Program-made: the position numbers and the translations under genes
NCBI RefSeq assembly: GCF_000147875.1
Contig: NC_014507.1
Span: 248,001 to 312,000 of the forward strand
Length of the DNA stretch: 64,000 bases
Reading direction: 5' to 3'
Source: Methanolacinia petrolearia DSM 11571
GTDB lineage: Archaea; Halobacteriota; Methanomicrobia; Methanomicrobiales; Methanomicrobiaceae
Notes under the pieces: model-generated
Databases searched by the model: none
Seen by the model: the letters and a program-made list of their open reading frames with translations, nothing else
What the model was told of the DNA's origin: nothing
Part shown: positions 1 to 64,000 of the stretch, in pieces
How the letters are laid out: each line of letters opens with the position of its first letter
Numbering within the stretch: the stretch's first letter is position 1

Positions 1-1041
1 GGAAAGACTGTTACCCAGCAGGCTCTCGCAAAGTGGTCCGATGCCGAGATTGTGGTCTACATCGGATGCGGTGAGCGTGGAAACGAGATGACCGAGGTTC
101 TTACAGAGTTCCCTGAACTCGAGGACCCGAAGACCGGAAAGCCTCTCATGGAGAGGACGATTCTTATCGCGAACACCTCGAACATGCCTGTTGCGGCACG
201 TGAGGCATCGGTTTACACCGGTATCACGATCGCCGAGTACTTCCGTGACATGGGATACGACGTATCGCTGATGGCAGACTCGACTTCCCGCTGGGCAGAG
301 GCAATGCGTGAAATTTCGTCACGTCTTGAAGAGATGCCCGGAGAAGAAGGTTACCCGGCATACCTGTCGGCCCGTCTCTCCGAGTTCTACGAGCGTGCGG
401 GACGTGTGGAGACACTTAACCACGATTTCGGTTCGATTACGGTTATCGGTGCGGTCTCCCCGCCCGGTGGCGACTTCTCCGAGCCTGTTACGCAGAACAC
501 TCTGCGTATCGTAAAGTGCTTCTGGGCGCTTGATGCAAAGCTGTCGCAGCGCCGTCACTTCCCGGCTATCAACTGGCTGAACTCGTACTCGCTTTACCTC
601 GATTCGCTTTCGTCATACTATGACGAGAAGATTTCGCCTGAGTGGAACCCGCTCAGGACATGGGCGATGGCTGTTCTCCAGAAGGAGTCGGAACTGCAGG
701 AGATCGTACAGCTTGTAGGATCGGACGCACTGCCCGACGAGGAGCAGGTGACTATCGAGGTTGCACGTCTTCTCCGTGAGGTCTTCCTCCAGCAGAACGC
801 GTTCGACCCCGTCGATACATACTGTTCGATGGAGAAGCAGTTCGACATCATGAAGGCGATCAAGAAGTACGCGGACCTCGGCTACGACGCACAGAAGTCC
901 GGCGCACCGATCGCGGCTGTAGTCGGCGTCAAGGCGAAGAACGAGCTTGCACAGATCAAGTTCATCGCCGAGTACAAGCCCGAACTCGGGAAGATCCTGA
1001 AGCAGATGGACGAAGAGTTTGCCAAGGTTAAGGAGGCCTGA
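1..1041 (+). CDS. atpA: A-type ATP synthase subunit A, 5'-truncated
   Basis: Catalytic subunit of the archaeal A1Ao ATP synthase, which makes ATP from the ion gradient built by methanogenesis. The reading frame is open from the first base, so the N-terminal part lies outside the window; 346 residues remain. The visible part opens inside the Walker A loop (GKTVTQQ), followed by GERGNEM, the [14 protein letters not shown] segment and [10 protein letters not shown], all characteristic of the catalytic subunit. The first ATG in the window (base 52) is internal and is not the start. It lies 5 bp upstream of atpB in the same operon. Codon use is GC-rich, typical of a highly expressed housekeeping gene here. 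Confidence 0.98.
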
Positions 1042-1046
1042 TTAAG

Positions 1047-2426
1047 ATGAAGGAGTATCGCACAGTTACAAAGGTCCAGGGACCGCTTGTATTCGTCGAG
1101 AAGACGGAGCCGGTCGGTTATTCCGAACTTGTGAACGTCGTCCAGGCCGACGGCCAGATCAAACGCGGTCAGGTTCTTGATACCTCCGACGAGATTGTCG
1201 TCGTCCAGATCTTCGAGTCGACTGCCGGTATCGGAAAGGACTCTGGCATCAGGTTCCTCGGCGAGACTATCAAGATGCCTGTCGGAAAGGACATGCTCGG
1301 TCGTATCCTCTCCGGCGGCGGTAAGCCGAAGGACGGCGGACCCGAGATCGTGCCTGAAAAGAGGCTCGAGATCACCGGTGCCGCAATCAACCCGTATGCA
1401 CGTGCATCGCCTGATGAGTTTATCCAGACGGGTATCTCGACAATCGACGCAACGAACACACTCGTTCGTGGTCAGAAGCTCCCGATCTTCTCGGGTTCAG
1501 GTCTTCCGCACAACGAGATCGCTCTCCAGATCGCCCGTCAGGCAAAGGTGCCGGGCTCGGACGAGCAGTTCGCTGTCGTATTCGCTGCAATGGGTATCAC
1601 AAAGGAAGAAGAGAACCAGTTCATGGCCGACTTCGAGAGGACAGGCGCCCTCGAACACGCCGTAGTGTTCCTCAACCTTGCGGACGACCCGGCTGTTGAG
1701 CGTATCATCACGCCGCGTCTCGCACTTACGACCGCAGAATACCTCGCATTCGAGCTCGATTACCACGTGCTTGTCATTCTTACGGATATGACAAACTACT
1801 GTGAGGCTCTCCGCCAGATCGGTGCTGCACGTGAAGAGGTTCCCGGACGTCGTGGTTACCCCGGTTACATGTATACCGATCTCGCATCGCTCTACGAGCG
1901 TGCAGGTATCATCAAGGGCAAGAAGGGTTCGGTTACCCAGTTTTCGATCCTTACGATGCCCGGCGACGATATCACCCACCCGATTCCGGATCTTTCCGGG
2001 TATATTACTGAAGGCCAGATCGTTGTTTCCCGTGAACTTCACAGGAAGGGTATCTACCCGCCGATCAACGTTATGCCGTCGCTTTCACGTCTGATGAACC
2101 TCGGTATCGGCGAGGGTATGACCCGTGAGGACCACAAGAAGGTCTCCGACCAGCTGTATGCAGGATACGCGGAGGGTGTCGATCTCCGCGGTCTCGTGGC
2201 TATCGTCGGAAAGGACGCTCTCTCGGAGCGTGACCAGCGCTTCCTCGAGTTCGCGGACCTCTTCGAGGACAGGTTTGTCCGCCAGGGCCACGACGAGGAC
2301 AGGTCGATTGCAGATTCGCTCGATCTCGGATGGGAGCTTCTTGCAACTCTGCCGGAGGATCAGCTTACACGTATCGACCGTGAGATGATCCGCAAGTACC
2401 ACCCGAATTACAGAAAGAAGGAGTGA
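1047..2426 (+). CDS. atpB: A-type ATP synthase subunit B
   Basis: Non-catalytic nucleotide-binding subunit of the A1 hexamer. It has 459 residues, the usual length. A degenerate nucleotide loop ([17 protein letters not shown]) replaces a true Walker A with GKT, as expected for the B subunit, and the segment [28 protein letters not shown] is family-typical. The ATG at 1047 follows AAGGAGGCCTGATTAAG, giving a clear ribosome binding site that overlaps the end of atpA. Co-transcribed with atpA and atpD. Confidence 0.98.
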
Positions 2427-2435
2427 GCCTGGCAT

Positions 2436-3068
2436 ATGGCGCTTAAAGATGTAAAGCCAACAAGGTCTGAACTTATCAACCTTAAAAAGAGGATCAAACT
2501 CTCCGAACGAGGCTATAACATTCTCAAGATGAAGCGCGACGGACTAATCCTTGAATTCTTCAAGGTGCTTGAGGAAGCGAAGAAGAGCAAGAGCGAACTC
2601 AACGACAACTACGAAAAGGCGTTGAAGACGATCGCGGTGGCGAACACTGTCGAGGGTGCGATCAGGGTGAAGGCGGCGGCGATGGCCGTGCAGGAAAATC
2701 CCCAGATTGCACTCAAGCAGAAGAACATCATGGGTGTCGTTGTGCCCGAGATTGAGTCTTCGGCTGTCAGAAAGGACATCATCCAGAGAGGATATGGTGT
2801 CCTCGGTTCGTCTGCCGTTATAGACGAGACTGCCGAAGCCTTCGAGGAGCTCGTCGATTCGATCATCCGGGCTGCCGAGATCGAGACGACGATGAAGAGG
2901 CTTTTAGATGAGATCGAGTCCACGAAACGCCGTGTCAACGCTCTTGAGTTCAAGGTTATCCCTGAGCTTTCAGAGGCTCGTGACTTCATCAAGATGAGAC
3001 TTGATGAGATGGAGAGGGACGAACTTGTCCGTCTCAAGAAGATCAGGGCCAAGGCCCAGGCAAAATAA
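2436..3068 (+). CDS. atpD: A-type ATP synthase subunit D (central stalk)
   Basis: Central-stalk subunit that couples rotation of the membrane ring to the A1 head. It has 210 residues, predicted almost wholly alpha-helical, with the long N- and C-terminal helices that form the coiled-coil rotor (N-terminal VKPTRSELINLKKRIKLSERG, C-terminal run rich in Glu, Arg and Lys). It starts 9 bp after atpB; GGAG overlaps the atpB stop. It is the last gene of the atp operon here: a T-rich stretch follows the stop and the base composition then changes sharply. Confidence 0.96.
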   Translation: MALKDVKPTRSELINLKKRIKLSERGYNILKMKRDGLILEFFKVLEEAKKSKSELNDNYEKALKTIAVANTVEGAIRVKAAAMAVQENPQIALKQKNIMGVVVPEIESSAVRKDIIQRGYGVLGSSAVIDETAEAFEELVDSIIRAAEIETTMKRLLDEIESTKRRVNALEFKVIPELSEARDFIKMRLDEMERDELVRLKKIRAKAQAK

Positions 3069-3105
3069 TTTTTTTTGTGTTTTTTTTGTTACGACAATTT
3101 TTTGA
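3069..3105 (+). terminator. T-rich terminator after atpD
   Basis: Two T tracts (about 8 and 8 T) separated by GTG directly follow the atpD stop. Archaeal transcription commonly ends on T tracts without a strong hairpin, so this is a plausible end for the atp operon. It also faces the 3' end of the convergent protease gene. Confidence 0.5.
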
Positions 3106-3133
3106 ATTTGTATAAAAAGAGAAGATTTTTTAT

Positions 3134-5731
3134 TTATATATTCAAATGTAACTCTATAGGTTGCCTGATTAGATTCTTCACTTCATTATAGACTGAAACA
3201 TCAAGAGGTTCAGCAATTTCATAAGATACTATGAGTCCATATTTTATTGGGATTTTTGATTTTCCAATATCTCTTAAACAATTAACTCGAATTTGAATTA
3301 GATCATCTTCAGATATAGGATTTGCACCTTCCCATTCAAAAATTTCATGCTGTATTGTGCCTCTTTTCACTTGGTTTGAATCAGCAACATCAATTCTTGT
3401 AATTTTTTTACCAATCATCACATCAAACCAAAGCCTATAATTCTTATATTTCTGTGAAGTAGGCGTTGTTGGAGATAACCAAGCCAAAGTGATTGTTAAT
3501 TTATTTTGAATGAATTTATTACTTAGAGCTTGTAATTGTGGTAGAGTAAAAAGATGCCCTTCATCATTTTCAAGTTCACCATAACCTATTAGTGTAGCCC
3601 TTTGATCATTACAATTTATCAATTTATCTACATCTGGAATGCCATAACCCATCCATCTATTTATTAAACTCTTTCTATGGTTTGATGTCAAACCATCTTC
3701 TTTAAAAATATCTTGGAGATATTGACCCGATTTTCCCCACGAACAACCGTGAGTTAACATTGCCTTAATTATTGGAGTTAAGAATTTTTGATATTCATCA
3801 TTTTCAATATCATTTGAATTAAATATTTCAATTAAATTCTCATAATATTGGCCAGCTGTATGGCTTGTTAATGCAGCTGAATTACTTGTTCCATGTCCAT
3901 ACTTAACTTTCTTTAAGTCACCAGGTAGTCCTGGTGTGGCATATAAATTACCTGGAGGTTGATTTCCTGGTAATCTATCTCTTATATCTCTTAATTCAAC
4001 ATTTGAAGATCTAACTTCTTCTTTTTCATAAAGGGTTTTACCTCCGCTGAATATAAAATCGGGTTTAATTGATCGATTAAATCCATTTCCAAAAGATGAT
4101 ATTGGACTTGGAATTAATTCATTAAATATCTGAACATGTGGTTCTTTTAATTGAGTTTCTGAATAATCATGATATAAAGAACCTACAGTAACACAGTTAA
4201 TACTTTCAGCAGGTGATAATATTCGTCTATCAAAAAGGTTCTCTGTGATTTTTTTAATACACAATTTTTCGATTTCTTCTGCTGATAGTGAATTAAATTC
4301 TTCATCAGATATTCCAGTAATTATTGATGAATTTTGATTTCCTGCACTAACAATGAAAAGAACATCATATTTTATGCTTAACCAATCTAATAGGCGAGCT
4401 AATGGACTGATTGTTCTAATATATGGACGATTGGGATCACCTATTGACAGATTGATAATTTTAATAGTAGGTGCTGTACCTCCAAATCCGTCTTCACTTT
4501 CAAATATATTTTTTACAGCTCTATGAATTAAATCAACCATCAATTCATTTTCTTCAGGGATATATTCTTCATATTCATTTTCTGAGAGGTCTGGTTTCAT
4601 AATTGGTCGGGAATAAATTGGCCTAGGTAGAGGATTTGTTCTATTTGATAGATCACCATGAATAATTAAAGAGGCCATACCAGTCCCGTGATTACGAGTT
4701 TTTGCTGGATAATCAACTTCCCAATTATCTGGATCATCAATAATGAGGTGTTGTTTTAAAATTGAATGATTTGATAAAGGTAAACCATCTAATAATGCTA
4801 TTATGGGTTCTCCTTTTGGCGTCGTGATTTTATCAATATTATAATCTGTTAGATCGATGTCAGTTTTTTGTTTACCTGAGGCCATTTGTCCTACAGGTCT
4901 AAAAAGCATGATACTTTCACAACTTAATAATTCTGCATCGTAATTATCAAGAAATTTAGAAATAACCTGTATTGGTAAATTTGCAAGCAGAGCATGATAA
5001 CCTATTTCTGGAATTATACATTTACTTCGAATACTACCGCCAGAATTTGATACAATTCTTGATATTTCACTTACATTAGAATCCCGTTTTTTCTCATTGA
5101 GTCTGTACCATAACTCAATTTCAAAATAAACCATTTCTTTGTCTTGATTTTCTATAGATTCCTTCCAATTTTCTAGAATTCCAGTCTCTTCTAGCCTATC
5201 TTTAGAATTCCAATATCTAATATCTTTGATCAAATTAAATAAAGTCTTAAATTTATTATAGCCATAACCCAAATCACTATTTTTATCGTTTTGATATCGT
5301 CTCCATAACGAAATCATTTCGTTAATTGCTGACTGATTTGTCATTATTAAGAAAAGTTTGCCTGAGAGTCTTTTTTGGTTGTTTTCTTTGTAATAAAAAT
5401 AGTGATCAGGTTCAATATCATTGATATCAAATTGTCCTAACCATTCAAAACCCTCAATTCTTTTTACAGCGTTTGAAAAGTCATTAATGCTCCCAATAAT
5501 CTCAATAACTAATACTTTTTCAGGTTCAATTCCAATATTACTATCTTGAATAGAAACATTTTGTTCTCTAAATGCAGTTTGTAAAGCGGTAAGTTTAGGT
5601 GATAATCTTAATATTTGGTCTGAGTGAGAGGGAACTTCTGGATTTTTTCCAAATCCTCGCCTTTTAACAGTTTCAACTCTTTCTGGTTTTGGAAATATTA
5701 TTAGGGGTTTCTCTGATTCCATCTTGTTCAC
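3134..5731 (-). CDS. Subtilisin-like (S8) protease of a two-gene AAA ATPase/protease module
   Basis: A large serine protease of 865 residues. The S8 catalytic set is visible: Asp315 (IALLDG), His348 (NHGTGMAS), oxyanion Asn465 (SAGN) and Ser616 (GHGTSNSAA). About 300 residues precede the catalytic core and about 250 follow it; neither flank looks like a prodomain, and there is no signal peptide, so the enzyme should be cytoplasmic. Its start overlaps the 3' end of the upstream AAA ATPase gene by 59 bp, indicating translational coupling. Such AAA/subtilase pairs occur in defence islands; I recall the names IteA/IteS for an anti-phage pair but could not check them. The gene is much more AT-rich than atpD next to it, which suggests recent acquisition. 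Confidence 0.9.
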   Translation of the reverse strand: MNKMESEKPLIIFPKPERVETVKRRGFGKNPEVPSHSDQILRLSPKLTALQTAFREQNVSIQDSNIGIEPEKVLVIEIIGSINDFSNAVKRIEGFEWLGQFDINDIEPDHYFYYKENNQKRLSGKLFLIMTNQSAINEMISLWRRYQNDKNSDLGYGYNKFKTLFNLIKDIRYWNSKDRLEETGILENWKESIENQDKEMVYFEIELWYRLNEKKRDSNVSEISRIVSNSGGSIRSKCIIPEIGYHALLANLPIQVISKFLDNYDAELLSCESIMLFRPVGQMASGKQKTDIDLTDYNIDKITTPKGEPIIALLDGLPLSNHSILKQHLIIDDPDNWEVDYPAKTRNHGTGMASLIIHGDLSNRTNPLPRPIYSRPIMKPDLSENEYEEYIPEENELMVDLIHRAVKNIFESEDGFGGTAPTIKIINLSIGDPNRPYIRTISPLARLLDWLSIKYDVLFIVSAGNQNSSIITGISDEEFNSLSAEEIEKLCIKKITENLFDRRILSPAESINCVTVGSLYHDYSETQLKEPHVQIFNELIPSPISSFGNGFNRSIKPDFIFSGGKTLYEKEEVRSSNVELRDIRDRLPGNQPPGNLYATPGLPGDLKKVKYGHGTSNSAALTSHTAGQYYENLIEIFNSNDIENDEYQKFLTPIIKAMLTHGCSWGKSGQYLQDIFKEDGLTSNHRKSLINRWMGYGIPDVDKLINCNDQRATLIGYGELENDEGHLFTLPQLQALSNKFIQNKLTITLAWLSPTTPTSQKYKNYRLWFDVMIGKKITRIDVADSNQVKRGTIQHEIFEWEGANPISEDDLIQIRVNCLRDIGKSKIPIKYGLIVSYEIAEPLDVSVYNEVKNLIRQPIELHLNI

Positions 5732-6716
5732 CTTCTATTTGGTTTACTATTGCTGTTCTAGCACTCCACAATTTCAAATTTTGATCTACGATTGGTTTAA
5801 TATTTGAAATGGGTTGCATTAGGACGTACTGCCTGAAAACAGTTTGACCAAATTCTTCTGCTTCAGAATAATTTATCCCACTTAATTTTTTTGCTAAAAA
5901 TTCTGGTTTATATCCTAAAGAAAAACCAATCCTCTTTTCAAACAATTTAAACCAATCTGCTAAATGTTTTTCATCAGGTTTAGGCAAAACTAGCCTTATT
6001 TGAAAGCGTCTCCAAACCGCTCGGTCGAGAAGTTCTGCATGATTAGTAGCTCCAATTACAATGACATGTGATGGCAAGGAATCAATTTGCATTAAAAGAG
6101 AACTAACAACCCTTTTTATCTCTCCAGTTTCGTGTGTGTCTCCACGTTCTTTTCCTAAAGTTTCAAATTCATCAAAAAATAAAACGCATTTCCTAGTACT
6201 TGCATATTCTATTAACCTTCGGAGGCGATTTGCAGTTTCTCCAAGATATGATCCAACAATCCCGTCATATCTTACTACAAACAAAGGAAGCATAAGTGAT
6301 TCAGCAATGGCTTCTGCAAGAGATGTTTTACCATTCCCTGGTGGTCCAATTAATAAAATTCTATTTCTTGGTTCTAGATTATAAGAGCGCAATAAATCAA
6401 CACGGTTATGTTCATGAATTAATTCATTACATATTTGAATTACTTCTGTTGGTAATATTAGGTCATCTAATCTATAATGAGGAGTCACTTCATAAACTAA
6501 GTTTGATATCCTTTGATCGCTGATTCCATTATTTTTATTTTGAAAATTTTCATTGTTGAATGAAGAGTTTAGAAGTATTTCTAATCTATTTGCTAGAATA
6601 CTGTGATTTTTGGCTCTCTCCTCTGCGATTATTGATTCAACAATATTTTTAGTTTTTATTTTATCACAGCAAAGGCTATTCTTTACTAGACTTAATAATA
6701 AATCTGCTCGAACCAT
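5673..6716 (-). CDS. AAA+ ATPase paired with S8 protease
   Basis: A 347-residue single-domain AAA+ ATPase. Walker A is GPPGNGKT at residues 124-131, Walker B VLFFDE at 178-183, sensor 1 is Asn215 in IGATN, and an Arg-finger pair lies near 236-237 (WRRF). About 90 residues precede the ATPase core and may recognise substrate or partner. The gene is upstream of, and overlaps, the S8 protease, so the two are probably made in fixed ratio. By analogy with other AAA/protease couples, the ATPase may unfold or present targets, or hold the protease inactive until a trigger; this is inference. AT-rich composition is shared with the protease and absent from both flanks. Confidence 0.88.
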   Translation of the reverse strand: MVRADLLLSLVKNSLCCDKIKTKNIVESIIAEERAKNHSILANRLEILLNSSFNNENFQNKNNGISDQRISNLVYEVTPHYRLDDLILPTEVIQICNELIHEHNRVDLLRSYNLEPRNRILLIGPPGNGKTSLAEAIAESLMLPLFVVRYDGIVGSYLGETANRLRRLIEYASTRKCVLFFDEFETLGKERGDTHETGEIKRVVSSLLMQIDSLPSHVIVIGATNHAELLDRAVWRRFQIRLVLPKPDEKHLADWFKLFEKRIGFSLGYKPEFLAKKLSGINYSEAEEFGQTVFRQYVLMQPISNIKPIVDQNLKLWSARTAIVNQIEGEQDGIRETPNNISKTRKS

Positions 6717-6770
6717 TATTTATTTCCAATATTTCGGGTAATGAGTTTTATAGCTTTGGATAAAGAATTT

Positions 6771-6906
6771 TCAACTTATTTCTTCCCTCCCCTCAACCCA
6801 CAAATCAAACCACCCTCCTTCCTCAGGGGTATGGCTCCTCCTCGCCCTTTTGCATAACTCCGGCCTTTCTCCTGCAGAATCGTGGACGATCCAGGCAATT
6901 TTCGTT
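6771..6906 (-). pseudogene. Decayed tail fragment of a transglutaminase-like gene
   Basis: On the minus strand an open stretch reads IVHDSAGERPELCKRARRSH then TPEE..., closely matching the C-terminal tail of the intact gene at 13533-14192 (IVHESADERPELHRKVRRQY then TPED). There is no start codon and the catalytic part is missing; the frame ends in TGA at 6771. It is a leftover of a duplication or of a lost second copy. Similar shorter scraps lie at about 10376 and 12795. Confidence 0.7.
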
Positions 6907-6947
6907 CGAACTACATATTTTAATTCTCAAACCGATAATTAGTCTCT

Positions 6948-7151
6948 ATGAATATTCGTATTGTCCTTGAGCCCGGCGAAGACAGAGGGTATACTGTCTA
7001 TGTTCCCTCGCTTCCCGGCTGTATCAGCGAAGGCGATACAAGGGAAGAGGCGATAGAGAATATCAGAGAGGCAATCGAGCTTTATCTTGAACCGATTGAT
7101 GATGAAATGATTCTCGGTGAAAAGGCTGAACAGATAGAGATCGCTGTATGA
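6948..7151 (+). CDS. HicB-like small protein (solitary)
   Basis: A 67-residue protein with the compact HicB/UPF0150 fold signature: an N-terminal strand (IRIVLEPGEDRGYTVYVPS) followed by LPGCISEGDTREEAIENIRE and a helix. HicB proteins usually neutralise HicA RNA-cleaving toxins. No HicA-like gene is seen on either side, and there is no C-terminal DNA-binding domain, so this may be an orphan or a partner of an unlinked toxin. The ATG at 6948 follows an AT-rich leader without a clear ribosome binding site, consistent with a leaderless transcript. Confidence 0.75.
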   Translation: MNIRIVLEPGEDRGYTVYVPSLPGCISEGDTREEAIENIREAIELYLEPIDDEMILGEKAEQIEIAV

Positions 7152-7311
7152 AATAAGCTCCTTCTCTGGATGCATAAACCGATAAAAAGATCGACCCTTT
7201 CCCATTTATTAAAACAAGCTAACATGAATCTGGAAGAGCTTCTTTGATTTAATAAACTTAAATTAAATAATTTTATCTCGGGTTGTGTGATCTTTCTAAA
7301 CTAGACGGATC

Positions 7312-7776
7312 CTAATACTCCCCGATTTTATCTCTGTTGTTTAAAATAACTATCCTGCTTGCGTTTATCTCCTTGTTGGTATTACTATATGCCATAACTA
7401 CATTTTCACCCGGCCAAAATCCGGTGGTGTTTATTACAGTCGTCCATCTGTTGTTCCCTGATTCACCAGGCAATACATCTGTCACGATCTCTATTGATGT
7501 TTTATTTGGTCTGATTTTTCCATGAATGAAGCTACTTTGATAAAAATGAACCCTTATTTCATCTCCTGCCGGAAGTGTCGTATTTCCGGAGATGACAATT
7601 TCATCATCAGCGTAATATTGTGAGTCTAACGGATCAATTCCGATTATATTGGATCTGACTGAATCCGGTGCAGCAGTCTCTGGAGAACCGTTTAACTGTA
7701 GCAAGGCTATGGCAATGACCAGAATGAGTAATATTGAGACTATAAGAAAAAAAGGGATTTTTTTATTATTCATCAT
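7312..7776 (-). CDS. Membrane-anchored extracellular protein, duplicated family
   Basis: 154 residues: one N-terminal hydrophobic segment (about 6-27) as a signal anchor, then an exported beta-rich domain with the phrases ISGNTTLPAGDEIRVHFYQ and INTTGFWPGENVV. Its homologue is the N-terminal half of the protein at 20044-20931, which has the same anchor, the same order of motifs and an added C-terminal domain. The gene follows the secreted protein at 7786-8934 by 9 bp, so the two form an operon. No function is recognised; the domain resembles surface-protein beta-sandwich modules of methanogens. Confidence 0.75.
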   Translation of the reverse strand: MMNNKKIPFFLIVSILLILVIAIALLQLNGSPETAAPDSVRSNIIGIDPLDSQYYADDEIVISGNTTLPAGDEIRVHFYQSSFIHGKIRPNKTSIEIVTDVLPGESGNNRWTTVINTTGFWPGENVVMAYSNTNKEINASRIVILNNRDKIGEY

Positions 7777-7785
7777 GTCTTTACC

Positions 7786-8934
7786 TTAGTTTGCAGTGTT
7801 TAATGTTATACTTGATGGCCACGAGTTACCTACCCATAATCCGGATAGATGGCTCCAATAAGCGTTATTAACATATGAAGTTACAGTTGCCGGCGAGATA
7901 TCATACCCTCCTGTATCAATTACATAGAAATCGTTGAATGTCGTATCACCGCAGAGATATCTGTTATCAGGAATTGTAACACCTTCAAGCATTGTTTCAA
8001 CATCAACATTATCATTTGGCATTGATTCAGCCACATATGTTGTCTGGATGTTTCTCGTGACATCTCTGAAAGTTATAGTCCAATAGTCTCTGTAATGGTT
8101 ATAGAGGATATCCCCTTCAATAACATCGCCTGGCTGAATACCAGATAGTCGTGTTGAATGTAATACTGAAGATGAACCTGTATACGCAAACCATGAAGAG
8201 CCCGTCCAGACATTCCCGGGATCGGGATCATAAGCATGATCTTTCCAATACCACTCGAGAACAGGTTGGATTAACTTTGTTCCATCTGTGGTCTGAACTC
8301 CATTCCATATTGCAATCTGCGATCTTTCAGTTACATCATCATAAACCCTTTGAGGACTTTGTGGCACATTCCATTTGGCATGATATTGACCTAGTGAATT
8401 TAAGGATCCGCTTTCGGAACCTTCAATATACTGATCCGGCCATGCAACCCTGTTAACCAGTTTTTCTTCCGGAGCTTCAGTTAATATTGTTAAAATTAAT
8501 TTCCCTTCATTCTGTACAAAAATTGTGCTCCCTTCTGTGCTGATATGTGAACCTGATGGAATTTCTTGTACAAGAGTTGCGGGCTTTAAGCCTGAAGGCG
8601 TAGATACCTTTTCTGCGTCGGAATCGTTCGCAATCAATATCTGATCTCCTTTTGAGTTAAAAATTGTCGTCGTTCCACTTTTCAAATGATAAATTATCGA
8701 GCCTTCAGGGATTGAATTCTCATTTTTTTCATTCGAAATTGATAACTCTCCATTTATGGCAGTCTCATCCATATTTTTATTAAATGCAAGTTTTGGGATT
8801 TCATTTATCAATTGATCTGCGGGGATATAATCTTCAGAGTTTTCACTTGCACTAACAACCGGAACGAAGACCGTACCGGCGAATGCCATTACAAATAGCA
8901 GGCATAAGGCCCGCATGCCAAATTTTACTTTCAT
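7786..8934 (-). CDS. Secreted protein with G1 (eqolisin)-like peptidase domain
   Basis: 382 residues with a signal peptide (about 1-29, VVSA cleavage). The C-terminal half (about 180-382) resembles the beta-sandwich of glutamic peptidases: WNGVQTTDGTKLIQPVLEW places Gln223 where eqolisins have the catalytic Gln, LSGIQPGDVIEGDI matches the GITISEGD-type loop, and a Glu at 313 or 317 in VDVETMLEG could be the catalytic Glu. The N-terminal part (about 30-165) is unrecognised and could be a prodomain. The assignment to G1 is by eye and uncertain. Its last 70 residues recur, almost unchanged, in a fragment at 19813-20034, next to a second copy of the downstream gene. Confidence 0.6.
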   Translation of the reverse strand: MKVKFGMRALCLLFVMAFAGTVFVPVVSASENSEDYIPADQLINEIPKLAFNKNMDETAINGELSISNEKNENSIPEGSIIYHLKSGTTTIFNSKGDQILIANDSDAEKVSTPSGLKPATLVQEIPSGSHISTEGSTIFVQNEGKLILTILTEAPEEKLVNRVAWPDQYIEGSESGSLNSLGQYHAKWNVPQSPQRVYDDVTERSQIAIWNGVQTTDGTKLIQPVLEWYWKDHAYDPDPGNVWTGSSWFAYTGSSSVLHSTRLSGIQPGDVIEGDILYNHYRDYWTITFRDVTRNIQTTYVAESMPNDNVDVETMLEGVTIPDNRYLCGDTTFNDFYVIDTGGYDISPATVTSYVNNAYWSHLSGLWVGNSWPSSITLNTAN

Positions 8935-9496
8935 TTTTCACCTTTCTTAAGTTTTTTACCGGCATGCAAACCTTAATCCGCAATAATGCTAACATAGGAG
9001 ATGCCGGTTGTATAGGTCGGCAAATGAAGGATCAGACTGCGGGGTTTGTGTGTAACTTAGGCTCCGTAATACGGTCCTTTATTAACCTTTTCTTTGATTT
9101 TTTTAAAAGGAGTTTAGTGAAGGATCACTCCTTCATCCGCCCCCAAAGTAAAAGTTGATCTAATAATATATACCTGCTGTGACCGAGTCATCGAACTGAA
9201 GGTGATCCTGTTGAAAGAATTATATTATTAACAGGTGATATTTTTTTGAGATTTGGTATAACCAATGTTTTGAGAATCTTTCAGGAAACTGTGGATGATA
9301 ACCATTTATTTTTTCTCCTGCGCTGATTAGATTCTTGTGTTAAGGGATATTCCTTATCAAAATTAATAATCCTCTTTTTTGGCGCTAATATCCTGCTCAA
9401 TTATAGGCTTAAGTCTGGAATCCATCAATAATCTCATATTCTATGGAGGCATCATCTGAATTTTTGCATTTTCCAGGGCGATCTGAATTGCTCCCA
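8935..9496. other. 562-bp intergenic stretch with AT inverted repeat
   Basis: No convincing gene. It should hold the promoter for the secreted protein ending the minus-strand pair. The only clear structure is a perfect 10-bp inverted repeat, TAATAATATA at 9161-9170 and TATATTATTA at 9221-9230, with a 50-nt spacer. The right part (9240-9496) is AT-rich and shows no supported element. Confidence 0.4.
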
Positions 9497-10306
9497 TTAT
9501 GTATTCATCTGAGAAATCAGAATTTCGTTGTCTTGAAGCTCATCTGATAACATCTGTAAAACCGGATCAGCAAGTTCCCTGAGTCTTCCGCGGTCACCTG
9601 ACGTTCCCCAGACACCGGTGCCATCCCGGGTGGGGGTGATTATTATATCGTCGTATTCCGAATCCAGGAAGAATATCGCTTCATCTATTGTTATAGTCTT
9701 AGGTGACCCGTCGACGATATTGCTCGTATTGAACGTAGCCGGAGCAGGGAAACGTAATGCAACGTATGAGTTGTTTTGCCTCATCGCAATCAGTTCTGTC
9801 CTGGAAAATCCGGTTTTTATCTGGGCATTGATAAAGCGTATCTGTTCAAGACATTCTGCATGTATGGCAGGGTAATCGGTGTCTTCCGGATCTAAAATTG
9901 TTCCAATGCCGTCTTTATGGGAAATGTCGATAAATGTGGTATTCTCTCTTGAATAATTTGTATTCTGGTAATCCGGGATTTCAGGGCTTTCATAAGTCTG
10001 TCCCTGATTATGAACGAAAGCCTCAAAGTAAAGGATCGGAACAAAAATCCCTGCAATTATCACCAGTAGTCCGATAATAGCAGTACTGCTGATGATCTTC
10101 CCTAAAGTACTCTCAGGATTGCCTGTCATCAATGCGAACAGTGCAATAATCAGAAGGGCTAAAATCGTTAACGGCAGTGTCCCATTTATTATGAGATAAA
10201 GCTGCCGGGGGAGCATAAATAATACTCCTGTAGCCGTCATTATGATAAGCAGCAATATCAGGATCAATGAAGCCCCTGCTATGATGTAATTTTTATTCAT
10301 TTCCAT
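9497..10306 (-). CDS. Membrane protein with exported C-terminal domain, unknown
   Basis: 269 residues. Three or so N-terminal transmembrane segments (about 8-28, 37-60, 70-98) are followed by a soluble region of about 165 residues, probably extracytoplasmic. This region contains FLDSEYDDIIITPTRDGTGVWGTSG. I do not recognise a family. The gene stands alone between non-coding stretches. Confidence 0.65.
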   Translation of the reverse strand: MEMNKNYIIAGASLILILLLIIMTATGVLFMLPRQLYLIINGTLPLTILALLIIALFALMTGNPESTLGKIISSTAIIGLLVIIAGIFVPILYFEAFVHNQGQTYESPEIPDYQNTNYSRENTTFIDISHKDGIGTILDPEDTDYPAIHAECLEQIRFINAQIKTGFSRTELIAMRQNNSYVALRFPAPATFNTSNIVDGSPKTITIDEAIFFLDSEYDDIIITPTRDGTGVWGTSGDRGRLRELADPVLQMLSDELQDNEILISQMNT

Positions 10307-10375
10307 AAGGCTGTATAAAATTAATTTTTTTTCTTTGACTTAAATTTCACTGGTATTTTTTTAGAATGAGAGAGG

Positions 10376-10437
10376 TGGTGGATCTCTCCTTCGCCTGTAA
10401 ATAAACTTGTACAACTCCGGCCGTTCCTTATTTCAGT
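10376..10437 (-). pseudogene. Short scrap of the transglutaminase-like tail
   Basis: Minus-strand reading gives KERPELYKFIYRRRRD, matching the ERPELHRKVRR part of the intact gene at 13533-14192 and the fragment at 6771-6906. The nucleotide match is limited to about 20-30 bases, so this is a weaker call. No start codon is present. Confidence 0.4.
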
Positions 10438-10451
10438 TCTAAAAAAACGAT

Positions 10452-11612
10452 TCAGTAATAATATCTCGCTCCGGTTATCAGGTATCCTCCGTCAGCCGTC
10501 TGAACTATCCCGGAACCGATACTTGAGCTGGTTGCAGAAGACTCTGTCAGTTCATAGAGACTATCCCATTCCGTTTCACCTTCGGCATTTGTTTTAATGA
10601 TATGCAGTTTCTTCCCGCCATCTGTGCCGGATATGGTTTCCGTGAATACCAGGCCGTCTTTCGAGATCAGACTGGGATATTTTAAAATAGTGTCGTTGGT
10701 CGTACTTACCAGATTCCCGCTGTTATCCACAATTGCCTCTATATATTGGTCACGGGTGGACCCTTTTTCATCGGTTATTGATGAAGCGTAGATGATATGA
10801 TATTCTCCTACTTCGCTCTCATAAAAACCGAGGAACCCATCACCCACGTTGCCAAGTTTATGTTCCCAGAGCAGACTGCCTTCATCATCCGTCTTTGCAA
10901 TCCATGGACGGGAAAGAGGAAACGATTCGGAGTCCGAATATGAGCCGCCGATCAGGAAATCTCCGTCATCTGTCTGAACTACTTTGTGGACCCACGGCAT
11001 TCCGCCGATTTTGATTCTGGTCTCGCGGACTGTCTTTTCCTCCGGGGAAATATTGAGGACTTGCACGTATCCGGGTTTTTTATCTTCACCCGCAAGGATG
11101 ATACTGTTCTCGGAGGCAGGGGCGGCGGAAGCGAAGGGGTATCCTGAATTCGTGATATCTCCGTCAAGTTCATAGACGCTTGTCTCTGATATCAGGTCTC
11201 CGTTTAAGCTGAAGGAATACAGCATCCCGTCTTCTGAAAGGGCAACGACGGTATCGTTTTCCAGGGCGATCAGGTCGAAAATATCATTATCGATCGCCGG
11301 GAAGACGGTATCTTTTATCAGTTTGCCGTCGTTGTCAATAATTATCGCACGGGTTATTAATTCCGTAGTTCTGTTTGGATATTGGACTATTACAAGAGAT
11401 CCGTCCCCGGATATTTCCACGGCAGAAGTCTGGATATAAGAGGATGCATGATATATGTTAGGACAGGTTATAACAGTCTCCGAGATCTTTTCTCCATCAG
11501 GAGAGATTTTGATTACGACTGCTTCCGCATCCGTAATATAGGGTTCAGTACATCCGGTAATGGCAATCAATCCGAATAAGGCCAAAATACAAAAAATAGT
11601 TTTTAGATTCAT
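10452..11612 (-). CDS. Lipoprotein with beta-propeller-like repeats
   Basis: 386 residues from the chosen ATG, with a lipoprotein signal peptide (lipobox ITGC about 17-20). The mature part has repeats of the type TDDGDFLIGGSYS and TADGGYLITGARYYY, each following a Trp- or Asp-rich turn, as in secreted archaeal propeller-like proteins whose blades start with the phrase GGxL(I/V)xG. It is probably anchored on the outer face of the membrane. An alternative in-frame ATG 63 bp upstream (11675) is preceded by AAGGAG but would give an unusually long signal N-region. Function unknown. Confidence 0.7.
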   Translation of the reverse strand: MNLKTIFCILALFGLIAITGCTEPYITDAEAVVIKISPDGEKISETVITCPNIYHASSYIQTSAVEISGDGSLVIVQYPNRTTELITRAIIIDNDGKLIKDTVFPAIDNDIFDLIALENDTVVALSEDGMLYSFSLNGDLISETSVYELDGDITNSGYPFASAAPASENSIILAGEDKKPGYVQVLNISPEEKTVRETRIKIGGMPWVHKVVQTDDGDFLIGGSYSDSESFPLSRPWIAKTDDEGSLLWEHKLGNVGDGFLGFYESEVGEYHIIYASSITDEKGSTRDQYIEAIVDNSGNLVSTTNDTILKYPSLISKDGLVFTETISGTDGGKKLHIIKTNAEGETEWDSLYELTESSATSSSIGSGIVQTADGGYLITGARYYY

Positions 11613-11661
11613 GTTTGGTTTCAGAAAGTTCGGAAAAAAATTAGGATAGAATTCACTCTTA

Positions 11662-11769
11662 TCAGGCTTTTGCATATCCAGTCATCTCCTTTATTGCTTT
11701 GACAGTTTTCAGAATACGGTTTACAGCAATATTTTCAGTTTTTGTATCGGTCCGTGGAATTTCTGCCAT
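11662..11769 (-). CDS. Possible 35-residue protein
   Basis: A short frame beginning MAEIPRTDTKTENIAVNRIL and ending AKA, with a good ribosome binding site (GGAG six bases before the ATG). Its end overlaps the upstream alternative start of the lipoprotein gene, so it could be a leader peptide, a true small protein, or the remaining 5' end of a broken gene. No homologue is recognised. Confidence 0.35.
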   Translation of the reverse strand: MAEIPRTDTKTENIAVNRILKTVKAIKEMTGYAKA

Positions 11770-11912
11770 CAGTGTCTCCTGTGATCATGTATTTTTTATC
11801 CGGTTTCAGAGGCTATTAAAGAAATTATTTTTGTTCTCTCATTATCTTTTTCTTGATTTTAAGTGAAAGCCATCTTCTCCAAAATCAAACCGAATTTTCT
11901 AGATTTCCTGTA

Positions 11913-12302
11913 TCACGACTGGCCGACAACGATTTGATAATAGGTGCCGTTCCAGAAGACATACCTGTTAACTTCTCTTTTTACGCAGTATAAGTCCCTG
12001 AAATCCTGGATTTTGTCATAGTCCCATTCAAAGTGATTGAATGTGATATGGCCTCCTTCGGGATCATTCACAAGCTGGTTCAGAACAGGATATTGTTCGA
12101 AATCGAACTCACTTAAATCTAGAACGACGGCATCGGAATTTAAATCCGTCTCCTCAAAAGGATAAGCTCCGGCGAAATAAACAGTATCCGGGGTGAATAT
12201 GTGATGATAGACGGCATATGAACCGATTAATACAACAGTAATTATGCAGACTGATGCAATGAGCAGGATGATATTTTTCCGGGTTTTCTTTATGTCTTTC
12301 AT
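11913..12302 (-). CDS. Small membrane-anchored protein, paralogue of its neighbour
   Basis: 129 residues: signal anchor at about 10-32, then an extracytoplasmic domain. It shares with the protein at 12352-12753 the phrases DLSEFDFEQYPVLNQL (versus LDNESVSNYPVLEEV) and a closing YVFWNGTYYQIVVG (versus YFEYAENYYRIG). The two therefore come from a tandem duplication. The fold is unrecognised. Confidence 0.65.
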   Translation of the reverse strand: MKDIKKTRKNIILLIASVCIITVVLIGSYAVYHHIFTPDTVYFAGAYPFEETDLNSDAVVLDLSEFDFEQYPVLNQLVNDPEGGHITFNHFEWDYDKIQDFRDLYCVKREVNRYVFWNGTYYQIVVGQS

Positions 12303-12351
12303 AATTGATTGAAACCGGTTAGTTATTTACGTAAGACACAGGTGTGCCCTC

Positions 12352-12753
12352 TTAATCTGCATATATGGTTCCTATCCTGTAGTAATTTTCGGCATATTCA
12401 AAGTATTTTCTCTTGCCCGATTCATTATCAAAGATGTATTTATCAATAGTATCCTGTTTTATCTTTTCAGGAAAATCAACACTGCCGATGATTAGCAGGT
12501 CTCCATCCTGATATGGTTCATCCGTTTCATAGTAATCCCTGTTCAGGAGAACTTCTTCCAAAACCGGATAATTCGAAACACTTTCATTATCAAGATGAAT
12601 AATTTTGCCTTCCCCGGCCTTCTGTTCTGAAACCTGAATTACCTGCAGAATATCCGGGGGAACTGTTGATGGCATCAGATGCGGGAAAGCCAAGATAACA
12701 ATAATAAGGATAATTATTACTGCTGAGGCCAGTAATTTCTGAAATTTATTCAT
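12352..12753 (-). CDS. Small membrane-anchored protein, tandem paralogue
   Basis: 133 residues: signal anchor at about 8-26 and an outer domain ending YFEYAENYYRIGTIYAD. It is related to the protein at 11913-12302 by the N-terminal Y-P-V-L motif and the closing Y-Y-x-I motif. It is separated from it by 49 bp and probably co-transcribed. Function unknown. Confidence 0.65.
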   Translation of the reverse strand: MNKFQKLLASAVIIILIIVILAFPHLMPSTVPPDILQVIQVSEQKAGEGKIIHLDNESVSNYPVLEEVLLNRDYYETDEPYQDGDLLIIGSVDFPEKIKQDTIDKYIFDNESGKRKYFEYAENYYRIGTIYAD

Positions 12754-12794
12754 TGTTTCAAATCTTTCCTTGTATCTTCATACTTACTTTATCC

Positions 12795-12835
12795 GGCTAG
12801 CGACAAACTCCTTCCTGCTGGAAAATTTTCAGTTT
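12795..12835 (-). pseudogene. Scrap similar to the transglutaminase-like gene
   Basis: The minus-strand bases CTGAAAATTTTCCAGCAGG then AAGGAGTTTG resemble CTGAAGATTTCGCCAGAAGG then AAGGAGTTCG within the tail of the intact gene at 13533-14192. The match is at nucleotide level and short; the reading frame is closed by a TAG. Confidence 0.35.
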
Positions 12836-12900
12836 TTTTAAGACAGATTTCCCCGGGAACTCTTCTACGGTTAGATCTAATTAGCGGGAATTCAATAAAA

Positions 12901-13476
12901 CTATGAACCGACATTGTCAACAGTCTCCTTGATTTTTCGCATGATAATACACAGAACAAACAGGGTGATGAGAACTTCGAAAAAGATGCCGATGTCTGAT
13001 ATCAAACCCGTAATAATCGATGTTTCAGGGCTTACTGCCAGGCCTGCATCTTTGAAGACCGGATCGATGAACCACCCGAAGAGTGGGATTATGCTCTGAA
13101 AATAATCCGGAGGGAGAGGCTGGCCTTCGATTAATTCCGGACTGATAAAGAATGCAAGGTAGGGCAATGATACGAGCGGGAAGAAGAATGCCTCAGCCAT
13201 CTCATATTTTCTTTCGAACGTATTTTTAAAATAAAAAACGGCAATCGCAGAAGGGCATGCAATTGAGAACGTGAGTAATATCAGACCTAAAATAATTACA
13301 AGAGGATCACCGGGTTGTATCTGATTCATATAGGATGCAATTATTATGAACAATATTGTATAAAGGGCAGAAACCAGCACTATTTTTTTAAATTTACCAT
13401 TTAAATTCTTCAATAATGCGTATAATGAAAGAGAAAGCAGGATTGGGATTATTATAAAAATAAAAATTATGATCAT
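12901..13476 (-). CDS. Polytopic membrane protein, unknown
   Basis: 191 residues with about five hydrophobic segments (near 3-22, 32-52, 57-82, 98-112, 158-182). No signature motif was recognised. It sits 56 bp downstream of the transglutaminase-like gene on the same strand and may be co-transcribed with it. Confidence 0.6.
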   Translation of the reverse strand: MIIIFIFIIIPILLSLSLYALLKNLNGKFKKIVLVSALYTILFIIIASYMNQIQPGDPLVIILGLILLTFSIACPSAIAVFYFKNTFERKYEMAEAFFFPLVSLPYLAFFISPELIEGQPLPPDYFQSIIPLFGWFIDPVFKDAGLAVSPETSIITGLISDIGIFFEVLITLFVLCIIMRKIKETVDNVGS

Positions 13477-13532
13477 GCTTTACCTCCATAATAATTTAGA
13501 AATTATCGGGAGATTGATTATTTTGTGTAAAA

Positions 13533-14192
13533 TCACTCCTCTCTCCGGTTCCCTCTCCTGATCTCATCCAGCCACAAACCAAACTCCTCATCGAACTCCT
13601 TCCTTCTGGCGAAATCTTCAGGAGTATACTGTCTCCTGACCTTCCTGTGCAGTTCCGGTCTCTCATCCGCAGATTCGTGAACGATCTCGGAGACGCTCTC
13701 CTCTTCTTCCGGGGGAATGACAAGTGTGGGCACCACCCCGAGGAGCGTGTCTGAAAGACCGTCCCATTCTTTGTTCACCGGGAACCCGGCCGCTGCAAGC
13801 GGAATGTCCCATGTTGCATCGACCAGCACCCACCTCTCGCCGATCAGGGCCCTGCAGGCGAGATGGTAACTCACCGGAAGGGATTCCGCGAGCTCCCTGA
13901 GATTGTCGGGATACCGGAACTCCTGCTGGTCCCATAGGAACGGGACACTCATGTATTTTACCGAGATCCCGAGCCTTTCGAAGAGAATCCCCAAGAGGAA
14001 ATGTTTAGAAGTGCAATCTCCTCTCCCTTCCTTTAAGAGGTTGAGAGGGCCCCTGAGCGGATCGGTCTGGTCCGGCATTATGGCATATGGCAGATCACGG
14101 ATCCGGTTGAAAACCGCGATCTGGCTTTCCGGATATAAAAGCCCGTCCGCCCAATCATCAAGAAGCTTGTCGAAAAAATCTGTCTCCAGCAA
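13533..14192 (-). CDS. Transglutaminase-like (papain-fold) protein
   Basis: 219 residues. The Cys-His-Asp triad of the transglutaminase-like superfamily is visible: Cys60 in GRGDCTSKHFLLG, His110 in SYHLACRAL and Asp125 in VLVDATWD. No signal peptide, so probably cytoplasmic. Members of this fold act as cysteine proteases, cross-linking enzymes or amidases, and which applies here cannot be told. The C-terminal tail is charged and holds the ERPELHRK phrase found also in three decayed fragments in this window. This appears to be the only intact copy. Confidence 0.75.
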   Translation of the reverse strand: MLETDFFDKLLDDWADGLLYPESQIAVFNRIRDLPYAIMPDQTDPLRGPLNLLKEGRGDCTSKHFLLGILFERLGISVKYMSVPFLWDQQEFRYPDNLRELAESLPVSYHLACRALIGERWVLVDATWDIPLAAAGFPVNKEWDGLSDTLLGVVPTLVIPPEEEESVSEIVHESADERPELHRKVRRQYTPEDFARRKEFDEEFGLWLDEIRRGNRREE

Positions 14193-14349
14193 TTTCTATA
14201 CCCCATCTGCAAACCTGCCGAAGCAGGCCCGGCTGATATATCAAGTTATATCCGGTGATTGATAATTTTTTCTTATATCCTGATTTCGCTTTTCAGTCCG
14301 AACATTTTTTTAATACTCGTTTCCAACTGTTAAATGTTGTGGGGGTTTA

Positions 14350-15009
14350 ATGGAACAAAAAAAGGTTATATTGGCTTTAGGTCTTGTAGCCGTATTTATT
14401 GTCGTTATCTCTTTATCGGCGGTTATTTTTTCAGGTGGTAGCGGTCAGTCCTTTGTGGAGGAGAATCCGAAAAATGCCGAGCTTATATGTGATATAGTCG
14501 GATACACCAATGCAGTCGAGGCAAGGTTCAATACGAGCGAGTCTGTTCCGGAATATATCACTGAGAAATACGGGACGATCTACATTCCGCCTGATGTCAT
14601 GACCTGCGATCTTGTGGAAATTCATGATCTGGGATTAAAACGTGACAATTCAACCACCCTGAAAACAAGGATCTATGATGCCGAATACGACCTGGATTAT
14701 ATATTCCTGGAAACCAGGGTGCAGAAAAACAACATTAGCGTAGACGACTATAGCAGCATAATCTATGATATCAACGAATCTGAACTGGCTGGGGCTATAC
14801 TCATCGATGCGGAATATAACGACGGGAGCGGTTTAAGATTCTACCATCTCGAGTACATCTTCCAGTCGCAGTCCGGAGATAATTTTGTGATCCGTATAAG
14901 CCCTGTTCAGGCTACCGAATCCGCTATGAATTCTACGAAGCCTTTGTATATCGTGTATTCTACAAAGGACGTGGATCACGATTACAGAATACCCTTACCT
15001 GATTTATGA
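14350..15009 (+). CDS. Membrane-anchored protein, unknown
   Basis: 219 residues with a signal anchor at about 5-29 and an exported acidic domain; no known motif. The stop codon overlaps the next gene's first possible ATG (ATGA), so it is translationally coupled to the TPR lipoprotein. The upstream leader ends in GTGGGGGTTTAATG, giving a G-rich ribosome binding site. Confidence 0.65.
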   Translation: MEQKKVILALGLVAVFIVVISLSAVIFSGGSGQSFVEENPKNAELICDIVGYTNAVEARFNTSESVPEYITEKYGTIYIPPDVMTCDLVEIHDLGLKRDNSTTLKTRIYDAEYDLDYIFLETRVQKNNISVDDYSSIIYDINESELAGAILIDAEYNDGSGLRFYHLEYIFQSQSGDNFVIRISPVQATESAMNSTKPLYIVYSTKDVDHDYRIPLPDL

Positions 15010-15482
15010 GGTTTAAAATTATGAAAAAGATGAACATATTACTGACCGTTATTCTTATGGTGATCCCAGCCCTCCTCTCCTCCGGGTGCATGGGGCATCC
15101 GGATGAGGACTACCAGGAGAGACTGGCAGAATTTGCCGCAAAAGTGAATGCAAGTGCAGAGTATTACGACCAGATGGTGGAATCAGATCCTGAAAACTCG
15201 ACTGCATGGTGCGTCAGGGCGATGTATTACAACGGCAATTTCAACCAGTACGATAAAGCCCTGGAAAGCGTGAACCGTTCGCTTGAACTGGAACCGGAAT
15301 ATGCTCTTGCATGGTACGTTAAAGGCATCATCCTCTTGAATTCGGGCGATAAGGACGGGGCTTCGGTATGCTTCGATAATGCAGTGAAATATGATCCGTC
15401 TCTTGCCGGATCGATTCCGGATGTCGATGAGTTCGGATCGGAGGGGACTGATTTTATTGCGGTCTCCTATAAAGAAGAATGA
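15006..15482 (+). CDS. TPR lipoprotein
   Basis: 158 residues. A lipoprotein signal peptide ends at LLSSGC; the mature part has at least two tetratricopeptide repeats (AWCVRAMYYNGNFNQYDKAL and ALAWYVKGIILLNSGDKDGA, each with the Ala/Tyr/Gly pattern). Likely a surface scaffold for protein contacts. Two starts are possible: 15006, overlapping the previous stop, and 15021 (MKKMN...), which gives a more typical signal peptide. Confidence 0.75.
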   Translation: MRFKIMKKMNILLTVILMVIPALLSSGCMGHPDEDYQERLAEFAAKVNASAEYYDQMVESDPENSTAWCVRAMYYNGNFNQYDKALESVNRSLELEPEYALAWYVKGIILLNSGDKDGASVCFDNAVKYDPSLAGSIPDVDEFGSEGTDFIAVSYKEE

Positions 15483-15604
15483 AAATTTATTTTTATAATT
15501 TTTAAAGCCGCAATCCTGAGCAGGGAATAAATCGTCCAAAGGAAGATCGGCTGCACTGCGATGGAATTATTCGAAGGAAAAGAATAAACTGAGGAGTTTC
15601 ATCC

Positions 15605-16447
15605 TCACTTTATTGCAGTATAGAAATCAACGGTCTCCGCACAGTAAAAATCCTCAGTGGAGAGAACATTCTCATAACAGGTGACATCCGAAAATCCCCT
15701 GCCCTCCAGAATCTGTTTAAGATCGCTGGAATTATAATAATTCGTCCAGAACCGGTAGATACGATAGTCATCCGGTTCTGAATATATGATCGTCTGGCTG
15801 AGGATGACCTTTTCGTCCTCGTAATGGAACGATTCCGTAAGGGCAAGGTACGGTTCGGCCCTCCAGAATCCGCCTGAAGCGGTAGCTTCCCAGCTTTTTT
15901 CACCGGGGTTCATTATGGCAGGTGTGTTGTCGTTCATCGTATCGAAGACGAACATTCCGCCGGGCTTCAATACCGAATATATCTTCTCAAGCAGATTGTC
16001 TCTCTCGTCAGGATTAAGGACATCGAAATCGCAGAAGATCATCATAACGAGATCGAACTTTTCGGAAAGATCAAGATCGAGATAATTTTTGTTGATGTAT
16101 TCTATATTCAGGCCACTCTCCTCTGCTGATTTCTTTGCATAATCTATGGACCTTTTCGAGAGGTCAACGCCGGTGACATCATGCCCTGCCTCTGTAAGCA
16201 TCTCGCAGTATAGTCCCGGACCGCACCCGAGATCGAGGATTTTGGCGTTTTCCTTTCCAAGCCGGTCAAGAATCCATCCGACTGTCTTTTCAATCGCCGG
16301 TTTTCTCCGGCTTGCAAGATCCGACTCCTGGCTCAGGTGCGTTTCAAGGAGAATCTTCGAGATGTGATCGTCGTTCCACATCTCGCAGTTGCCCTTCTCG
16401 TAGATAGGGGGCTTTTGAGTAATTCGTTCAAATCTCTTTAAATCCAT
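15605..16447 (-). CDS. Class I SAM-dependent methyltransferase
   Basis: 280 residues with a Rossmann methyltransferase core: motif I ILDLGCGPGLYCE (about 70-82), an acidic residue after the second strand (VTGVDLS), and the post-core LKPGGMFVFDTM. The C-terminal half carries a beta-rich insert typical of small-molecule or lipid methyltransferases. The substrate is unknown and the neighbours give no hint. Confidence 0.85.
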   Translation of the reverse strand: MDLKRFERITQKPPIYEKGNCEMWNDDHISKILLETHLSQESDLASRRKPAIEKTVGWILDRLGKENAKILDLGCGPGLYCEMLTEAGHDVTGVDLSKRSIDYAKKSAEESGLNIEYINKNYLDLDLSEKFDLVMMIFCDFDVLNPDERDNLLEKIYSVLKPGGMFVFDTMNDNTPAIMNPGEKSWEATASGGFWRAEPYLALTESFHYEDEKVILSQTIIYSEPDDYRIYRFWTNYYNSSDLKQILEGRGFSDVTCYENVLSTEDFYCAETVDFYTAIK

Positions 16448-16668
16448 TATTTCACGTTTAATATATCGGGATATTCTTCAGGCTGTCCTGTTAATTTACA
16501 ATTTATGGGTACTCATTAGTAATGATCTTTTTTCGGGAATAAAATGAAATCCATAATTATACAGTAATCCGGTTCCTCCCGTCCGGAAAGGCGGGGTCAA
16601 TACTTACTGATGATCGAAAAAGAAATATTAGTTCATCCTCAATTACATTTTATCAGGCTGGGGTTGTT

Positions 16669-16967
16669 ATGAACAAAGGCATACTCATTTCATTATTGAT
16701 TGTCATTATCCTGGCCTCCGGATGCCTGTCGGAAAAGGAATATACCGGCGATGAACTGACCGACATAGCATTGGCTGATCCCGGTGTTGCTGATATTTTA
16801 GATGGCTATGAATACGCAATCATCGATTACGGCCCGGCCGAAAGATATCCGTCGATAAGGGAGGAAAACAGCCGATCCCTTATCTGGTGTTTATAAGCAA
16901 AGCCGGGCAGGTGATCCAAATATCCGGGGAGTTCCCTGTAATCGATCCCGCCACTTTTGAACACTGA
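16669..16967 (+). pseudogene. Frameshifted lipoprotein gene
   Basis: The frame opens with a lipoprotein signal (MNKGILISLLIVIILASGCL) and runs to about residue 64. It then leaves the coding frame and stops at 16896. In another frame a sensible sequence continues (PYLVFISKAGQVIQISGEFP, ending FEH) to a stop at 16967. A single missing base near 16857-16865, in AGGGAGGAAAA, explains both. The restored product would have about 99 residues, a short exported domain. Either the gene is broken or the base is a sequencing error in a purine run. Confidence 0.7.
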
Positions 16968-17199
16968 TGAGTAATTGCACTAATCCAGGGTTCCGGGGAT
17001 CTTTGCCCTGTTCGTAATTCCTGCACTGGTAAGTTCGACGAGGAGTTGAGTGCAGAAAAAAACCGGAAAAAAAGGGGAAAATTAACCTGCCTGATAATAT
17101 CTATCATTTGATATCAGAAAATTGTTGCTGAATTATTTCTGAGTGATGGATGTTTGCAAAGACCAGAATCGGTTACACTGGTTAGAGATCATCAATTAA

Positions 17200-17949
17200 T
17201 TAAACGGATTCTGTTGTGATATAATAAGATAGTTTACCATAATATGACTCCGAAATATTGTAATTTATCCTGTTGCCGTCGATTTCTCCTACAATCAGTC
17301 CTGATTTCTTCAGGTGATTAAGATGTCTGCTGAGGGTTGATGGTGCAAAACCGGTTTTTTCAGCTAATTCCTTGTTATCAAGGTTTTTATTATTGTATAA
17401 AGTTGATAATATCACTTTCTCGTTTTTATTCTGGATCAATGAAATTAATGCCATATCTTCAGGATTCGTTGAACCGTTGGCAAAGTACCTTTTCTTGTTA
17501 TTATCCTTGTAAACTGCCACAAGATGTAGCAGTTCGAGAATCTTCAGATGGTACTCCAGTGATCCCCTTTTGACAGTACATTTCTTTTCAAGCTCTCTTA
17601 GATATATTCCAGGATTTTCCCGGATGAAATAATATATATTTTCCCTGTTTGAATTTTCCAGGACATTTCCCTGATTGATTCTCCGTAATCCCAGATACAA
17701 CAATCCTTTCAGGGATCCGACAATCTCAATTGGAAAAGAGGCCATAGATGGAAATATAATAATTGCGACTGCCAGCCATGCAGGAATCGGCTGGCATTCT
17801 GTGACAGTCTCTCCTGCTACGGATGTACCTGGTTCTTTTCCAATATTCAGGGATGGTCTTACTGTATAATCAGTAGCAGCACTGGCAGTAGTAATTAAGA
17901 ATGTTAGGATAAAAATAGCAAAAAATGAAATTTTATAGATTTGTCTCAT
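17200..17949 (-). CDS. Membrane-bound winged-helix regulator
   Basis: 249 residues from the ATG at 17949. An N-terminal signal-like segment (MRQIYKISFFAIFILTFLIT) leads to a short outer loop with TDYTVRPS, then a second membrane segment (about 53-78). The cytoplasmic part has two winged helix-turn-helix units: PGIYLRELEKKCTVKRGSLE and NKELAEKTGFAPSTLSRHLN. This layout is typical of archaeal membrane-anchored regulators that sense outside and bind DNA inside. It lies 1 bp after the secreted-protein gene 17951-18403, which also has a xxYxVRPSxN phrase after its signal peptide. The 14-bp inverted repeat upstream of that gene is a candidate binding site. Confidence 0.8.
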   Translation of the reverse strand: MRQIYKISFFAIFILTFLITTASAATDYTVRPSLNIGKEPGTSVAGETVTECQPIPAWLAVAIIIFPSMASFPIEIVGSLKGLLYLGLRRINQGNVLENSNRENIYYFIRENPGIYLRELEKKCTVKRGSLEYHLKILELLHLVAVYKDNNKKRYFANGSTNPEDMALISLIQNKNEKVILSTLYNNKNLDNKELAEKTGFAPSTLSRHLNHLKKSGLIVGEIDGNRINYNISESYYGKLSYYITTESV

Positions 17950-17950
17950 T

Positions 17951-18403
17951 TTAATGGGATATAAGGTTGAATGTATATGATCTCCGTGATGAGACACTTT
18001 CGCCGTAAACATCAAATGTCCACGTACCCTGCTCAACATAATTTCCATTAGGGACAATATCGATATGAATTTTACCATCAAGAGTGTCGTCATCTAAATC
18101 ATGGAATGTTCCAATTTTTTGCCATGAAGGTGTGTATATCGTTAACGACAGCGAATCGGAGGTCGACTGCCAGTTATGGTATATTTCAAGATAATCTACT
18201 TGGTTACCGACAGACATCTGATGTCTGTTGGTTTCGGATTGAGTAATTGTATCTGATAATTTTGTGATGATGATCGGATCTTCGTTCTCAGACGGGCGCA
18301 CAATATAACCTGTCTCAGCATTTGCAGAAACTATAGATACAGAAATCATAGCTAGAATCAAAAAAATCATAATTATGCAAAATTTTCGCTTCAATTTTTT
18401 CAC
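17951..18403 (-). CDS. Secreted protein, partner of membrane-bound regulator
   Basis: 150 residues with a signal peptide (about 1-29) and a small beta-rich exported domain (pre-peptidase-like: SLTIYTPSWQKIGTFHD, NYVEQGTWTFDVYG). Right after cleavage it carries TGYIVRPSENEDP, echoing TDYTVRPSLNIGKEP in the adjacent membrane-bound regulator. This supports a common origin or a shared interaction motif. It is first in a two-gene operon with the regulator. Confidence 0.7.
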   Translation of the reverse strand: MKKLKRKFCIIMIFLILAMISVSIVSANAETGYIVRPSENEDPIIITKLSDTITQSETNRHQMSVGNQVDYLEIYHNWQSTSDSLSLTIYTPSWQKIGTFHDLDDDTLDGKIHIDIVPNGNYVEQGTWTFDVYGESVSSRRSYTFNLISH

Positions 18404-18435
18404 CAGTTTATCATATGAAAAAAATTGATTATAAA

Positions 18436-18481
18436 TTTTCTACGACAAAGTACGAATTGGTTCCACTTTTGTCGTAGAAAA
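18436..18481. promoter_or_regulatory. Perfect 14-bp inverted repeat between divergent genes
   Basis: TTTTCTACGACAAA (18436-18449) is repeated exactly in reverse complement as TTTGTCGTAGAAAA (18468-18481), with an 18-nt spacer. It lies 33 bp before the start of the minus-strand secreted protein/regulator operon and 160 bp before the plus-strand secreted protein. It could be an operator for the membrane-bound regulator or a hairpin in the leader. Confidence 0.6.
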
Positions 18482-18504
18482 GGTATATCACAAAAGATCT
18501 TACC

Positions 18505-18538
18505 GGATAATTAGGGGTACAACATGCCCCTGTTATCC
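18505..18538 (+). promoter_or_regulatory. Leader hairpin
   Basis: GGATAA (18505-18510) pairs with TTATCC (18533-18538), and inside it GGGG pairs with CCCC. The structure would lie in the 5' leader of the secreted-protein gene starting at 18641. Confidence 0.35.
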
Positions 18539-18640
18539 AACTGAAATATTGGGGGTAAATGTAACTTTGAAGATCACACAAGTCTCTAAAATTTCCTCTT
18601 TTTTTCGGTTTTAAACAAAAAAAGTTTAGGTGAAAAGAAA

Positions 18641-19403
18641 ATGAAAACAGGAATGCGGGTGTTGAGCCTGCTATTGATCGTAACGCTTTGCCGGTGCGAT
18701 GTTCGTTTCGGTTGTTAGTGCGGATAATGAACAAATTGATATTAAAGAAAGTAGACAGATTGTCAGTAAGACAATAAATGAATCCACCCCTTGGGACGCA
18801 AAAGAGGCAGCAAAAATTGAAGATCAAATTGATAATATATTGATGAATACCATGCTCATAAAGAGTTATGGTCTATCGACATACAATGTCCAGCGCGTCA
18901 GAACAGACACTCTGGATGTGCCTGACGACGGGTACTCATCAGCAGATGGTTCATATAAACTGTATAAAGTAAATGAACAGGATTCAAGTTATGACTACTA
19001 TATACTCTGGATGAAGGCAACCGGAATGAATAATGATGACGGATTGATACCTTCCTATCTCAGGGAAGTTAAGCCGGGTATTTCGTTGACGAATTCTAAT
19101 GAAAGAATCACCGACTGGGAACCCATCAGCGATACCTACACAAGTTCGCTGGTTAAAATCACGGTGAGTCTTGGGGTAGATCACGGAGGTATAACAGCAG
19201 GAGTTTCTCAAGAGTTCGATCTTCAGTCCGGTCATGTCGGGCCTGATGAACTTTCAACATCTAGTGGTGGTTACTTCAGACCACATTGGAGTGGAAATTA
19301 TCAGGGATCACAAGGACTCATCGGGGGTGCAGAATTCAGGGTTCCACAGGGAGGCGGATACCACTACGACATTACTCTTGATGTTACAGGAGCCGGATAC
19401 TAA
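18641..19403 (+). pseudogene. Secreted protein with frameshift in its signal peptide
   Basis: The natural start is the ATG at 18641, coding a signal peptide start MKTGMRVLSLLLIVTL. One extra T in the TTT at 18687-18689 then shifts the frame into an early stop. Removing one T gives a perfect continuation, LAGAMFVSVVSA, into the 234-residue frame that ends at 19403. The restored leader closely resembles that of the protein at 7786-8934. The mature domain has no recognised family; it ends with GGAEFRVPQGGGYHYDITLD. As it stands the exported form cannot be made unless translation slips or the base is a sequencing error. An internal ATG at 18699 would give an unexported protein. Confidence 0.75.
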
Positions 19404-19432
19404 TCCGGTTCATATTTTAAAAAGGAGAAATC

Positions 19433-19636
19433 ATGAAAGAAGATAAAATTGGTAAGATCTTAAAAATACTTTCAGTCCCGATTATTGCATTGGCATTTTT
19501 ACCTGTGTGGATTGTTGTATCTTCGCTAAAGATTTTTGTAGAACCTGATCCCAGACTCCTGGTTGGGGCAATTTACGCTTCGGTCCTTACATTGTCCTTT
19601 ATATATTTTGGTCTTGAACTTAGAAGGATCGATTAG
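19433..19636 (+). CDS. Small membrane protein, two segments
   Basis: 67 residues with two hydrophobic segments (about 11-31 and 40-62), otherwise featureless. It starts 29 bp after the frameshifted secreted-protein gene, with a strong AAAAGGAG before the ATG, so the two were probably one operon. Confidence 0.6.
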   Translation: MKEDKIGKILKILSVPIIALAFLPVWIVVSSLKIFVEPDPRLLVGAIYASVLTLSFIYFGLELRRID

Positions 19637-19812
19637 TGCCCGAAGGTGATTATGGGAGCGATTATATTTAATCACAAACACTGGTATTTGTACCCAATAT
19701 ATAATGTAATTCTGTTTTATTATTCTTTTAGATCTATAAATCAAGAAATTTGTATGAATGGTGTAATCCAAAACCTGAGATCGCACCTTAATGAGGTAAT
19801 GAGGTTGTAAAA

Positions 19813-20034
19813 TTGTCGGCTAAACCAATGCTTGAAGGCTATACAATTCCCGATAATAGATATATCTACGGCGATACTACATTCAGCGATTTCTATGTAC
19901 CTGATACAGGTAGATCTGACATCTCTCCGGCAACTGTAACATCGTATGTTAATAACGCTTATTGGAGCCATCCATCAGGGTTATGGGTAGGTAACTCGTG
20001 GCCATCGAGTATAACATTAAACACTGCGAATTAA
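19813..20034 (+). pseudogene. Truncated copy of the G1-like secreted protein C-terminus
   Basis: The frame encodes the last ~70 residues of the protein at 7786-8934, with near identity over LEGYTIPDNRYIYGDTTFSD and an exact GLWVGNSWPSSITLNTAN ending. There is no signal peptide, start region or catalytic Gln. Homology begins near 19827 (AATGCTTGAAGG). The following gap of 9 bp and the start of the next gene also match the other locus, so an entire two-gene module was duplicated and the first gene lost its 5' part. Confidence 0.8.
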
Positions 20035-20043
20035 GGTGAAGCC

Positions 20044-20931
20044 ATGATGAATGATAAGAAAATACTCCTTTTTTTTATAGCATTAATATTAATCATTTTA
20101 GCCATTGTCATTTCTTTTCTTCACATTTCCGTCCTTCCGGAAATTTTTGCACAAGATTCAGTCAAATCCCAGGTAATCGGGATCGATCAACCGGATTCAG
20201 AGTACTTTATTAATGATACATTTACAGTATCAGGAAATACAACACTTTCAAAAGATGATGAAATACGGGTTTATTTCTATTTATCTTATTTCATTCATGG
20301 AATAAAAGCTAGACCAGATAATATCTCAAGAGATGTGGTAGCACAAATCGTACCAGGCCAATCGGGATTAAACAGATGGTCTGCTACAATAGATACAACA
20401 GGGTTTTGGCCGGACGAGTACATAATTACGGTGTATAACAACAATAGTCAGGAGATAAACACAAGCAGGATAGTTGTTTTGATCAATAGAAATGAAAGCA
20501 TAGACCATACACCGAAGATGTACACATGCCATCCCGAAGAATTCCCGGACATTCCGATCATTAAGGAGTATGGAAACGAGTCTAATAAAATCTATTATGA
20601 TGAAGAGACATGGAATGCAATAGGGAGTGCAGTAGCTCCTTATTTTACAAACAATTCCAGGTACTGGGCATATAACGGGGGAATTATCAACGGCTGGGGA
20701 CCGGATTATTGCATAGGAGGTATCTCTGTCTGGCTGGACCCCGATACACCGGTAAATGAGACAATGATGGATGAGATATATCATGTTTTCAGTGAAAGTG
20801 CCAAAGCAGAAAGTCTGGATGAACCGTACCTGATATTTATCCCGGTGCGCTTTTATCCGAGTACTGATTATGTACCTCGTTTAAATATGCTTTATTCAAT
20901 TCATCCTGATCAGTTAATGGACCTGTTATAA
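20044..20931 (+). CDS. Membrane-anchored extracellular protein, long paralogue
   Basis: 295 residues. Residues 1-157 are homologous to the whole protein at 7312-7776: signal anchor, then SGNTTLSKDDEIRVYFYLSY and IDTTGFWPDEYIITVY. A further domain of about 135 residues (YDEETWNAIGSAVAPYFTNN to the end) is unique to this copy and could be a substrate-binding or interaction module. It lies 9 bp after the truncated secreted-protein copy. Function unknown. Confidence 0.75.
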   Translation: MMNDKKILLFFIALILIILAIVISFLHISVLPEIFAQDSVKSQVIGIDQPDSEYFINDTFTVSGNTTLSKDDEIRVYFYLSYFIHGIKARPDNISRDVVAQIVPGQSGLNRWSATIDTTGFWPDEYIITVYNNNSQEINTSRIVVLINRNESIDHTPKMYTCHPEEFPDIPIIKEYGNESNKIYYDEETWNAIGSAVAPYFTNNSRYWAYNGGIINGWGPDYCIGGISVWLDPDTPVNETMMDEIYHVFSESAKAESLDEPYLIFIPVRFYPSTDYVPRLNMLYSIHPDQLMDLL

Positions 20932-21088
20932 AGATTACATCAACACAAGATATGATATGTACAGGATGATCAGGTTTTTCTATGGATCTTCCGTGAGAGA
21001 AGAGATATTAGTCCGAATTACCCGTTTTTGAGGACCTGCTTAAGAAAATATATGACTTCAAACTGGAGACTTTCAAAAATGAAGAAGG

Positions 21089-21742
21089 TTATGATTCGGC
21101 TCTCTTAGGGGTCAGGACGACAAGGTACTCTCCCGGCCCCGTCTTTTCGGACTCGCAGTCAAGTCCGCTCATAACGGCATCGAGTTCGATCCACGGGGGG
21201 ACGTGGTCGCAAATTACCTCGAGCCGCTCGAAATCTCCTGTCCTGACGAAATGCTGGAGTATCTTTTTACTGCTGATGCCGGGAATCTTTCCCTGGACAT
21301 CTTTGATAGAGATGGTATAGTTATTTGGAGATATTTCAAGGGGTGCAGGGATCTCGAATACGGTTGACTTTCCGGCTTTCTCTTCGGCTTCCTCCTCTTC
21401 GACGACGTCATCGAGAAATTCAGCCGGCCGTCCTTCGATCTCCCAGATTGAGAAACCGGCCTTCTGGAGTTCGAAGAAAACAGCCCCGCTTGCGGCTCTC
21501 GCCACAAAGATACGGCAGTCCCCTAAGAAATCCATCAGGCCGGAGATCTTAAGCCTGATCTCCTGAAGGGATTCTCCTTTCATCTCGAACCCGGTCTCGC
21601 GGATGGGCTGCCACGAGCAGTCATCGCCTCTTTCGTATACTCTGACCGTTCCGGGCTCGGAGAGTATTCCCGTAGTCCCTTCGGAACCCAGGATTACTGC
21701 AACTTCGGTTTTATTCCCTTCGCAGGCTTCACATGGACACAT
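21089..21742 (-). CDS. AnfO-like nitrogenase accessory protein
   Basis: 217 residues. The N-terminal part (EVAVILGSEGTTGILSEPGT followed by VRVYERGDD) and the middle (FVARAASGAVFFELQKAGF then SIWEIEG) match the AnfO family, first described beside Fe-only nitrogenase genes. It is the last gene of the nif operon here, 9 bp after the [2Fe-2S] protein. Residues 42-91 look like the family's conserved helix-strand core, and the C-terminal part has a separate NYTISIKDVQGKIPGISS segment. Its exact role is not established; cofactor handling for the nitrogenase is the usual suggestion. There is no second D/K set here, so it serves a Mo-type cluster. Confidence 0.7.
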   Translation of the reverse strand: MCPCEACEGNKTEVAVILGSEGTTGILSEPGTVRVYERGDDCSWQPIRETGFEMKGESLQEIRLKISGLMDFLGDCRIFVARAASGAVFFELQKAGFSIWEIEGRPAEFLDDVVEEEEAEEKAGKSTVFEIPAPLEISPNNYTISIKDVQGKIPGISSKKILQHFVRTGDFERLEVICDHVPPWIELDAVMSGLDCESEKTGPGEYLVVLTPKRAES

Positions 21743-21751
21743 GACTTTTAC

Positions 21752-22069
21752 TCAAATCTCCAGGCGGGTTACGACATTCCCGCCTTCGATGTGCTCGTCG
21801 AGGATCTCCTCCACGTCATCGGGCGTGACGGACCCGTACCAGACATTGTCCGGGTATACGACAACGATCGGTCCCTTGTCGCATATCCCGAAGCACCCGG
21901 TATTGTTGACGAACACTTCTCCGCCGAGGTCTCGTTCATCTATCTCTTCAACGAATCTCATCAGGATATCCACTCCTGCCTGGGAATGGCAGTATCCCTT
22001 CTGCTGGCCGTTTGGCTTTGAACTTGAACATACGAATATGTGGTATTTTGGTTTCTGCAAATCTTTCAC
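21752..22069 (-). CDS. [2Fe-2S] thioredoxin-fold ferredoxin of nif operon
   Basis: 105 residues. Four Cys at positions 14, 27, 59 and 63 (VCSSS, GYCHS, GCFGICDKG) match the thioredoxin-like [2Fe-2S] ferredoxin family. It lies between nifN and the AnfO-like gene, 6 bp after nifN. A role in electron supply or Fe-S handling for cofactor synthesis is inferred from its place in the operon. Confidence 0.85.
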   Translation of the reverse strand: MKDLQKPKYHIFVCSSSKPNGQQKGYCHSQAGVDILMRFVEEIDERDLGGEVFVNNTGCFGICDKGPIVVVYPDNVWYGSVTPDDVEEILDEHIEGGNVVTRLEI

Positions 22070-22075
22070 CTCTGT

Positions 22076-23509
22076 TTATTCTGCTGTAAATCCTGTCTCC
22101 GTTACCGCGGCTATCTTCGAGAGCAGCTCCTGCTTCCTTAGTTCGCGGTATGACGAGTGCTTCTTTTCGAGTATGGTGTTTGTAAACCGGTCGAGGAATG
22201 ATAAAGTTCCTGCGTATCCTGCAGAAAGTATCCTCTGGCCTCCGACGCGGTCATGGATCGGAAAACCGGCCCGGACGATCCTGATGTCGTGCTTCTCCTC
22301 GAGCAGTCTTCCTCCCGAATGGCCAATTGCGATATTCGAACCAGCCTCAAGTGCAACCGCTTCGATCATGGAGAAGTCCGCACCTTCGAGGATAACCGGG
22401 TACTCGTCGCAGTCCGATTCTTCAAGGAGCCTTTCGAGTGCAGGAATCAGCCGCGAGTGGGCCGATCCCGTCGCGATTACCGAAGGGATCGAGCCATTCT
22501 CAAGGCATAATGAGGTATAGGCATAGACCAGTTCGGGCTCGCCGTAGATCACCGGCCTTGCCGATGCATTGTACTTGTGCGAATCGGCCATTGCATCGAT
22601 AAGCCAACCACGTTCGTAACCCAGGTTCTTCGGCATGGGCTTTCCGGTGATTCTCTTCAGGGTGTCCATGAACATGTCTGTATTCCCGATGCCTATCGGC
22701 AGGGGCAGGTTGATCAGGGGCACGCCGAAGTTCTCCTCGAGGTAATGTCCGGGCGAGATGTTCTTCTCGCAGGTGAGCCCGAACTGGATCGTAACCGGGG
22801 CACCGCTCATCTCCGCAATAGCCGACGTAGGTGTTCCGCCGTCCGGGATCTTCATGTACTTTCCGGCGAACGGGCGGTCAAGAGTCATGGAATAGTCGGG
22901 CAGGAGCGTGTATTCAACGCCCCATGTATCGAGGATCATTTTGATTGCCTTTATATCGGCAGTGCTGATATGCGGGATTATCACGTTGATCCTCTTGTGG
23001 TAGGCGATGTCCTTTCTTGCGTAGTGTGCGATTATGTCCCTGGTCGCGGTCCAGAATCCTTCGGTGTGGCTCTTATCGTAGCTCGGAGTCGAGACAGGGA
23101 TTATGTCGGTATCGATCTCTCCCTTCTCGGCCTTGTACGTGGAGATTATCCTGTTCAGGTCCTCTCCCATCGTCTCGGTCAGGCAGGTCGTAAGGACTCC
23201 TATAACCTTCGGCTTATAGACTCTCCTCACATTGTCGAGCGCCTTCATGAGATTCTGTTCACCACCGTAGATGGTCTGCTTCTCGTTCAGGGATGATGAT
23301 GCCACGTCGATCGGTTCGTGGTAATGCTCCACGTTGGTCAGTCTCATGTATGTGCTGCATCCCTGCGAACCGTGAACCAGGGCCATAGATCCTTCGACGC
23401 CCTTGAAGGCGACAACTCCTCCGAGCGGCATGCACATGTGGCACTGGTTCTCGTTGACAAGTTTGGCGGTATCCGTGCGACCAGTGCTGGTGTGAATGGA
23501 GTCTGACAT
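22076..23509 (-). CDS. nifN: Nitrogenase cofactor scaffold protein NifN
   Basis: 477 residues of the nitrogenase component-1 family. With NifE it forms the scaffold on which the FeMo-cofactor precursor is matured. N-terminal QCHMCMPLGGVVAFKGVEGS and LVHGSQGCSTYMRLT hold the Cys that bind the interface cluster, followed by TTCLTETMGEDL. It is less like NifK than the gene at 24915 and follows nifE with a one-base overlap of stop and start, as is usual for nifEN. Confidence 0.92.
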   Translation of the reverse strand: MSDSIHTSTGRTDTAKLVNENQCHMCMPLGGVVAFKGVEGSMALVHGSQGCSTYMRLTNVEHYHEPIDVASSSLNEKQTIYGGEQNLMKALDNVRRVYKPKVIGVLTTCLTETMGEDLNRIISTYKAEKGEIDTDIIPVSTPSYDKSHTEGFWTATRDIIAHYARKDIAYHKRINVIIPHISTADIKAIKMILDTWGVEYTLLPDYSMTLDRPFAGKYMKIPDGGTPTSAIAEMSGAPVTIQFGLTCEKNISPGHYLEENFGVPLINLPLPIGIGNTDMFMDTLKRITGKPMPKNLGYERGWLIDAMADSHKYNASARPVIYGEPELVYAYTSLCLENGSIPSVIATGSAHSRLIPALERLLEESDCDEYPVILEGADFSMIEAVALEAGSNIAIGHSGGRLLEEKHDIRIVRAGFPIHDRVGGQRILSAGYAGTLSFLDRFTNTILEKKHSSYRELRKQELLSKIAAVTETGFTAE

Positions 23510-24900
23510 TATTCAGATCCTCCCTTCTCTTCTCTCATGTACTTCCACACCGGTGAGCATGTGGTGGCATATACCTCGCGGATGAACTTTATAGCCCCTT
23601 CAAATCCGATGAGGCCGTCTTTCCTGTCGTGATTGTGGTCGATAAAGCCGACGCCCAGCTTGTATGCAAGGAAACGCTCCTTCACACCGCCTGCCATGAC
23701 GTCGACCTTCTTCTCGACCAGGAACTTCTCTATCTCCGCCGGATTTGCATCATCGATAATGACCGTTCCTTCGCTGAGCAGTCTGCCCATTCTCTCGTAC
23801 TCTTCCTGCTTTCCTGTCTGGGTTCCGGTAAGGACGATCTCCATCCCGAGATCCTGGAGCTGGCGGATGATTGCAAACGCCTTGAAAGCACCGCCAACGT
23901 AGATCGCGGCACGCTTTCCTTCGAGCTTCTTCCTGTACTTCTCGTTGACTTCTCTTACTGCTCCGATCTCCCTTTCGATAAGGGCTTCGCAGCGTGCGGT
24001 AATCTCCGGGTCGTCATAGAACTCAGCGATCTTTCTAAGGCTCTCGGCCGTGTTGTCCGCACCGAAGAAGTTCACATCGATGTACGGTATGCCGAAGTCT
24101 TCCTGCATCTTGTTCGCCAGCCAGTGCATCGAACCTGTACACTGCACGAGGTTCAGGCACGAACCGGGAGACTTCTTCAGGGCTTCGACCGTCGAATCGC
24201 CTGTCATTGCGACATTGATCTCGATCCCCATCTCGCGGAGATATCTCTCGACGACCCACTTCTCTCCTCCGAGGTTGTATTCGCCGAGGAAGTTCAGCTT
24301 TCTTGTCTTCTCGATGACATCTCCTTCCTTTGGAGTTATGAGCTTGTAGAGTGCCTCTCCTGCAGCCCGGTAACCAACAACCTTGTTGCCCGATACGAAA
24401 CCGCTCGACTCGACCGGGATTACGTCTATCCCGTATGTCTGCGAGGCATTCTTACAGACGGCAATGATGTCGTCCCCGATCATCCCGACAACGCAGGTAG
24501 AGTAGACGAATATCGCGGGAGGGTTGTACTTCTCCACCAGTTCGTCTATGCAGGCGGCCAGCTTCTTCTCCCCTCCGAAGATTACGTCCTTCTCCTTCAT
24601 ATCCGTGGAGAAGCTCTTCCTGTAGTTTTCAGAACCGCTCGAAAGACTGCCCCGTATATCGTACGTATACGAGGCGCAGCCTATCGGTCCGTGAACCAGG
24701 TGGATTGCATCGGTTACCGGATTCAAAACGACCCTTGCACCGCAGAAAACACATGCCCGCTGGCTTACCGCGCCTGCCAGGCTGTCTGACGTGCAGCATA
24801 TGCTGCTCTTGTTTTTACCTGTGGTAACGATCGAATTCCGGCGCTCTGTGATCAGGTTGTCTGTCTCTGCTGTCAGCGAACATGTGTTATCCATTGTCAT
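23509..24900 (-). CDS. nifE: Nitrogenase cofactor scaffold protein NifE
   Basis: 463 residues, alpha-type scaffold partner of NifN. Visible marks: CVFCGARVVLNPVTDAIHLV then HGPIGCASYTYDIRG (cluster Cys), STCVVGMIGDD, and LVQCTGSMHWLANKMQ. Unlike NifD it lacks the FeMo-cofactor His phrase near the C-terminus (here GVGFIDHNHDRKDG). A GGAG site precedes the ATG, 14 bp after nifK. Confidence 0.93.
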   Translation of the reverse strand: MTMDNTCSLTAETDNLITERRNSIVTTGKNKSSICCTSDSLAGAVSQRACVFCGARVVLNPVTDAIHLVHGPIGCASYTYDIRGSLSSGSENYRKSFSTDMKEKDVIFGGEKKLAACIDELVEKYNPPAIFVYSTCVVGMIGDDIIAVCKNASQTYGIDVIPVESSGFVSGNKVVGYRAAGEALYKLITPKEGDVIEKTRKLNFLGEYNLGGEKWVVERYLREMGIEINVAMTGDSTVEALKKSPGSCLNLVQCTGSMHWLANKMQEDFGIPYIDVNFFGADNTAESLRKIAEFYDDPEITARCEALIEREIGAVREVNEKYRKKLEGKRAAIYVGGAFKAFAIIRQLQDLGMEIVLTGTQTGKQEEYERMGRLLSEGTVIIDDANPAEIEKFLVEKKVDVMAGGVKERFLAYKLGVGFIDHNHDRKDGLIGFEGAIKFIREVYATTCSPVWKYMREEKGGSE

Positions 24901-24914
24901 TCCTCCTTTTTCCG

Positions 24915-26285
24915 TTACAATACGAGTTCGTAGTCTTCGTCGGCACAGTCGCGGTCACGGCGGTCGAGAAGTGCATTGCTTATCATCTCGATCAGGCGAA
25001 GGCATCCCCTGTAACCGGTAACCGGCATCAGCGGGTGCACCGCACGATCGAAGATCGGGAAACCGAACCTTACGAACGGGACGTCCTCGGCTCTTGCGAT
25101 ATATTTCCCGTGTGTGTTTCCTATCAGCAGGTCGACAGGCTCTTCCTTGATCCACTCGTGAAGGTCGAAGAGATCTCCTTCGGCCTTGACCTTGCTTCCT
25201 TCGATTCCGGCCTCTTCGAGCATTGCGCTGATAGTCTCCTCGAACTTCCTGCCGTTTGTTCCCGTAAGAACATACTTCGGGATCATTCCCATCGTGATCA
25301 GGAACTCGGTCATCGCGATTACAGTGTCCGGGTCACCGAATATAGCGACCTTCTTCCCCTGGTAATGGAAGTGTGTGTCGATGAGCGTGTCAATGACCTG
25401 GCCCCTCTCGATCTCGAGGGACTGCGGGACTTCTACTCCGAAACCGTCCTTAACCGCCATTATGAGGGCGTCTGTCGCCTTGATCCCGATCGGTATCTTC
25501 AGCGGGACACCGGGAACCTTGCACTTCTCCTGGAGGATCGCAGCTGCCTCTGCAGACGACCATGTACCGAGTGCGAGCGTCAGCTTAGAGTTGCCCGAGT
25601 CCTTGATGTCCTCGATCTTCGCCCCACCCATCGGGTACATTTCATACTTCTTCAGTAGGGGCGAGTCCATAACATTGGTGGTGTCCGGATACATTATCGA
25701 CGGAACTCCCATCTCGGTCACGATCCGCTTTACTTCCCTCATGTCGGCAGGGTTTACGAAGCCGGGGAAGATGTTCGCCTGCTCCTTCTTCGGGTTTCCG
25801 TCCGATTCTGCAAGGTAGTTTACGATTCCCTTGCACATGTTCGAAAACCCTGTTATGTGCGAGCCGTAGTAGCTCGGGGTATTGCAGTGGATGACATACT
25901 TGCCCTCCGGGATTTCGGTCTGCTTGATGATCGTCGGGATATCGTCCCCGATCGTCTCGCTGAGGCATGTCGTGTGGACTGCAATGATGTCCGGGTTGTA
26001 GATTTCGAATACGTTCTTTATTGATGTCTTCAGGTTTGCGGCGCCTCCGAATACTGAAGCTCCTTCCGTAAAGGAGCTTGATGATGCCATTGCAGGGTCA
26101 CGGAAGTGGCGGGTGAGCGCCATCCTGTGATATGCACAGCATCCCTGTGACCCGTGGCTGTGCGGCAGACAGCCGTGAATTCCGAGGGCGGCATACATTG
26201 CACCGAGCGGCTGGCATGTCTTTGCCGGGTTGATCTTTCCTGTAGTATGTGTTGTGACAGGTTCCTTTGGTACGCAGTCGAGCAT
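24915..26285 (-). CDS. nifK: Nitrogenase MoFe protein beta chain
   Basis: 456 residues, beta subunit of dinitrogenase. P-cluster ligands appear in NPAKTCQPLGAMYAALGI and SHGSQGCCAYHRM, followed by TTCLSETIGDDIPT. It has the short N-terminus typical of archaeal NifK, compared with proteobacterial enzymes of over 500 residues. It starts 2 bp after nifD, so the two subunits are coupled. Confidence 0.95.
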   Translation of the reverse strand: MLDCVPKEPVTTHTTGKINPAKTCQPLGAMYAALGIHGCLPHSHGSQGCCAYHRMALTRHFRDPAMASSSSFTEGASVFGGAANLKTSIKNVFEIYNPDIIAVHTTCLSETIGDDIPTIIKQTEIPEGKYVIHCNTPSYYGSHITGFSNMCKGIVNYLAESDGNPKKEQANIFPGFVNPADMREVKRIVTEMGVPSIMYPDTTNVMDSPLLKKYEMYPMGGAKIEDIKDSGNSKLTLALGTWSSAEAAAILQEKCKVPGVPLKIPIGIKATDALIMAVKDGFGVEVPQSLEIERGQVIDTLIDTHFHYQGKKVAIFGDPDTVIAMTEFLITMGMIPKYVLTGTNGRKFEETISAMLEEAGIEGSKVKAEGDLFDLHEWIKEEPVDLLIGNTHGKYIARAEDVPFVRFGFPIFDRAVHPLMPVTGYRGCLRLIEMISNALLDRRDRDCADEDYELVL

Positions 26286-26287
26286 CT

Positions 26288-27904
26288 TTACTCATCTCCT
26301 CCGGTTTCGTCCTTTTCCCAGGGCGGGGTGATCATCTTCCATGCAGGGGTCGACAGTGCGTTTGCAACATCCTGTGCGAAGATTATCGCACCCCTGAATC
26401 CGGCGTACGGGCCGCTGTAGTCGTACGAATGCATCTGCTTTGACGGGACTCCCATCTTGTGCGAAATATACTTGTCCCTGACTCCCGAGAATATCAGGTC
26501 GGGATGGAAGATCTCTATGAGCTCCTCGGTCTCGTAGTGGTTCGGGTCGTCGATCATTACGCTGCCGTCGATCATATCGGGATACATTCCGTCGTAATTG
26601 CCGAGTTTTCCCATTTCCACCATCTTGTCATACTTCCCCTTCGACATCTTCAGGTGGAGGTGGGGCTCCTCGTACATCTCGGGGTCCGGCTCGAGGTGGA
26701 GCTCGGGGATGTTCTTCGAGTCGGCGTCGCTCTTGATCGTCGGGATTACCTCACGGCCTTCGTAGTCGTCACGGTGGGCAAACTCGTAACCTGCAACCAC
26801 AACCTCCATCCCCAGGTCCCTGAGGAGGTACTGGTAGTGGTGGCTTCGTGAACCGCCGACGAATGCAAATGCCGTCTTGCCTTCACATATCTTGCGGTAC
26901 CTTTCAAGTTCCGGTGAGATTGCGGCAAGTTCGCGCTCGATAACCATTTCAGTTCTTGCAATCAGGTCTTCGTCCCCGAAGCACTGCGCCATGTCACGAA
27001 GGCTCTCGATCGTAGCCTCCACTCCTATGAAGTTCACCTTCAGCCAGGGAGTTCCGTACTTCGTCTCCATCATCTCGGCGATGTAGTTGATCGAACGGTG
27101 GCACTGGACAAGGTTGAGGTGGGCCTTGTGCAGGTTTTTGATGTTCACATAGGCCGAATCGCCGGTAAGGATCGAGTTGACATTATACCCGATATCTTTG
27201 AGGATGCGCTCGATCTCCCATCCGTCCCCGCCGATGTTGTACTCGCCGAGGATATTGATGATGTAATCGCCTTCCAGCTCGTCTGTTCCTGTTCCGATGA
27301 TCCGCTCCATTATCTGGTTGTTGGCGATGTGGTGGCCCGCCGACTGGCTGACTCCCTTGTAGCCTTCGCAGTTGTAATGGAGAACCGGAATCCCGTGCTT
27401 TGCTTCTGCGGCCTTCGATACTGCACTCAGGTCGTCTCCGATAAGTCCTATCGGACAGGTGGAGCAGATGTTAATCGCTCTCGGGTGGAATATCTCGACG
27501 ACCTCGTCGATCATCTTGGTGAGCTTCTTCTCGCCGCCGAAGACGATGTCGCTCTCCTGCATGTCGGTCGAAAAGCACATAGTTCCGAAGAGGTGTTCGG
27601 GGGGTGTCTTCTCATCGGCTCTTGCCTTGTTTCTCCTTGTTCCCCAGCTGTAGTAGCCGCAGCCTATGGGGCCGTGAGTGATCGTGATCATATCCTTTAT
27701 CGGACCTACGACCACACCCTTGCAGCCCGCATAACAGCATCCCCTCTGGGATATTATGCCTGGGACCGTTCTCGTATTCGCCTCGATCTGCGGGCAGGAG
27801 GCGGCCTCACCGGTCTTTGCGACGATATGCTTCTTCCTGTTCTTTTTCACCTTGTCAGGGTAAGGAGTCATTATCTCGTCTGTGTTCAATTCAGTAAGTG
27901 TCAT
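26288..27904 (-). CDS. nifD: Nitrogenase MoFe protein alpha chain
   Basis: 538 residues from the ATG at 27904, which has AGGAG eight bases upstream. P-cluster Cys lie in RGCCYAGCKG (about 55-61) and GPIGCGYYSWGTRRN (Cys82), the latter containing the Arg that lies near the active site. FeMo-cofactor contacts are the Cys in LVQCHRSINYIAEM and the His in KQMHSYDYSGPYAG; GVSQSAGHHIAN supplies the usual His at the active site. These residues indicate a functional nitrogenase. An internal stretch around LHLEPDPEMYEEPHLHLKMS is characteristic of the methanogen/clostridial group. Confidence 0.96.
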   Translation of the reverse strand: MTLTELNTDEIMTPYPDKVKKNRKKHIVAKTGEAASCPQIEANTRTVPGIISQRGCCYAGCKGVVVGPIKDMITITHGPIGCGYYSWGTRRNKARADEKTPPEHLFGTMCFSTDMQESDIVFGGEKKLTKMIDEVVEIFHPRAINICSTCPIGLIGDDLSAVSKAAEAKHGIPVLHYNCEGYKGVSQSAGHHIANNQIMERIIGTGTDELEGDYIINILGEYNIGGDGWEIERILKDIGYNVNSILTGDSAYVNIKNLHKAHLNLVQCHRSINYIAEMMETKYGTPWLKVNFIGVEATIESLRDMAQCFGDEDLIARTEMVIERELAAISPELERYRKICEGKTAFAFVGGSRSHHYQYLLRDLGMEVVVAGYEFAHRDDYEGREVIPTIKSDADSKNIPELHLEPDPEMYEEPHLHLKMSKGKYDKMVEMGKLGNYDGMYPDMIDGSVMIDDPNHYETEELIEIFHPDLIFSGVRDKYISHKMGVPSKQMHSYDYSGPYAGFRGAIIFAQDVANALSTPAWKMITPPWEKDETGGDE

Positions 27905-27923
27905 TTCTCTCGCTCCTGTCGGC

Positions 27924-28343
27924 CTACCAGATCGCAGCGTCGCCCGATTCACTCGTGCGGACACGGATTGCATCTGTTACAGGGGTTACGAAGATCTTTC
28001 CGTCGCCTGCACCGCGTTCTGTGCGATTGGCCTTCATTATTGCTTCAACTATTCTTGGGACATCCTCGTCATACGCGAGGATCGTGAAGAGACGTCTGGG
28101 AAACATCCTCGTGTCGTCGAGGAATGTAACGATCTGCTCTTCGGATTCATGCTCTTCGATGACGTCGTCCGGTGCCATGCCCTTCAGAATGTCCTTGCAT
28201 GGCGTGATGATATTCTCGTCATGGACTAGTTTTCCCCGGCCCATGACCCTCATCGCGGTAAAACCGGCGACACCTGCTTCGATTAAGGCACGCTTTGTGG
28301 CGCCGGTCTTCTTCATTCGCACGATTGCCAAAATTTCCTTCAT
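27924..28343 (-). CDS. nifI2: Nitrogen-regulatory PII-like protein NifI2
   Basis: 139 residues of the PII family. With NifI1 it senses 2-oxoglutarate and ATP and switches nitrogenase activity off after ammonium addition by binding the MoFe protein. N-terminal MKEILAIVRMKKTGATKRAL, a long T-loop with Asp/Glu-rich DDVIEEHESEE, and GDGKIFVTPVTDAIRVRT are typical. Its position between nifI1 and nifD is the diagnostic methanogen arrangement. Confidence 0.93.
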   Translation of the reverse strand: MKEILAIVRMKKTGATKRALIEAGVAGFTAMRVMGRGKLVHDENIITPCKDILKGMAPDDVIEEHESEEQIVTFLDDTRMFPRRLFTILAYDEDVPRIVEAIMKANRTERGAGDGKIFVTPVTDAIRVRTSESGDAAIW

Positions 28344-28358
28344 TTCAGCACCTCCTGC

Positions 28359-28694
28359 TCAGAGACCCTTTGTTCCTTTGGAGATCGTGTATGCCTCCTC
28401 TACCGGGCTTATGAATATCTTTCCGTCACCGAAGTTTCCGCTGGTGCCGGTTTTTGCGGTCTTTATTATTATATCCGTAATTTTGTCCTTGTCCTTGTCT
28501 TCGATGGCAACGAGGATCAGGGTCTTTGGGATCTCGTCGTAGAAGACGTCTCCCATCCTGATACCCTTCTGTTTTCCGCGGCCGACTACGTCGACGACTG
28601 TTGCGGCATGAAATCCGCCTGCCGAGAGGTTTTCTAGGACCTCATCCTTCTTTTCGGGCCTGACTATCGCTCTTACGAACAGCATCTTTGTCAC
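28359..28694 (-). CDS. nifI1: Nitrogen-regulatory PII-like protein NifI1
   Basis: 111 residues of the PII family, partner of NifI2 in post-translational control of nitrogenase. Visible signatures are FVRAIVRPEKKDEVLENLSA, VVDVVGRGKQKGI and the C-terminal GDGKIFISPVEEAYTI. It lies 22 bp after nifH. The lack of the T-loop Tyr of bacterial GlnB fits control by ligand binding rather than uridylylation. Confidence 0.93.
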   Translation of the reverse strand: MTKMLFVRAIVRPEKKDEVLENLSAGGFHAATVVDVVGRGKQKGIRMGDVFYDEIPKTLILVAIEDKDKDKITDIIIKTAKTGTSGNFGDGKIFISPVEEAYTISKGTKGL

Positions 28695-28716
28695 TCTCCT
28701 GATCTTTGGTTCCTGT

Positions 28717-29636
<920 letters not shown>

Positions 29637-29639
29637 TTG

Positions 29640-29890
29640 TTTTTAGTAAACTGAATTTATTGAATTTAAGTACTTTACTGATGACAAATAATTACAAATC
29701 ATATAACGAAACTATCCCTCAAAACGATCGTATTTTGCGGAACTAGATCTGCCCTGAAAAGGGCCTGATGGAAGATCGGGTCATGCATAACGATGGATGC
29801 CGGTTTTATGAATTTTCTCCGTTCCGGCACCCGCCGCAGGTGCCCGCGTTATGCTAAAAATCAAATATTTTATCATGCTATAGAATAGTA
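29640..29890. other. Intergenic stretch upstream of nifH with two hairpins
   Basis: The right part of the 352-bp gap between nifH and the next plus-strand gene. It has a short hairpin (GCCC at 29753 and GGGC, loop of 6) and a second, GGCACC-N7-GGTGCC, at 29826-29844. Neither is followed by a T run on the plus strand. No gene is seen. Confidence 0.4.
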
Positions 29891-30493
29891 ATGGAAGAAA
29901 AAAATATGCCTCCTCTTCATTATTTTAAAGAAAAACCAATCCTTTTATACGGTTTTATCGCTTCACTCATATATCTTGTATTCGGACTGGTTCTTTTTGC
30001 AGTCACAGAAAATCTGCTGAAATATGGCAATTCCGGGAATTCTTTAAGTTTGTATATCTCTTCAATGTTTTTTCTCATGTCGATAACAGCTTCTGTGCTT
30101 GCCGCATACAGGGCGTCCCGTGACCCGGACGGAGAAGTTTTGTCTAAGAAGACGAAGGTAATCTATGGAGTTCTTGCAGCTCTTATCGTTTCTTTATTCC
30201 CGGTACTGGTCTACGCTGCACTCGATCTCATCATGCATAACTTTCTGTTCAGTTCTTTACTGGATTTGCAGCTCTATATGACACCCCTTCCTGCTGCAGT
30301 TATCGGAGGCCTGGTCGGTTATTTCATTGAAGGAACTTATTCGTGTTTTGGAGATAAAGGGGGCATTAAAAAATATATTATGATTGTATCTGCCCTGCTT
30401 CTGCTTGAACTCGCACTTTTCCTGATAATAATATTTGGAGCAACCGGAATGAATTTGGTTCCGTCAGATCCGGGAAGAAACATGAAGCCCTGA
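29891..30493 (+). CDS. Polytopic membrane protein, unknown
   Basis: 200 residues with about five transmembrane segments (near 18-38, 52-72, 90-110, 128-150, 165-185). No family was recognised. It stands upstream of the ion-channel gene on the same strand but with a 51-bp gap and no shared motif. Confidence 0.6.
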   Translation: MEEKNMPPLHYFKEKPILLYGFIASLIYLVFGLVLFAVTENLLKYGNSGNSLSLYISSMFFLMSITASVLAAYRASRDPDGEVLSKKTKVIYGVLAALIVSLFPVLVYAALDLIMHNFLFSSLLDLQLYMTPLPAAVIGGLVGYFIEGTYSCFGDKGGIKKYIMIVSALLLLELALFLIIIFGATGMNLVPSDPGRNMKP

Positions 30494-30544
30494 ATTTTCC
30501 AGAAACCAAAATCCATAAAATCCCTCCGGTAAATATGATTGGCT

Positions 30545-31345
30545 ATGAAGGAAGCGGATCATTCTTCTGACGAATATAAAGGCACCGGATATGAAGTCTT
30601 CATCCTGCTGTTGTCTGCTCTTTCCGTATTCAATATAATATTCTATCTCCTCCCCGATTTGGTCCCTGCGGCGACGGAGATCGTTGGTATAATCGATCTC
30701 TTCATCAGTTTAGTTTTCATGGCTGATTTTCTCTTCCGTTTTTTTACATATGATTCCAAATACCATTATTTCTTTAAAAACTGGGGATGGGCCGATCTCC
30801 TATCTGCAGTTCCTTTCCCAATAGCCAAGATCTTCCGTCTTTTCAGGATAATACGGATTGTCTATGTGATGAGAAAGAACGGCGTCGATAAGATCCGGAA
30901 AGAGATGTCGAAGAACAGGGCCGAGGTTGCCTTATTCTTCATCCTGATATTCATCATAATAATTATCGAACTATCGTCGGTCCTTGTGGTCCAGTTTGAA
31001 AGTGTGTCCCCGAAAGCAAATATTCTTACCGGGGGAGATGCCATCTGGTGGGCGTGCGTAACAGTTACAACTGTCGGATACGGAGATTTTTATCCGGTTA
31101 CGGTCAAAGGAAGAATTGTGGGTATAGTGCTTATGATCTCGGGAGTCAGCGTTTTCGGAACACTGGCAGGTTTTCTGTCGACCAAACTTGTATCCCGGAA
31201 AGAGGATACCCTGCCCGACCCGGAGATTACCGCAAAGATTGGGGAGATTCATTCGCTCTTAAAGGAATGCAGGGGTTTTCAGGACGATCTCTCGTCCAGG
31301 CTTGCAGAACTTGAAAATAATGTCCCTGGTAAAGAAAAGAAATAA
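30545..31345 (+). CDS. Voltage-gated K+ channel-like protein
   Basis: 266 residues. Six transmembrane segments in the order of Kv channels: an S4-like helix with spaced Arg (RLFRIIRIVYVMRKNG, near 95-110), then the pore loop with the K+ selectivity filter TVTTVGYGDFYP (about 172-183), and the inner helix. A C-terminal coiled-coil tail (EIHSLLKECRGFQDDLSSRL) may aid tetramer formation. The ATG at 30545 was chosen over an in-frame TTG 6 bp upstream. Confidence 0.88.
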   Translation: MKEADHSSDEYKGTGYEVFILLLSALSVFNIIFYLLPDLVPAATEIVGIIDLFISLVFMADFLFRFFTYDSKYHYFFKNWGWADLLSAVPFPIAKIFRLFRIIRIVYVMRKNGVDKIRKEMSKNRAEVALFFILIFIIIIIELSSVLVVQFESVSPKANILTGGDAIWWACVTVTTVGYGDFYPVTVKGRIVGIVLMISGVSVFGTLAGFLSTKLVSRKEDTLPDPEITAKIGEIHSLLKECRGFQDDLSSRLAELENNVPGKEKK

Positions 31346-31347
31346 AA

Positions 31348-32145
31348 TCACATCTCTCCTTTGGCCTTGAGGTGGAGTCTGAAGACCGTGCCGATCTGGT
31401 TCTGAAAAAGGTCATAGATGACAAATGATTTGGTCACAGCAGGCCTGAACGATCCGTTCGACATTTTTATAGCTATCTTTGATTTTTCCCCGAAGAAGTT
31501 GCATTCCCTGACAATGCTGTTGAACGTATCCCTGTAGGGTTCCCTTGTTGCCGCATTATAAAAGAGCAGATACTTGTTGATAGATTCCCTTGCAGCCCCG
31601 GAAATATTGGTGTTTATCATATGTTCTGCATAAGGGTTCAAAAATATAATTCCCCCTTTTTCATCGAGAATGAAGTAGGCGTCCATCTCTGAGAGAGATT
31701 TGTATAGAATGACCGCAGGGAGATCGAACTGGTTCTTCTTCTCTTTTTTCTTCATCTCACCCTTTGCAAGAGCGATCTCAATATTCGAGTAGATGTCGTT
31801 TGCAGTAAAAGGTTTTGTAATAAAACTGCTCGGCCCTGCCGTGGCCGCTATCCTGAACAGTTCTTCGTTTTTTTCTCCGGAAATAAATATCACCGGGATC
31901 CCGAAGAGTGATGTTATGTACCTGGTGGCAGTAATCCCGTCTATCCTCCCCTCCAGGCGGATATCCATAAGGATGATGTCAGGCAGGTGTTTAATCGCCT
32001 TATCGAGCGCCTCCTCGCCTGTGGTGACTTTATCGATGATTGTATAATTTCTTTTGCCGAGTACGTCCTCTATAAGCGAGGCAACGAGATCGTCATCTTC
32101 GACAATTAAGATTTTTTTTGCATTGCCTTTTATCGTATCTGCCAT
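31348..32145 (-). CDS. Response regulator with PAS domain
   Basis: 265 residues. An N-terminal receiver domain has the acidic pocket (EDDD about 16-19), phospho-acceptor Asp61 (ILMDIRL) and Lys111 (TKPF). Residues about 145-260 form a PAS-like sensor (YKSLSEMDAYFILDEKGGII). There is no DNA-binding or enzymatic output, which is common for methanogen response regulators that act in phosphorelays or through protein contacts. No kinase gene is adjacent. Confidence 0.85.
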   Translation of the reverse strand: MADTIKGNAKKILIVEDDDLVASLIEDVLGKRNYTIIDKVTTGEEALDKAIKHLPDIILMDIRLEGRIDGITATRYITSLFGIPVIFISGEKNEELFRIAATAGPSSFITKPFTANDIYSNIEIALAKGEMKKKEKKNQFDLPAVILYKSLSEMDAYFILDEKGGIIFLNPYAEHMINTNISGAARESINKYLLFYNAATREPYRDTFNSIVRECNFFGEKSKIAIKMSNGSFRPAVTKSFVIYDLFQNQIGTVFRLHLKAKGEM

Positions 32146-32379
32146 ATGATTAACTCCGTTAATCTGGTGCCGGTTCAGGATATTTCTGGAAAAAATAGCT
32201 GGAATGCAATATTTCCTCTACAGGAGCCGGTTTTATCTGTAATTATTATATCTGCTATTAAGATGAAAATAATTCTCATCTATTTTCATGTATCTGATTC
32301 TCCCTAACGGGGTGTAAAAGGCCTGATCGGGTTATAATTGAAAAGCGATATATATTTTTCTGCCCGATATACCGGAATA

Positions 32380-33468
32380 ATGAAAAAACGGATGATTGCG
32401 GCATTGATTATCCTTATAGCATTCTTCCTTGTAGTTTTATTTTACATCCAGGCAGATTCGGACTACATTTCTGCTCAAAACAAATCCGAATTAGTTCCGG
32501 GAGCAGAATCAGCACCCTCAGGCCAGAATATCTCAACTGAATCTGCCGGTCAGGCTGAGAGTCCCGATAATTCTACCGGTTCATATTCGTCGGAAGGTCT
32601 GGACGAACTTTTCAGCGAGATTGCATCCGTGGCTCACGGCTACGGTGAATATGTACTCTACGATGAAGATGGAATGCAGATCCTCTCTGAAGGAGACGAA
32701 AGAAGTGATATATCATTGTCTTTCGAAAGGACGAAGATTATGGAAAGGATGTATCTCAAAGACCTTTATTCGGGCCATGAATATGAGATATCGCCTCCTG
32801 ACGGATTCAAATTTCTGCTTGTGAGTGTAACTGCCGCCCCGGTCACTACCCATCTTGAAAGACATACTACTCCTGTAACCGGAAATTTCATCGTAGTGGA
32901 CCCGTCGGGAAATATCACTCCGAGTCTGAATTTTGCTGAGGGTCTCGGTGCGGTAATAGAAAATGATGTGTCTCATGATACTATGATCAACGGCCGCTTC
33001 GTAATCCGGGGTGTGGGTGAGATATATGTGGGGAAGGAGGTATTTTCGTCCCTTAACGCTGTAGAAGGGTCCGGTGCACTTACAGGATGGATAATCTATG
33101 ATGTGCCTGAAAATTATTCGGTTTCCCCGGATACATATCTTGAGCTTGAACTTGGAGGTGAGAAGGTCTACTGGAGACTGCACGATATTCAGGTTGACGT
33201 TCAGGTTATGAAAAACTATGATTCGGGCAGGATTACGGTATCATACAACGGGGGTCCGGAGAGCTATTTCATTCGTGCGATAGAAGCCAAACTGGTAAAA
33301 GCGGACGGTTCTGTTGAAAAAAAATCCGTAGAAGCGGCTGAAGATGAGGAGTATCTTCCTGAAACGGAATTCTTCCTTTATGGATCTCCCGGGGAACAGG
33401 ATCAGTTATCAGTAAAGGTAGTTAGTTCCTATGGGGAGGAATATATAAAGTACAAAAAAAAGATCTGA
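32380..33468 (+). CDS. Membrane-anchored secreted protein (DUF4352-like)
   Basis: 362 residues from the ATG at 32380: signal anchor (MKKRMIAALIILIAFFLVVL), a Ser/Thr/Gln-rich linker (about 30-75), and an outer beta-sandwich. It has the phrase GFKFLLVSVTAAPVTTHL and later GALTGWIIYDVPENYSVSPD, the pattern of DUF4352-type immunoglobulin-like domains. A C-terminal second beta domain follows. Function unknown, probably cell surface. Confidence 0.7.
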   Translation: MKKRMIAALIILIAFFLVVLFYIQADSDYISAQNKSELVPGAESAPSGQNISTESAGQAESPDNSTGSYSSEGLDELFSEIASVAHGYGEYVLYDEDGMQILSEGDERSDISLSFERTKIMERMYLKDLYSGHEYEISPPDGFKFLLVSVTAAPVTTHLERHTTPVTGNFIVVDPSGNITPSLNFAEGLGAVIENDVSHDTMINGRFVIRGVGEIYVGKEVFSSLNAVEGSGALTGWIIYDVPENYSVSPDTYLELELGGEKVYWRLHDIQVDVQVMKNYDSGRITVSYNGGPESYFIRAIEAKLVKADGSVEKKSVEAAEDEEYLPETEFFLYGSPGEQDQLSVKVVSSYGEEYIKYKKKI

Positions 33469-33478
33469 TTTTACATGA

Positions 33479-33526
33479 AAATCACGTTGTGATTTACATG
33501 AAACAGTCCATGAAACCTTTGTTTCA
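33479..33526 (+). terminator. Tandem small hairpins
   Basis: AAATCAC-GTT-GTGATTT at 33479-33495 and TGAAA-N6-TTTCA at 33511-33526, followed by CGTTTTTTCG. They lie between convergent genes and are suited to ending transcription from either side. Confidence 0.5.
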
Positions 33527-33543
33527 TAAACGTTTTTTCGGAA

Positions 33544-33858
33544 TCAAATCTTAAGATACGTGATATTGTCGAAGATCATGAAAACCTGCCCTCTTCCTCC
33601 CCGTGTGATTCCTGCGTACATCTTCTCACCGCCGCTCTCCGGGGTGAATATGTAGTGATCTTCGATATTTACCCATGTTCCGCCAGACAGCCCGTTTCCG
33701 TCCATATCGGACATGTAATATGTTCCGTCGGATTTGATCGTCATAATCTCCTGAAGGGGCAGACTTTTGTTCTCCCATGTGCCGACGGCCTCATCCGTAA
33801 ATGCAACACAGCCGCAGGAGATGATCATGATCAGTCCGGCAGCAACCAGCCATTTCAT
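33544..33858 (-). CDS. Small lipoprotein, lipocalin-like
   Basis: 104 residues with a lipobox IISCGC. The mature part starts with GTWENKS and has evenly spaced strands (TIKSDGTYYMSDMDGNGLSG then GTWVNIEDHYIFTPES), the pattern of small lipocalin-like surface domains. It is alone between convergent and divergent genes. Confidence 0.65.
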   Translation of the reverse strand: MKWLVAAGLIMIISCGCVAFTDEAVGTWENKSLPLQEIMTIKSDGTYYMSDMDGNGLSGGTWVNIEDHYIFTPESGGEKMYAGITRGGRGQVFMIFDNITYLKI

Positions 33859-34016
33859 GATGATTCCTTCTCTTCTTCGGACAGTATAAATATTAATTGA
33901 TCATCCCGGTTCAACATCAGCATAAATTTATGTCGGGGAAAAGACTGATCCGGAGCCGTTGAGTTTTGTTTCAGGTTGCTTTTTGATAATTGCAGTTCAA
34001 TAAATCTCTGAACGAT

Positions 34017-34530
34017 ATGGCTGACGGAAAGATGAGGAGAGATTTTTCTGGGTTTTGAATGCCTTCAGTGCGGCGAATGCTGCAGCTACCTCGGAACGGT
34101 TCTAACCATTGAGGAGGAGATCGGCGAGACCGAATTCGTCATATGCAACCAGTATACGGGTGAGAGAAAAAGAGTCAAAATAGACTCCGATAAACTCAAC
34201 CTATACCCTGACAGGAGCATATTCGAAGAACTTCCCGAAGCCTGCCCCTTTCTCAGGCCCGATCCCGCCAACAACCGAGTCTGCTGCATCATCCACGAGA
34301 CAAGGACGGATATGTGCAGGAGTTACGGATGCTGGCGCATCCTTATTTTTAACTCAGGTGAAAAGCCCGTGGGGAGGATAACAGGACCCCGGATTCTCAG
34401 GACAAATGACGATACGCTCAAAAAGATCTGGGCCGAAAGGATTGAACAGCTTGATCCATCCGACCAGGAGAGATGGGACTCCGAAATGGAACGGATACTT
34501 CTTGAAGAGGGTCATTCAACCCGTAAATAA
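34017..34530 (+). pseudogene. YkgJ-type Cys-cluster protein, frameshifted
   Basis: From the ATG at 34017 the frame reads MADGKMRRDFSGF and stops. Removing one T from the TTTT at 34053-34056 continues it into ECLQCGECCSYLG, the CxxCxxCC head of the YkgJ family of zinc/iron-chelating proteins, with further Cys in EACPF, VCCI and MCRSYGCW. The restored protein would have about 170 residues and ends at 34530. Translation may be lost, or the extra T may be a sequencing error. The stop is 9 bp from the target duplication of the insertion sequence. Confidence 0.75.
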
Positions 34531-34539
34531 AGAAAAATT

Positions 34540-34547
34540 CAATTTTT
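34540..34547. repeat. Target-site duplication (left)
   Basis: CAATTTTT directly precedes the left inverted repeat of the insertion sequence and recurs at 35527-35534 after the right one. Confidence 0.8.
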
Positions 34548-35526
34548 GGCCTTGTAGAAATCCTCTAAGAAAATAGCGACCGAAAGATCGATCGTACAGG
34601 AACTCCAATTTTATTTAACCACAAATAGAAAAGGAGTTCCTTAAATAATGTCTGAAAACTGGTACATCAACTTTGTGAAAACATCCCTTGAAGTAATAGA
34701 TAATTCACATGTACCCCTTCGATCCTCTAAGTTTTCAAAAAAGAAATATACTCAGCACCAACTTCTAACATTAATCATATTAAAAGAAAAGATAGGTAAA
34801 GATTATCGAGATTTTATAGAATTACTCCCTAATTTAACAACGATTACCGATATTCTTCAATTAGAACAAATACCTCATTATACAACTCTTCAAAAATTTC
34901 TTTCAAGAATTCCTTCACTCACATTTCGTATAATCCTAAAAAATGTGATTAGAAGATTACACCAGAAGGGTAATCAAATCAGGATTACATCGATAGATTC
35001 TACTGGATTTACCAGTTCATATGCAAGTTATTACTATTCAAAAAGAATCAATAAAACTCGTAAAAGTTTTATTAAGGCTTCAATTGCTGTTGATTCTGAT
35101 AAATTAATTATTATGGGATGGAAATTTTCGAAGGTACCGGTACATGACTCTCAACATGCAAAATCTCTCATTAACCAAGTCAGCAGAATAACAAAAACTG
35201 ATTGCTTCACGATGGATAAAGGATATGATTCTGAAAAGATTCATCAATATATCAGAGATGTTATTGGAGCTGAATCAATAATTCCTGTTAGGAAATGGAA
35301 TGGAAATATCTACTCTGGAAAGTACAGGAAGGAAATGATTGAGAATTTCAATCAGGAAAAATACGGGCAGAGAAATATGGTGGAGACTGTATTTTCAGTA
35401 ATTAAAAGGAAATACAAAGAGAATGTCAGATCGAGGAAATATTTCAACCAGATAAAAGAGATCAAAATCAGAATGCTAATCCACAATATGACTCTCTAAA
35501 AAAAGAGAGAGGTTTTCTACAGAGCC
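34548..35526 (+). mobile_element. Complete IS5-type insertion sequence
   Basis: 979 bp bounded by imperfect 19-bp terminal inverted repeats (left GGCCTTGTAGAAATCCTCT, right end in reverse GGCTCTGTAGAAAACCTCT; 16 of 19 match) and an 8-bp duplication CAATTTTT. It carries one intact transposase gene. The 8-bp duplication is as in the ISH1 branch of IS5; the branch is not confirmed. The element is more AT-rich than its surroundings, and the intact frame, repeats and duplication indicate recent insertion. Confidence 0.85.
34648..35499 (+). CDS. IS5-family DDE transposase
   Basis: 283 residues. The DDE triad is visible: Asp in SIDSTGF (about 118), Asp in FTMDKGYDS (about 190) and Glu in NMVETVFSVIKRKY (about 249). 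The N-terminal part (KKYTQHQLLTLIILKE and YTTLQKFLSRIP) is typical of the DUF772-like region of IS5 transposases. Intact, in frame, within the inverted repeats described above. Not disrupted. Confidence 0.9.
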   Translation: MSENWYINFVKTSLEVIDNSHVPLRSSKFSKKKYTQHQLLTLIILKEKIGKDYRDFIELLPNLTTITDILQLEQIPHYTTLQKFLSRIPSLTFRIILKNVIRRLHQKGNQIRITSIDSTGFTSSYASYYYSKRINKTRKSFIKASIAVDSDKLIIMGWKFSKVPVHDSQHAKSLINQVSRITKTDCFTMDKGYDSEKIHQYIRDVIGAESIIPVRKWNGNIYSGKYRKEMIENFNQEKYGQRNMVETVFSVIKRKYKENVRSRKYFNQIKEIKIRMLIHNMTL

Positions 35527-35539
35527 CAATTTTTAAAAT

Positions 35540-36067
35540 TCAGATGTTGTGCCTTCCCATATAATAAACGCCTATGCAGATCAGGCAGATCGAGATTGCC
35601 ATCGCAAGGGCGTCGATTGACGACGCCATATCAAGGTCGAGGACTCTCTGGAAGAAAGTTACAATAAGCACCATTATGATGACCTTAAGGATCTTATTCT
35701 TAAGATCATCAAGGTTCCTTACTTCTAGAATATTTGTGAAACTTCCGCAGCTCCTTGCAATGTCAATTTGGGAGATGAATAGCTCATATATTCCGAAACT
35801 GAATATAAGGAGTACAAGGCCGATCAGGTAGAAGTCGATTGCACCTATAAGTCCGATGAGTATCGTTTCATGTGATAAGTGGGATTCAACTTCAAAAAAG
35901 GCCTCGTTGAGGACACTGAAGATCTCAAACGATCCTACGACAAAGAGGATAATCGCACTTATTGCACCGAATATTACCCCGAGGAGCACTATGAACCTCA
36001 GGCTCCAGAGAACCCTTTCAAATGAATTTTCTAATTTCTTTCCGAGACCGGGGCTGTTGTCGCTCAT
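35540..36067 (-). CDS. UPF0114 (YqhA-like) membrane protein
   Basis: 175 residues with four transmembrane segments (near 24-48, 70-92, 118-140, 150-168). The sequence LRFIVLLGVIFGAISAIILF and YLIGLVLLIFSFGIYELFIS then the KVIIMVLIVTFFQRVL region match the UPF0114 family. Its function is not established. It ends 6 bp from the right target duplication of the insertion sequence. Confidence 0.85.
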   Translation of the reverse strand: MSDNSPGLGKKLENSFERVLWSLRFIVLLGVIFGAISAIILFVVGSFEIFSVLNEAFFEVESHLSHETILIGLIGAIDFYLIGLVLLIFSFGIYELFISQIDIARSCGSFTNILEVRNLDDLKNKILKVIIMVLIVTFFQRVLDLDMASSIDALAMAISICLICIGVYYMGRHNI

Positions 36068-36419
36068 TATTTATGCGGCTCCTTTACTTCTAATATCTTT
36101 CACCTTGAGGGATATAATACATTGAGAGCGTTGAGAGGCTGTCAAAAGTTTTGAGTTTGAATATGTCGAATCAGTTTTTTCTAATAATATTATGTGTATA
36201 ACCGGTTTCATCCGAATATTTTCAAGACCGGATTTTCCGCAATTTCATCGGTCTCCATAATTATTGAAATCTGGTTATTGTTTCACATTTTGTGTATTAT
36301 AAACTTGGAATTTCTGCTGTCGGTTTTGATATATAGTGAAACCGTATATGAGGCAGTCCTTACATATATGATATGAATTGCCTGTCCGGGTGAAAGATCA
36401 GGGGACAGGAGCAGGGCAT
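36068..36419. other. 352-bp AT-rich intergenic stretch
   Basis: Divergent spacer between the UPF0114 gene and thiM. AT-rich with several TATA-like runs (for instance near 36187-36200), so it must hold promoters for both sides. I see no thiamin pyrophosphate riboswitch (no CTGAGA with a later ACCTGA element) and no gene. Confidence 0.4.
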
Positions 36420-37229
36420 ATGAACGGAAAGGATATAGCTGGGATCTTTGCAAGAGTGAGAGCGAACCGGCCTCTTGTGCATCATATTACGAATATCGTG
36501 ACAATAAACGACTGCGCAAATATTACCATATCTGCCGGTGCTGCACCGGTGATGACCTCGGACAAGGCCGAAGCCGCCGAGATGGTCTCCGCTGCGAATG
36601 CTCTCGTCCTGAATATCGGTACACTGACCTCTTTTCAGGTTGAATCAATGCTTGAGGCAGGGAAAAGAGCAAACGAACTCGGGATTCCCGTAATCCTGGA
36701 CCCGGTTGGTGCAGGGGCCACAAAACTAAGGACTCAGACCGTTATGGAGCTCCTCGACAGGATCGATATCGCGGTAATAAAGGGCAATGCCGGTGAGATT
36801 GGCACGATCGCAGGAATAGAGGGCGGTGTTCGCGGTGTAGACTCGTGCGGTGTCCTGAGCGATCCCGAAGAGACCGTACGTGCATGTGCCGAGAGCCTGA
36901 ATACAACAGTCGTAATGAGCGGCCCGGTCGATATAATCTCCGACGGGAAGAAAGTGATGCTTGTAGAAAACGGCGTTTCCATGATGGGAAATCTCTCGGG
37001 AACCGGGTGCATGGGGGCCTCCCTCACAGGAGCTTTCGCTGCAGTGGAAAAAGACTATGCCATCTCTTCAACGGCAGCCTTTGCAACTTTCGGAAGAGCC
37101 GGCGAACTCGCAGCCGTGAAGTCTAAAGGTCCATATTCGTTTCGGACTGCCCTTTTTGACGAGCTTTTCAGCCTGAATGAAGCCGATCTCGCGGAACATG
37201 CAAAGGTGAGGGCGAAGGATGCCGTATGA
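36420..37229 (+). CDS. thiM: Hydroxyethylthiazole kinase
   Basis: 269 residues. Phosphorylates 4-methyl-5-(2-hydroxyethyl)thiazole in thiamin salvage. Signatures: PLVHHITNIVTINDCANITI near the N-terminus, ILDPVGAGATKLRT for the active-site loop, KGNAGEI, and the C-terminal Cys in LSGTGCMGASLTGAFAA that contacts the substrate phosphate. The ATG at 36420 has GGAG eight bases upstream and was preferred over an in-frame TTG at 36378. Its 3' end overlaps thiE by 11 bp. Confidence 0.94.
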   Translation: MNGKDIAGIFARVRANRPLVHHITNIVTINDCANITISAGAAPVMTSDKAEAAEMVSAANALVLNIGTLTSFQVESMLEAGKRANELGIPVILDPVGAGATKLRTQTVMELLDRIDIAVIKGNAGEIGTIAGIEGGVRGVDSCGVLSDPEETVRACAESLNTTVVMSGPVDIISDGKKVMLVENGVSMMGNLSGTGCMGASLTGAFAAVEKDYAISSTAAFATFGRAGELAAVKSKGPYSFRTALFDELFSLNEADLAEHAKVRAKDAV

Positions 37230-37860
37230 TCTTTATGTCGTAACAGACAGGGAGATCGGTCGGGGGAGAACCCACCAGGAGATCGCCCTGGAGGCTGCTG
37301 CCGGAGGGGCGGATGTCATCCAGTTCCGGGACAAAACCCTGCTTATCCGGGAATTTATAGAAACAGCAAAGGAAATAAGGGATATTACATCCGCTTCGGG
37401 GGCCATGTTCATAGTAAATGACAGGATCGATGCCGCCCTTGCGGTGGGGGCCGACGGCGTTCACCTCGGGCAGAACGATATGACTGCCGATTGGGCAAGG
37501 AGAATATCCCCCCCGGGTTTTATCATTGGAATCTCAGTCGGAAACGTCGCTGAGGCGATTGAAGCGGAGTCAGCCGGAGCCGATTATGTTGCATTGAGCC
37601 CTGTCTTTTCAACAGTCTCCAAGGATGATGCAGGGCCGGGTCACGGGCTGGAGATGCTTTCTCGAATCCGGTCGAATGTTGATATCCCCGTGATCGGGAT
37701 AGGGGGTATAGGATTGCATAACGTGAAGGATGTTCTATCGGCAGGTGCGGATGGTATCGCGGTAATCTCCGCCGTTGCCGGTGCAGACGATATCAGGTCG
37801 GCAGCAGAAGAGATGAAGAAAATAATTGCAGTTGAGAAAAGAAAGAACGGTCTTGGCTGA
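37219..37860 (+). CDS. thiE: Thiamin phosphate synthase
   Basis: 213 residues, TIM barrel. Couples hydroxymethylpyrimidine diphosphate with thiazole phosphate to make thiamin phosphate. Visible: VIQFRDKT (substrate Arg/Lys), FIVNDRIDAALAVGADGVHL and GQ, SVGNVAEAIEAESAGADYVA and the phosphate-binding VIGIGGIGLHNV. It overlaps thiM, so both steps of thiazole salvage are translated together. Confidence 0.94.
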   Translation: MPYDLYVVTDREIGRGRTHQEIALEAAAGGADVIQFRDKTLLIREFIETAKEIRDITSASGAMFIVNDRIDAALAVGADGVHLGQNDMTADWARRISPPGFIIGISVGNVAEAIEAESAGADYVALSPVFSTVSKDDAGPGHGLEMLSRIRSNVDIPVIGIGGIGLHNVKDVLSAGADGIAVISAVAGADDIRSAAEEMKKIIAVEKRKNGLG

Positions 37861-37940
37861 TCCAGTTGTGATACTTCAGAAAGCCTGTAATATTCTCTTA
37901 AAAAGAGCAGGATTTAAGTAATAGGCATCTATTATTTATT

Positions 37941-38831
37941 GTGACTCCTTTCGACCTGATCCTTTGGCTGATCTATTTTTTTATCGTCTCGTCGATGTTC
38001 CAGATCGGCCTGAATCTCGGGGTAAAAGAGATACTCGATCCGTTCAGAAAACCCGGTGTGCTCGTTAATTCTCTTTTGCTGAACCTTATCGCGATACCTC
38101 TCGCAGGTGTGGGGCTTGCGATTCTCCTCGGTCTTGACGGAGTCGCCCTCTTCGGATTTTTGATAATGGCCTGTTCGCCCGGGGCTTCATACGGGCCAAA
38201 GATAATCGAGTTCGCCGGAGGGGACGTAGGGCATTCGATAGGCGTCATGTTCCTCCTGTGTATGATCGCGATAATTTCCGCCCCGCTTACGGTCTTTCTG
38301 CTGGTACCAGGAACCGGCAGTATCGATATCTGGCCGGTAATTCAGACGCTTGCAATAATACAGGTGATCCCTCTCTTCTTCGGTATGTTTTTGAAGGCGA
38401 AGAGGCCGCACCTTGCGGAGAGGGCATCTGGCCCCGTCTTCTGGATCTCCAATATCTCTGCGCTTGTAGTCGTGATTCTTGCATTCGGACTGAAGTTCTT
38501 CTCGGAATCAGAATCCTCCCTCGCGGGAATTATCGGCATACGCGGGATCCTTGCGATCGTCCTGCTCGTGTTCATATCCCTTGCAGCGGGTTACTATCTC
38601 GGGGGATCGGCGGAGGGGACTAAGAAATCGATGGCGGTCAGCACCTCTATCCGCAATGCCGGTGTGGCATTTCTTATAGGTGTGGGGAGTTTTGAGGATG
38701 GCCACGGCGTTCTCTCTGTAATCATCCTCTATATCTTCTTCCAGACCCTGATCACCGGGCTGCTTGCCGGGTGGTGGGGGTGGAAGAATTTCAAAGAGAA
38801 TGGTATGGCTGAAACGGGAATCAGTTCGTGA
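37941..38831 (+). CDS. BASS-family transporter
   Basis: 296 residues with nine or ten transmembrane segments; bile acid:sodium symporter (BASS) superfamily. Family marks are FQIGLNLGVKEIL near the N-terminus, the conserved MACSPGASYGPKIIEFAGGD and the C-terminal NAGVAFLIG. GTG start. The gene follows thiE by 80 bp, so a role in uptake of thiamin precursors is possible but only by location; BASS proteins carry many organic anions. Confidence 0.8.
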   Translation: MTPFDLILWLIYFFIVSSMFQIGLNLGVKEILDPFRKPGVLVNSLLLNLIAIPLAGVGLAILLGLDGVALFGFLIMACSPGASYGPKIIEFAGGDVGHSIGVMFLLCMIAIISAPLTVFLLVPGTGSIDIWPVIQTLAIIQVIPLFFGMFLKAKRPHLAERASGPVFWISNISALVVVILAFGLKFFSESESSLAGIIGIRGILAIVLLVFISLAAGYYLGGSAEGTKKSMAVSTSIRNAGVAFLIGVGSFEDGHGVLSVIILYIFFQTLITGLLAGWWGWKNFKENGMAETGISS

Positions 38832-38885
38832 AATTCCATTTATTTTTTCCAAATATCTTTATACATCGCCGTGAATAATGGATTC

Positions 38886-39497
38886 ATGAAGAAAGAGTAC
38901 GGGATGTACCTTGCATATATTTTTCAGGCTTTAATCGCCCTGAACGTGATACATGCTTTTCTGATCGGGCAGTATGAACTGATGTTTACCGGCCTTCTGA
39001 TGTTTATACTGACACTGGTTCCATATATCATCGCCCGGAAGATGAACGTGAACTTCCCATGGTTCGTATATCTCCTGATCGCAATGGCACTGTGGTTTCA
39101 TACGGCCGGGTACATACAGGGCTATTATACCACCTTCTACCCGTACTATGACAAGATCGCCCACCTCGTATCCGGTACGACAGTCGCTCTTCTTGGGTTC
39201 CTCGGCGTCATCTTCCTCGACAAGTACTGGAATATGAACCTGAATACCCCCTTCATCATCGGATTTACCATAATATTCGGCATGGCCCTTGCGGGTTTCT
39301 GGGAGATCTATGAATTCCTGATCGATACCTTCTTCGGTGGATCTATGGCCGGGCTTATGCAGCACGGCAATACGGATACTATGCTCGATATGATATTCGT
39401 CCTGACCGGATCGATCATAGTCTCGATATTCGGGGTCTTCTATTTCAGGCACCACAGGAAAGAGGATATCACAGGATCGATCGAAGGGACGAAATAA
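38886..39497 (+). CDS. YjdF-like (DUF2238) membrane protein
   Basis: 203 residues, six transmembrane segments. Conserved polar residues within membrane parts, YDKIAHLVSGTTVALLG, FWEIYEFLID and QHGNTDTMLDMI, match the DUF2238/YjdF family. A TATA-like CTTTATAC lies about 25 bp before the ATG at 38886, which favours this start on a leaderless transcript over the in-frame GTG at 38871. Function unknown. Confidence 0.75.
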   Translation: MKKEYGMYLAYIFQALIALNVIHAFLIGQYELMFTGLLMFILTLVPYIIARKMNVNFPWFVYLLIAMALWFHTAGYIQGYYTTFYPYYDKIAHLVSGTTVALLGFLGVIFLDKYWNMNLNTPFIIGFTIIFGMALAGFWEIYEFLIDTFFGGSMAGLMQHGNTDTMLDMIFVLTGSIIVSIFGVFYFRHHRKEDITGSIEGTK

Positions 39498-39543
39498 TAT
39501 TTGATTTCACCAGGGGGGCATCAATATTAAAAAAAATAATACG

Positions 39544-40287
39544 ATGAATTCCGGCAAAAAACACCCCCGGTTATTAAAGAATCGTGTTTTTGTCGCCGGA
39601 TTGATTATTTTAATATTAATTCCGGGCTTTGTGGCAGGCGCCTGGTATTACTTTAATCTCCAAAGTAATCTCCAAAAAATTTCTGACCCGGGTGACTTTT
39701 CCGGACAACGATACTCTTCCGGATACGGGTATTACAGCCCTCAGGAATTTTTGGAAGGGTCCGGGTACTTTGATCTGGTTTATTATATCGACAACGGGTC
39801 GTGGATAATGCCGGATAACATTAACGATGCCATTCATTTCAATGTCAGCGACCCGGAAACCGGCACCTTTGTGGAGGGCGATTACACACCTGATTTCTCC
39901 ATCGTCAACGATACCCTTTATCTCGATATTTTAGTAGTCAACTGGAACGATTACTCACATAAGGGATCATGTTACCAGATCTCCGATTCTTCATCAGCCT
40001 ATCTTTACTATAATGACACGGGCTATGACTGGGAGAGTTATCACCGTGCCCTTGATGTATTGTCTGTCAGTGAATATAACAAATCGATCGGGACCGGGGA
40101 ATATGATGAAATTCGGATCTGGTTGCCGGTTTTCGGGTCTTTTGTCACTCCCGTGAAAACCACGGATTATCCGGATTATATCGACTGGGAGTATATCTTA
40201 TTTGAAAGAAACCGGAATGGCTCTGTTTGTCCGGTGAAAGTCCCTGTTCAGACCGCGATAGCGTGTAATATCGAAGTTGTCCGCTGA
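39544..40287 (+). CDS. Membrane-anchored extracellular protein, unknown
   Basis: 247 residues: signal anchor at about 14-36 (FVAGLIILILIPGFVAGAWY), then an acidic Tyr/Asp-rich outer domain. No recognised motifs. A weak G-rich site lies before the ATG. Confidence 0.6.
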   Translation: MNSGKKHPRLLKNRVFVAGLIILILIPGFVAGAWYYFNLQSNLQKISDPGDFSGQRYSSGYGYYSPQEFLEGSGYFDLVYYIDNGSWIMPDNINDAIHFNVSDPETGTFVEGDYTPDFSIVNDTLYLDILVVNWNDYSHKGSCYQISDSSSAYLYYNDTGYDWESYHRALDVLSVSEYNKSIGTGEYDEIRIWLPVFGSFVTPVKTTDYPDYIDWEYILFERNRNGSVCPVKVPVQTAIACNIEVVR

Positions 40288-40323
40288 GAGCAAAAGATGG
40301 CGAAAGGATTTTGTGGTTATTGA

Positions 40324-40899
40324 TCACCTGTGGATCTTCTTCAGAATCCATGCCATATTTATCCCGAGGGTCTGCATGGTCTGCATACCTTCGACATCGT
40401 TCTCCACATCCCCGGGTTCGAGCCCGAGGCCGAGATTCCAGTTGGATGATCCAACGGTTATCATACTGCTGATTCCGAAGAAGTGATTGATCGTATCGTA
40501 TGCATGAATGCCTCCCGATCTCCTCACGGCGATTACTGCGGCACCGATCTTTCTGGCAAACATTCCCCCGTTGACCATCCCGACGAATCCTGCCCGGTCG
40601 ATCAGCGCCTTTACTTCTGTGGATACATCGGCAAAGTATGTCGGCGACCCGATGATGATACCGTCGGCTTCTTCCATCTTCCTGATGCAGTTGTTGACGA
40701 AATCATCGTCGAAGACACATTTTCTGTCCTGGTTTTCCATGCATTTCATGCAGGCGGTGCACCCGTGGACTTTCTGTCCTCCGATATGGATGATCTCGGT
40801 ATCTATACCTTCCCTTTCAAGCTCTGTGAGGACTTTTTGCAGGAGTATCGCCGTGTTCCCGTCTTTTTTCGGACTTCCGTTAAATGCTACGACTTTCAT
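40324..40899 (-). CDS. Iron-sulfur flavoprotein (Isf-like)
   Basis: 191 residues of the flavodoxin-like fold with NGSPKKDGNTAILLQKVL (FMN phosphate) and IIIGSPTYFADVSTEVKALI. A Cys cluster VHGCTACMKCMENQDRKC (Cys47, 50, 53, 61) binds a [4Fe-4S] cluster as in Methanosarcina Isf. These dimeric proteins pass electrons from ferredoxin to acceptors and have been linked to O2 or peroxide reduction. It is divergent from pgk. Confidence 0.85.
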   Translation of the reverse strand: MKVVAFNGSPKKDGNTAILLQKVLTELEREGIDTEIIHIGGQKVHGCTACMKCMENQDRKCVFDDDFVNNCIRKMEEADGIIIGSPTYFADVSTEVKALIDRAGFVGMVNGGMFARKIGAAVIAVRRSGGIHAYDTINHFFGISSMITVGSSNWNLGLGLEPGDVENDVEGMQTMQTLGINMAWILKKIHR

Positions 40900-41046
40900 A
40901 ATCTATCTTCCCTGATTTTGATAACGTCACGGTTCTTAATATAACTGACGCCGGAGGAATCGACGGCCGGTCGGTCATACAAAGAAATCAATATTTCCCA
41001 CCCGATCCAATAATATGTCAATGGACTCCGGGCTGGTGGCAAAAAT

Positions 41047-42261
41047 ATGAAGATTGGAAGGCTTGAGGATCTTGGTTCCCTCCGGGGAACTGCTCTTTTG
41101 CGCGTGGATTTCAATTCCCCGATTGATCCTTCGTCGAATATGATTCTTGACGACAAGCGCTTCCGCGAGCATGCGCCGACGGTAAAGGCGCTTGAGGACT
41201 CAAAATGCGTTATTGTGACGCACCAGAGCAGGCCGATGAAGAAGGACTTTACGAATCTCAGGGCACATGCCGAAAGGCTTGAGCGCCTGATTGGCCGGCC
41301 GGTCGACTATATCGACGATATATTCGGTGCATGTGCAAGAGATGCCGTGAAGACAATGGACTACGGCGAAGTCCTGATGCTCGAAAATGTCAGGTTCAAT
41401 TCGGAGGAAGTCCTGACGATGGACGGCGAGGATGCCATGAAGACGCATCTTGTAAAGGGGCTCTCGGCAATGGCTGATTACTATGTATTCGATGCATTCG
41501 GAACCGCCCACCGCTCACAGCCCACAATCGTCGGTCTCCCGAGGGTGATGAGATCGGTCGCCGGCCTTCTGATGGATAAAGAGGTATCAACTCTCTCAAA
41601 GGTTCTCACAGATGCACCCGGCCCGGTCACCTTTGTGCTCGGAGGAACGAAGGTCGACGACTCTCTTGCAGTTGCCAAAAACGCTCTTGAAGCAGGGATC
41701 ACCGATAATGTAGTCTTTACCGGAGTCGTTGCAAATGTCGTGTATCTTGCCGAAGGAAAGAAGATCGGAAAGCCGTCGACGGATTTGGTACACTCTCTCG
41801 GTTATGATAAGGAGATCGAAGTTGCTGCAGAGCTCCTCAAAAAATATTCAGACAGAATTGTAACCCCCGACCATGTCGCGGTGAAGGAGGACGGAGTGCG
41901 TGCCGAGTACCCGCTCGAAAATATGCCGCAGGACAAGGGAATAATGGATCTGGGGATAGAATCGCTGGCTGAACTTACGGGGATCATATCAAACTCAGGG
42001 ACTATTGTCCTGAACGGGCCGGCTGGTGTTTTTGAGGACGAGCAGTTCTCTGCGGGAACATACGAACTGATACGGGCGTCGGAGAAGGCGGAGTTTTCGG
42101 TCGTTGGAGGAGGCCATACTGCGGCTGTCATCGAGAAGATGGGCGTCGCCGACAGGTTCAGCCATATATCGACCGGTGGCGGTGCCTGCATAGAGTTCCT
42201 GACAGGGAAGAAACTCCCTGCAGTCGAGGCTCTCGAATATTCAAAAGAAAAATTCTGGTAG
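41047..42261 (+). CDS. pgk: Phosphoglycerate kinase
   Basis: 404 residues, archaeal pgk. Reversibly transfers phosphate between 1,3-bisphosphoglycerate and ADP; here mainly gluconeogenic. Marks: RVDFNSPIDPSSNM (substrate-binding RVDFN), the second domain's GGTKVDDSLAV, and SVVGGGHTAAVIEKMG at the nucleotide site. It ends before a GC-rich hairpin array and is convergent with comDE. Confidence 0.95.
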   Translation: MKIGRLEDLGSLRGTALLRVDFNSPIDPSSNMILDDKRFREHAPTVKALEDSKCVIVTHQSRPMKKDFTNLRAHAERLERLIGRPVDYIDDIFGACARDAVKTMDYGEVLMLENVRFNSEEVLTMDGEDAMKTHLVKGLSAMADYYVFDAFGTAHRSQPTIVGLPRVMRSVAGLLMDKEVSTLSKVLTDAPGPVTFVLGGTKVDDSLAVAKNALEAGITDNVVFTGVVANVVYLAEGKKIGKPSTDLVHSLGYDKEIEVAAELLKKYSDRIVTPDHVAVKEDGVRAEYPLENMPQDKGIMDLGIESLAELTGIISNSGTIVLNGPAGVFEDEQFSAGTYELIRASEKAEFSVVGGGHTAAVIEKMGVADRFSHISTGGGACIEFLTGKKLPAVEALEYSKEKFW

Positions 42262-42295
42262 TTTTCTTTTTTCTTCATTTTTATTTTACTATTGA

Positions 42296-42400
42296 GGGAG
42301 GGGAAAATTCCCCCTCCCTATGCCCCCCAAATCACGATAAGTCGCAAAGAGGGGACGCTAGTCCGTCCCCTTTTGCTCCCCGAAGGGGCTTTGCCCCTTT
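42296..42400. terminator. GC-rich hairpin array between convergent genes
   Basis: Three hairpins in about 100 bp. The first, GGGAGGGG-AAAATT-CCCC(C)TCCC, is at 42296-42318. The second, GGGGAC-N8-GTCCCC followed by TTTT, is at 42351-42374. The third is a pair of alternative stems CCCC/GGGG/CCCC at 42378-42397. The second has the form of a terminator for pgk; the whole block would also stop transcripts from comDE. The even spacing and low coding potential suggest a dispersed intergenic repeat. Confidence 0.6.
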
Positions 42401-42448
42401 CGAAACCCTAGGTGTCTTTGGAAGAAGGATCTTTCAAAATCAATATTT

Positions 42449-43579
42449 TTATTTTCCAGCACTCTTCCCGATCGAATCCATAAACCTGTCCCTGATCTCT
42501 TCAGGTGTAAGCGCGAGATTCGGAGCGTCCGTGTTTCCCGGTTTTATGATGACGTGAATGAACGAGGGGCCTTTACCGCGGTTTAAGAATGCCTCTTTCA
42601 GCTCTTCGGCGGTTCTAACTTTTATAGTATTCTTAATCCCTGCCCCTTTTGCGATGAGTTCGAGGTCGCAGGTCGTCCACGAGTGAGTAATCTGCATGCC
42701 GGTGCTTCCGAACGCACCGTTGTCAAGGGCCACAATCGTCAGGTTGTCCGGTTTTTCCGCCGCGACAGTCGGAAGAATCGCGGTTCCGAGAAGGCTCCCG
42801 TCGCCGTCGATTACAACAACATCCTTGTCCTGCCCTAATGCGAGCCCGAGCCCTATGGGTGTTGCCTGTGTGTAGCTGCCGAGCATGTAGAAGTTTTTAG
42901 GCCTGTCTCCTGCGGCATGCATCTCTTTGCAGGGGACACCGATGTTCACGACCACTGCTTCATCTTCCAGTTCTCCGGCGATGACCGAGATCGCTCCGGC
43001 ACGGTTCATGACAGGCTCTTTAATGCTGCGGTTATACTCAAATCTGATTTCACGTTCGCGGGGAGGGAACGGTTTTTCGGCACAGCCGCCGTTTCCTTCC
43101 TCCCAGAGTTTCGGGAGGATAAGGATAACATGGATCCCGCCGTTTTCAAAAGAAAGCCGAATGGCCTCCCTGATCTTTTCCAGGTCACCCGATCCTTTGA
43201 TTATTGTATGTGAGATCCCCATTGCATCGAGAATTGCCGGAATTCTGCTGTTGAACGGGACCTGTGCGGCGATCTTTTCATTGTATACCCCCCGCCAGCT
43301 TGCGATTATAGGCAGCGGAAGACCGTAAAGAGATGTCAGCGACATCATCGCATTGAGGGAATTTCCGAGACCCGAGCTCTGCATCTGGAGAACGTACCTG
43401 CGCCCCGCAAGAGCAAGACCTGCGCAGACCCCGACACCGTCCTCTTCGCGGTTGATGTTTACATAGTGAAAGTCTTTCTCCAGCAGTGCACAGAGATCCT
43501 TGGTTCTGTCGCACGGAAGGGATACGACGAATTCGATCCCCTCTTCACGCAGTATCGATTCAATCTTTCTTTCAGGCAT
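42449..43579 (-). CDS. comDE: Sulfopyruvate decarboxylase, fused alpha and beta subunits
   Basis: 376 residues. Converts sulfopyruvate to sulfoacetaldehyde in coenzyme M biosynthesis, using thiamin diphosphate. Residues 1 to about 175 correspond to ComD (VVSLPCDRTKDL, MQSSGLGNSLNAMMSL) and about 190-376 to ComE, with the thiamin-diphosphate motif GDGSLLG followed about 25 residues later by DN. In Methanocaldococcus the two are separate genes; here one polypeptide carries both. Its start overlaps cysteate synthase by 8 bp. Confidence 0.92.
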   Translation of the reverse strand: MPERKIESILREEGIEFVVSLPCDRTKDLCALLEKDFHYVNINREEDGVGVCAGLALAGRRYVLQMQSSGLGNSLNAMMSLTSLYGLPLPIIASWRGVYNEKIAAQVPFNSRIPAILDAMGISHTIIKGSGDLEKIREAIRLSFENGGIHVILILPKLWEEGNGGCAEKPFPPREREIRFEYNRSIKEPVMNRAGAISVIAGELEDEAVVVNIGVPCKEMHAAGDRPKNFYMLGSYTQATPIGLGLALGQDKDVVVIDGDGSLLGTAILPTVAAEKPDNLTIVALDNGAFGSTGMQITHSWTTCDLELIAKGAGIKNTIKVRTAEELKEAFLNRGKGPSFIHVIIKPGNTDAPNLALTPEEIRDRFMDSIGKSAGK

Positions 43580-44846
43580 ATTTCCTCCTCCACTCCGTAA
43601 TCTTGTCTTTTAGTTCGTCTGCTTCATCCAAACTCCGGAGAGAGGCGGAAGGCCTGACGGGTATCATGTCGAGGTCCTCTGCCGCCCTCCTGTATCCTCC
43701 GCCTGTGATATTGAGCAGGATATTATCATCCCTGTTAACATCTCCGGATTCCACCGCACTTATGAGCGATGCGACACATACTTCAGCAGCAGGATCGAGG
43801 TCGGGTCCTTCGAGGTCCATAAAGAGCCTTCCTGCTTTTTTCGCATCCCCGCTTTTCACTCCTCTCATTATACCGTTTGTCCCGCTGAGAGCGTCGAAGA
43901 GGCCGCCGGTAATTGAATACGGGGGGTTTCTGTTCGTGAGCACAGTTGCGTATGTCTCCATTGCTGCCTCCTTTCCCCCGGGCATATCCTTCTCAGGAAT
44001 AATCTCCCTTCTCCTCTCAGCCCATGCATTTACCATCGGCACGAACGGTTCATTCTGTGAAAGATAAAGCCGGGGCAGGCGGTCGCCGAACCTTCCGTCG
44101 GCAAGAAGCCTCTTTCCCATCTCCCATGCGGCAATCCCGCCCGTCCCGCTGCCTACGGCCTGGAAGTACCAGTCCGGCATCTTTCCTATGGCCATGGTTC
44201 CGTCGAGCATCACCGTTCCCATGCCATCCCTCCGGGCCGGATTCTTTGCACCGCCTTCGGATATCACTCCCGGAACGGTGCAGATCTCGTTGCCCAGTGC
44301 GATTGCATCTGAATAATCACCTTCGATTGTCACGAGAAAGACCGAATCGCACTCCCTGGTCGTCCAGATGCTGCCCGCCGCTTTTTTTGGGACTGATATT
44401 ATCACAGGAGTCCCGGTTCCTGCTGAAACTTCTGCAAATGCCCGTCCTGTGTTTCCTGCCGACGAGATCTGGAGGATTCCGTTCTTCAGCCTCTCCTTTA
44501 TCCTGAGCATCGTCGGAACGGCCTCCAGCTCCTTGAACGAGCATGTCCTGATAAAAGCCCTCTTCTCAGGCCAGTAGCCGTTGAAGGTAATGTAGAGGTT
44601 TTTAAGCCCGAGGTGATCCGCAAGACCTTCGCTACGGTAAGTTGCGGGGCATGTGTCCGTCTGTGTCCACCCGGAGACGGGGAGCCAGTCGTGATATCTG
44701 AACATTCCGGGGAGATCGCGGACAGTGATCTGCTTTGCCGAGTAATCGGCATATACCAGACCATTGCAGCCTTTAATGCATGTATTGGTATAACAGTCGT
44801 CGATCGCCTCTCCGCAGACAGGGCACCGGAGTATGTATTCGCCCAT
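43572..44846 (-). CDS. Cysteate synthase
   Basis: 424 residues from the ATG at 44846. A PLP enzyme of the threonine synthase type that replaces the phosphate of O-phosphoserine with sulfite to give cysteate, the CoM precursor in Methanomicrobiales and Methanosarcinales. Visible are an N-terminal Cys cluster (RCPVCGEAIDDCYTNTC), a Lys-rich EKRAFIRTCSFKE region, SSAGNTGRAFAEV for cofactor phosphate, and VGSGTGGIAAWEMG. The operon position next to comDE and the methanogen setting favour cysteate over threonine synthase; sequence alone makes the two hard to separate. Confidence 0.87.
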   Translation of the reverse strand: MGEYILRCPVCGEAIDDCYTNTCIKGCNGLVYADYSAKQITVRDLPGMFRYHDWLPVSGWTQTDTCPATYRSEGLADHLGLKNLYITFNGYWPEKRAFIRTCSFKELEAVPTMLRIKERLKNGILQISSAGNTGRAFAEVSAGTGTPVIISVPKKAAGSIWTTRECDSVFLVTIEGDYSDAIALGNEICTVPGVISEGGAKNPARRDGMGTVMLDGTMAIGKMPDWYFQAVGSGTGGIAAWEMGKRLLADGRFGDRLPRLYLSQNEPFVPMVNAWAERRREIIPEKDMPGGKEAAMETYATVLTNRNPPYSITGGLFDALSGTNGIMRGVKSGDAKKAGRLFMDLEGPDLDPAAEVCVASLISAVESGDVNRDDNILLNITGGGYRRAAEDLDMIPVRPSASLRSLDEADELKDKITEWRRKYA

Positions 44847-44847
44847 A

Positions 44848-46086
44848 TTACATACCTCCCAGCGTGAATTTGCCCGATTCAATCTTTTCCTTAAGATTCG
44901 AGCATATCTGCTCACCTTTCCGTCGGTCCGACTGCCTGAGAACGACAGGGATCTCCTTTCCGTTGAGTGCGATCGACCCGGTATCCATCGAATAGACCTC
45001 CCCTATGCAGGTGGAGAGGCATGCCCCGCAACTGAGGCATCTTGAAGTTAGAATTCCGCCTCCGGGCATGATCGCATCGGCAGGACAGTGCTCCTGTGCG
45101 GGACATTCCCCACAGAGGAGGCATTTTGTTGGATCTACCGTGATATGCCGGCCGGCCGACTGCCAGATCCTCCCGTAGTCCGAAAACCCGAGTGTCCGCC
45201 TGTCAAAGACATCCACAATAGGGAGCAGGATCTCCTCGTCGAGCACTGATAAGCGTGCGATGCATTCGTTGTCGATAACCGGAATCGCGGCGGCTATCGA
45301 TGTAATGCATTCAGGTCCTGCGGACGTTTTGAATTCTCCCATAAATTCAGGGTTCATTCCTGCCATACCGGCAGAAACCGAAAGGTTCGGTTTTTCAGAA
45401 CTGCTTCTCGTTCCGGTACCAAGTATCAGTCCTTCTGCACCGTTCAGCAGAACTCCTGCACCGGATCTGAGGAACCTGGTATCGGGATCGTTCTGGAGGG
45501 GGTTGATCTCTCCGCATCCGCTGACCGTCGCCTGTGTGAGTCCGCCTGATAGAGGCAGGACGGAGAATATGGTGTTCACGGGATCTTTACCCGAGTTTAC
45601 GAATGCCGAGTAATTTTTGAATGCGCTTCTCGACGTGATCATCCTGGCATAATGAAGTTCGTCGCCGTAAACCGTGCATTCAAAGTTTTTTCCTCCGGCT
45701 TCTGTTTGTACCTCAATCTCTTTTTCTGCTGATGCGATGTCCCTGAAGAGATTTCCTCCCCCGTACGAGTTTGATGCGTGGGATGTGCCGTATACTACAA
45801 GATCTACCTGCCCCAGCCCCTCGTTCGGGCACGGGCCAGGGAAGGCAGGGACACCGTTCAGTGTTATGGAGTCGGCCCTGCGGAACGTCCCCGGCTCTGC
45901 GACAGGAACGCTCAGTATTGCCATCGTTCCCGACATGACCCCGCACGTTCCGCAGGTGACAACATCGATATCATCGGGCGAAAGCCTCTCGCCGTCGCGG
46001 ACTTTCTTCTTGAACTCCCCTGCTGTGAGCACGACTGCAGTTCCATCCCTGATCTTTTTATTGATCTCTGCGACAGTCTTCACCAT
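44848..46086 (-). CDS. DUF39 protein with two [4Fe-4S] sites (methanogenesis marker 16); candidate last CoM enzyme
   Basis: 412 residues. The DUF39 core spans about 1-310 with Cys in VVTCGTCGVMSG, GPCPNEGLG and ATVSGCGEINP, of which the first probably carries persulfide or metal. A ferredoxin domain follows at about 320-375 (CLLCGECPAQEHC, CLSCGACLSTC). Relatives make homocysteine from aspartate semialdehyde and sulfide. I recall a report that a related protein (ComF) forms CoM from sulfoacetaldehyde. Its place directly before cysteate synthase and comDE makes that role likely here, but it is inference. The CBS domain of the homocysteine enzymes is absent. Confidence 0.85.
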   Translation of the reverse strand: MVKTVAEINKKIRDGTAVVLTAGEFKKKVRDGERLSPDDIDVVTCGTCGVMSGTMAILSVPVAEPGTFRRADSITLNGVPAFPGPCPNEGLGQVDLVVYGTSHASNSYGGGNLFRDIASAEKEIEVQTEAGGKNFECTVYGDELHYARMITSRSAFKNYSAFVNSGKDPVNTIFSVLPLSGGLTQATVSGCGEINPLQNDPDTRFLRSGAGVLLNGAEGLILGTGTRSSSEKPNLSVSAGMAGMNPEFMGEFKTSAGPECITSIAAAIPVIDNECIARLSVLDEEILLPIVDVFDRRTLGFSDYGRIWQSAGRHITVDPTKCLLCGECPAQEHCPADAIMPGGGILTSRCLSCGACLSTCIGEVYSMDTGSIALNGKEIPVVLRQSDRRKGEQICSNLKEKIESGKFTLGGM

Positions 46087-46733
46087 ATCCTGATATCCTC
46101 CACCCTTGTATGTATACCATACCTGTTCTCAAGCACCATATTGACAACGCCAGTATGTGCAAGATTCATCATGCAGAAGCCCGGCAGGAATTTTTGTCTC
46201 CTTCCGAATTCCGGTTCTTTGTTTATTGTCTGTGCGACTCCTTCGAACCCGATGATATGATAGGCGGAGATCGATTTAACCTCATCCTCCTTCTCCCTTG
46301 CAAGTAGCGGCGAGACGACATGGCAGGTCAGGAGGCCTGTGAGATAGTCAGCTTCGATGACCGAGAGTACGTGCTGGACAGGGCACCCGGCGCCCGTCGG
46401 CCTGCCGAGGACGAGATCGCCTTTCTTTATCTCAAGTTTTTCAGTCATATCGGGCCTGAAAGGAAGGACGATCTTCCTGGCGGAAGGTTCCCTTGGCAGC
46501 GGGTGGAGGATGAAGTCGAACGGATCCCCGTGAATATCACGATCCCCGTAGTTTGCTGTCAGTATTGATTCCGGCGGATTATTCAAATCCGGGCTCTCTC
46601 TATAGAACGGGCAGTCCGGTTTTTCTTTCTTTCCTCCCGCGAGCATAAGAACAAACTCCTCGCATGTCGAAGCCCCGCATGCCCCGCAGTTCTTTCCCGG
46701 CGGAATCCATTCACCCGGATCCGTATTTTTCAT
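46080..46733 (-). CDS. Fe-S protein of CoM operon
   Basis: 217 residues. The N-terminal CGACGASTCEEFVLMLAGGK ending in a fourth Cys (PDCPF) is the four-Cys [4Fe-4S] motif also found in CODH/acetyl-CoA synthase and RnfB proteins. The rest (about 60-217) is a conserved unknown domain with VLGRPTGAGCPVQHVLSVIE and FLPGFCMMNLAHTGVVNM. Its 3' end overlaps the DUF39 gene by 7 bp. Likely an electron donor or activator of that enzyme. Confidence 0.75.
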   Translation of the reverse strand: MKNTDPGEWIPPGKNCGACGASTCEEFVLMLAGGKKEKPDCPFYRESPDLNNPPESILTANYGDRDIHGDPFDFILHPLPREPSARKIVLPFRPDMTEKLEIKKGDLVLGRPTGAGCPVQHVLSVIEADYLTGLLTCHVVSPLLAREKEDEVKSISAYHIIGFEGVAQTINKEPEFGRRQKFLPGFCMMNLAHTGVVNMVLENRYGIHTRVEDIRIW

Positions 46734-46738
46734 GACAG

Positions 46739-47446
46739 TCAGTCTCCCCTGAAGAGGAAGTCCGCACCTTCAAGCTTCCTGATTACCCCGAAGTGGTTCT
46801 GCCATCCTATATCCTTCTTCCCGACGCAGATCGTGCAGACCCCGAGAGGCGGTGCCCCTTTGAGCGTGATCTTCTGCGGGTCGGAGATCTCCTCCTGTTC
46901 GTCTATCGCCCTGAAGAGGTACCTGAGCCCGGTTCCCTGCACTGCGTTGGTCTCGACGATATCGAGCCCTTCGTTCACCTCGCGGATCTTTTCCCTGAAG
47001 ACCTCCTTTTCAGCCTGAGAAACGAGATCTGTCCTTGTAACAACGGCGATATCAGCGAGGGCCAGCATTGCGCTCATCTTGAGCGGGGTGTTTACCCCGG
47101 ATATCGAACTCAGGACAACTATTCCGAGCGACTGGGTAGTATACGGCGAGCAGCGGAGGCACAGTCCCGCACTCTCCACTATCAGGAGATCGGCGCCTTC
47201 GGACTCGGCCCACGATATCGCATCGCTTATGACCAGTATCCCGACATGGTCCGGGCAGACGTCCCCCGAGTATACCTTCTTTGTCAGAATTCCGAACTCT
47301 CCTGCAAGCTCCTCGTCCTCAAAGGCCCTGACAACGTCGATCTTCAGGTATGCACACCGTTTTTCCCCCGAATATTTCCTTATCACCTGTTTGACCACAG
47401 CCGTCTTTCCCGCTGACGGCGGCCCCGCGATTACGATCAGTTTCAT
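46739..47446 (-). CDS. SIMIBI-type GTPase/ATPase (HypB/UreG/CobW class), metal or cluster chaperone
   Basis: 235 residues from the ATG at 47446. Walker A is IAGPPSAGKTAVVKQV; the switch with ADLLIVESAGLCLRC includes a Cys pair, and VVTRTDLVS is the base-specificity motif (TRTD for NKxD). A second Cys pair is in VCTICVGKKD. This build is like HypB, UreG and CobW proteins that insert Ni, Co or Zn or assist cluster enzymes. It overlaps the ABC-type ATPase by 4 bp and precedes the Fe-S protein by 5 bp. Confidence 0.8.
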   Translation of the reverse strand: MKLIVIAGPPSAGKTAVVKQVIRKYSGEKRCAYLKIDVVRAFEDEELAGEFGILTKKVYSGDVCPDHVGILVISDAISWAESEGADLLIVESAGLCLRCSPYTTQSLGIVVLSSISGVNTPLKMSAMLALADIAVVTRTDLVSQAEKEVFREKIREVNEGLDIVETNAVQGTGLRYLFRAIDEQEEISDPQKITLKGAPPLGVCTICVGKKDIGWQNHFGVIRKLEGADFLFRGD

Positions 47447-48222
47447 GCCGGATTTACGCTCCTGATAATCTCGCCGGCACGGATCAGTTCTCTCAGCCTG
47501 CACAGGGTCCGGTCCATCCTTATGATCTCTGCAAGCGCATCCCTCTCCTCTTCTCCGGGTTCGAGGATACGTTCCACGGCCCCGTTCTTCATAACAATCC
47601 TTTTTGCAGAGAGCAGTGAGACGACCGGGTCGTGGGTAACGAAGATGAGCGCCTTATGGTGCGTTTTCAGGCATTCGATCACTTTTTCCTTGAATATGCC
47701 TGCATTTTCGATCTCGTCGAGAAGAATAATCGGTGCATTTGAGATCATTATGGCATCTGCGACCATCAGGGACCTTGTCTGTCCTCCGGAAAGCGAGGTC
47801 ATCCGGACTTCGGGAAGGATCTTCTCGCCTGTAAACTCATTCGCAAGGGCGATCGTCCTTTCGACTATTTTTTCGTCCTCTATCTTTCTCGACCTGACAT
47901 GCATTTTGAGAAAATCCCCGGCCGTCATATCTGCAAGACATTTTGTATTCTGGGTGATCAAAGCAACGGGTTTCTTCGCCGGGTCGCGGACGAACTCTTC
48001 AGGGGCAGGTTCGCCGTTCACGAGAACTGTACGGCCTGTAACCGTGTCCCTGTGCGCAAAGATCTCTATGTCGTTTATCAGGGCACTCTTTCCCGATCCT
48101 GTCGGTCCTACTATAGATATCGTGTCGCCCGGGCATATGGTGAGGGAGCTGAAATTTTCCGTCATCCCTTTCCTGTTCCTGCCGGGAAGTATCGTGATAT
48201 CTTCTATTGTCAGGGGGTCCAT
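47443..48222 (-). CDS. ABC-type ATPase without permease
   Basis: 259 residues. One nucleotide-binding domain with Walker A VGPTGSGKS (38-46), signature TSLSGGQTRS, Walker B PIILLDEIE and H-loop VTHD. No membrane partner is encoded nearby, so it is more likely a soluble ABC protein that drives a conformational change than a transporter subunit; AtwA, which activates methyl-CoM reductase, is a precedent. First gene of the six-gene CoM operon. Confidence 0.8.
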   Translation of the reverse strand: MDPLTIEDITILPGRNRKGMTENFSSLTICPGDTISIVGPTGSGKSALINDIEIFAHRDTVTGRTVLVNGEPAPEEFVRDPAKKPVALITQNTKCLADMTAGDFLKMHVRSRKIEDEKIVERTIALANEFTGEKILPEVRMTSLSGGQTRSLMVADAIMISNAPIILLDEIENAGIFKEKVIECLKTHHKALIFVTHDPVVSLLSAKRIVMKNGAVERILEPGEEERDALAEIIRMDRTLCRLRELIRAGEIIRSVNPA

Positions 48223-48359
48223 GTATCAGTATTAGCAGGCTATTTCTTAATATAGATCATTTAAGGCAAAAATTAAGATACTATAGGGAAAATTTTTAAT
48301 TTTATTTTACCTTTTATGCAAATAAATCGCTACGGTTTTTGAGCTGGTTGTGTGAAGTC

Positions 48360-48379
48360 GTTTAACCTCCGGGTTAAAC
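48360..48379. promoter_or_regulatory. Perfect 8-bp inverted repeat in divergent promoter region
   Basis: GTTTAACC-TCCG-GGTTAAAC lies between the CoM operon (starting 48222, minus strand) and the small gene at 48484 (plus strand). It has the length and symmetry of a dimeric repressor site. The HTH protein encoded at 48889 is a candidate binder, by location only. Confidence 0.55.
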
Positions 48380-48483
48380 CATCCAATCGATTCCGTTTAT
48401 ACCTTTTATAACCCGGTCCTTACTATTTAGAATTGTATTTCGGGAGTTCTTACAGGCTGGAAAGATGAATTAAGGAATAAGAT

Positions 48484-48828
48484 ATGACAGAAACCTGTTT
48501 AATAAGGGGAGAGATGAAAATGGAGCTTTCCGGTGCTGACGTGGCAACAGGCATCGCAGAGGATGAATACATAGAGTTCGGAATATCACCGTTCGACGAA
48601 CTTCATGAGATTGAATTGTCGATTAACGACGCCCTTGACAGCTGTGGAGGAGATATTCTTCCTGCGCTGTATCTGCTCAACTACTGCAGGAATCTTGTGG
48701 AAGACGGTGACATGGAGGAGTACATCGAGGCATGCACTCTTCTGTCAGATACTTGCAGGAGCCTTCCCGGCAACAGGGGCGGAAGACTAAGGGCCGTCGG
48801 TGACTACCTGGATTTTTGCATAGACTGA
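48484..48828 (+). CDS. Small acidic protein, unknown
   Basis: 114 residues, helical and acidic, with six Cys (CLIR, DSCGG, LLNYCRN, EACTLL, DTCRS, DFCID). No known family. A strong AAGGGGAG lies 8 bases before an internal ATG at 48520, which would give a 102-residue protein beginning MELSGADV and may be the real start. It precedes the HTH regulator gene on the same strand. Confidence 0.6.
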   Translation: MTETCLIRGEMKMELSGADVATGIAEDEYIEFGISPFDELHEIELSINDALDSCGGDILPALYLLNYCRNLVEDGDMEEYIEACTLLSDTCRSLPGNRGGRLRAVGDYLDFCID

Positions 48829-48888
48829 TGGCAGATATTTTGCCTTTACAGGAAAACACTTAATATCTATTTTTCTCAATTGTATGTC

Positions 48889-49380
48889 ATGTTCTCGCAA
48901 AGGATATTCCAGGTAGGTTTTAAAACCGCACTGCAGGAGGAGATCGACAGGAAAGGCGTAAGCATCCGTGAACTTGCAGAGAGAGCTGGAATTCCTGTTG
49001 CAACACTCTACAAGATAACTTCGGGAGAGCGCGATCCGCGGTTTTCAACTGTGCAGGCAATCGTAAATGCATTGCAGCCCCAGGATTCCGATTTTGTTGC
49101 CGTTATAGCGGCCAAGTTCCTGCTCGACGATATAGAATCAAGCAGGCCTGATGTGGGAGCAAAGAAGGTGAAGGTTCGCGGCTATCCTGCGTATACGATG
49201 GAAGAGTGCATCATCTCAGCGGTCAGGGCGGAAAAGGACGGTGCTCTCGGGATCGTCTGTGCCCCTGTACTTGCGTCGATGATCGAACGTATAGTCGAGA
49301 TCCCGGTCGTAATTATGAAACCGCAGGCCGAGACGATAATCGAGGCTTTGAAGACACTCGACCGGCGGCTTGAAAAATAA
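48889..49380 (+). CDS. HTH (XRE) regulator with C-terminal sensor domain
   Basis: 163 residues. A helix-turn-helix of the XRE/Cro type at about 18-70 (SIRELAERAGIPVATLYKIT then SGERDPRFSTV). The C-terminal part (about 95-163: VRGYPAYTMEECIISAVRAE ... VVIMKPQAETIIEALK) is an alpha/beta unit found in archaeal regulators and may bind a small ligand. A TATA-like run about 25 bp before the ATG at 48889 suggests a leaderless transcript. Confidence 0.8.
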   Translation: MFSQRIFQVGFKTALQEEIDRKGVSIRELAERAGIPVATLYKITSGERDPRFSTVQAIVNALQPQDSDFVAVIAAKFLLDDIESSRPDVGAKKVKVRGYPAYTMEECIISAVRAEKDGALGIVCAPVLASMIERIVEIPVVIMKPQAETIIEALKTLDRRLEK

Positions 49381-49401
49381 TTTTTATTTTTTATCTTTAT
49401 C

Positions 49402-51831
49402 TTATCTTTCCGCAACTGCGGGCGGCCTGTACCCTTTGAGCATCAGCGAGAGCGAAATAACCGTGACCGAACTGAGCACCATGGCGGCGCCTGCATACTC
49501 CGGTCTGAATATAATTCCGTAAAACGGGTAGAGGACACCTGCGGCCACCGGGATCAATGCCGTATTGTATGCAAAAGCCCAGAAGAGATTCAGCTTTATC
49601 CTTCCCATGACCTTTCTTGAAAGCTGAATTGCGGCTGCGACATCTCTCAGGTCGCTCTTCATCAGGACTATATCGGCGCTCTCCAGGGCGATATCCGTTC
49701 CGCTTCCTACAGCTATACCGACATCGGCCTCGGCAAGGGCCGGGGCGTCGTTTATGCCGTCTCCGACAAAGGCGGTCATGCCGGATTCCTCCCTGATCTT
49801 TTTTACCTGTGCGGCCTTTTCACCGGGCAGGACGTTTGCATGTACGTCGTCGATCCCTGCCTCCTTTGCAACAGAAAGTGCAGTGATCGCGTTGTCCCCT
49901 GTAATCATCGAGACCGAAAGATCCATTGCTTTTATCTCCGATACGGCCTTTCCTGCCGAATCCTTTAGTACATCGGATATCGCCAGGACTCCGACGATCT
50001 TTCCGTCAGCTGCAACCGTGACCGTTGTCTTTCCTGCACTCTCGTAGGCCGCAAGCGTTTCTTCCGTCTTTTCATCTATGACAGCGCCGCTGTTCGATAC
50101 AAAGTCGCGGGTTCCTGCAGTGACAGCCTTCCCGCCTGCTGTTACCTCCACACCGCCGCCCGCTTCGGACCTGAAGTTTTCCCCCTCAGGAACTGCGATC
50201 TCTTTGTCCTTTGCATAATCGAGGATCGCCTTTGCAATAGGATGTTCGGAGAAGTTTTCGGCTGCGGCTGCAAGGCCGATCATCTCTTTTTCTTCCATGC
50301 CGAAAGAGGTGATGTCCGTGACCTCGGGTTTTCCCCGTGTCAGAGTCCCGGTCTTGTCGAATACTATTGTCTTCAGCTTCTCCGATATCTCGAGCGCCTC
50401 GCCGTTCCTGATAAGGATTCCGAGTTCAGCCCCCCTTCCGATTCCTACGGTGACGGCGGTCGGAGTAGCGAGACCGAGTGCACACGGGCATGCCACGACT
50501 ATAATCGATATGAAGACTGTCAGTGCAAAGAGAGTGGTCGAACCGAGTAAGAAATACCAGATCGAGGACGCAACTATTGCTATGAGAAGTATAACGGGTA
50601 TGAACCACGCCACGGCGACATCCGCGATCCTCTGGACCGGTGGTTTCGTTCTCTGGGTCTCCTCGACGAGGCTTATGATCTGCGATAAGACCGTGTCCTT
50701 TCCTACCTTTGTAGCTGTGAATGCGACCGATCCCCCGGTAAGCAGTGTTCCACCTGTTACCGTGTCGCCCTGTTTCTTCAAAACAGGCACCGGCTCTCCG
50801 GTTATCATAGACTCGTCGACATACGCCTCTCCTGAGAGAACTGTTCCGTCGACCGGGACCCTGCCTCCCGGTTTGACGAGGATCTCGGCTCCTTCCATCA
50901 GGTCTTCTGCAGGAATCTCGACATATTCGCCGTCTTTCTTCACGAGGGCTTTTGCAGGTTTCAGGTTCAGGAGCTTCTTTACAGCATCGTTCGTTCTTCC
51001 TTTTGCATTTGCCTCAAGATATCGTCCCAGTGTCAGGAATGCAGTGAGCATAACAGCGGTCTCGTAGAACATGAAATCGCTCGTGAGAACGATCCCGAAG
51101 GTGCCGAATACGGACGCAATATATGCCGTTCCTATACCGAGGGCGTACATCACATCCATGCTGAGCGTCCTGTTTCTCAGGGAGATGAATGTTGCACTGA
51201 AAATGGGGTATGCAAGATAGATCAGGACTGGTGTGGAGATTATGAACATCAGGAGGTTTACGGGTATGAACGCCGAAAGCCCCGAGTACATTATTGCAAT
51301 AAGAACTGCGGCGGTTCCCAGCCCTAGCACAATTCTCACGAGCTTGTTTTTCTGCTCCTTTTCGAACTCCTCTTCCTCTTTCTCTGAAGAAAAGTCCTCT
51401 TCAGTGCCCATGTACTGGAAACCTGCCGATTCGACTGCAGTTTTGAATTCTCTTTTATCCGTATCCCCTGGGATATAAGATATTACAGCCGAGTTGTCGA
51501 CAAGGTTTACATCCGCGGACATAACGCCGTTGACTTTTTCAAGTGCAGTTTTTACGCTTCCGGCGCATACGGCACAGTGCATCCCGCCGATCTTGATCTT
51601 CTGTTCGGCAAGAGATACTCCGTATCCGCTCTTTTTGATTGTCGACTCTATATCCCCCAGGCTTATTTTTTCCGGGTCGAAACTTACCTGTGCGTCCTCT
51701 GATGCGATACTTACGGAAGCCGAATCAACTCCTTCAAGCTTCTTCAGTGCTGATTCGACGTTCGCAGCACATGCTGCACAGTGCATCCCAGTGACCTTAA
51801 GAGAGGTCTTTTTTACCGGTTTTTCAGACAT
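49402..51831 (-). CDS. copA: Copper-exporting P1B-type ATPase
   Basis: 809 residues. Two N-terminal heavy-metal domains (Cys18/21 in GMHCAACAANV; Cys86/89 in GMHCAVCAGSV), eight membrane segments, the transport CPC in VVACPCALGLATPT, phosphorylation Asp in FDKTGTLTRG and the hinge GDGINDAPALAEADVG. CPC with two HMA domains indicates Cu(I) export. The start overlaps the 3' end of the upstream kinase gene by 19 bp, so the kinase and pump are translated together. Confidence 0.94.
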   Translation of the reverse strand: MSEKPVKKTSLKVTGMHCAACAANVESALKKLEGVDSASVSIASEDAQVSFDPEKISLGDIESTIKKSGYGVSLAEQKIKIGGMHCAVCAGSVKTALEKVNGVMSADVNLVDNSAVISYIPGDTDKREFKTAVESAGFQYMGTEEDFSSEKEEEEFEKEQKNKLVRIVLGLGTAAVLIAIMYSGLSAFIPVNLLMFIISTPVLIYLAYPIFSATFISLRNRTLSMDVMYALGIGTAYIASVFGTFGIVLTSDFMFYETAVMLTAFLTLGRYLEANAKGRTNDAVKKLLNLKPAKALVKKDGEYVEIPAEDLMEGAEILVKPGGRVPVDGTVLSGEAYVDESMITGEPVPVLKKQGDTVTGGTLLTGGSVAFTATKVGKDTVLSQIISLVEETQRTKPPVQRIADVAVAWFIPVILLIAIVASSIWYFLLGSTTLFALTVFISIIVVACPCALGLATPTAVTVGIGRGAELGILIRNGEALEISEKLKTIVFDKTGTLTRGKPEVTDITSFGMEEKEMIGLAAAAENFSEHPIAKAILDYAKDKEIAVPEGENFRSEAGGGVEVTAGGKAVTAGTRDFVSNSGAVIDEKTEETLAAYESAGKTTVTVAADGKIVGVLAISDVLKDSAGKAVSEIKAMDLSVSMITGDNAITALSVAKEAGIDDVHANVLPGEKAAQVKKIREESGMTAFVGDGINDAPALAEADVGIAVGSGTDIALESADIVLMKSDLRDVAAAIQLSRKVMGRIKLNLFWAFAYNTALIPVAAGVLYPFYGIIFRPEYAGAAMVLSSVTVISLSLMLKGYRPPAVAER

Positions 51832-53273
51832 ACGCTCTTCTCACTTAATAATAATGATTCCTCGTATGGAAAGTGCTTCTTAAGACTTATTATATATTTT
51901 GTACCTGTTCTCCCTTCATTAGTCAGGATCATTATCTGCCCGCCGCAGTTATCAATGAGACTCCATATAAGACCCATTCCGTGGCTTTTTTTACCTGAAC
52001 TGCCATTTTCAGCCAGGTCTCCCACGTTAAAATCCTCGATGATATCATTTGGGATGCCTGGTCCGGAGTCCTCGAAGAAAACAGATATTTCGGATCCCTC
52101 TTCGTATTCAGGTACCGAGATCCTTACCTCTGTTCCGGCACCGCAGTGTTTTTTTACATTGTTGAAGAGGTTGTAGAATACGGAGCCAAGCAGATCGTCT
52201 GCTACGACCATGCAGCCGAAATCCCCGATGGTTATATCGAGGTCGGGATAGTTTTCGGCCTCTCTGCATATCAGAGGCCTTAATTCGACCGGCTTTAAAT
52301 CGTGGCAGTTCTCATCGGATCGTCTCATAGCCTCGGTATTTTCAATCAGGTGTTTGACGTTTCCGATAAGATTTCTCATTCTCCTCTCCCACAGAGACTG
52401 CTCTTCTTCCGGATTTCCATCGATCTCAAGGCATCCGGTTTCTACCATGATCATATTTCTGATATCGTGCGTCAGAATATCGAGATAGAATTCATTTTTA
52501 CTGATCTTTTCCCCGGCATGTTCGTTTTTATCTTCTTTATACTCATGAAATTCAGTAAAAAATCCGAGAAATTCCATCTTTTCATTGATGTACGGTGCTG
52601 CGTGAAAGAGGATTGGGATAACTTCACCGTAGCTTGTTACGATGTCGAGCGGATAATCCCGCAGGTTGTTTTCTTTTAATGCGATGGCGAGAGCGGATTT
52701 TGCGTTTTCATGATCCCGGAATAGCACTGCAAGATCCTTTCCTTCGATCTCGTCCTTCCTGTATCCTGAAAGCTTTTCCATCGCCGAGTTGATATCCATA
52801 ATTTTGTAACTGTCGTCGATTGTGAGAAGCGGATCGATATGGGATTCAATGAGCCTGTTCTTGTATTCATTTGCTTCGGAAAGTGCTTTTTCAGATCTTT
52901 TTTTCTCTACTGCAAGTAGGACTTTGTGCGTGAGTTCGGCGAAAAGGGCTTTGAGATCTGTGCCTTTCTGGATATAATAATCGGCACCGCTGTTCATTGC
53001 CTCTATCACAACCTCTTCACGACTCCGGCCCGTGAAGATTATGAACGGTATGATATTTCCTTCCTCTCTGATCTCTTTCAGGAAATCCAGTCCGTTCATA
53101 TCCGGCATCTCATAATCGGATATTACGGCTTCGAAATTTTGTTCTTCAAGTTTCAACAGCCCCTCCGCTGCTGAATTTCCTGTGGAAACTCTGAAATAAC
53201 CCGTTCTTTCAAGGAATATTTTTGTAATATCCAGGACCTCGGGATCATCGTCCACTATGAGGATATCAATCAT
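51813..53273 (-). CDS. Hybrid sensor protein: receiver, PAS, histidine kinase-type ATPase
   Basis: 486 residues. Receiver domain at 1-120 (Asp9-10, phospho-acceptor Asp53 in ISDYEMP), PAS at about 145-250 (DPLLTIDDSYKIMDINSAME), kinase phospho-acceptor His in LDILTHDIRNMI (about 270), and ATPase domain (NLFNNVKKHCG, EDSGPGIPNDI, HGMGLIWSLIDNCGG). No transmembrane segment, so it senses inside the cell. The overlap with copA suggests a link to metal stress, but no metal-binding motif is seen in it. Confidence 0.85.
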   Translation of the reverse strand: MIDILIVDDDPEVLDITKIFLERTGYFRVSTGNSAAEGLLKLEEQNFEAVISDYEMPDMNGLDFLKEIREEGNIIPFIIFTGRSREEVVIEAMNSGADYYIQKGTDLKALFAELTHKVLLAVEKKRSEKALSEANEYKNRLIESHIDPLLTIDDSYKIMDINSAMEKLSGYRKDEIEGKDLAVLFRDHENAKSALAIALKENNLRDYPLDIVTSYGEVIPILFHAAPYINEKMEFLGFFTEFHEYKEDKNEHAGEKISKNEFYLDILTHDIRNMIMVETGCLEIDGNPEEEQSLWERRMRNLIGNVKHLIENTEAMRRSDENCHDLKPVELRPLICREAENYPDLDITIGDFGCMVVADDLLGSVFYNLFNNVKKHCGAGTEVRISVPEYEEGSEISVFFEDSGPGIPNDIIEDFNVGDLAENGSSGKKSHGMGLIWSLIDNCGGQIMILTNEGRTGTKYIISLKKHFPYEESLLLSEKSVCLKNR

Positions 53274-53412
53274 GTTATTGAGTTTTAAGGATTAGGTTGC
53301 GATATATGATGGCCAAAAAAAATTTGTTTTCAGAAAGGGATTTTTTATTTCATCCTGTGGTCGTACTTGTAAATTGGTATTTTATAATTCATTGCCCCCA
53401 TCTCTGTCTAAA

Positions 53413-53577
53413 TTACTGGATTTTGCCTGTCTCTGCCTCTTCCATCATGTGATGCATGTGTTCGTCGAGATTTTTGAGGTGTGCCACAAGCTCCTGGATG
53501 TCTCTTTCAACATGCTCTATGTCGTCATGCACGTGTTTAAGTTCGCCATTTATATGAGTCAATAGTTCACTGTTCAT
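53413..53577 (-). CDS. Histidine-rich 54-residue coiled-coil protein
   Basis: A short frame starting MNSELLTHINGELKHVHDDI and ending AETGKIQ. It has 8 His in 54 residues (positions 8, 15, 17, 22, 33, 40, 42, 43) within an unbroken heptad-like helix, and a GGAAGTG ribosome site seven bases before the ATG. It lies upstream of the kinase/copA pair on the same strand. Metal binding or a coiled-coil adaptor role is plausible; no family is recognised. Confidence 0.65.
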   Translation of the reverse strand: MNSELLTHINGELKHVHDDIEHVERDIQELVAHLKNLDEHMHHMMEEAETGKIQ

Positions 53578-53783
53578 TTGTTTCACTTCCGTTTGCGCCG
53601 ATTTTTCAACGCGATAATTAAATTAAAAATACGGTTGCCTTGAACTTCTCCCTTCGAATTTAAGGAAAAAAAGGGATTGCCAAAATTTTTTCATTGTGGT
53701 ATTCCTGTTTTTCTGTCTGACGGTCTGCGAAATTAATTTAATAGTGTCCTGCAAAACAACTGTTTGTTAACCCTGGTGATATT

Positions 53784-54476
53784 TTGGAAGAGTTGTCCTT
53801 ATTCATTGCATTTTTCGGAGCACTGTTTGCACTTACGAATCCGTTCGGAAATCTCCCATTCTTCATAACGTATACCGAAGCTTTGACGCCGAGGGTTCAG
53901 AAGGCTATGGCAATCCTTCTTTCTGTTTTCCTGGTGGTTTTTTTCGGTCTGTTCTTCTTTGCAGGAAATGCAATCCTGCACTTTTTTGGGATAAGCATAC
54001 CTGCGTTCCAGATCGCGGGTGGAATTATCGTCCTGATCATCGCATTGTCAATGGTGAGCGGAGAGCATATGGACAGGCAGAAGAAGATCATGCATGTCGA
54101 TGGGGTTTCAGGTGAGAATAAATCTCTGGAAGAGGATTTTGAGGAGGCTGAGGCCTTTCTTCCCAAAGTTCTCGTTCCCCTCGGGATCCCTATCTACGCG
54201 GGCCCGGGTGCGCTGAGTGTCGTTATAATGTACGGGAACAAGGCTTTTTCCGCGGGTTGGGGAGCTGTCATCTATTCGCTGATCGTTATCGTTGTGATAT
54301 GCCTGATCGTGTGCATAGTGAACTTCCTTGCAACCCCTATAAGGTCAGGTCTCGGTGACCAGGGACTTGAGATACTTGTCAGGATAATGGGCCTTATTCT
54401 TGCGGCAATCGCAGTTACGCTCTTCATCGAGGGACTGGCAGCTATAAACAGCACCTTTACGGTTCCGGCTGTCTGA
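53784..54476 (+). CDS. MarC-family membrane protein
   Basis: 230 residues, six transmembrane segments. The family signature FALTNPFGNLPFFITYTEAL at the N-terminus and VPLGIPIYAGPGALSVVIMY in the middle identify MarC/UPF0056. Transport role unproven. TTG start with a GGTGAT site upstream. Confidence 0.88.
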   Translation: MEELSLFIAFFGALFALTNPFGNLPFFITYTEALTPRVQKAMAILLSVFLVVFFGLFFFAGNAILHFFGISIPAFQIAGGIIVLIIALSMVSGEHMDRQKKIMHVDGVSGENKSLEEDFEEAEAFLPKVLVPLGIPIYAGPGALSVVIMYGNKAFSAGWGAVIYSLIVIVVICLIVCIVNFLATPIRSGLGDQGLEILVRIMGLILAAIAVTLFIEGLAAINSTFTVPAV

Positions 54477-54487
54477 TGCCCTATTTA

Positions 54488-54520
54488 TTTTGGCAACCTA
54501 AATTTATTTGGACAACCAAA
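54488..54520 (+). promoter_or_regulatory. Two tandem dyads before DtxR-type gene
   Basis: TTTTGGCAACCTAAA (54488-54502) and TTTGGACAACCAAA (54507-54520) stand in direct order, each roughly a TTTGG/CCAAA dyad. They end three bases before the regulator's ATG, so autoregulation by the DtxR-type protein is likely. Confidence 0.6.
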
Positions 54521-54522
54521 TT

Positions 54523-54963
54523 ATGATGATGACATCTTACAGGGGCAAAAAACTGACAAGAAAAACCGAGGACTATCTTGAGGCGATACTGGTCGTAAGC
54601 CTTGAGAAAGGATATGCAAAGACAAGAGATGTCGCTGCTCTGCTTGCTGTGACTCCTTCATCGACGGTCGAGATGTTTATAAAACTGGATAAGATGGGTC
54701 TTATCGAGTACAGGAAGTACGAGGGTGTGAGGCTTAAGTCGGACGGCCTTGAGATCGCAAGGACAATCAAATTCCGTCACGACACTCTTTTCAATTTTCT
54801 GCGCCTTATCGGGGTTAATAATGATATTGCGGACAGAGATGCCTGTAAAATGGAGCATGAACTCGATCGCGAGACAATCTCTGCGATCGATAGTCTCGTG
54901 GACTTTCTCGGGCGGGATGACAATAAAGGAATACTCAATGATCTGAAAAGGTACAGGGAGTAA
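54523..54963 (+). CDS. DtxR/MntR-type metal-dependent regulator (first copy)
   Basis: 146 residues from the ATG at 54523. Winged HTH with KTEDYLEAILVVSLEKGYAK then TRDVAALLAVTPSSTVEMFI, and dimer/metal-binding helices with Cys and His ligands in HDTLFNFL and DACKMEHELDRETI. It lacks the C-terminal SH3-like (FeoA) domain of long DtxR proteins. The upstream dyads overlap its promoter. Metal (Fe or Mn) not determinable. The ORF's in-frame TTG at 54508 lies inside the operator and was rejected as start. Confidence 0.88.
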   Translation: MMMTSYRGKKLTRKTEDYLEAILVVSLEKGYAKTRDVAALLAVTPSSTVEMFIKLDKMGLIEYRKYEGVRLKSDGLEIARTIKFRHDTLFNFLRLIGVNNDIADRDACKMEHELDRETISAIDSLVDFLGRDDNKGILNDLKRYRE

Positions 54964-55664
54964 AATCCCTACGATCCATGATAGATTCATGAATGTCGAT
55001 TACCACACTGTTTTTTGAACATTAATCCTGGATGTCTGGATATTGCGGATTTTTTGTAAATTTCGGTATTCGGAGATTTTTTATTATCTTCTTTGGGAGG
55101 TTTACATTTGTTTCAAAAATTTTGGATCATATTATTCCATACCTAAACTGCAATTTTAGTTTAGATGATGAAGCCTGAGATAAAATTCGTAACTGATGAA
55201 AGGGGCCGGAGATCATGTAAGCCTGCAAGAGTCTCCGGGGAGGGACATTAGATGTCTCACTCCGGCGGGCGCTCCTCGATAGGCGGGGTCAGAGACCTCT
55301 CCCGCATATCACCGGTTCTGCTCGAACTTGCGGGTTTAAAATCGAAGACGGAATCTTCCCTGGAAACAGGGAATAAACAGGTTTACGGGGGTGTAAGGAT
55401 GTAGCAGGATTGTTGCCTGTGTTATAAAATCTCTACAATAAAATAGCGTCAGGGAAAATGGCTATACACTCATGAACGCATCAAAACCAACACACCGTTA
55501 TCGACTCTAAAACCTCTGGATTAAAAGATCCACACAATCCATAGTTGGGGTTTTCTCCAAAAACCCAAATCCATTATATTATTTGTAAAAAACCGAATCT
55601 TTTTTGAAACCCTTTAATATTTGTATAAAAATAAAGATGATACTCTAAAGAAATGAGGTATGAA
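54964..55664. other. 700-bp intergenic stretch with possible structured RNA
   Basis: Between the two DtxR-type genes. A perfect 7-bp inverted repeat CTAAACT-N8-AGTTTAG lies at 55143-55164. From about 55198 to 55365 the sequence is much richer in GC than its flanks and holds nested pairings: CCGGAGA with TCTCCGG, GGGACAT with ATGTCTC, and GCGGG with CCCGC. There is no open frame of length here. A non-coding RNA is possible; no known class was recognised. The AT-rich remainder shows nothing else. Confidence 0.4.
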
Positions 55665-56129
55665 ATGTCCGGAAAAATACATCTCAGCAGGAAGGCAGAG
55701 GATTATCTCGAGGCGATCTATGTCGTAAGCCGCGAGAAAGGCTACGCCAGGACAAAGGATGTTGCTGCCGAACTTAAAGTCAGCCCTTCAAGCGTGGTGG
55801 AAATGTTTCGGAAGCTCGATAAACAGGGATTAGTCAGGTACAGGAAGTATGAGGGTGTCGTCCCGAATCCCGAAGGTCTCCGTATAGGTAAGATGATCAA
55901 GAGCAGGCATGACACACTCAAGGCATTCTTCATGAGAATCGGAGTTCCCGAGGATATTGCAGATGAAGATGCCTGTATGATGGAGCATGAACTGAATCCC
56001 CGGTCCATCGAACAGATTCAATTCCTGCTGAACTTTGTCGATGAAAGGGCGGATCGGTCCCACACATTCGCGGACTTCGAAGCATACTGCCGTATAAGGA
56101 GATCTGAGGAAGACAAAAGCGATCTTTAA
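55665..56129 (+). CDS. DtxR/MntR-type metal-dependent regulator (second copy)
   Basis: 154 residues from the ATG at 55665, which follows GAGGT by 5 bases. A paralogue of the protein at 54523: KAEDYLEAIYVVSREKGYAR then TKDVAAELKVSPSSVVEM, and EDACMMEHELNPRSIEQI. The C-terminal SH3-like domain is again missing. It stands just upstream of feoA-feoA-feoB, so it is the likely iron regulator of that operon. A variant start at 55653 would add four residues. Confidence 0.88.
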   Translation: MSGKIHLSRKAEDYLEAIYVVSREKGYARTKDVAAELKVSPSSVVEMFRKLDKQGLVRYRKYEGVVPNPEGLRIGKMIKSRHDTLKAFFMRIGVPEDIADEDACMMEHELNPRSIEQIQFLLNFVDERADRSHTFADFEAYCRIRRSEEDKSDL

Positions 56130-56143
56130 TATCCCTATTTCTC

Positions 56144-56153
56144 CTAAATTTAG
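56144..56153 (+). promoter_or_regulatory. Palindrome before feo operon
   Basis: CTAAATTTAG, a perfect 10-bp palindrome, within CCTAAATTTAGTTTCTAAA. The same CCTAAATTTA core occurs in the dyads before the first DtxR-type gene (54497-54506), which supports a shared metal-responsive operator. Confidence 0.5.
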
Positions 56154-56303
56154 TTTCTAAATCTCACGAAAAACGGATTTTTCTGTAGTAAAGATTTTGG
56201 AATTTCAAAATAATCCTAATATATTCCGGTTTTATTCAGGAAACCTGGTCTTTTTCGAACCCTATTCATTACAACCGAATTTGCAACATCATATGGTAAA
56301 CTC

Positions 56304-56528
56304 ATGTTTCTGACCGAATTGTCCCAATCGGAAAGAGGAAGGATCACAATGATTCCCGGGTGGGGTCGTGCAAGGCAGGATCTTGCCCTCCGCGGGCTTT
56401 CTGAGGGATGTACTGTTAAAATGATATCTGCAGGCTGCGGACCCGTAGTCGTTGAGGTCAAAGGCATTACTCTTGCGATAGGTAGACGAATGGCCGGCAG
56501 AATCAGGGTTTTGAGAATAGATAGCTGA
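56304..56528 (+). CDS. feoA: FeoA family protein (first)
   Basis: 74 residues, SH3-like fold: RGRITMIPGWGRARQDLALR then GLSEGCTVKMISA. Small cytosolic proteins of this type modulate the FeoB GTPase. It starts an operon of two FeoA proteins and a split FeoB with gaps of 1-15 bp. Confidence 0.85.
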   Translation: MFLTELSQSERGRITMIPGWGRARQDLALRGLSEGCTVKMISAGCGPVVVEVKGITLAIGRRMAGRIRVLRIDS

Positions 56529-56543
56529 TTATTGAGGAATCCT

Positions 56544-56765
56544 ATGAAGAAAAAGTTGTCCGAGATGGATTTTGGTGATTACGGGACTGTCTGTGAGATC
56601 AGTTCCAACAAATCCGGCCTTCGTGCACTTGGAGTCAGGGAGGGAAAGACCCTGACCATGGTTACTAAGCAGCCTGTAAAAGGGCCGGTTGTTGTAATGC
56701 TCGGTGAAGTCGAGGTTGCAATGGGCCTTGAGATGGCCGATTCCGTCTTCGTCGAATGTAGCTGA
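56544..56765 (+). CDS. feoA: FeoA family protein (second)
   Basis: 73 residues from the ATG at 56544, which has GAGGA six bases upstream. SH3-like: FGDYGTVCEISSNKSGLRAL then GVREGKTLTMVTKQPV. Second of two adjacent FeoA genes, perhaps forming a heteromeric regulator of FeoB. Confidence 0.85.
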   Translation: MKKKLSEMDFGDYGTVCEISSNKSGLRALGVREGKTLTMVTKQPVKGPVVVMLGEVEVAMGLEMADSVFVECS

Positions 56766-56782
56766 TACCTGGAGACTGGACT

Positions 56783-57388
56783 ATGGCAGAAAAGACAAGA
56801 AAAATAAAGAAGATAATGATGGTCGGCAATCCTAATGTCGGGAAGAGCGCTCTTTTCAATCGTCTGACCGGCGGAGAAGCGATCGTCTCAAATTATCCTG
56901 GCACCACCGTCGATTATACTAAAGGCGAATTTGCCGAAGGCGGGGTCTTTTACGAGGTCACCGATGTACCGGGAACGTATTCTCTCGAACCACGTGACGG
57001 CGCCGAAGAGGTTGCGGTCAGCCTTCTTGAAAAAGCGAAGGGGGAGGTCGTGATGATCGTCCTCGATGCGACAAGGATCGAGAGAGGCCTTTATCTTGCA
57101 CTTGAGGTTATCGAACGAGGCTATCCGGCAATCATCTCACTTAATATGATAGATGAAGCGCACGACAAGGAGGTCCTTGTGAACCCTTCCGAACTTCAGC
57201 GCCTGCTTGGTGTGCCTGTAGTTGCGACATCCGCCATCAGCGGTGAAGGTGTGAAAGACCTTGCAAAGATGGCAGGAAAGGCACGCGTTTCTGATGTTTC
57301 ACAGATAAAGGCTGCACTTGAAGGCAAGAGGAAAGAGCCCGCTCCGTCCGGCGGATGCATGGGCTGCGGGGGATGTGGAGGCTGCTGA
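56783..57388 (+). CDS. feoB: FeoB GTPase domain as separate protein
   Basis: 201 residues covering only the cytosolic G-domain and helical part of FeoB: G1 GNPNVGKS (15-22), G3 DVPG (61-64), G4 NMID (121-124) and G5 SAISGEG. The C-terminus ends in a Cys/Gly tail (GGCMGCGGCGGC, four Cys), which could bind Fe or a cluster. The membrane half is a separate gene one base later, a natural split rather than a frameshift, since each half has proper start and stop and the tail is a distinct module. Confidence 0.9.
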   Translation: MAEKTRKIKKIMMVGNPNVGKSALFNRLTGGEAIVSNYPGTTVDYTKGEFAEGGVFYEVTDVPGTYSLEPRDGAEEVAVSLLEKAKGEVVMIVLDATRIERGLYLALEVIERGYPAIISLNMIDEAHDKEVLVNPSELQRLLGVPVVATSAISGEGVKDLAKMAGKARVSDVSQIKAALEGKRKEPAPSGGCMGCGGCGGC

Positions 57389-57389
57389 T

Positions 57390-58613
57390 ATGGCTGGTAA
57401 TTATATCTCCGAAGACGAGCGCTGGGATCTTGTAGACAAGATTTCAGGCCGCATTGTTACATACGGGGAATACAAACAGAGCCTTCGCGATGTTATCGGT
57501 GAACTCACCGTAGTCCCACTGACCGGGATTCCGGTTGCAATAGCAGTATTGTATGCCTTCTGGAGCATATTCTGCTCTTTTGCAGGATCGCTTATGACCG
57601 ACGGGTTCATGGTAAAGCTATTCGACAACTACTGGCTCCCGTGGCTCCAGTCCGTATGGCCCGATCCGAACGGGTGGATCTATTTCCTGTTTGTCGGGGA
57701 TCCGGCTGCCGATAACTGCTTTGAGGCATTCGGTATGCTGACGTCAGGTTTGTTCGTCTCCCTGGGTGTCGTCTTGTGGGCGGTTTTGATATTCTACCTG
57801 ATGATGACGCTTCTTGAAGATTCGGGCTATTTACCCAGGCTTGCGGTTCTGGTGGATACCCTGCTCCACAAGATCGGTCTTCACGGGTATGCAATCGTCC
57901 CCGCGATCCTCGGTCTCGGGTGCAATGTTCCTGCCGTAACAGCGACACGCATCCTCGAAACAAAGAAGCAGCGCTTCATGATGATGACGCTCCTTGCGAT
58001 ATTCATCCCGTGTGGGGCGCAGCTTGGTGTGATGCTCGAAGTAATACCGGATTCGGTGGGATGGGTAATGCTCTATCTTATAGCGGGCTTTGCAATCTTC
58101 GGAATAATCCTCGACAAGATTATACCCGGCAAGAATCCCGAAATACTGATCGATGTTCCGGCATACCATATGCCGGTATGGAATAATGTCGGCAAGAAGC
58201 TCTGGATGAGGACGAGGGGATTTTTAAAAGAAGCTGTCCCGTTCGTCCTGTTCGGTGTGCTGGTCGTAAACCTCCTCTATCTCGGAGGGGTTATACAGGC
58301 GTTGTCGAACTTCTTCGAACCTCTGTTCGTCTACTGGTTCGGCGTGCCGAAGGAGACGGCCGGTCCGCTTGTTGCCGCATTCCTGAGGAAGGATCTTGCA
58401 ATTGCACAGCTTTCGGCGATTCCGATGACGACATACCAGATGATTACGTCTGTGGTCCTGATCTCGATATACTTCCCGTGTGTGGCAACCTTTGTTGTTA
58501 TGCTTAAGGAAGGATGGAAACAGCTTCTGGCAGCAGTCGGAGTGCTTTTCTGCGTAGTTATGATCTACGGCGGCCTGATTCATGCAATCGGCATACTACT
58601 GGGGGTGGCTTAA
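57390..58613 (+). CDS. feoB: FeoB membrane permease as separate protein
   Basis: 407 residues from the ATG at 57390: the two Gate (nucleoside-recognition) domains and FeoB C-terminal core of the ferrous iron transporter. Family marks are LMMTLLEDSGYLPRLAVLVD, LGLGCNVPAVTATRILETKK (with the conserved Cys), IFIPCGAQLGVML and YFPCVATFVVMLKE. It pairs with the GTPase protein encoded immediately before. Confidence 0.92.
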   Translation: MAGNYISEDERWDLVDKISGRIVTYGEYKQSLRDVIGELTVVPLTGIPVAIAVLYAFWSIFCSFAGSLMTDGFMVKLFDNYWLPWLQSVWPDPNGWIYFLFVGDPAADNCFEAFGMLTSGLFVSLGVVLWAVLIFYLMMTLLEDSGYLPRLAVLVDTLLHKIGLHGYAIVPAILGLGCNVPAVTATRILETKKQRFMMMTLLAIFIPCGAQLGVMLEVIPDSVGWVMLYLIAGFAIFGIILDKIIPGKNPEILIDVPAYHMPVWNNVGKKLWMRTRGFLKEAVPFVLFGVLVVNLLYLGGVIQALSNFFEPLFVYWFGVPKETAGPLVAAFLRKDLAIAQLSAIPMTTYQMITSVVLISIYFPCVATFVVMLKEGWKQLLAAVGVLFCVVMIYGGLIHAIGILLGVA

Positions 58614-58619
58614 TTGGAT

Positions 58620-59096
58620 ATGAAAAACAGCAGCAATGAAAAATTCAGCGGCCTGAGCATATATGTTCTGGTTATAGGTATAGTGGCGTTTGCATTCGGA
58701 TGCGCTGACATTCTTGTCTGGGCCGGTTTCAGTCCCGGAATCGAGTTCGGGATAATGGAGATCGCCGGTGACGACTTCTTCCGCTGGGCATGGGGCGGCC
58801 TCGTAGTGCTCATGGGAGGAGTTATAATGCTCTCGGGTGCAGTGAAATCATATGATATCAGGCAGTTTGCAAAAGTAACCCTTGGAGCGCTCATGGTGCT
58901 CATGATCGCGGCAACGGATTTGTTTGCAAGGTTCTGCGAGAGCATTCCTGCCGGGGAAGATTCACCAGAGTTTTTCAACTCACTTGGTGGTTTCATCGGC
59001 GGGTTCGCACCTCCTTATTCCCCGGCAATCCTACTTCTGCCTTTCATCCTGGTGCTTGTATACCTGGCGGTAAGGTACGACAAAGAAAACCAATAA
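58620..59096 (+). CDS. Membrane protein after feoB, unknown
   Basis: 158 residues with four transmembrane segments (near 10-32, 50-72, 80-100, 130-150). No family recognised. It starts 6 bp after feoB and is probably part of the feo operon, perhaps an accessory membrane subunit. Confidence 0.65.
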   Translation: MKNSSNEKFSGLSIYVLVIGIVAFAFGCADILVWAGFSPGIEFGIMEIAGDDFFRWAWGGLVVLMGGVIMLSGAVKSYDIRQFAKVTLGALMVLMIAATDLFARFCESIPAGEDSPEFFNSLGGFIGGFAPPYSPAILLLPFILVLVYLAVRYDKENQ

Positions 59097-59789
59097 ATTC
59101 TTTTTTTAGTGGGAAAGAGCTTTTTCTCCTAAATTTCAATTGTCCTGTAGAAATGTTCAAATTTTCACTGTGTGTTCAGGCGTCAGAGGAGTACACCTTA
59201 AGAAATGAAAAGTGGCAAAGTTTTTTGAAAAATTCTGATGTTAAACAGAGGATTGAAGAATCCTGCTGCAGTGGAAAAATGCGTGAAGTATCTCGTAAAT
59301 CTCAGATTACACTTCAATGAGGTTGATAAAACTATTTCGATTCATAGACGGTAAAGTGTCTATATGATAAACATTATATTGTCTTGAAGAGATTCATCAA
59401 CATATCAAATAAGCCATCAGCATAAATCCGGATTCCTATCGGAAAATGGAACACCTGATAAAAAAGCAACAATTGAAAAGATATTTCATATATAGCATTT
59501 TAAAAATGGTTGTTCAAATTAAAATGGGAATTTTCCTTTAAAACAAAGGATCTAAATTTGAAAGATTATATTTATATAATTATTTAGATCATATTTTAAT
59601 AAATAATTCAATCATTATATTATTTTATTTGATCATATTAATATAATATTAAAAATAATCTCCCTGTTGTGGTGTTTAACGCGGGGATTATGAGCACTGG
59701 GTATTTTATTGACCGACCGATATTTTATCTTTTTAATGAATTCCTGCTGAAAACAGGCGAAATATTACACTATAATGGGAGGACACCTT
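59097..59789. other. 693-bp AT-rich intergenic stretch
   Basis: No gene supported. The part 59560-59660 is almost pure A/T, with many TATA-like runs, and probably holds promoters for the downstream genes. Around 59390-59490 one frame reads HQHKSGFLSENGTPDKKATI, which looks protein-like but is too short to assign; it might be a transposase relic. Confidence 0.35.
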
Positions 59790-60038
59790 ATGCCGGAAAA
59801 GAAGAAATTTGAAGCGTTCCCGTCTTTGTTAAATACCAAAGGCAGAACCGGGAGCTTAGACAATGTGAAGTCCGGACAGGAATTTCACCGGACTGTCAAT
59901 ATATCAGGCATTCTCAAGCCTGGATTTAAGGAAATCTATAATTTTGGAGAAATTCTCTCTGCAATGCGGGATAAAAACTGCGATCAAAATACGGAAGGCA
60001 GTCTTACAGGAATTTTTAAAAAAGTAACTTCGCTTTGA
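59790..60038 (+). CDS. Small protein, unknown
   Basis: 82 residues from the ATG at 59790, with GGAGG six bases upstream. Soluble, basic and without known motifs. It precedes the kinase-like gene by 72 bp on the same strand. Confidence 0.5.
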   Translation: MPEKKKFEAFPSLLNTKGRTGSLDNVKSGQEFHRTVNISGILKPGFKEIYNFGEILSAMRDKNCDQNTEGSLTGIFKKVTSL

Positions 60039-60110
60039 TGATTGTCCGCAAATTTAGTGGCTAATATCATTTTGCTGAATATAAACCGGGTAAACAATAA
60101 GGGGGATAAG

Positions 60111-61091
60111 ATGGTTAAAGGAGGATATTTTTTTACCGTATTAATATTCATCGTCGTATTGGCAGGCATGGTCTTACCCGGATCATGTACCACGGGACTT
60201 GGTTTCGATCAGGCGTCCAATCCCGGCTCAGGTCTCATTTGCGCAGTTGATAATGGACCCGGGCAGACCGGTATACAGGGCAGCCCTTCATACAATTCAG
60301 GGGATTTACCCGTTGAAAAAGAATTAAGGCAGTCTTTATTTGAAATTCCTGTCCTTAACGACTACATTGCCGTTGGAACAACTATTATTTTATCGTTTTC
60401 GGCGGTTCTGTTCATCGGGTATTTTTACAGCAGCAGGCTGAAAATGACCCGGAACGGCTATATAAAGATGATAGAGGAGAGAGAAACTCTTCTTTCCGGT
60501 GTTAACGAGCGGTTCAACAATACTTTCGCCGTTATCTGCAGCCTGATCTCGATGCAGATTTTAAATTCGAATGAAGAGGAGACAAAACAAAAACTGACCG
60601 AGATTAATAACCGGATATTGTCTATTTCACTGGTGCATAAATGCCTGCTGCAGTCGAAAGTCGTTTCGAAGGTTAATATTCATGATGTCTTCTTAAGCCT
60701 GGGCGAGCAGATGGTTCAGACTTATTTTCTGGGCAAAGATATCGATTTTAAAGTGAAAGGGGAAGAATGCCTGCTTGATATCGATCAGGCCATACCCCTT
60801 AGCATGGTCATGAACGAGATCATAAGCAATTCATTGAAATATGCTTTTGCAGGCCGGGTTTCCGGGGATATTTCTGTTGATTACAATTGTGAAAACGATA
60901 AATTTGAATTGTGCGTCCGAGATGACGGTGTAGGTATTCCCGGGAACCTGATCGATGAAAGCCAGGAGTCGCTGGGTCTTAGTCTTATACGCAATCTCGT
61001 ATCCCTACAGCTTAAAGGAAGTGCTGATCTGACAGTTGAATCCGGGACAAAATGGATGATCACTTTCCCTGTAAAAATCGAAGATACCTGA
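60111..61091 (+). CDS. Histidine kinase-like protein lacking the phospho-acceptor His
   Basis: 326 residues. A signal segment at 1-25, an outer stretch of about 60 residues and a transmembrane helix at about 85-105. A HisKA_2-type dimerisation region follows, with SGVNERFNNTFAVICSLI where normal members have HHRVKNNLQVISSLL, so His is replaced by Glu. The ATPase domain is intact (NEIISNSLKYAF, RDDGVGIPGN, LGLSLIRNLVSLQLKG). ATG 60111 has GGGGGAT before it. It may work as a pseudokinase or in a heterodimer. Confidence 0.8.
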   Translation: MVKGGYFFTVLIFIVVLAGMVLPGSCTTGLGFDQASNPGSGLICAVDNGPGQTGIQGSPSYNSGDLPVEKELRQSLFEIPVLNDYIAVGTTIILSFSAVLFIGYFYSSRLKMTRNGYIKMIEERETLLSGVNERFNNTFAVICSLISMQILNSNEEETKQKLTEINNRILSISLVHKCLLQSKVVSKVNIHDVFLSLGEQMVQTYFLGKDIDFKVKGEECLLDIDQAIPLSMVMNEIISNSLKYAFAGRVSGDISVDYNCENDKFELCVRDDGVGIPGNLIDESQESLGLSLIRNLVSLQLKGSADLTVESGTKWMITFPVKIEDT

Positions 61092-61152
61092 GACCCGAAA
61101 TGAAACGGGTATGGGAGCATGTAAGGTCGTATGGGACCGGATGAAACATAAT

Positions 61153-61914
61153 TCATTCTCTTGCTGCAGGTTCTAATATCTCAATAAGCCTCTTCATCAT
61201 AAAACAGATCGGCGGCATTTTGATCACAGTCGCACTCTTTCTACCTGCTCTGTAACCTGCGGTAAATGCAGTCACCCCGTCGATGATCATAAACAATTCA
61301 GTCTTCCAGCCGGGATCTTTCATAACCGGTCCGAGCCTCCCCATCTCCATGAAAAGGCCCGACAGGTCACTGCTCATCTCCTCTATCCTCAGGGCTTCAT
61401 ACGTGGATCTTTCTATGTTATCCGAGAGGATAGTGAGTTTAACCTGTTTTTTTGCTGCTTTAAGATCCCTGAGAAGCGGACGGAGTGGCGCGGGATCTTT
61501 TATTATAATGATAATGTCATGTTCTGCATATCGAATCAGCATTTTTTCCCTGTTTATTATTCCCTGTTCGCTGTGAATAGACCAGAAAGGGGAGGGGGGT
61601 TTTGCTTCATAATTGAGTTTCCTGAGGTCTTCTATCATTTCATCAATTGAATTACAGTATTCATCTTTTATGGCGGCGAAGACCTCGGCCGGGTTTTCAG
61701 CCAGATAAAATGTAGGAGTTCCTTCCTGTATCTCTAAAAAAGCCCGGTCGGCAAGTGTGTTCAGGACGGTATAGATACGTCCCTGGGGGACGCCCGAAAT
61801 CTCGCAGATTTCCCTTGCAGTACCCCTCCCAAGACCTACAATTGCTGTGTAGGCTTTCGCTTCGTACTCCGTAAACCCGTAATTTCTTAGGTTTTCAACC
61901 AGTTCTTCAGGCAT
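61153..61914 (-). CDS. TrmB-family transcriptional regulator
   Basis: 253 residues. N-terminal winged helix (LRNYGFTEYEAKAYTAIVGL then GRGTAREICEISGVPQGRIY) and a C-terminal effector domain starting about 110 (FWSIHSEQGIINREKMLIRY). TrmB proteins sense sugars or other small molecules. Its ATG overlaps the inverted repeat TTACAACC-N6-GGTTGTAA, and it is divergent from an MFS drug-type exporter. Confidence 0.88.
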   Translation of the reverse strand: MPEELVENLRNYGFTEYEAKAYTAIVGLGRGTAREICEISGVPQGRIYTVLNTLADRAFLEIQEGTPTFYLAENPAEVFAAIKDEYCNSIDEMIEDLRKLNYEAKPPSPFWSIHSEQGIINREKMLIRYAEHDIIIIIKDPAPLRPLLRDLKAAKKQVKLTILSDNIERSTYEALRIEEMSSDLSGLFMEMGRLGPVMKDPGWKTELFMIIDGVTAFTAGYRAGRKSATVIKMPPICFMMKRLIEILEPAARE

Positions 61915-61935
61915 TACAACCCGTATTGGTTGTAA
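61914..61935. promoter_or_regulatory. Perfect inverted repeat, TrmB/MFS operator
   Basis: TTACAACC-CGTATT-GGTTGTAA, 8-bp arms and 6-bp spacer. Its left end is the A/T of the TrmB start codon, and it lies 83 bp from the MFS start. A single dimer site placed to control both divergent genes. Confidence 0.75.
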
Positions 61936-62017
61936 GAATTTGAATATATTGCGCCTTCAATCTCTTCTCCACTGTTTCTCCACGGCGATTGGGCCTGGGG
62001 ACTCCGGAGGAAAAACA

Positions 62018-63475
62018 ATGAAGAACCAGAATAAAGAAAATACAGGAAGATACGATCGGAATAAACGGAAGACCGTGATGGCTGTGGCTCTTCTTGGGAT
62101 GTACATGTCTGTTTTGGACGGCGTTATTATCTCGATCGCTCTTCCAACGATTACTTCTTACTTCGATGCGGACATCGCCTTATCGCAATGGACGATTACG
62201 GGTTATTATGTCGCTATGACTGCGGCGATGTTGCTCTTTGCCAGATTGTCCGAGTCTTCGGGGAAGAACAGGATGTTTCTCGCCGGAATGGCGATCTTTA
62301 CCATAAGTTCACTTGGCTGTGGCCTTGCACCATCTCTTCCTGTACTCATCGGATTTCGGATCATTCAGGGCCTCGGTGCTGCCATGTCCGTATCTATTGT
62401 GATGGCGATCATCTTTGAGCTCTATCCTTTCTCCGAACACGGAAAGGCAATGGGTCTTCTCGGCTCAACCATCGCACTTGCAAGCCTGAGCGGTCCTGTC
62501 CTTGGCGGATTTTTGCTTGGTGTATTCGGCTGGCACGCGATCTTCATGATCAATGTACCGATCGGAATATTACTCGTAGCATTCGGCATATATTCGATGG
62601 ACCTGGATAAACCGGAAAAATCTGTGAAGGAGAAGATGGACTGGATCGGGGCGGGAACTCTCGCGGTTGCCATTGCATCATCAATGCTCTTCCTCGGCCT
62701 TATTGCAGAGGACACCACGATCGGTGTATATGTTATTGCAGCGTTGTTCGTATGTATCGTCTCCCTTGCTCTTTTCATCATAACGGAGCGGCGGAGGTCC
62801 GACCCACTGCTCGATCTCTCGGTATTTTCAGAGCGTATGTTTGTCGTGCCCCTGCTCTGCATGGCCCTTGTCTTCACCGCGTATATGATATTAAGTGTCT
62901 CGCTGCCTTTCTACCTGGAAGGTGTAATGGATTTCTCATCCCTTGAGGTCGGAGTGGTGTTCGTGCTGGTCGCCGCGATTCTGACGGTTGGGGCTCCCTT
63001 TGTAGGCAGATTCTATGACCTGCACCCCTGGAAATATTTTACCGGAATCGGGCTCTTTATCGGAGCATTTGGATTCCTGGCTGTTGCCTATTTCGCACAG
63101 ATTATGGATCTTACGCTGTTGATCGGTGCCCTGATCATCTTTGCGATTGGTTTTACCCTCTTCCAGAGCCCGATAAACGCAGAGATTATGCATGGTCTGC
63201 CAATAGAGAAATCGGCGCTCGCTTCGGGCCTGAACAGTGCGGGAAGGCAGTATGCAATGGGTCTGGGCTCATCGGTGGCCTCGATAATCTTTGCGTTTCA
63301 GCTGCAGCAGGAGGGGTACACCGGTGTCGTTACCGATGCAGCCCCCTCTCTTATTGCGGACGCGACAACAGTTGCGATGATTGTTGCAGCATTACTATGT
63401 TTTGCCGGGGTGGTGTTGCAGGCACTGAAACGGAATTCCGGAGGAGAAAAGAATACCGCGATGTTGAAAACTTAA
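62018..63475 (+). CDS. MFS transporter, DHA2 (14-segment) family
   Basis: 485 residues from the ATG at 62018, which has GGAGG seven bases upstream. 14 transmembrane segments; the DHA2 marks LDGVIISIALPTI in segment 1 and GPVLGGFLLGVFGWHAIFMI in segment 5 identify an EmrB/QacA-type proton-driven exporter. It is divergent from the TrmB regulator, which probably represses it in the absence of its substrate or signal. Confidence 0.9.
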   Translation: MKNQNKENTGRYDRNKRKTVMAVALLGMYMSVLDGVIISIALPTITSYFDADIALSQWTITGYYVAMTAAMLLFARLSESSGKNRMFLAGMAIFTISSLGCGLAPSLPVLIGFRIIQGLGAAMSVSIVMAIIFELYPFSEHGKAMGLLGSTIALASLSGPVLGGFLLGVFGWHAIFMINVPIGILLVAFGIYSMDLDKPEKSVKEKMDWIGAGTLAVAIASSMLFLGLIAEDTTIGVYVIAALFVCIVSLALFIITERRRSDPLLDLSVFSERMFVVPLLCMALVFTAYMILSVSLPFYLEGVMDFSSLEVGVVFVLVAAILTVGAPFVGRFYDLHPWKYFTGIGLFIGAFGFLAVAYFAQIMDLTLLIGALIIFAIGFTLFQSPINAEIMHGLPIEKSALASGLNSAGRQYAMGLGSSVASIIFAFQLQQEGYTGVVTDAAPSLIADATTVAMIVAALLCFAGVVLQALKRNSGGEKNTAMLKT

Positions 63476-63500
63476 AAAGAAAAAAGGGGTTGTATGATAT

Positions 63501-63797
63501 TTAAAGGAGGGCAATTGCGTCTTTTCCAGTCATTCCCTCCTTTATGCCGAGTTTTTCTGCAGACGGGTTCGCTGCCGCGATCTCTCCGTTCATCAGGTCG
63601 TCGAGGTCTCCTACGGATTCTCCTTTCGGTCTCACTTTTGCAGCCGCATAGCCGAACTTCTCAAGGGCCATGACGTCGAACGCACCGCACCCGACAAGAC
63701 CCTTATCCGTCCTGGCAAAGACAAGGTTCACCTTCCCTATAGGTATTACGAATCCTTCGATCTCTTTTTTCCCGAGCCTGATTATTTCGCCTTTCAT
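63501..63797 (-). CDS. DUF1805 (YunC-like) protein
   Basis: 98 residues. LVFARTDKGLVGCGAFDVMA has the invariant Cys of DUF1805, and the C-terminal KLGIKEGMTGKDAIALL closes the fold. Small cytosolic protein present in many methanogens; function not established. Confidence 0.85.
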   Translation of the reverse strand: MKGEIIRLGKKEIEGFVIPIGKVNLVFARTDKGLVGCGAFDVMALEKFGYAAAKVRPKGESVGDLDDLMNGEIAAANPSAEKLGIKEGMTGKDAIALL

Positions 63798-63910
63798 TGA
63801 TCAAAGATTCCCGGCCGGGCATATATATGATGCAGATCGTCCCGGTTATATGCGGTAACCGGGAGTGATCCGGGTGGAAATTGGATGGTCTGGTATGAAT
63901 ATTTCAATTA

Positions 63911-64000
63911 TCAATATTTGGCTAATCTTTCCAATGCAAATTTATAATATTCTTTATCAATTTCAAATCCAACATAATTAGTTTCTAATTTTTTACATGC
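63911..64000 (-). CDS. C-terminus of a DNA methyltransferase (partial)
   Basis: The last 29 codons of a gene extending beyond the window: ACKKLETNYVGFEIDKEYYK ending RLAKY. The phrase GFEIDKEYY is the motif X/I end region of beta-class amino-DNA methyltransferases (adenine-N6 or cytosine-N4). AT-rich compared with the adjacent MFS and DUF1805 genes, so it may open a transferred restriction-modification island. Confidence 0.75.
   Translation of the reverse strand, partial: ACKKLETNYVGFEIDKEYYKFALERLAKY

Follow-up and report, generated by a model that had tools for sequence, protein, structure and literature searches.

Genes for an ATPase, a Ni-GTPase and a COG2000 Fe-S protein are often found with the genes for coenzyme M (CoM) synthesis and have been listed as 'role unknown' (Chadwick et al. 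2025, PMC12068725, Fig. 2B). The co-localisation of this trio (ABC ATPase, GTPase and COG2000 Fe-S protein) with CoM genes was thus already known; that paper gives examples from six orders, and its CoM operon has the same gene set as the one analysed here. In its text the trio is not counted, cysteate synthase (CS) and methanogenesis marker 16 are not compared as its partners, and bacterial relatives with NifS or Rrf2 do not appear. Our literature search, in which subscription papers were thinly covered, found COG2000 named only by PMC12068725, bar one unrelated match, and did not find the combination of NifS, Rrf2, HypB and ABC proteins.

The SUF and SMS systems (SufBC, SmsBC; PMC12192291) share with the trio a permease-free soluble ABC ATPase, Fe-S chemistry and an Rrf2-type regulator; a cysteine desulfurase gene adjoins the trio at many loci but is absent from the operon described below. 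The trio has a COG2000 Fe-S protein and a HypB-like GTPase instead of SufB/SufD, and most trio genomes keep SUF or ISC besides it. The metal-insertion GTPases HypB, UreG and CobW have PF02492, a P-loop and metal-type Cys/His motifs in common with the trio GTPase, which differs from HypB and UreG by an extra C-terminal CxxC and by scores under the equivalog cut-offs. A paralogous cassette in the same genomes (GTPase'-ABC'-DUF4213/DUF364) contains the same gene pair, with the GTPase ~40% and the ABC protein ~47% identical, but in place of COG2000 it has a 'putative heavy-metal chelation' protein. AtwA, the A2 component of MCR activation, has two ABC domains per chain. The ATPase described below has one ABC domain in 259 aa and thus does not qualify as AtwA.

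Results

Layout of the CoM operon

We analysed 64,000 nucleotides of DNA from Methanolacinia petrolearia DSM 11571 (the window). Six genes on the minus strand encode, from first to last, a soluble ABC ATPase with a single ABC domain (47443..48222), a HypB/UreG-like GTPase (46739..47446; 235 aa), a COG2000-type Fe-S protein (46080..46733; 217 aa), marker 16/ComF, which is a DUF39/HcyBio protein with an inserted ferredoxin domain (44848..46086), CS (43572..44846), and a fused sulfopyruvate decarboxylase, ComDE (42449..43579). All six ORFs begin with ATG. The junctions, read 5' to 3', are -4, +5, -7, +1 and -8 bp, exactly the overlaps of 4-8 bp and gaps of 1-5 bp given in an earlier note on this DNA, and we infer from this spacing that the genes form one transcription unit. 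The gene identities and the six-gene operon proposed there were likewise confirmed by profile matches, by the shared strand and by a gene order that we found repeatedly across the class Methanomicrobia. Because this order recurs, and because the Fe-S gene lies immediately 5' of the marker-16 gene in 36/37 Methanomicrobia genomes with both, the arrangement is not due to chance.

Between the operon and a divergently oriented gene lies an A+T-rich intergenic region (48223..48483), which presumably contains the promoter; no ORF of ≥80 aa lies fully within it. Scans for sigma-70 promoters and terminators gave results at or near shuffle level and are uninformative for an archaeal host. The six-gene operon contains neither a permease gene nor a cysteine desulfurase gene, and none of its six proteins matched SUFBD_core, the SufB/SufD scaffold.

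Enzymes of the CoM pathway

We found that the last three genes encode enzymes of CoM synthesis. CS, which converts phosphoserine and sulfite to cysteate, matched TIGR03844 (610 bits; cut-off 325). ComDE matched TIGR03845 (residues 4-159, alpha) and TIGR03846 (residues 193-370, beta) in a single chain. All three matches are above cut-off, and the operon thus has the CS and sulfopyruvate decarboxylase of the phosphoserine (type 2) pathway. The marker-16 protein matched TIGR03287 (510 bits; cut-off 364) and PF01837 (325 bits) in a profile search, with a weak Fer4_7 match at residues 313-338. The role of marker 16 as CoM synthase (ComF) is backed by M. acetivorans genetics, and its reaction requires 2 or 4 electrons (PMC12068725). 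PMC12068725 also reports, citing its ref. 8, that E. coli given plasmid-borne marker 16 of M. jannaschii can convert sulfoacetaldehyde to CoM. The window's protein is predicted to make CoM from sulfoacetaldehyde, in agreement with the final step assigned to it earlier.

Proteins of the trio

The ABC ATPase matched PF00005 (ABC_tran, 55 bits) and keeps complete ABC motifs in alignment; it scored under every NCBIfam transporter cut-off shown. The GTPase matched PF02492 (CobW/HypB/UreG, 49 bits) and scored under the hypB and ureG equivalog cut-offs (TIGR00073, 66.6 vs 121.2; TIGR00101, 19.3 vs 204.2). Its CPDH, E-x-A-G-L-C-x-R-C and C-x-x-C motifs are invariant across 14 diverse members. In a quick tree, the GTPases of CoM operons with differing gene order fell into two divergent lineages.

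The Fe-S protein has an N-terminal four-Cys [4Fe-4S] motif (PF04060, 36 bits; cut-off 23) and a C-terminal domain of unknown function. Homologue conservation marks C16, C19, C24 and C41 (46611..46688, minus strand) as the cluster ligands: C16 and C19 were present in 124/124 homologues, C24 and C41 in 123/124. C117 and H121 (in C117-P-x-x-H121), C187 (followed by M) and H193 (46155..46385, minus strand) are each invariant in all 124 bacterial and archaeal homologues and may form a second metal or sulfur site. A fold search of the PDB with an AlphaFold2 model of the homologue at locus L098 (mean pLDDT 87.6) gave nothing below E = 0.1. The only sequence relatives in the PDB were large (gamma) subunits of corrinoid/iron-sulfur proteins, matched via the cluster motif alone.

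The trio follows CS better than marker 16

We compared 61 Methanomicrobia genomes and, more widely, other genomes of the same archaeal phylum; type-1 (ComABC) methanogens of other phyla lie outside the trio counts. The Fe-S protein and a full-length GTPase were found in the same 42/61 Methanomicrobia genomes. Trio and CS occurred together in 41 genomes and were both absent from 19; one genome had only the trio and none had only CS (Fisher p 7e-15, without kinship correction). For trio and marker 16, 37 genomes had both, 5 only the trio, 1 only marker 16, and 18 neither. Four genomes (L063, L065, L067, L068) had a trio-CS-ComDE operon without marker 16. We set aside a universal role in methanogenesis, as a helper of MCR, F430 or Mtr, since 18/61 genomes, assumed to be methanogens with MCR, lack trio, CS and marker 16.

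In the rest of the phylum, all 38 trio genomes had CS, and none of the 9 marker-16 genomes without CS had the trio. Over the whole phylum, CS was present in 79/80 trio genomes. Outside Methanomicrobia, the Fe-S protein was missing from 38/74 marker-16 genomes and from 34 genomes with CS, and in genus g53 the trio was cleanly absent from otherwise similar CS-ComDE loci (G127, G186). These absences indicate that the trio is dispensable or replaceable.

Gene order also varied. In Methanosarcinales-like genomes, the trio lay between CS and ComDE, and marker 16 was either encoded on the other strand or located far away. Three such genomes (L094, L095, L096) had a four-gene ABC-GTPase-FeS-marker16 operon without CS or ComDE, and there was no CS near the trio at any of L094-L097. 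The order at a Methanocella-like locus (L099) was ABC-GTPase-NifS-FeS, adjoining SufBC and ThiF genes. An extra copy of the trio was seen at L069, near a gene for a RamA-like activator.

Bacterial relatives

We found that the trio also occurs in bacteria. A genome scan with one archaeal GTPase as query returned at least 573 relatives. We sampled the best 80 of these by likeness to the query (nearly all bacterial, mostly metagenome bins), and the trio was usually present. Together with two Methanocella-like loci, this gave 82 loci, with neighbour families verified on representatives: ABC at 79, Fe-S protein at 75, NifS at 44, Rrf2 at 31, CysK/CBS-type at 12 and MetB-type at 10. Among these best 80 of at least 573 hits, roughly half of the bacterial loci had no NifS gene alongside. 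One island in Omnitrophota had MetN, MetQ, ThiF, MetB and CBS genes around Rrf2-ABC-GTPase-NifS-FeS. There were no hydrogenase or urease genes beside the GTPase in the loci read, and NifS and Rrf2 recurred beside the trio across the 82 loci, but no corrinoid, flavin or ferredoxin partner did.

Searches of 25 trio-bearing non-methanogen genomes found no DUF39 protein in 23. SUF or ISC/NifU-type (IscU-type) scaffolds were present in 23/25, which rules out the trio as the housekeeping Fe-S system of these bacteria.

Discussion

Our observations on the trio comprise its gene content, order, co-occurrence, conserved residues and bacterial sulfur context. The earlier note suggested a need of the DUF39 enzyme as the reason for the trio. 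A tie to metal-cluster or sulfur chemistry is likely, but this reason was not upheld. A separation of the trio from DUF39 and CS genes, which was to count against that proposal, is the rule in the bacteria sampled and does not hold in this archaeal phylum.

We consider it unlikely that the trio serves ComF alone, as its maturase or reductive activator, by loading its clusters or the sulfur that it inserts. The Fe-S gene directly 5' of marker 16, the operons with marker 16 as the trio's sole CoM gene and the ferredoxin domain of ComF are consistent with such a role. Against it are the trio-CS-ComDE operons without marker 16, the opposite-strand or distant marker 16 of Methanosarcinales-like genomes, the 38 marker-16 genomes without Fe-S protein, the rarity of DUF39 in non-methanogens with the trio, and the CoM formation reported for E. 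coli given only the M. jannaschii gene (PMC12068725, citing its ref. 8). It is rather improbable that the trio supplies CS with sulfite, for instance by oxidising or mobilising reduced sulfur in an energy-driven step. CS is its tightest co-occurrence and flanks it in Methanosarcinales-like operons, and the sulfite source for CoM has only been speculated to be a reverse sulfite reductase (PMC6286981). However, the bacterial neighbours (NifS, CysK/CBS, MetB) handle reduced sulfur, the module has no siroheme or molybdenum enzyme, 34 CS genomes lack the trio, and L094-L097 have no CS nearby.

We give little credence to the trio as an ATP-driven low-potential electron donor, similar to those of corrinoid or MCR activation, in which the PF04060 cluster would feed reductive thiolation. 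The relatives in the PDB, the extra copy at L069 and the electrons used by DUF39 point this way; the recurrent bacterial neighbours do not. HypB-like GTPases, moreover, are typical of metal insertion, not of electron transfer.

The reading we favour, at a little under an even chance, is that the trio is an ATP- and GTP-driven module mobilising sulfur or Fe-S clusters for CoM synthesis as a whole. Its gene neighbourhood suggests a general module for sulfur or metal clusters, not specific to DUF39, that was borrowed for this pathway. We consider it possible, more tentatively, that with NifS and Rrf2 it constitutes an undescribed ATP- and GTP-dependent sulfur/metal-cluster assembly system that methanogens share with many bacterial phyla, different from ISC, NIF, SUF, SMS and MIS and co-opted for CoM on more than one occasion.

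The operon would make CoM by the phosphoserine route: CS would add sulfite, an aminotransferase encoded elsewhere would act next, ComDE would give sulfoacetaldehyde, and marker 16/ComF would then add the thiol. The three upstream genes would be a self-contained accessory module that bacteria have as well, in many cases together with genes for a cysteine desulfurase and a regulator of the Rrf2 type. Roles within it, and its client, are suggested by sequence features and context. The COG2000 protein, with its [4Fe-4S] motif and invariant Cys/His second site, may be a sulfur or cluster carrier; the ABC ATPase may power loading or release, as SufC or SmsC does, and the HypB/UreG-like GTPase may gate transfer of metal or cluster. 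In bacteria, sulfur would come from cysteine via NifS. Most methanogen cassettes have no NifS gene, presumably because sulfide serves as the direct source. In methanogens, the trio would aid the sulfur chemistry of CoM synthesis overall, being helpful and not indispensable.

Two points are new here: the trio follows the entire cysteate branch, and bacteria carry the same cassette next to genes for cysteine desulfurase and to cysteine/methionine genes. The question thus shifts from what DUF39 needs to the nature of a sulfur module, and tests of it need not be confined to strict methanogens. If the trio is a machine that mobilises sulfur or Fe-S clusters, it would be relevant both to the way methanogens obtain the sulfite and the thiol sulfur of CoM and to the number of Fe-S and sulfur systems in existence.

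The six-gene coenzyme M operon

We found that the six genes of the coenzyme M (CoM) operon run in one direction on the minus strand of the window (48222-42449) and encode ABC_tran, CobW/HypB/UreG, PF04060 FeS, marker 16 (DUF39/ferredoxin), cysteate synthase (CS) and fused ComD + ComE proteins. The junctions, recomputed with ATG starts, are -4, +5, -7, +1 and -8 bp, which confirms the six-gene observation of the earlier note and its spacing. Marker 16 scored 510 bits against TIGR03287 (cut-off 364), and CS scored 610 bits against TIGR03844 (cut-off 325). A further DUF39 gene in the source genome is of L-ASST type. The stretch 48484-49380 (plus strand), immediately upstream of the operon, holds a small divergent ORF of 114 aa and a putative HTH-regulator gene.

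In M. acetivorans, deletion and complementation established marker 16 as the primary CoM synthase (ComF) (Chadwick et al. 2025, PMC12068725), and E. coli makes CoM from sulfoacetaldehyde when a plasmid supplies it with marker 16 of M. jannaschii (PMC12068725, citing its ref. 8). Genes for an ATPase, a Ni-binding GTPase and a COG2000 Fe-S protein (the trio) are often co-localized with CoM biosynthesis, in a role described as unknown (PMC12068725, Fig. 2 legend). Because that paper gives both, the co-localization and the DUF39 assignment were already known; the part worth following is a bacterial, sulfur-linked cassette.

The trio and CoM genes in archaea

We surveyed 61 Methanomicrobia genomes, using raw co-occurrence counts that ignore kinship. 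Full-length Fe-S protein and full-length GTPase occurred in an identical set of 42/61 genomes. Trio and CS were both present in 41 genomes and both absent from 19, with the trio alone in 1 and CS alone in 0. For trio and marker 16, the counts were 37 with both, 5 with the trio only, 1 with marker 16 only and 18 with neither. ABC-GTPase-FeS-CS-ComDE without marker 16 is the arrangement in four congeneric genomes (G007, G048, G053 and G054), and in G057 this operon lies 0.2 Mb from a marker16-ComDE pair. In G041, which lacks both CS and the trio, a lone marker-16 gene (L091/L073) adjoins a phytoene desaturase gene. A link of the trio to marker 16 exists too, since, of the 37 genomes having both the Fe-S gene and marker 16, 36 place the Fe-S gene directly upstream.

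In G001, which lacks CS, marker 16 and the Fe-S protein, ABC and GTPase survive only as broken pieces (L081, G001:C1:608000-622000), a decaying CoM operon. Solitary second trio copies, with no CoM genes nearby, were seen at four loci (L064, L066, L069 and L070), that in L069 close to a RamA-like corrinoid activator gene.

The wider survey was a 246-genome draw from one archaeal phylum. Outside Methanomicrobia, the Fe-S protein was found in 38 genomes, all with CS (38/38), and in 0/9 genomes with marker 16 but no CS; 34 CS genomes and 38 marker-16 genomes were without it. Most loci labeled Methanosarcinales-like (family labels here are putative and draw on gene content among other traits) read CS-ABC-GTPase-FeS-ComD-ComE; marker 16 lies convergently on the opposite strand. 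One family (f21) has no marker 16 near this locus, and two genomes of genus g53 (G127 and G186) carry CS-ComD-ComE with no trio between CS and ComD.

In a quick, midpoint-rooted GTPase tree, the CS-linked Methanosarcinales lineage was separate from the Methanomicrobia lineage, which groups with bacteria. Because the tree splits these lineages, either the trio became part of CoM operons on two occasions or its link with them is very old. Three Methanosarcinales-like loci (L094, L095 and L096) hold an extra ABC-GTPase-FeS-marker16 operon with a Methanomicrobia-type trio, and a fourth (L097) holds such a trio alone. GTPases of the extra operons (3 genomes) nest inside the Methanomicrobia clade, and the extra trios in L094-L097 were probably acquired by horizontal transfer.

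A paralogous pair, GTPase'-ABC' (~40% and ~47% identical to the trio counterparts), is present in the source genome (G000:C1 ~2443-2446 kb; locus L082, 5183-7756) and in L083-L090. An extra conserved gene adjoins the pair in 8/9 loci (the exception is L086) and encodes, in the two loci scanned for it (L082 and L085), a DUF4213/DUF364 'heavy-metal chelation' protein. This is a sister cassette of the trio, and its GTPase falls on the Methanosarcinales side of the tree.

The trio in bacteria

Relatives of the GTPase numbered at least 573 in a scan of GTDB genomes with its alignment. The top 80 of these loci share 65-77% identity with an archaeal, Methanocella-like copy and are thus biased to one GTPase type; they come almost entirely from bacteria (Omnitrophota, Bacteroidota, Acidobacteriota, Chloroflexota, Planctomycetota, Gallionellaceae, Burkholderiales and others). 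One of them (L171) is on a 5.26-Mb contig, so binning error does not explain that locus.

Neighbors were counted in 82 loci, the best 80 of at least 573 plus two Methanocella-like loci: ABC in 79/82, Fe-S in 75/82, NifS-type cysteine desulfurase in 44/82, Rrf2 regulator in 31/82, CysK/CBS-type in 12/82 and MetB-type in 10/82. The typical order was Rrf2-ABC-GTPase-NifS-FeS. Pfam and NCBIfam matches on representatives backed these families; the one Rrf2 protein scanned scored higher for CymR than for IscR, both under cut-off. In L149 (Omnitrophota, PEAR01000001.1) the trio sits in a dense sulfur amino acid island with MetB, ThiI-like, ThiF, MetN, MetQ, Rrf2, NifS, a second MetB and CBS genes, the MetB and CBS products being cystathionine gamma-synthase-like and cystathionine beta-synthase-like. 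In archaeal L099 (Methanocella-like), ABC-GTPase-NifS-FeS adjoins SufC, SufB and ThiF genes.

Possible functions of the trio

The earlier note proposed that the DUF39 enzyme needs the trio for cluster loading or low-potential activation. Marker-16 adjacency in Methanomicrobia is in its favor. However, among 25 of the trio genomes from the GTDB scan, mostly metagenome bins in which absences are soft, DUF39 was found in 2 and ComD over cut-off in 1. That 23/25 are without DUF39 argues strongly that the trio is not a DUF39-dedicated device, and the activation idea is weakened. A housekeeping Fe-S role is disfavored because these genomes already have SUF or ISC: SufB/D in 18/25, IscU/NifU-type proteins in 20/25 (19 over cut-off), and a SufB/D or NifU_N match in 23/25.

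Across 124 homologues of the Fe-S protein, C16, C19, C117, H121, C187 and H193 never vary, and C24 and C41 are kept in 123. C117, C187, H121 and H193 could form a putative second site beside the [4Fe-4S] motif. Modeled with AlphaFold (pLDDT 87.6), a homologue had no match in a PDB fold search; PDB sequence relatives are corrinoid/iron-sulfur proteins, through the cluster motif only. Invariant GTPase motifs are CPDH, AGLCxRC and a C-terminal CxxC.

Based on which genes are present, how they are ordered and distributed, and which residues are conserved, we suggest, as the best supported reading, that the trio would mobilize sulfur or metal clusters. The ABC ATPase would be a SufC-like part, the COG2000 protein a carrier of cluster or sulfur, and the GTPase a gate for the transfer of metal or clusters; NifS would probably be the sulfur source in many bacteria. 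Co-occurrence favors the CS branch as the methanogen client, and gene adjacency in Methanomicrobia favors ComF. In methanogens the trio would serve the CoM pathway, and its client may be CS (sulfite), ComF (thiol) or both.
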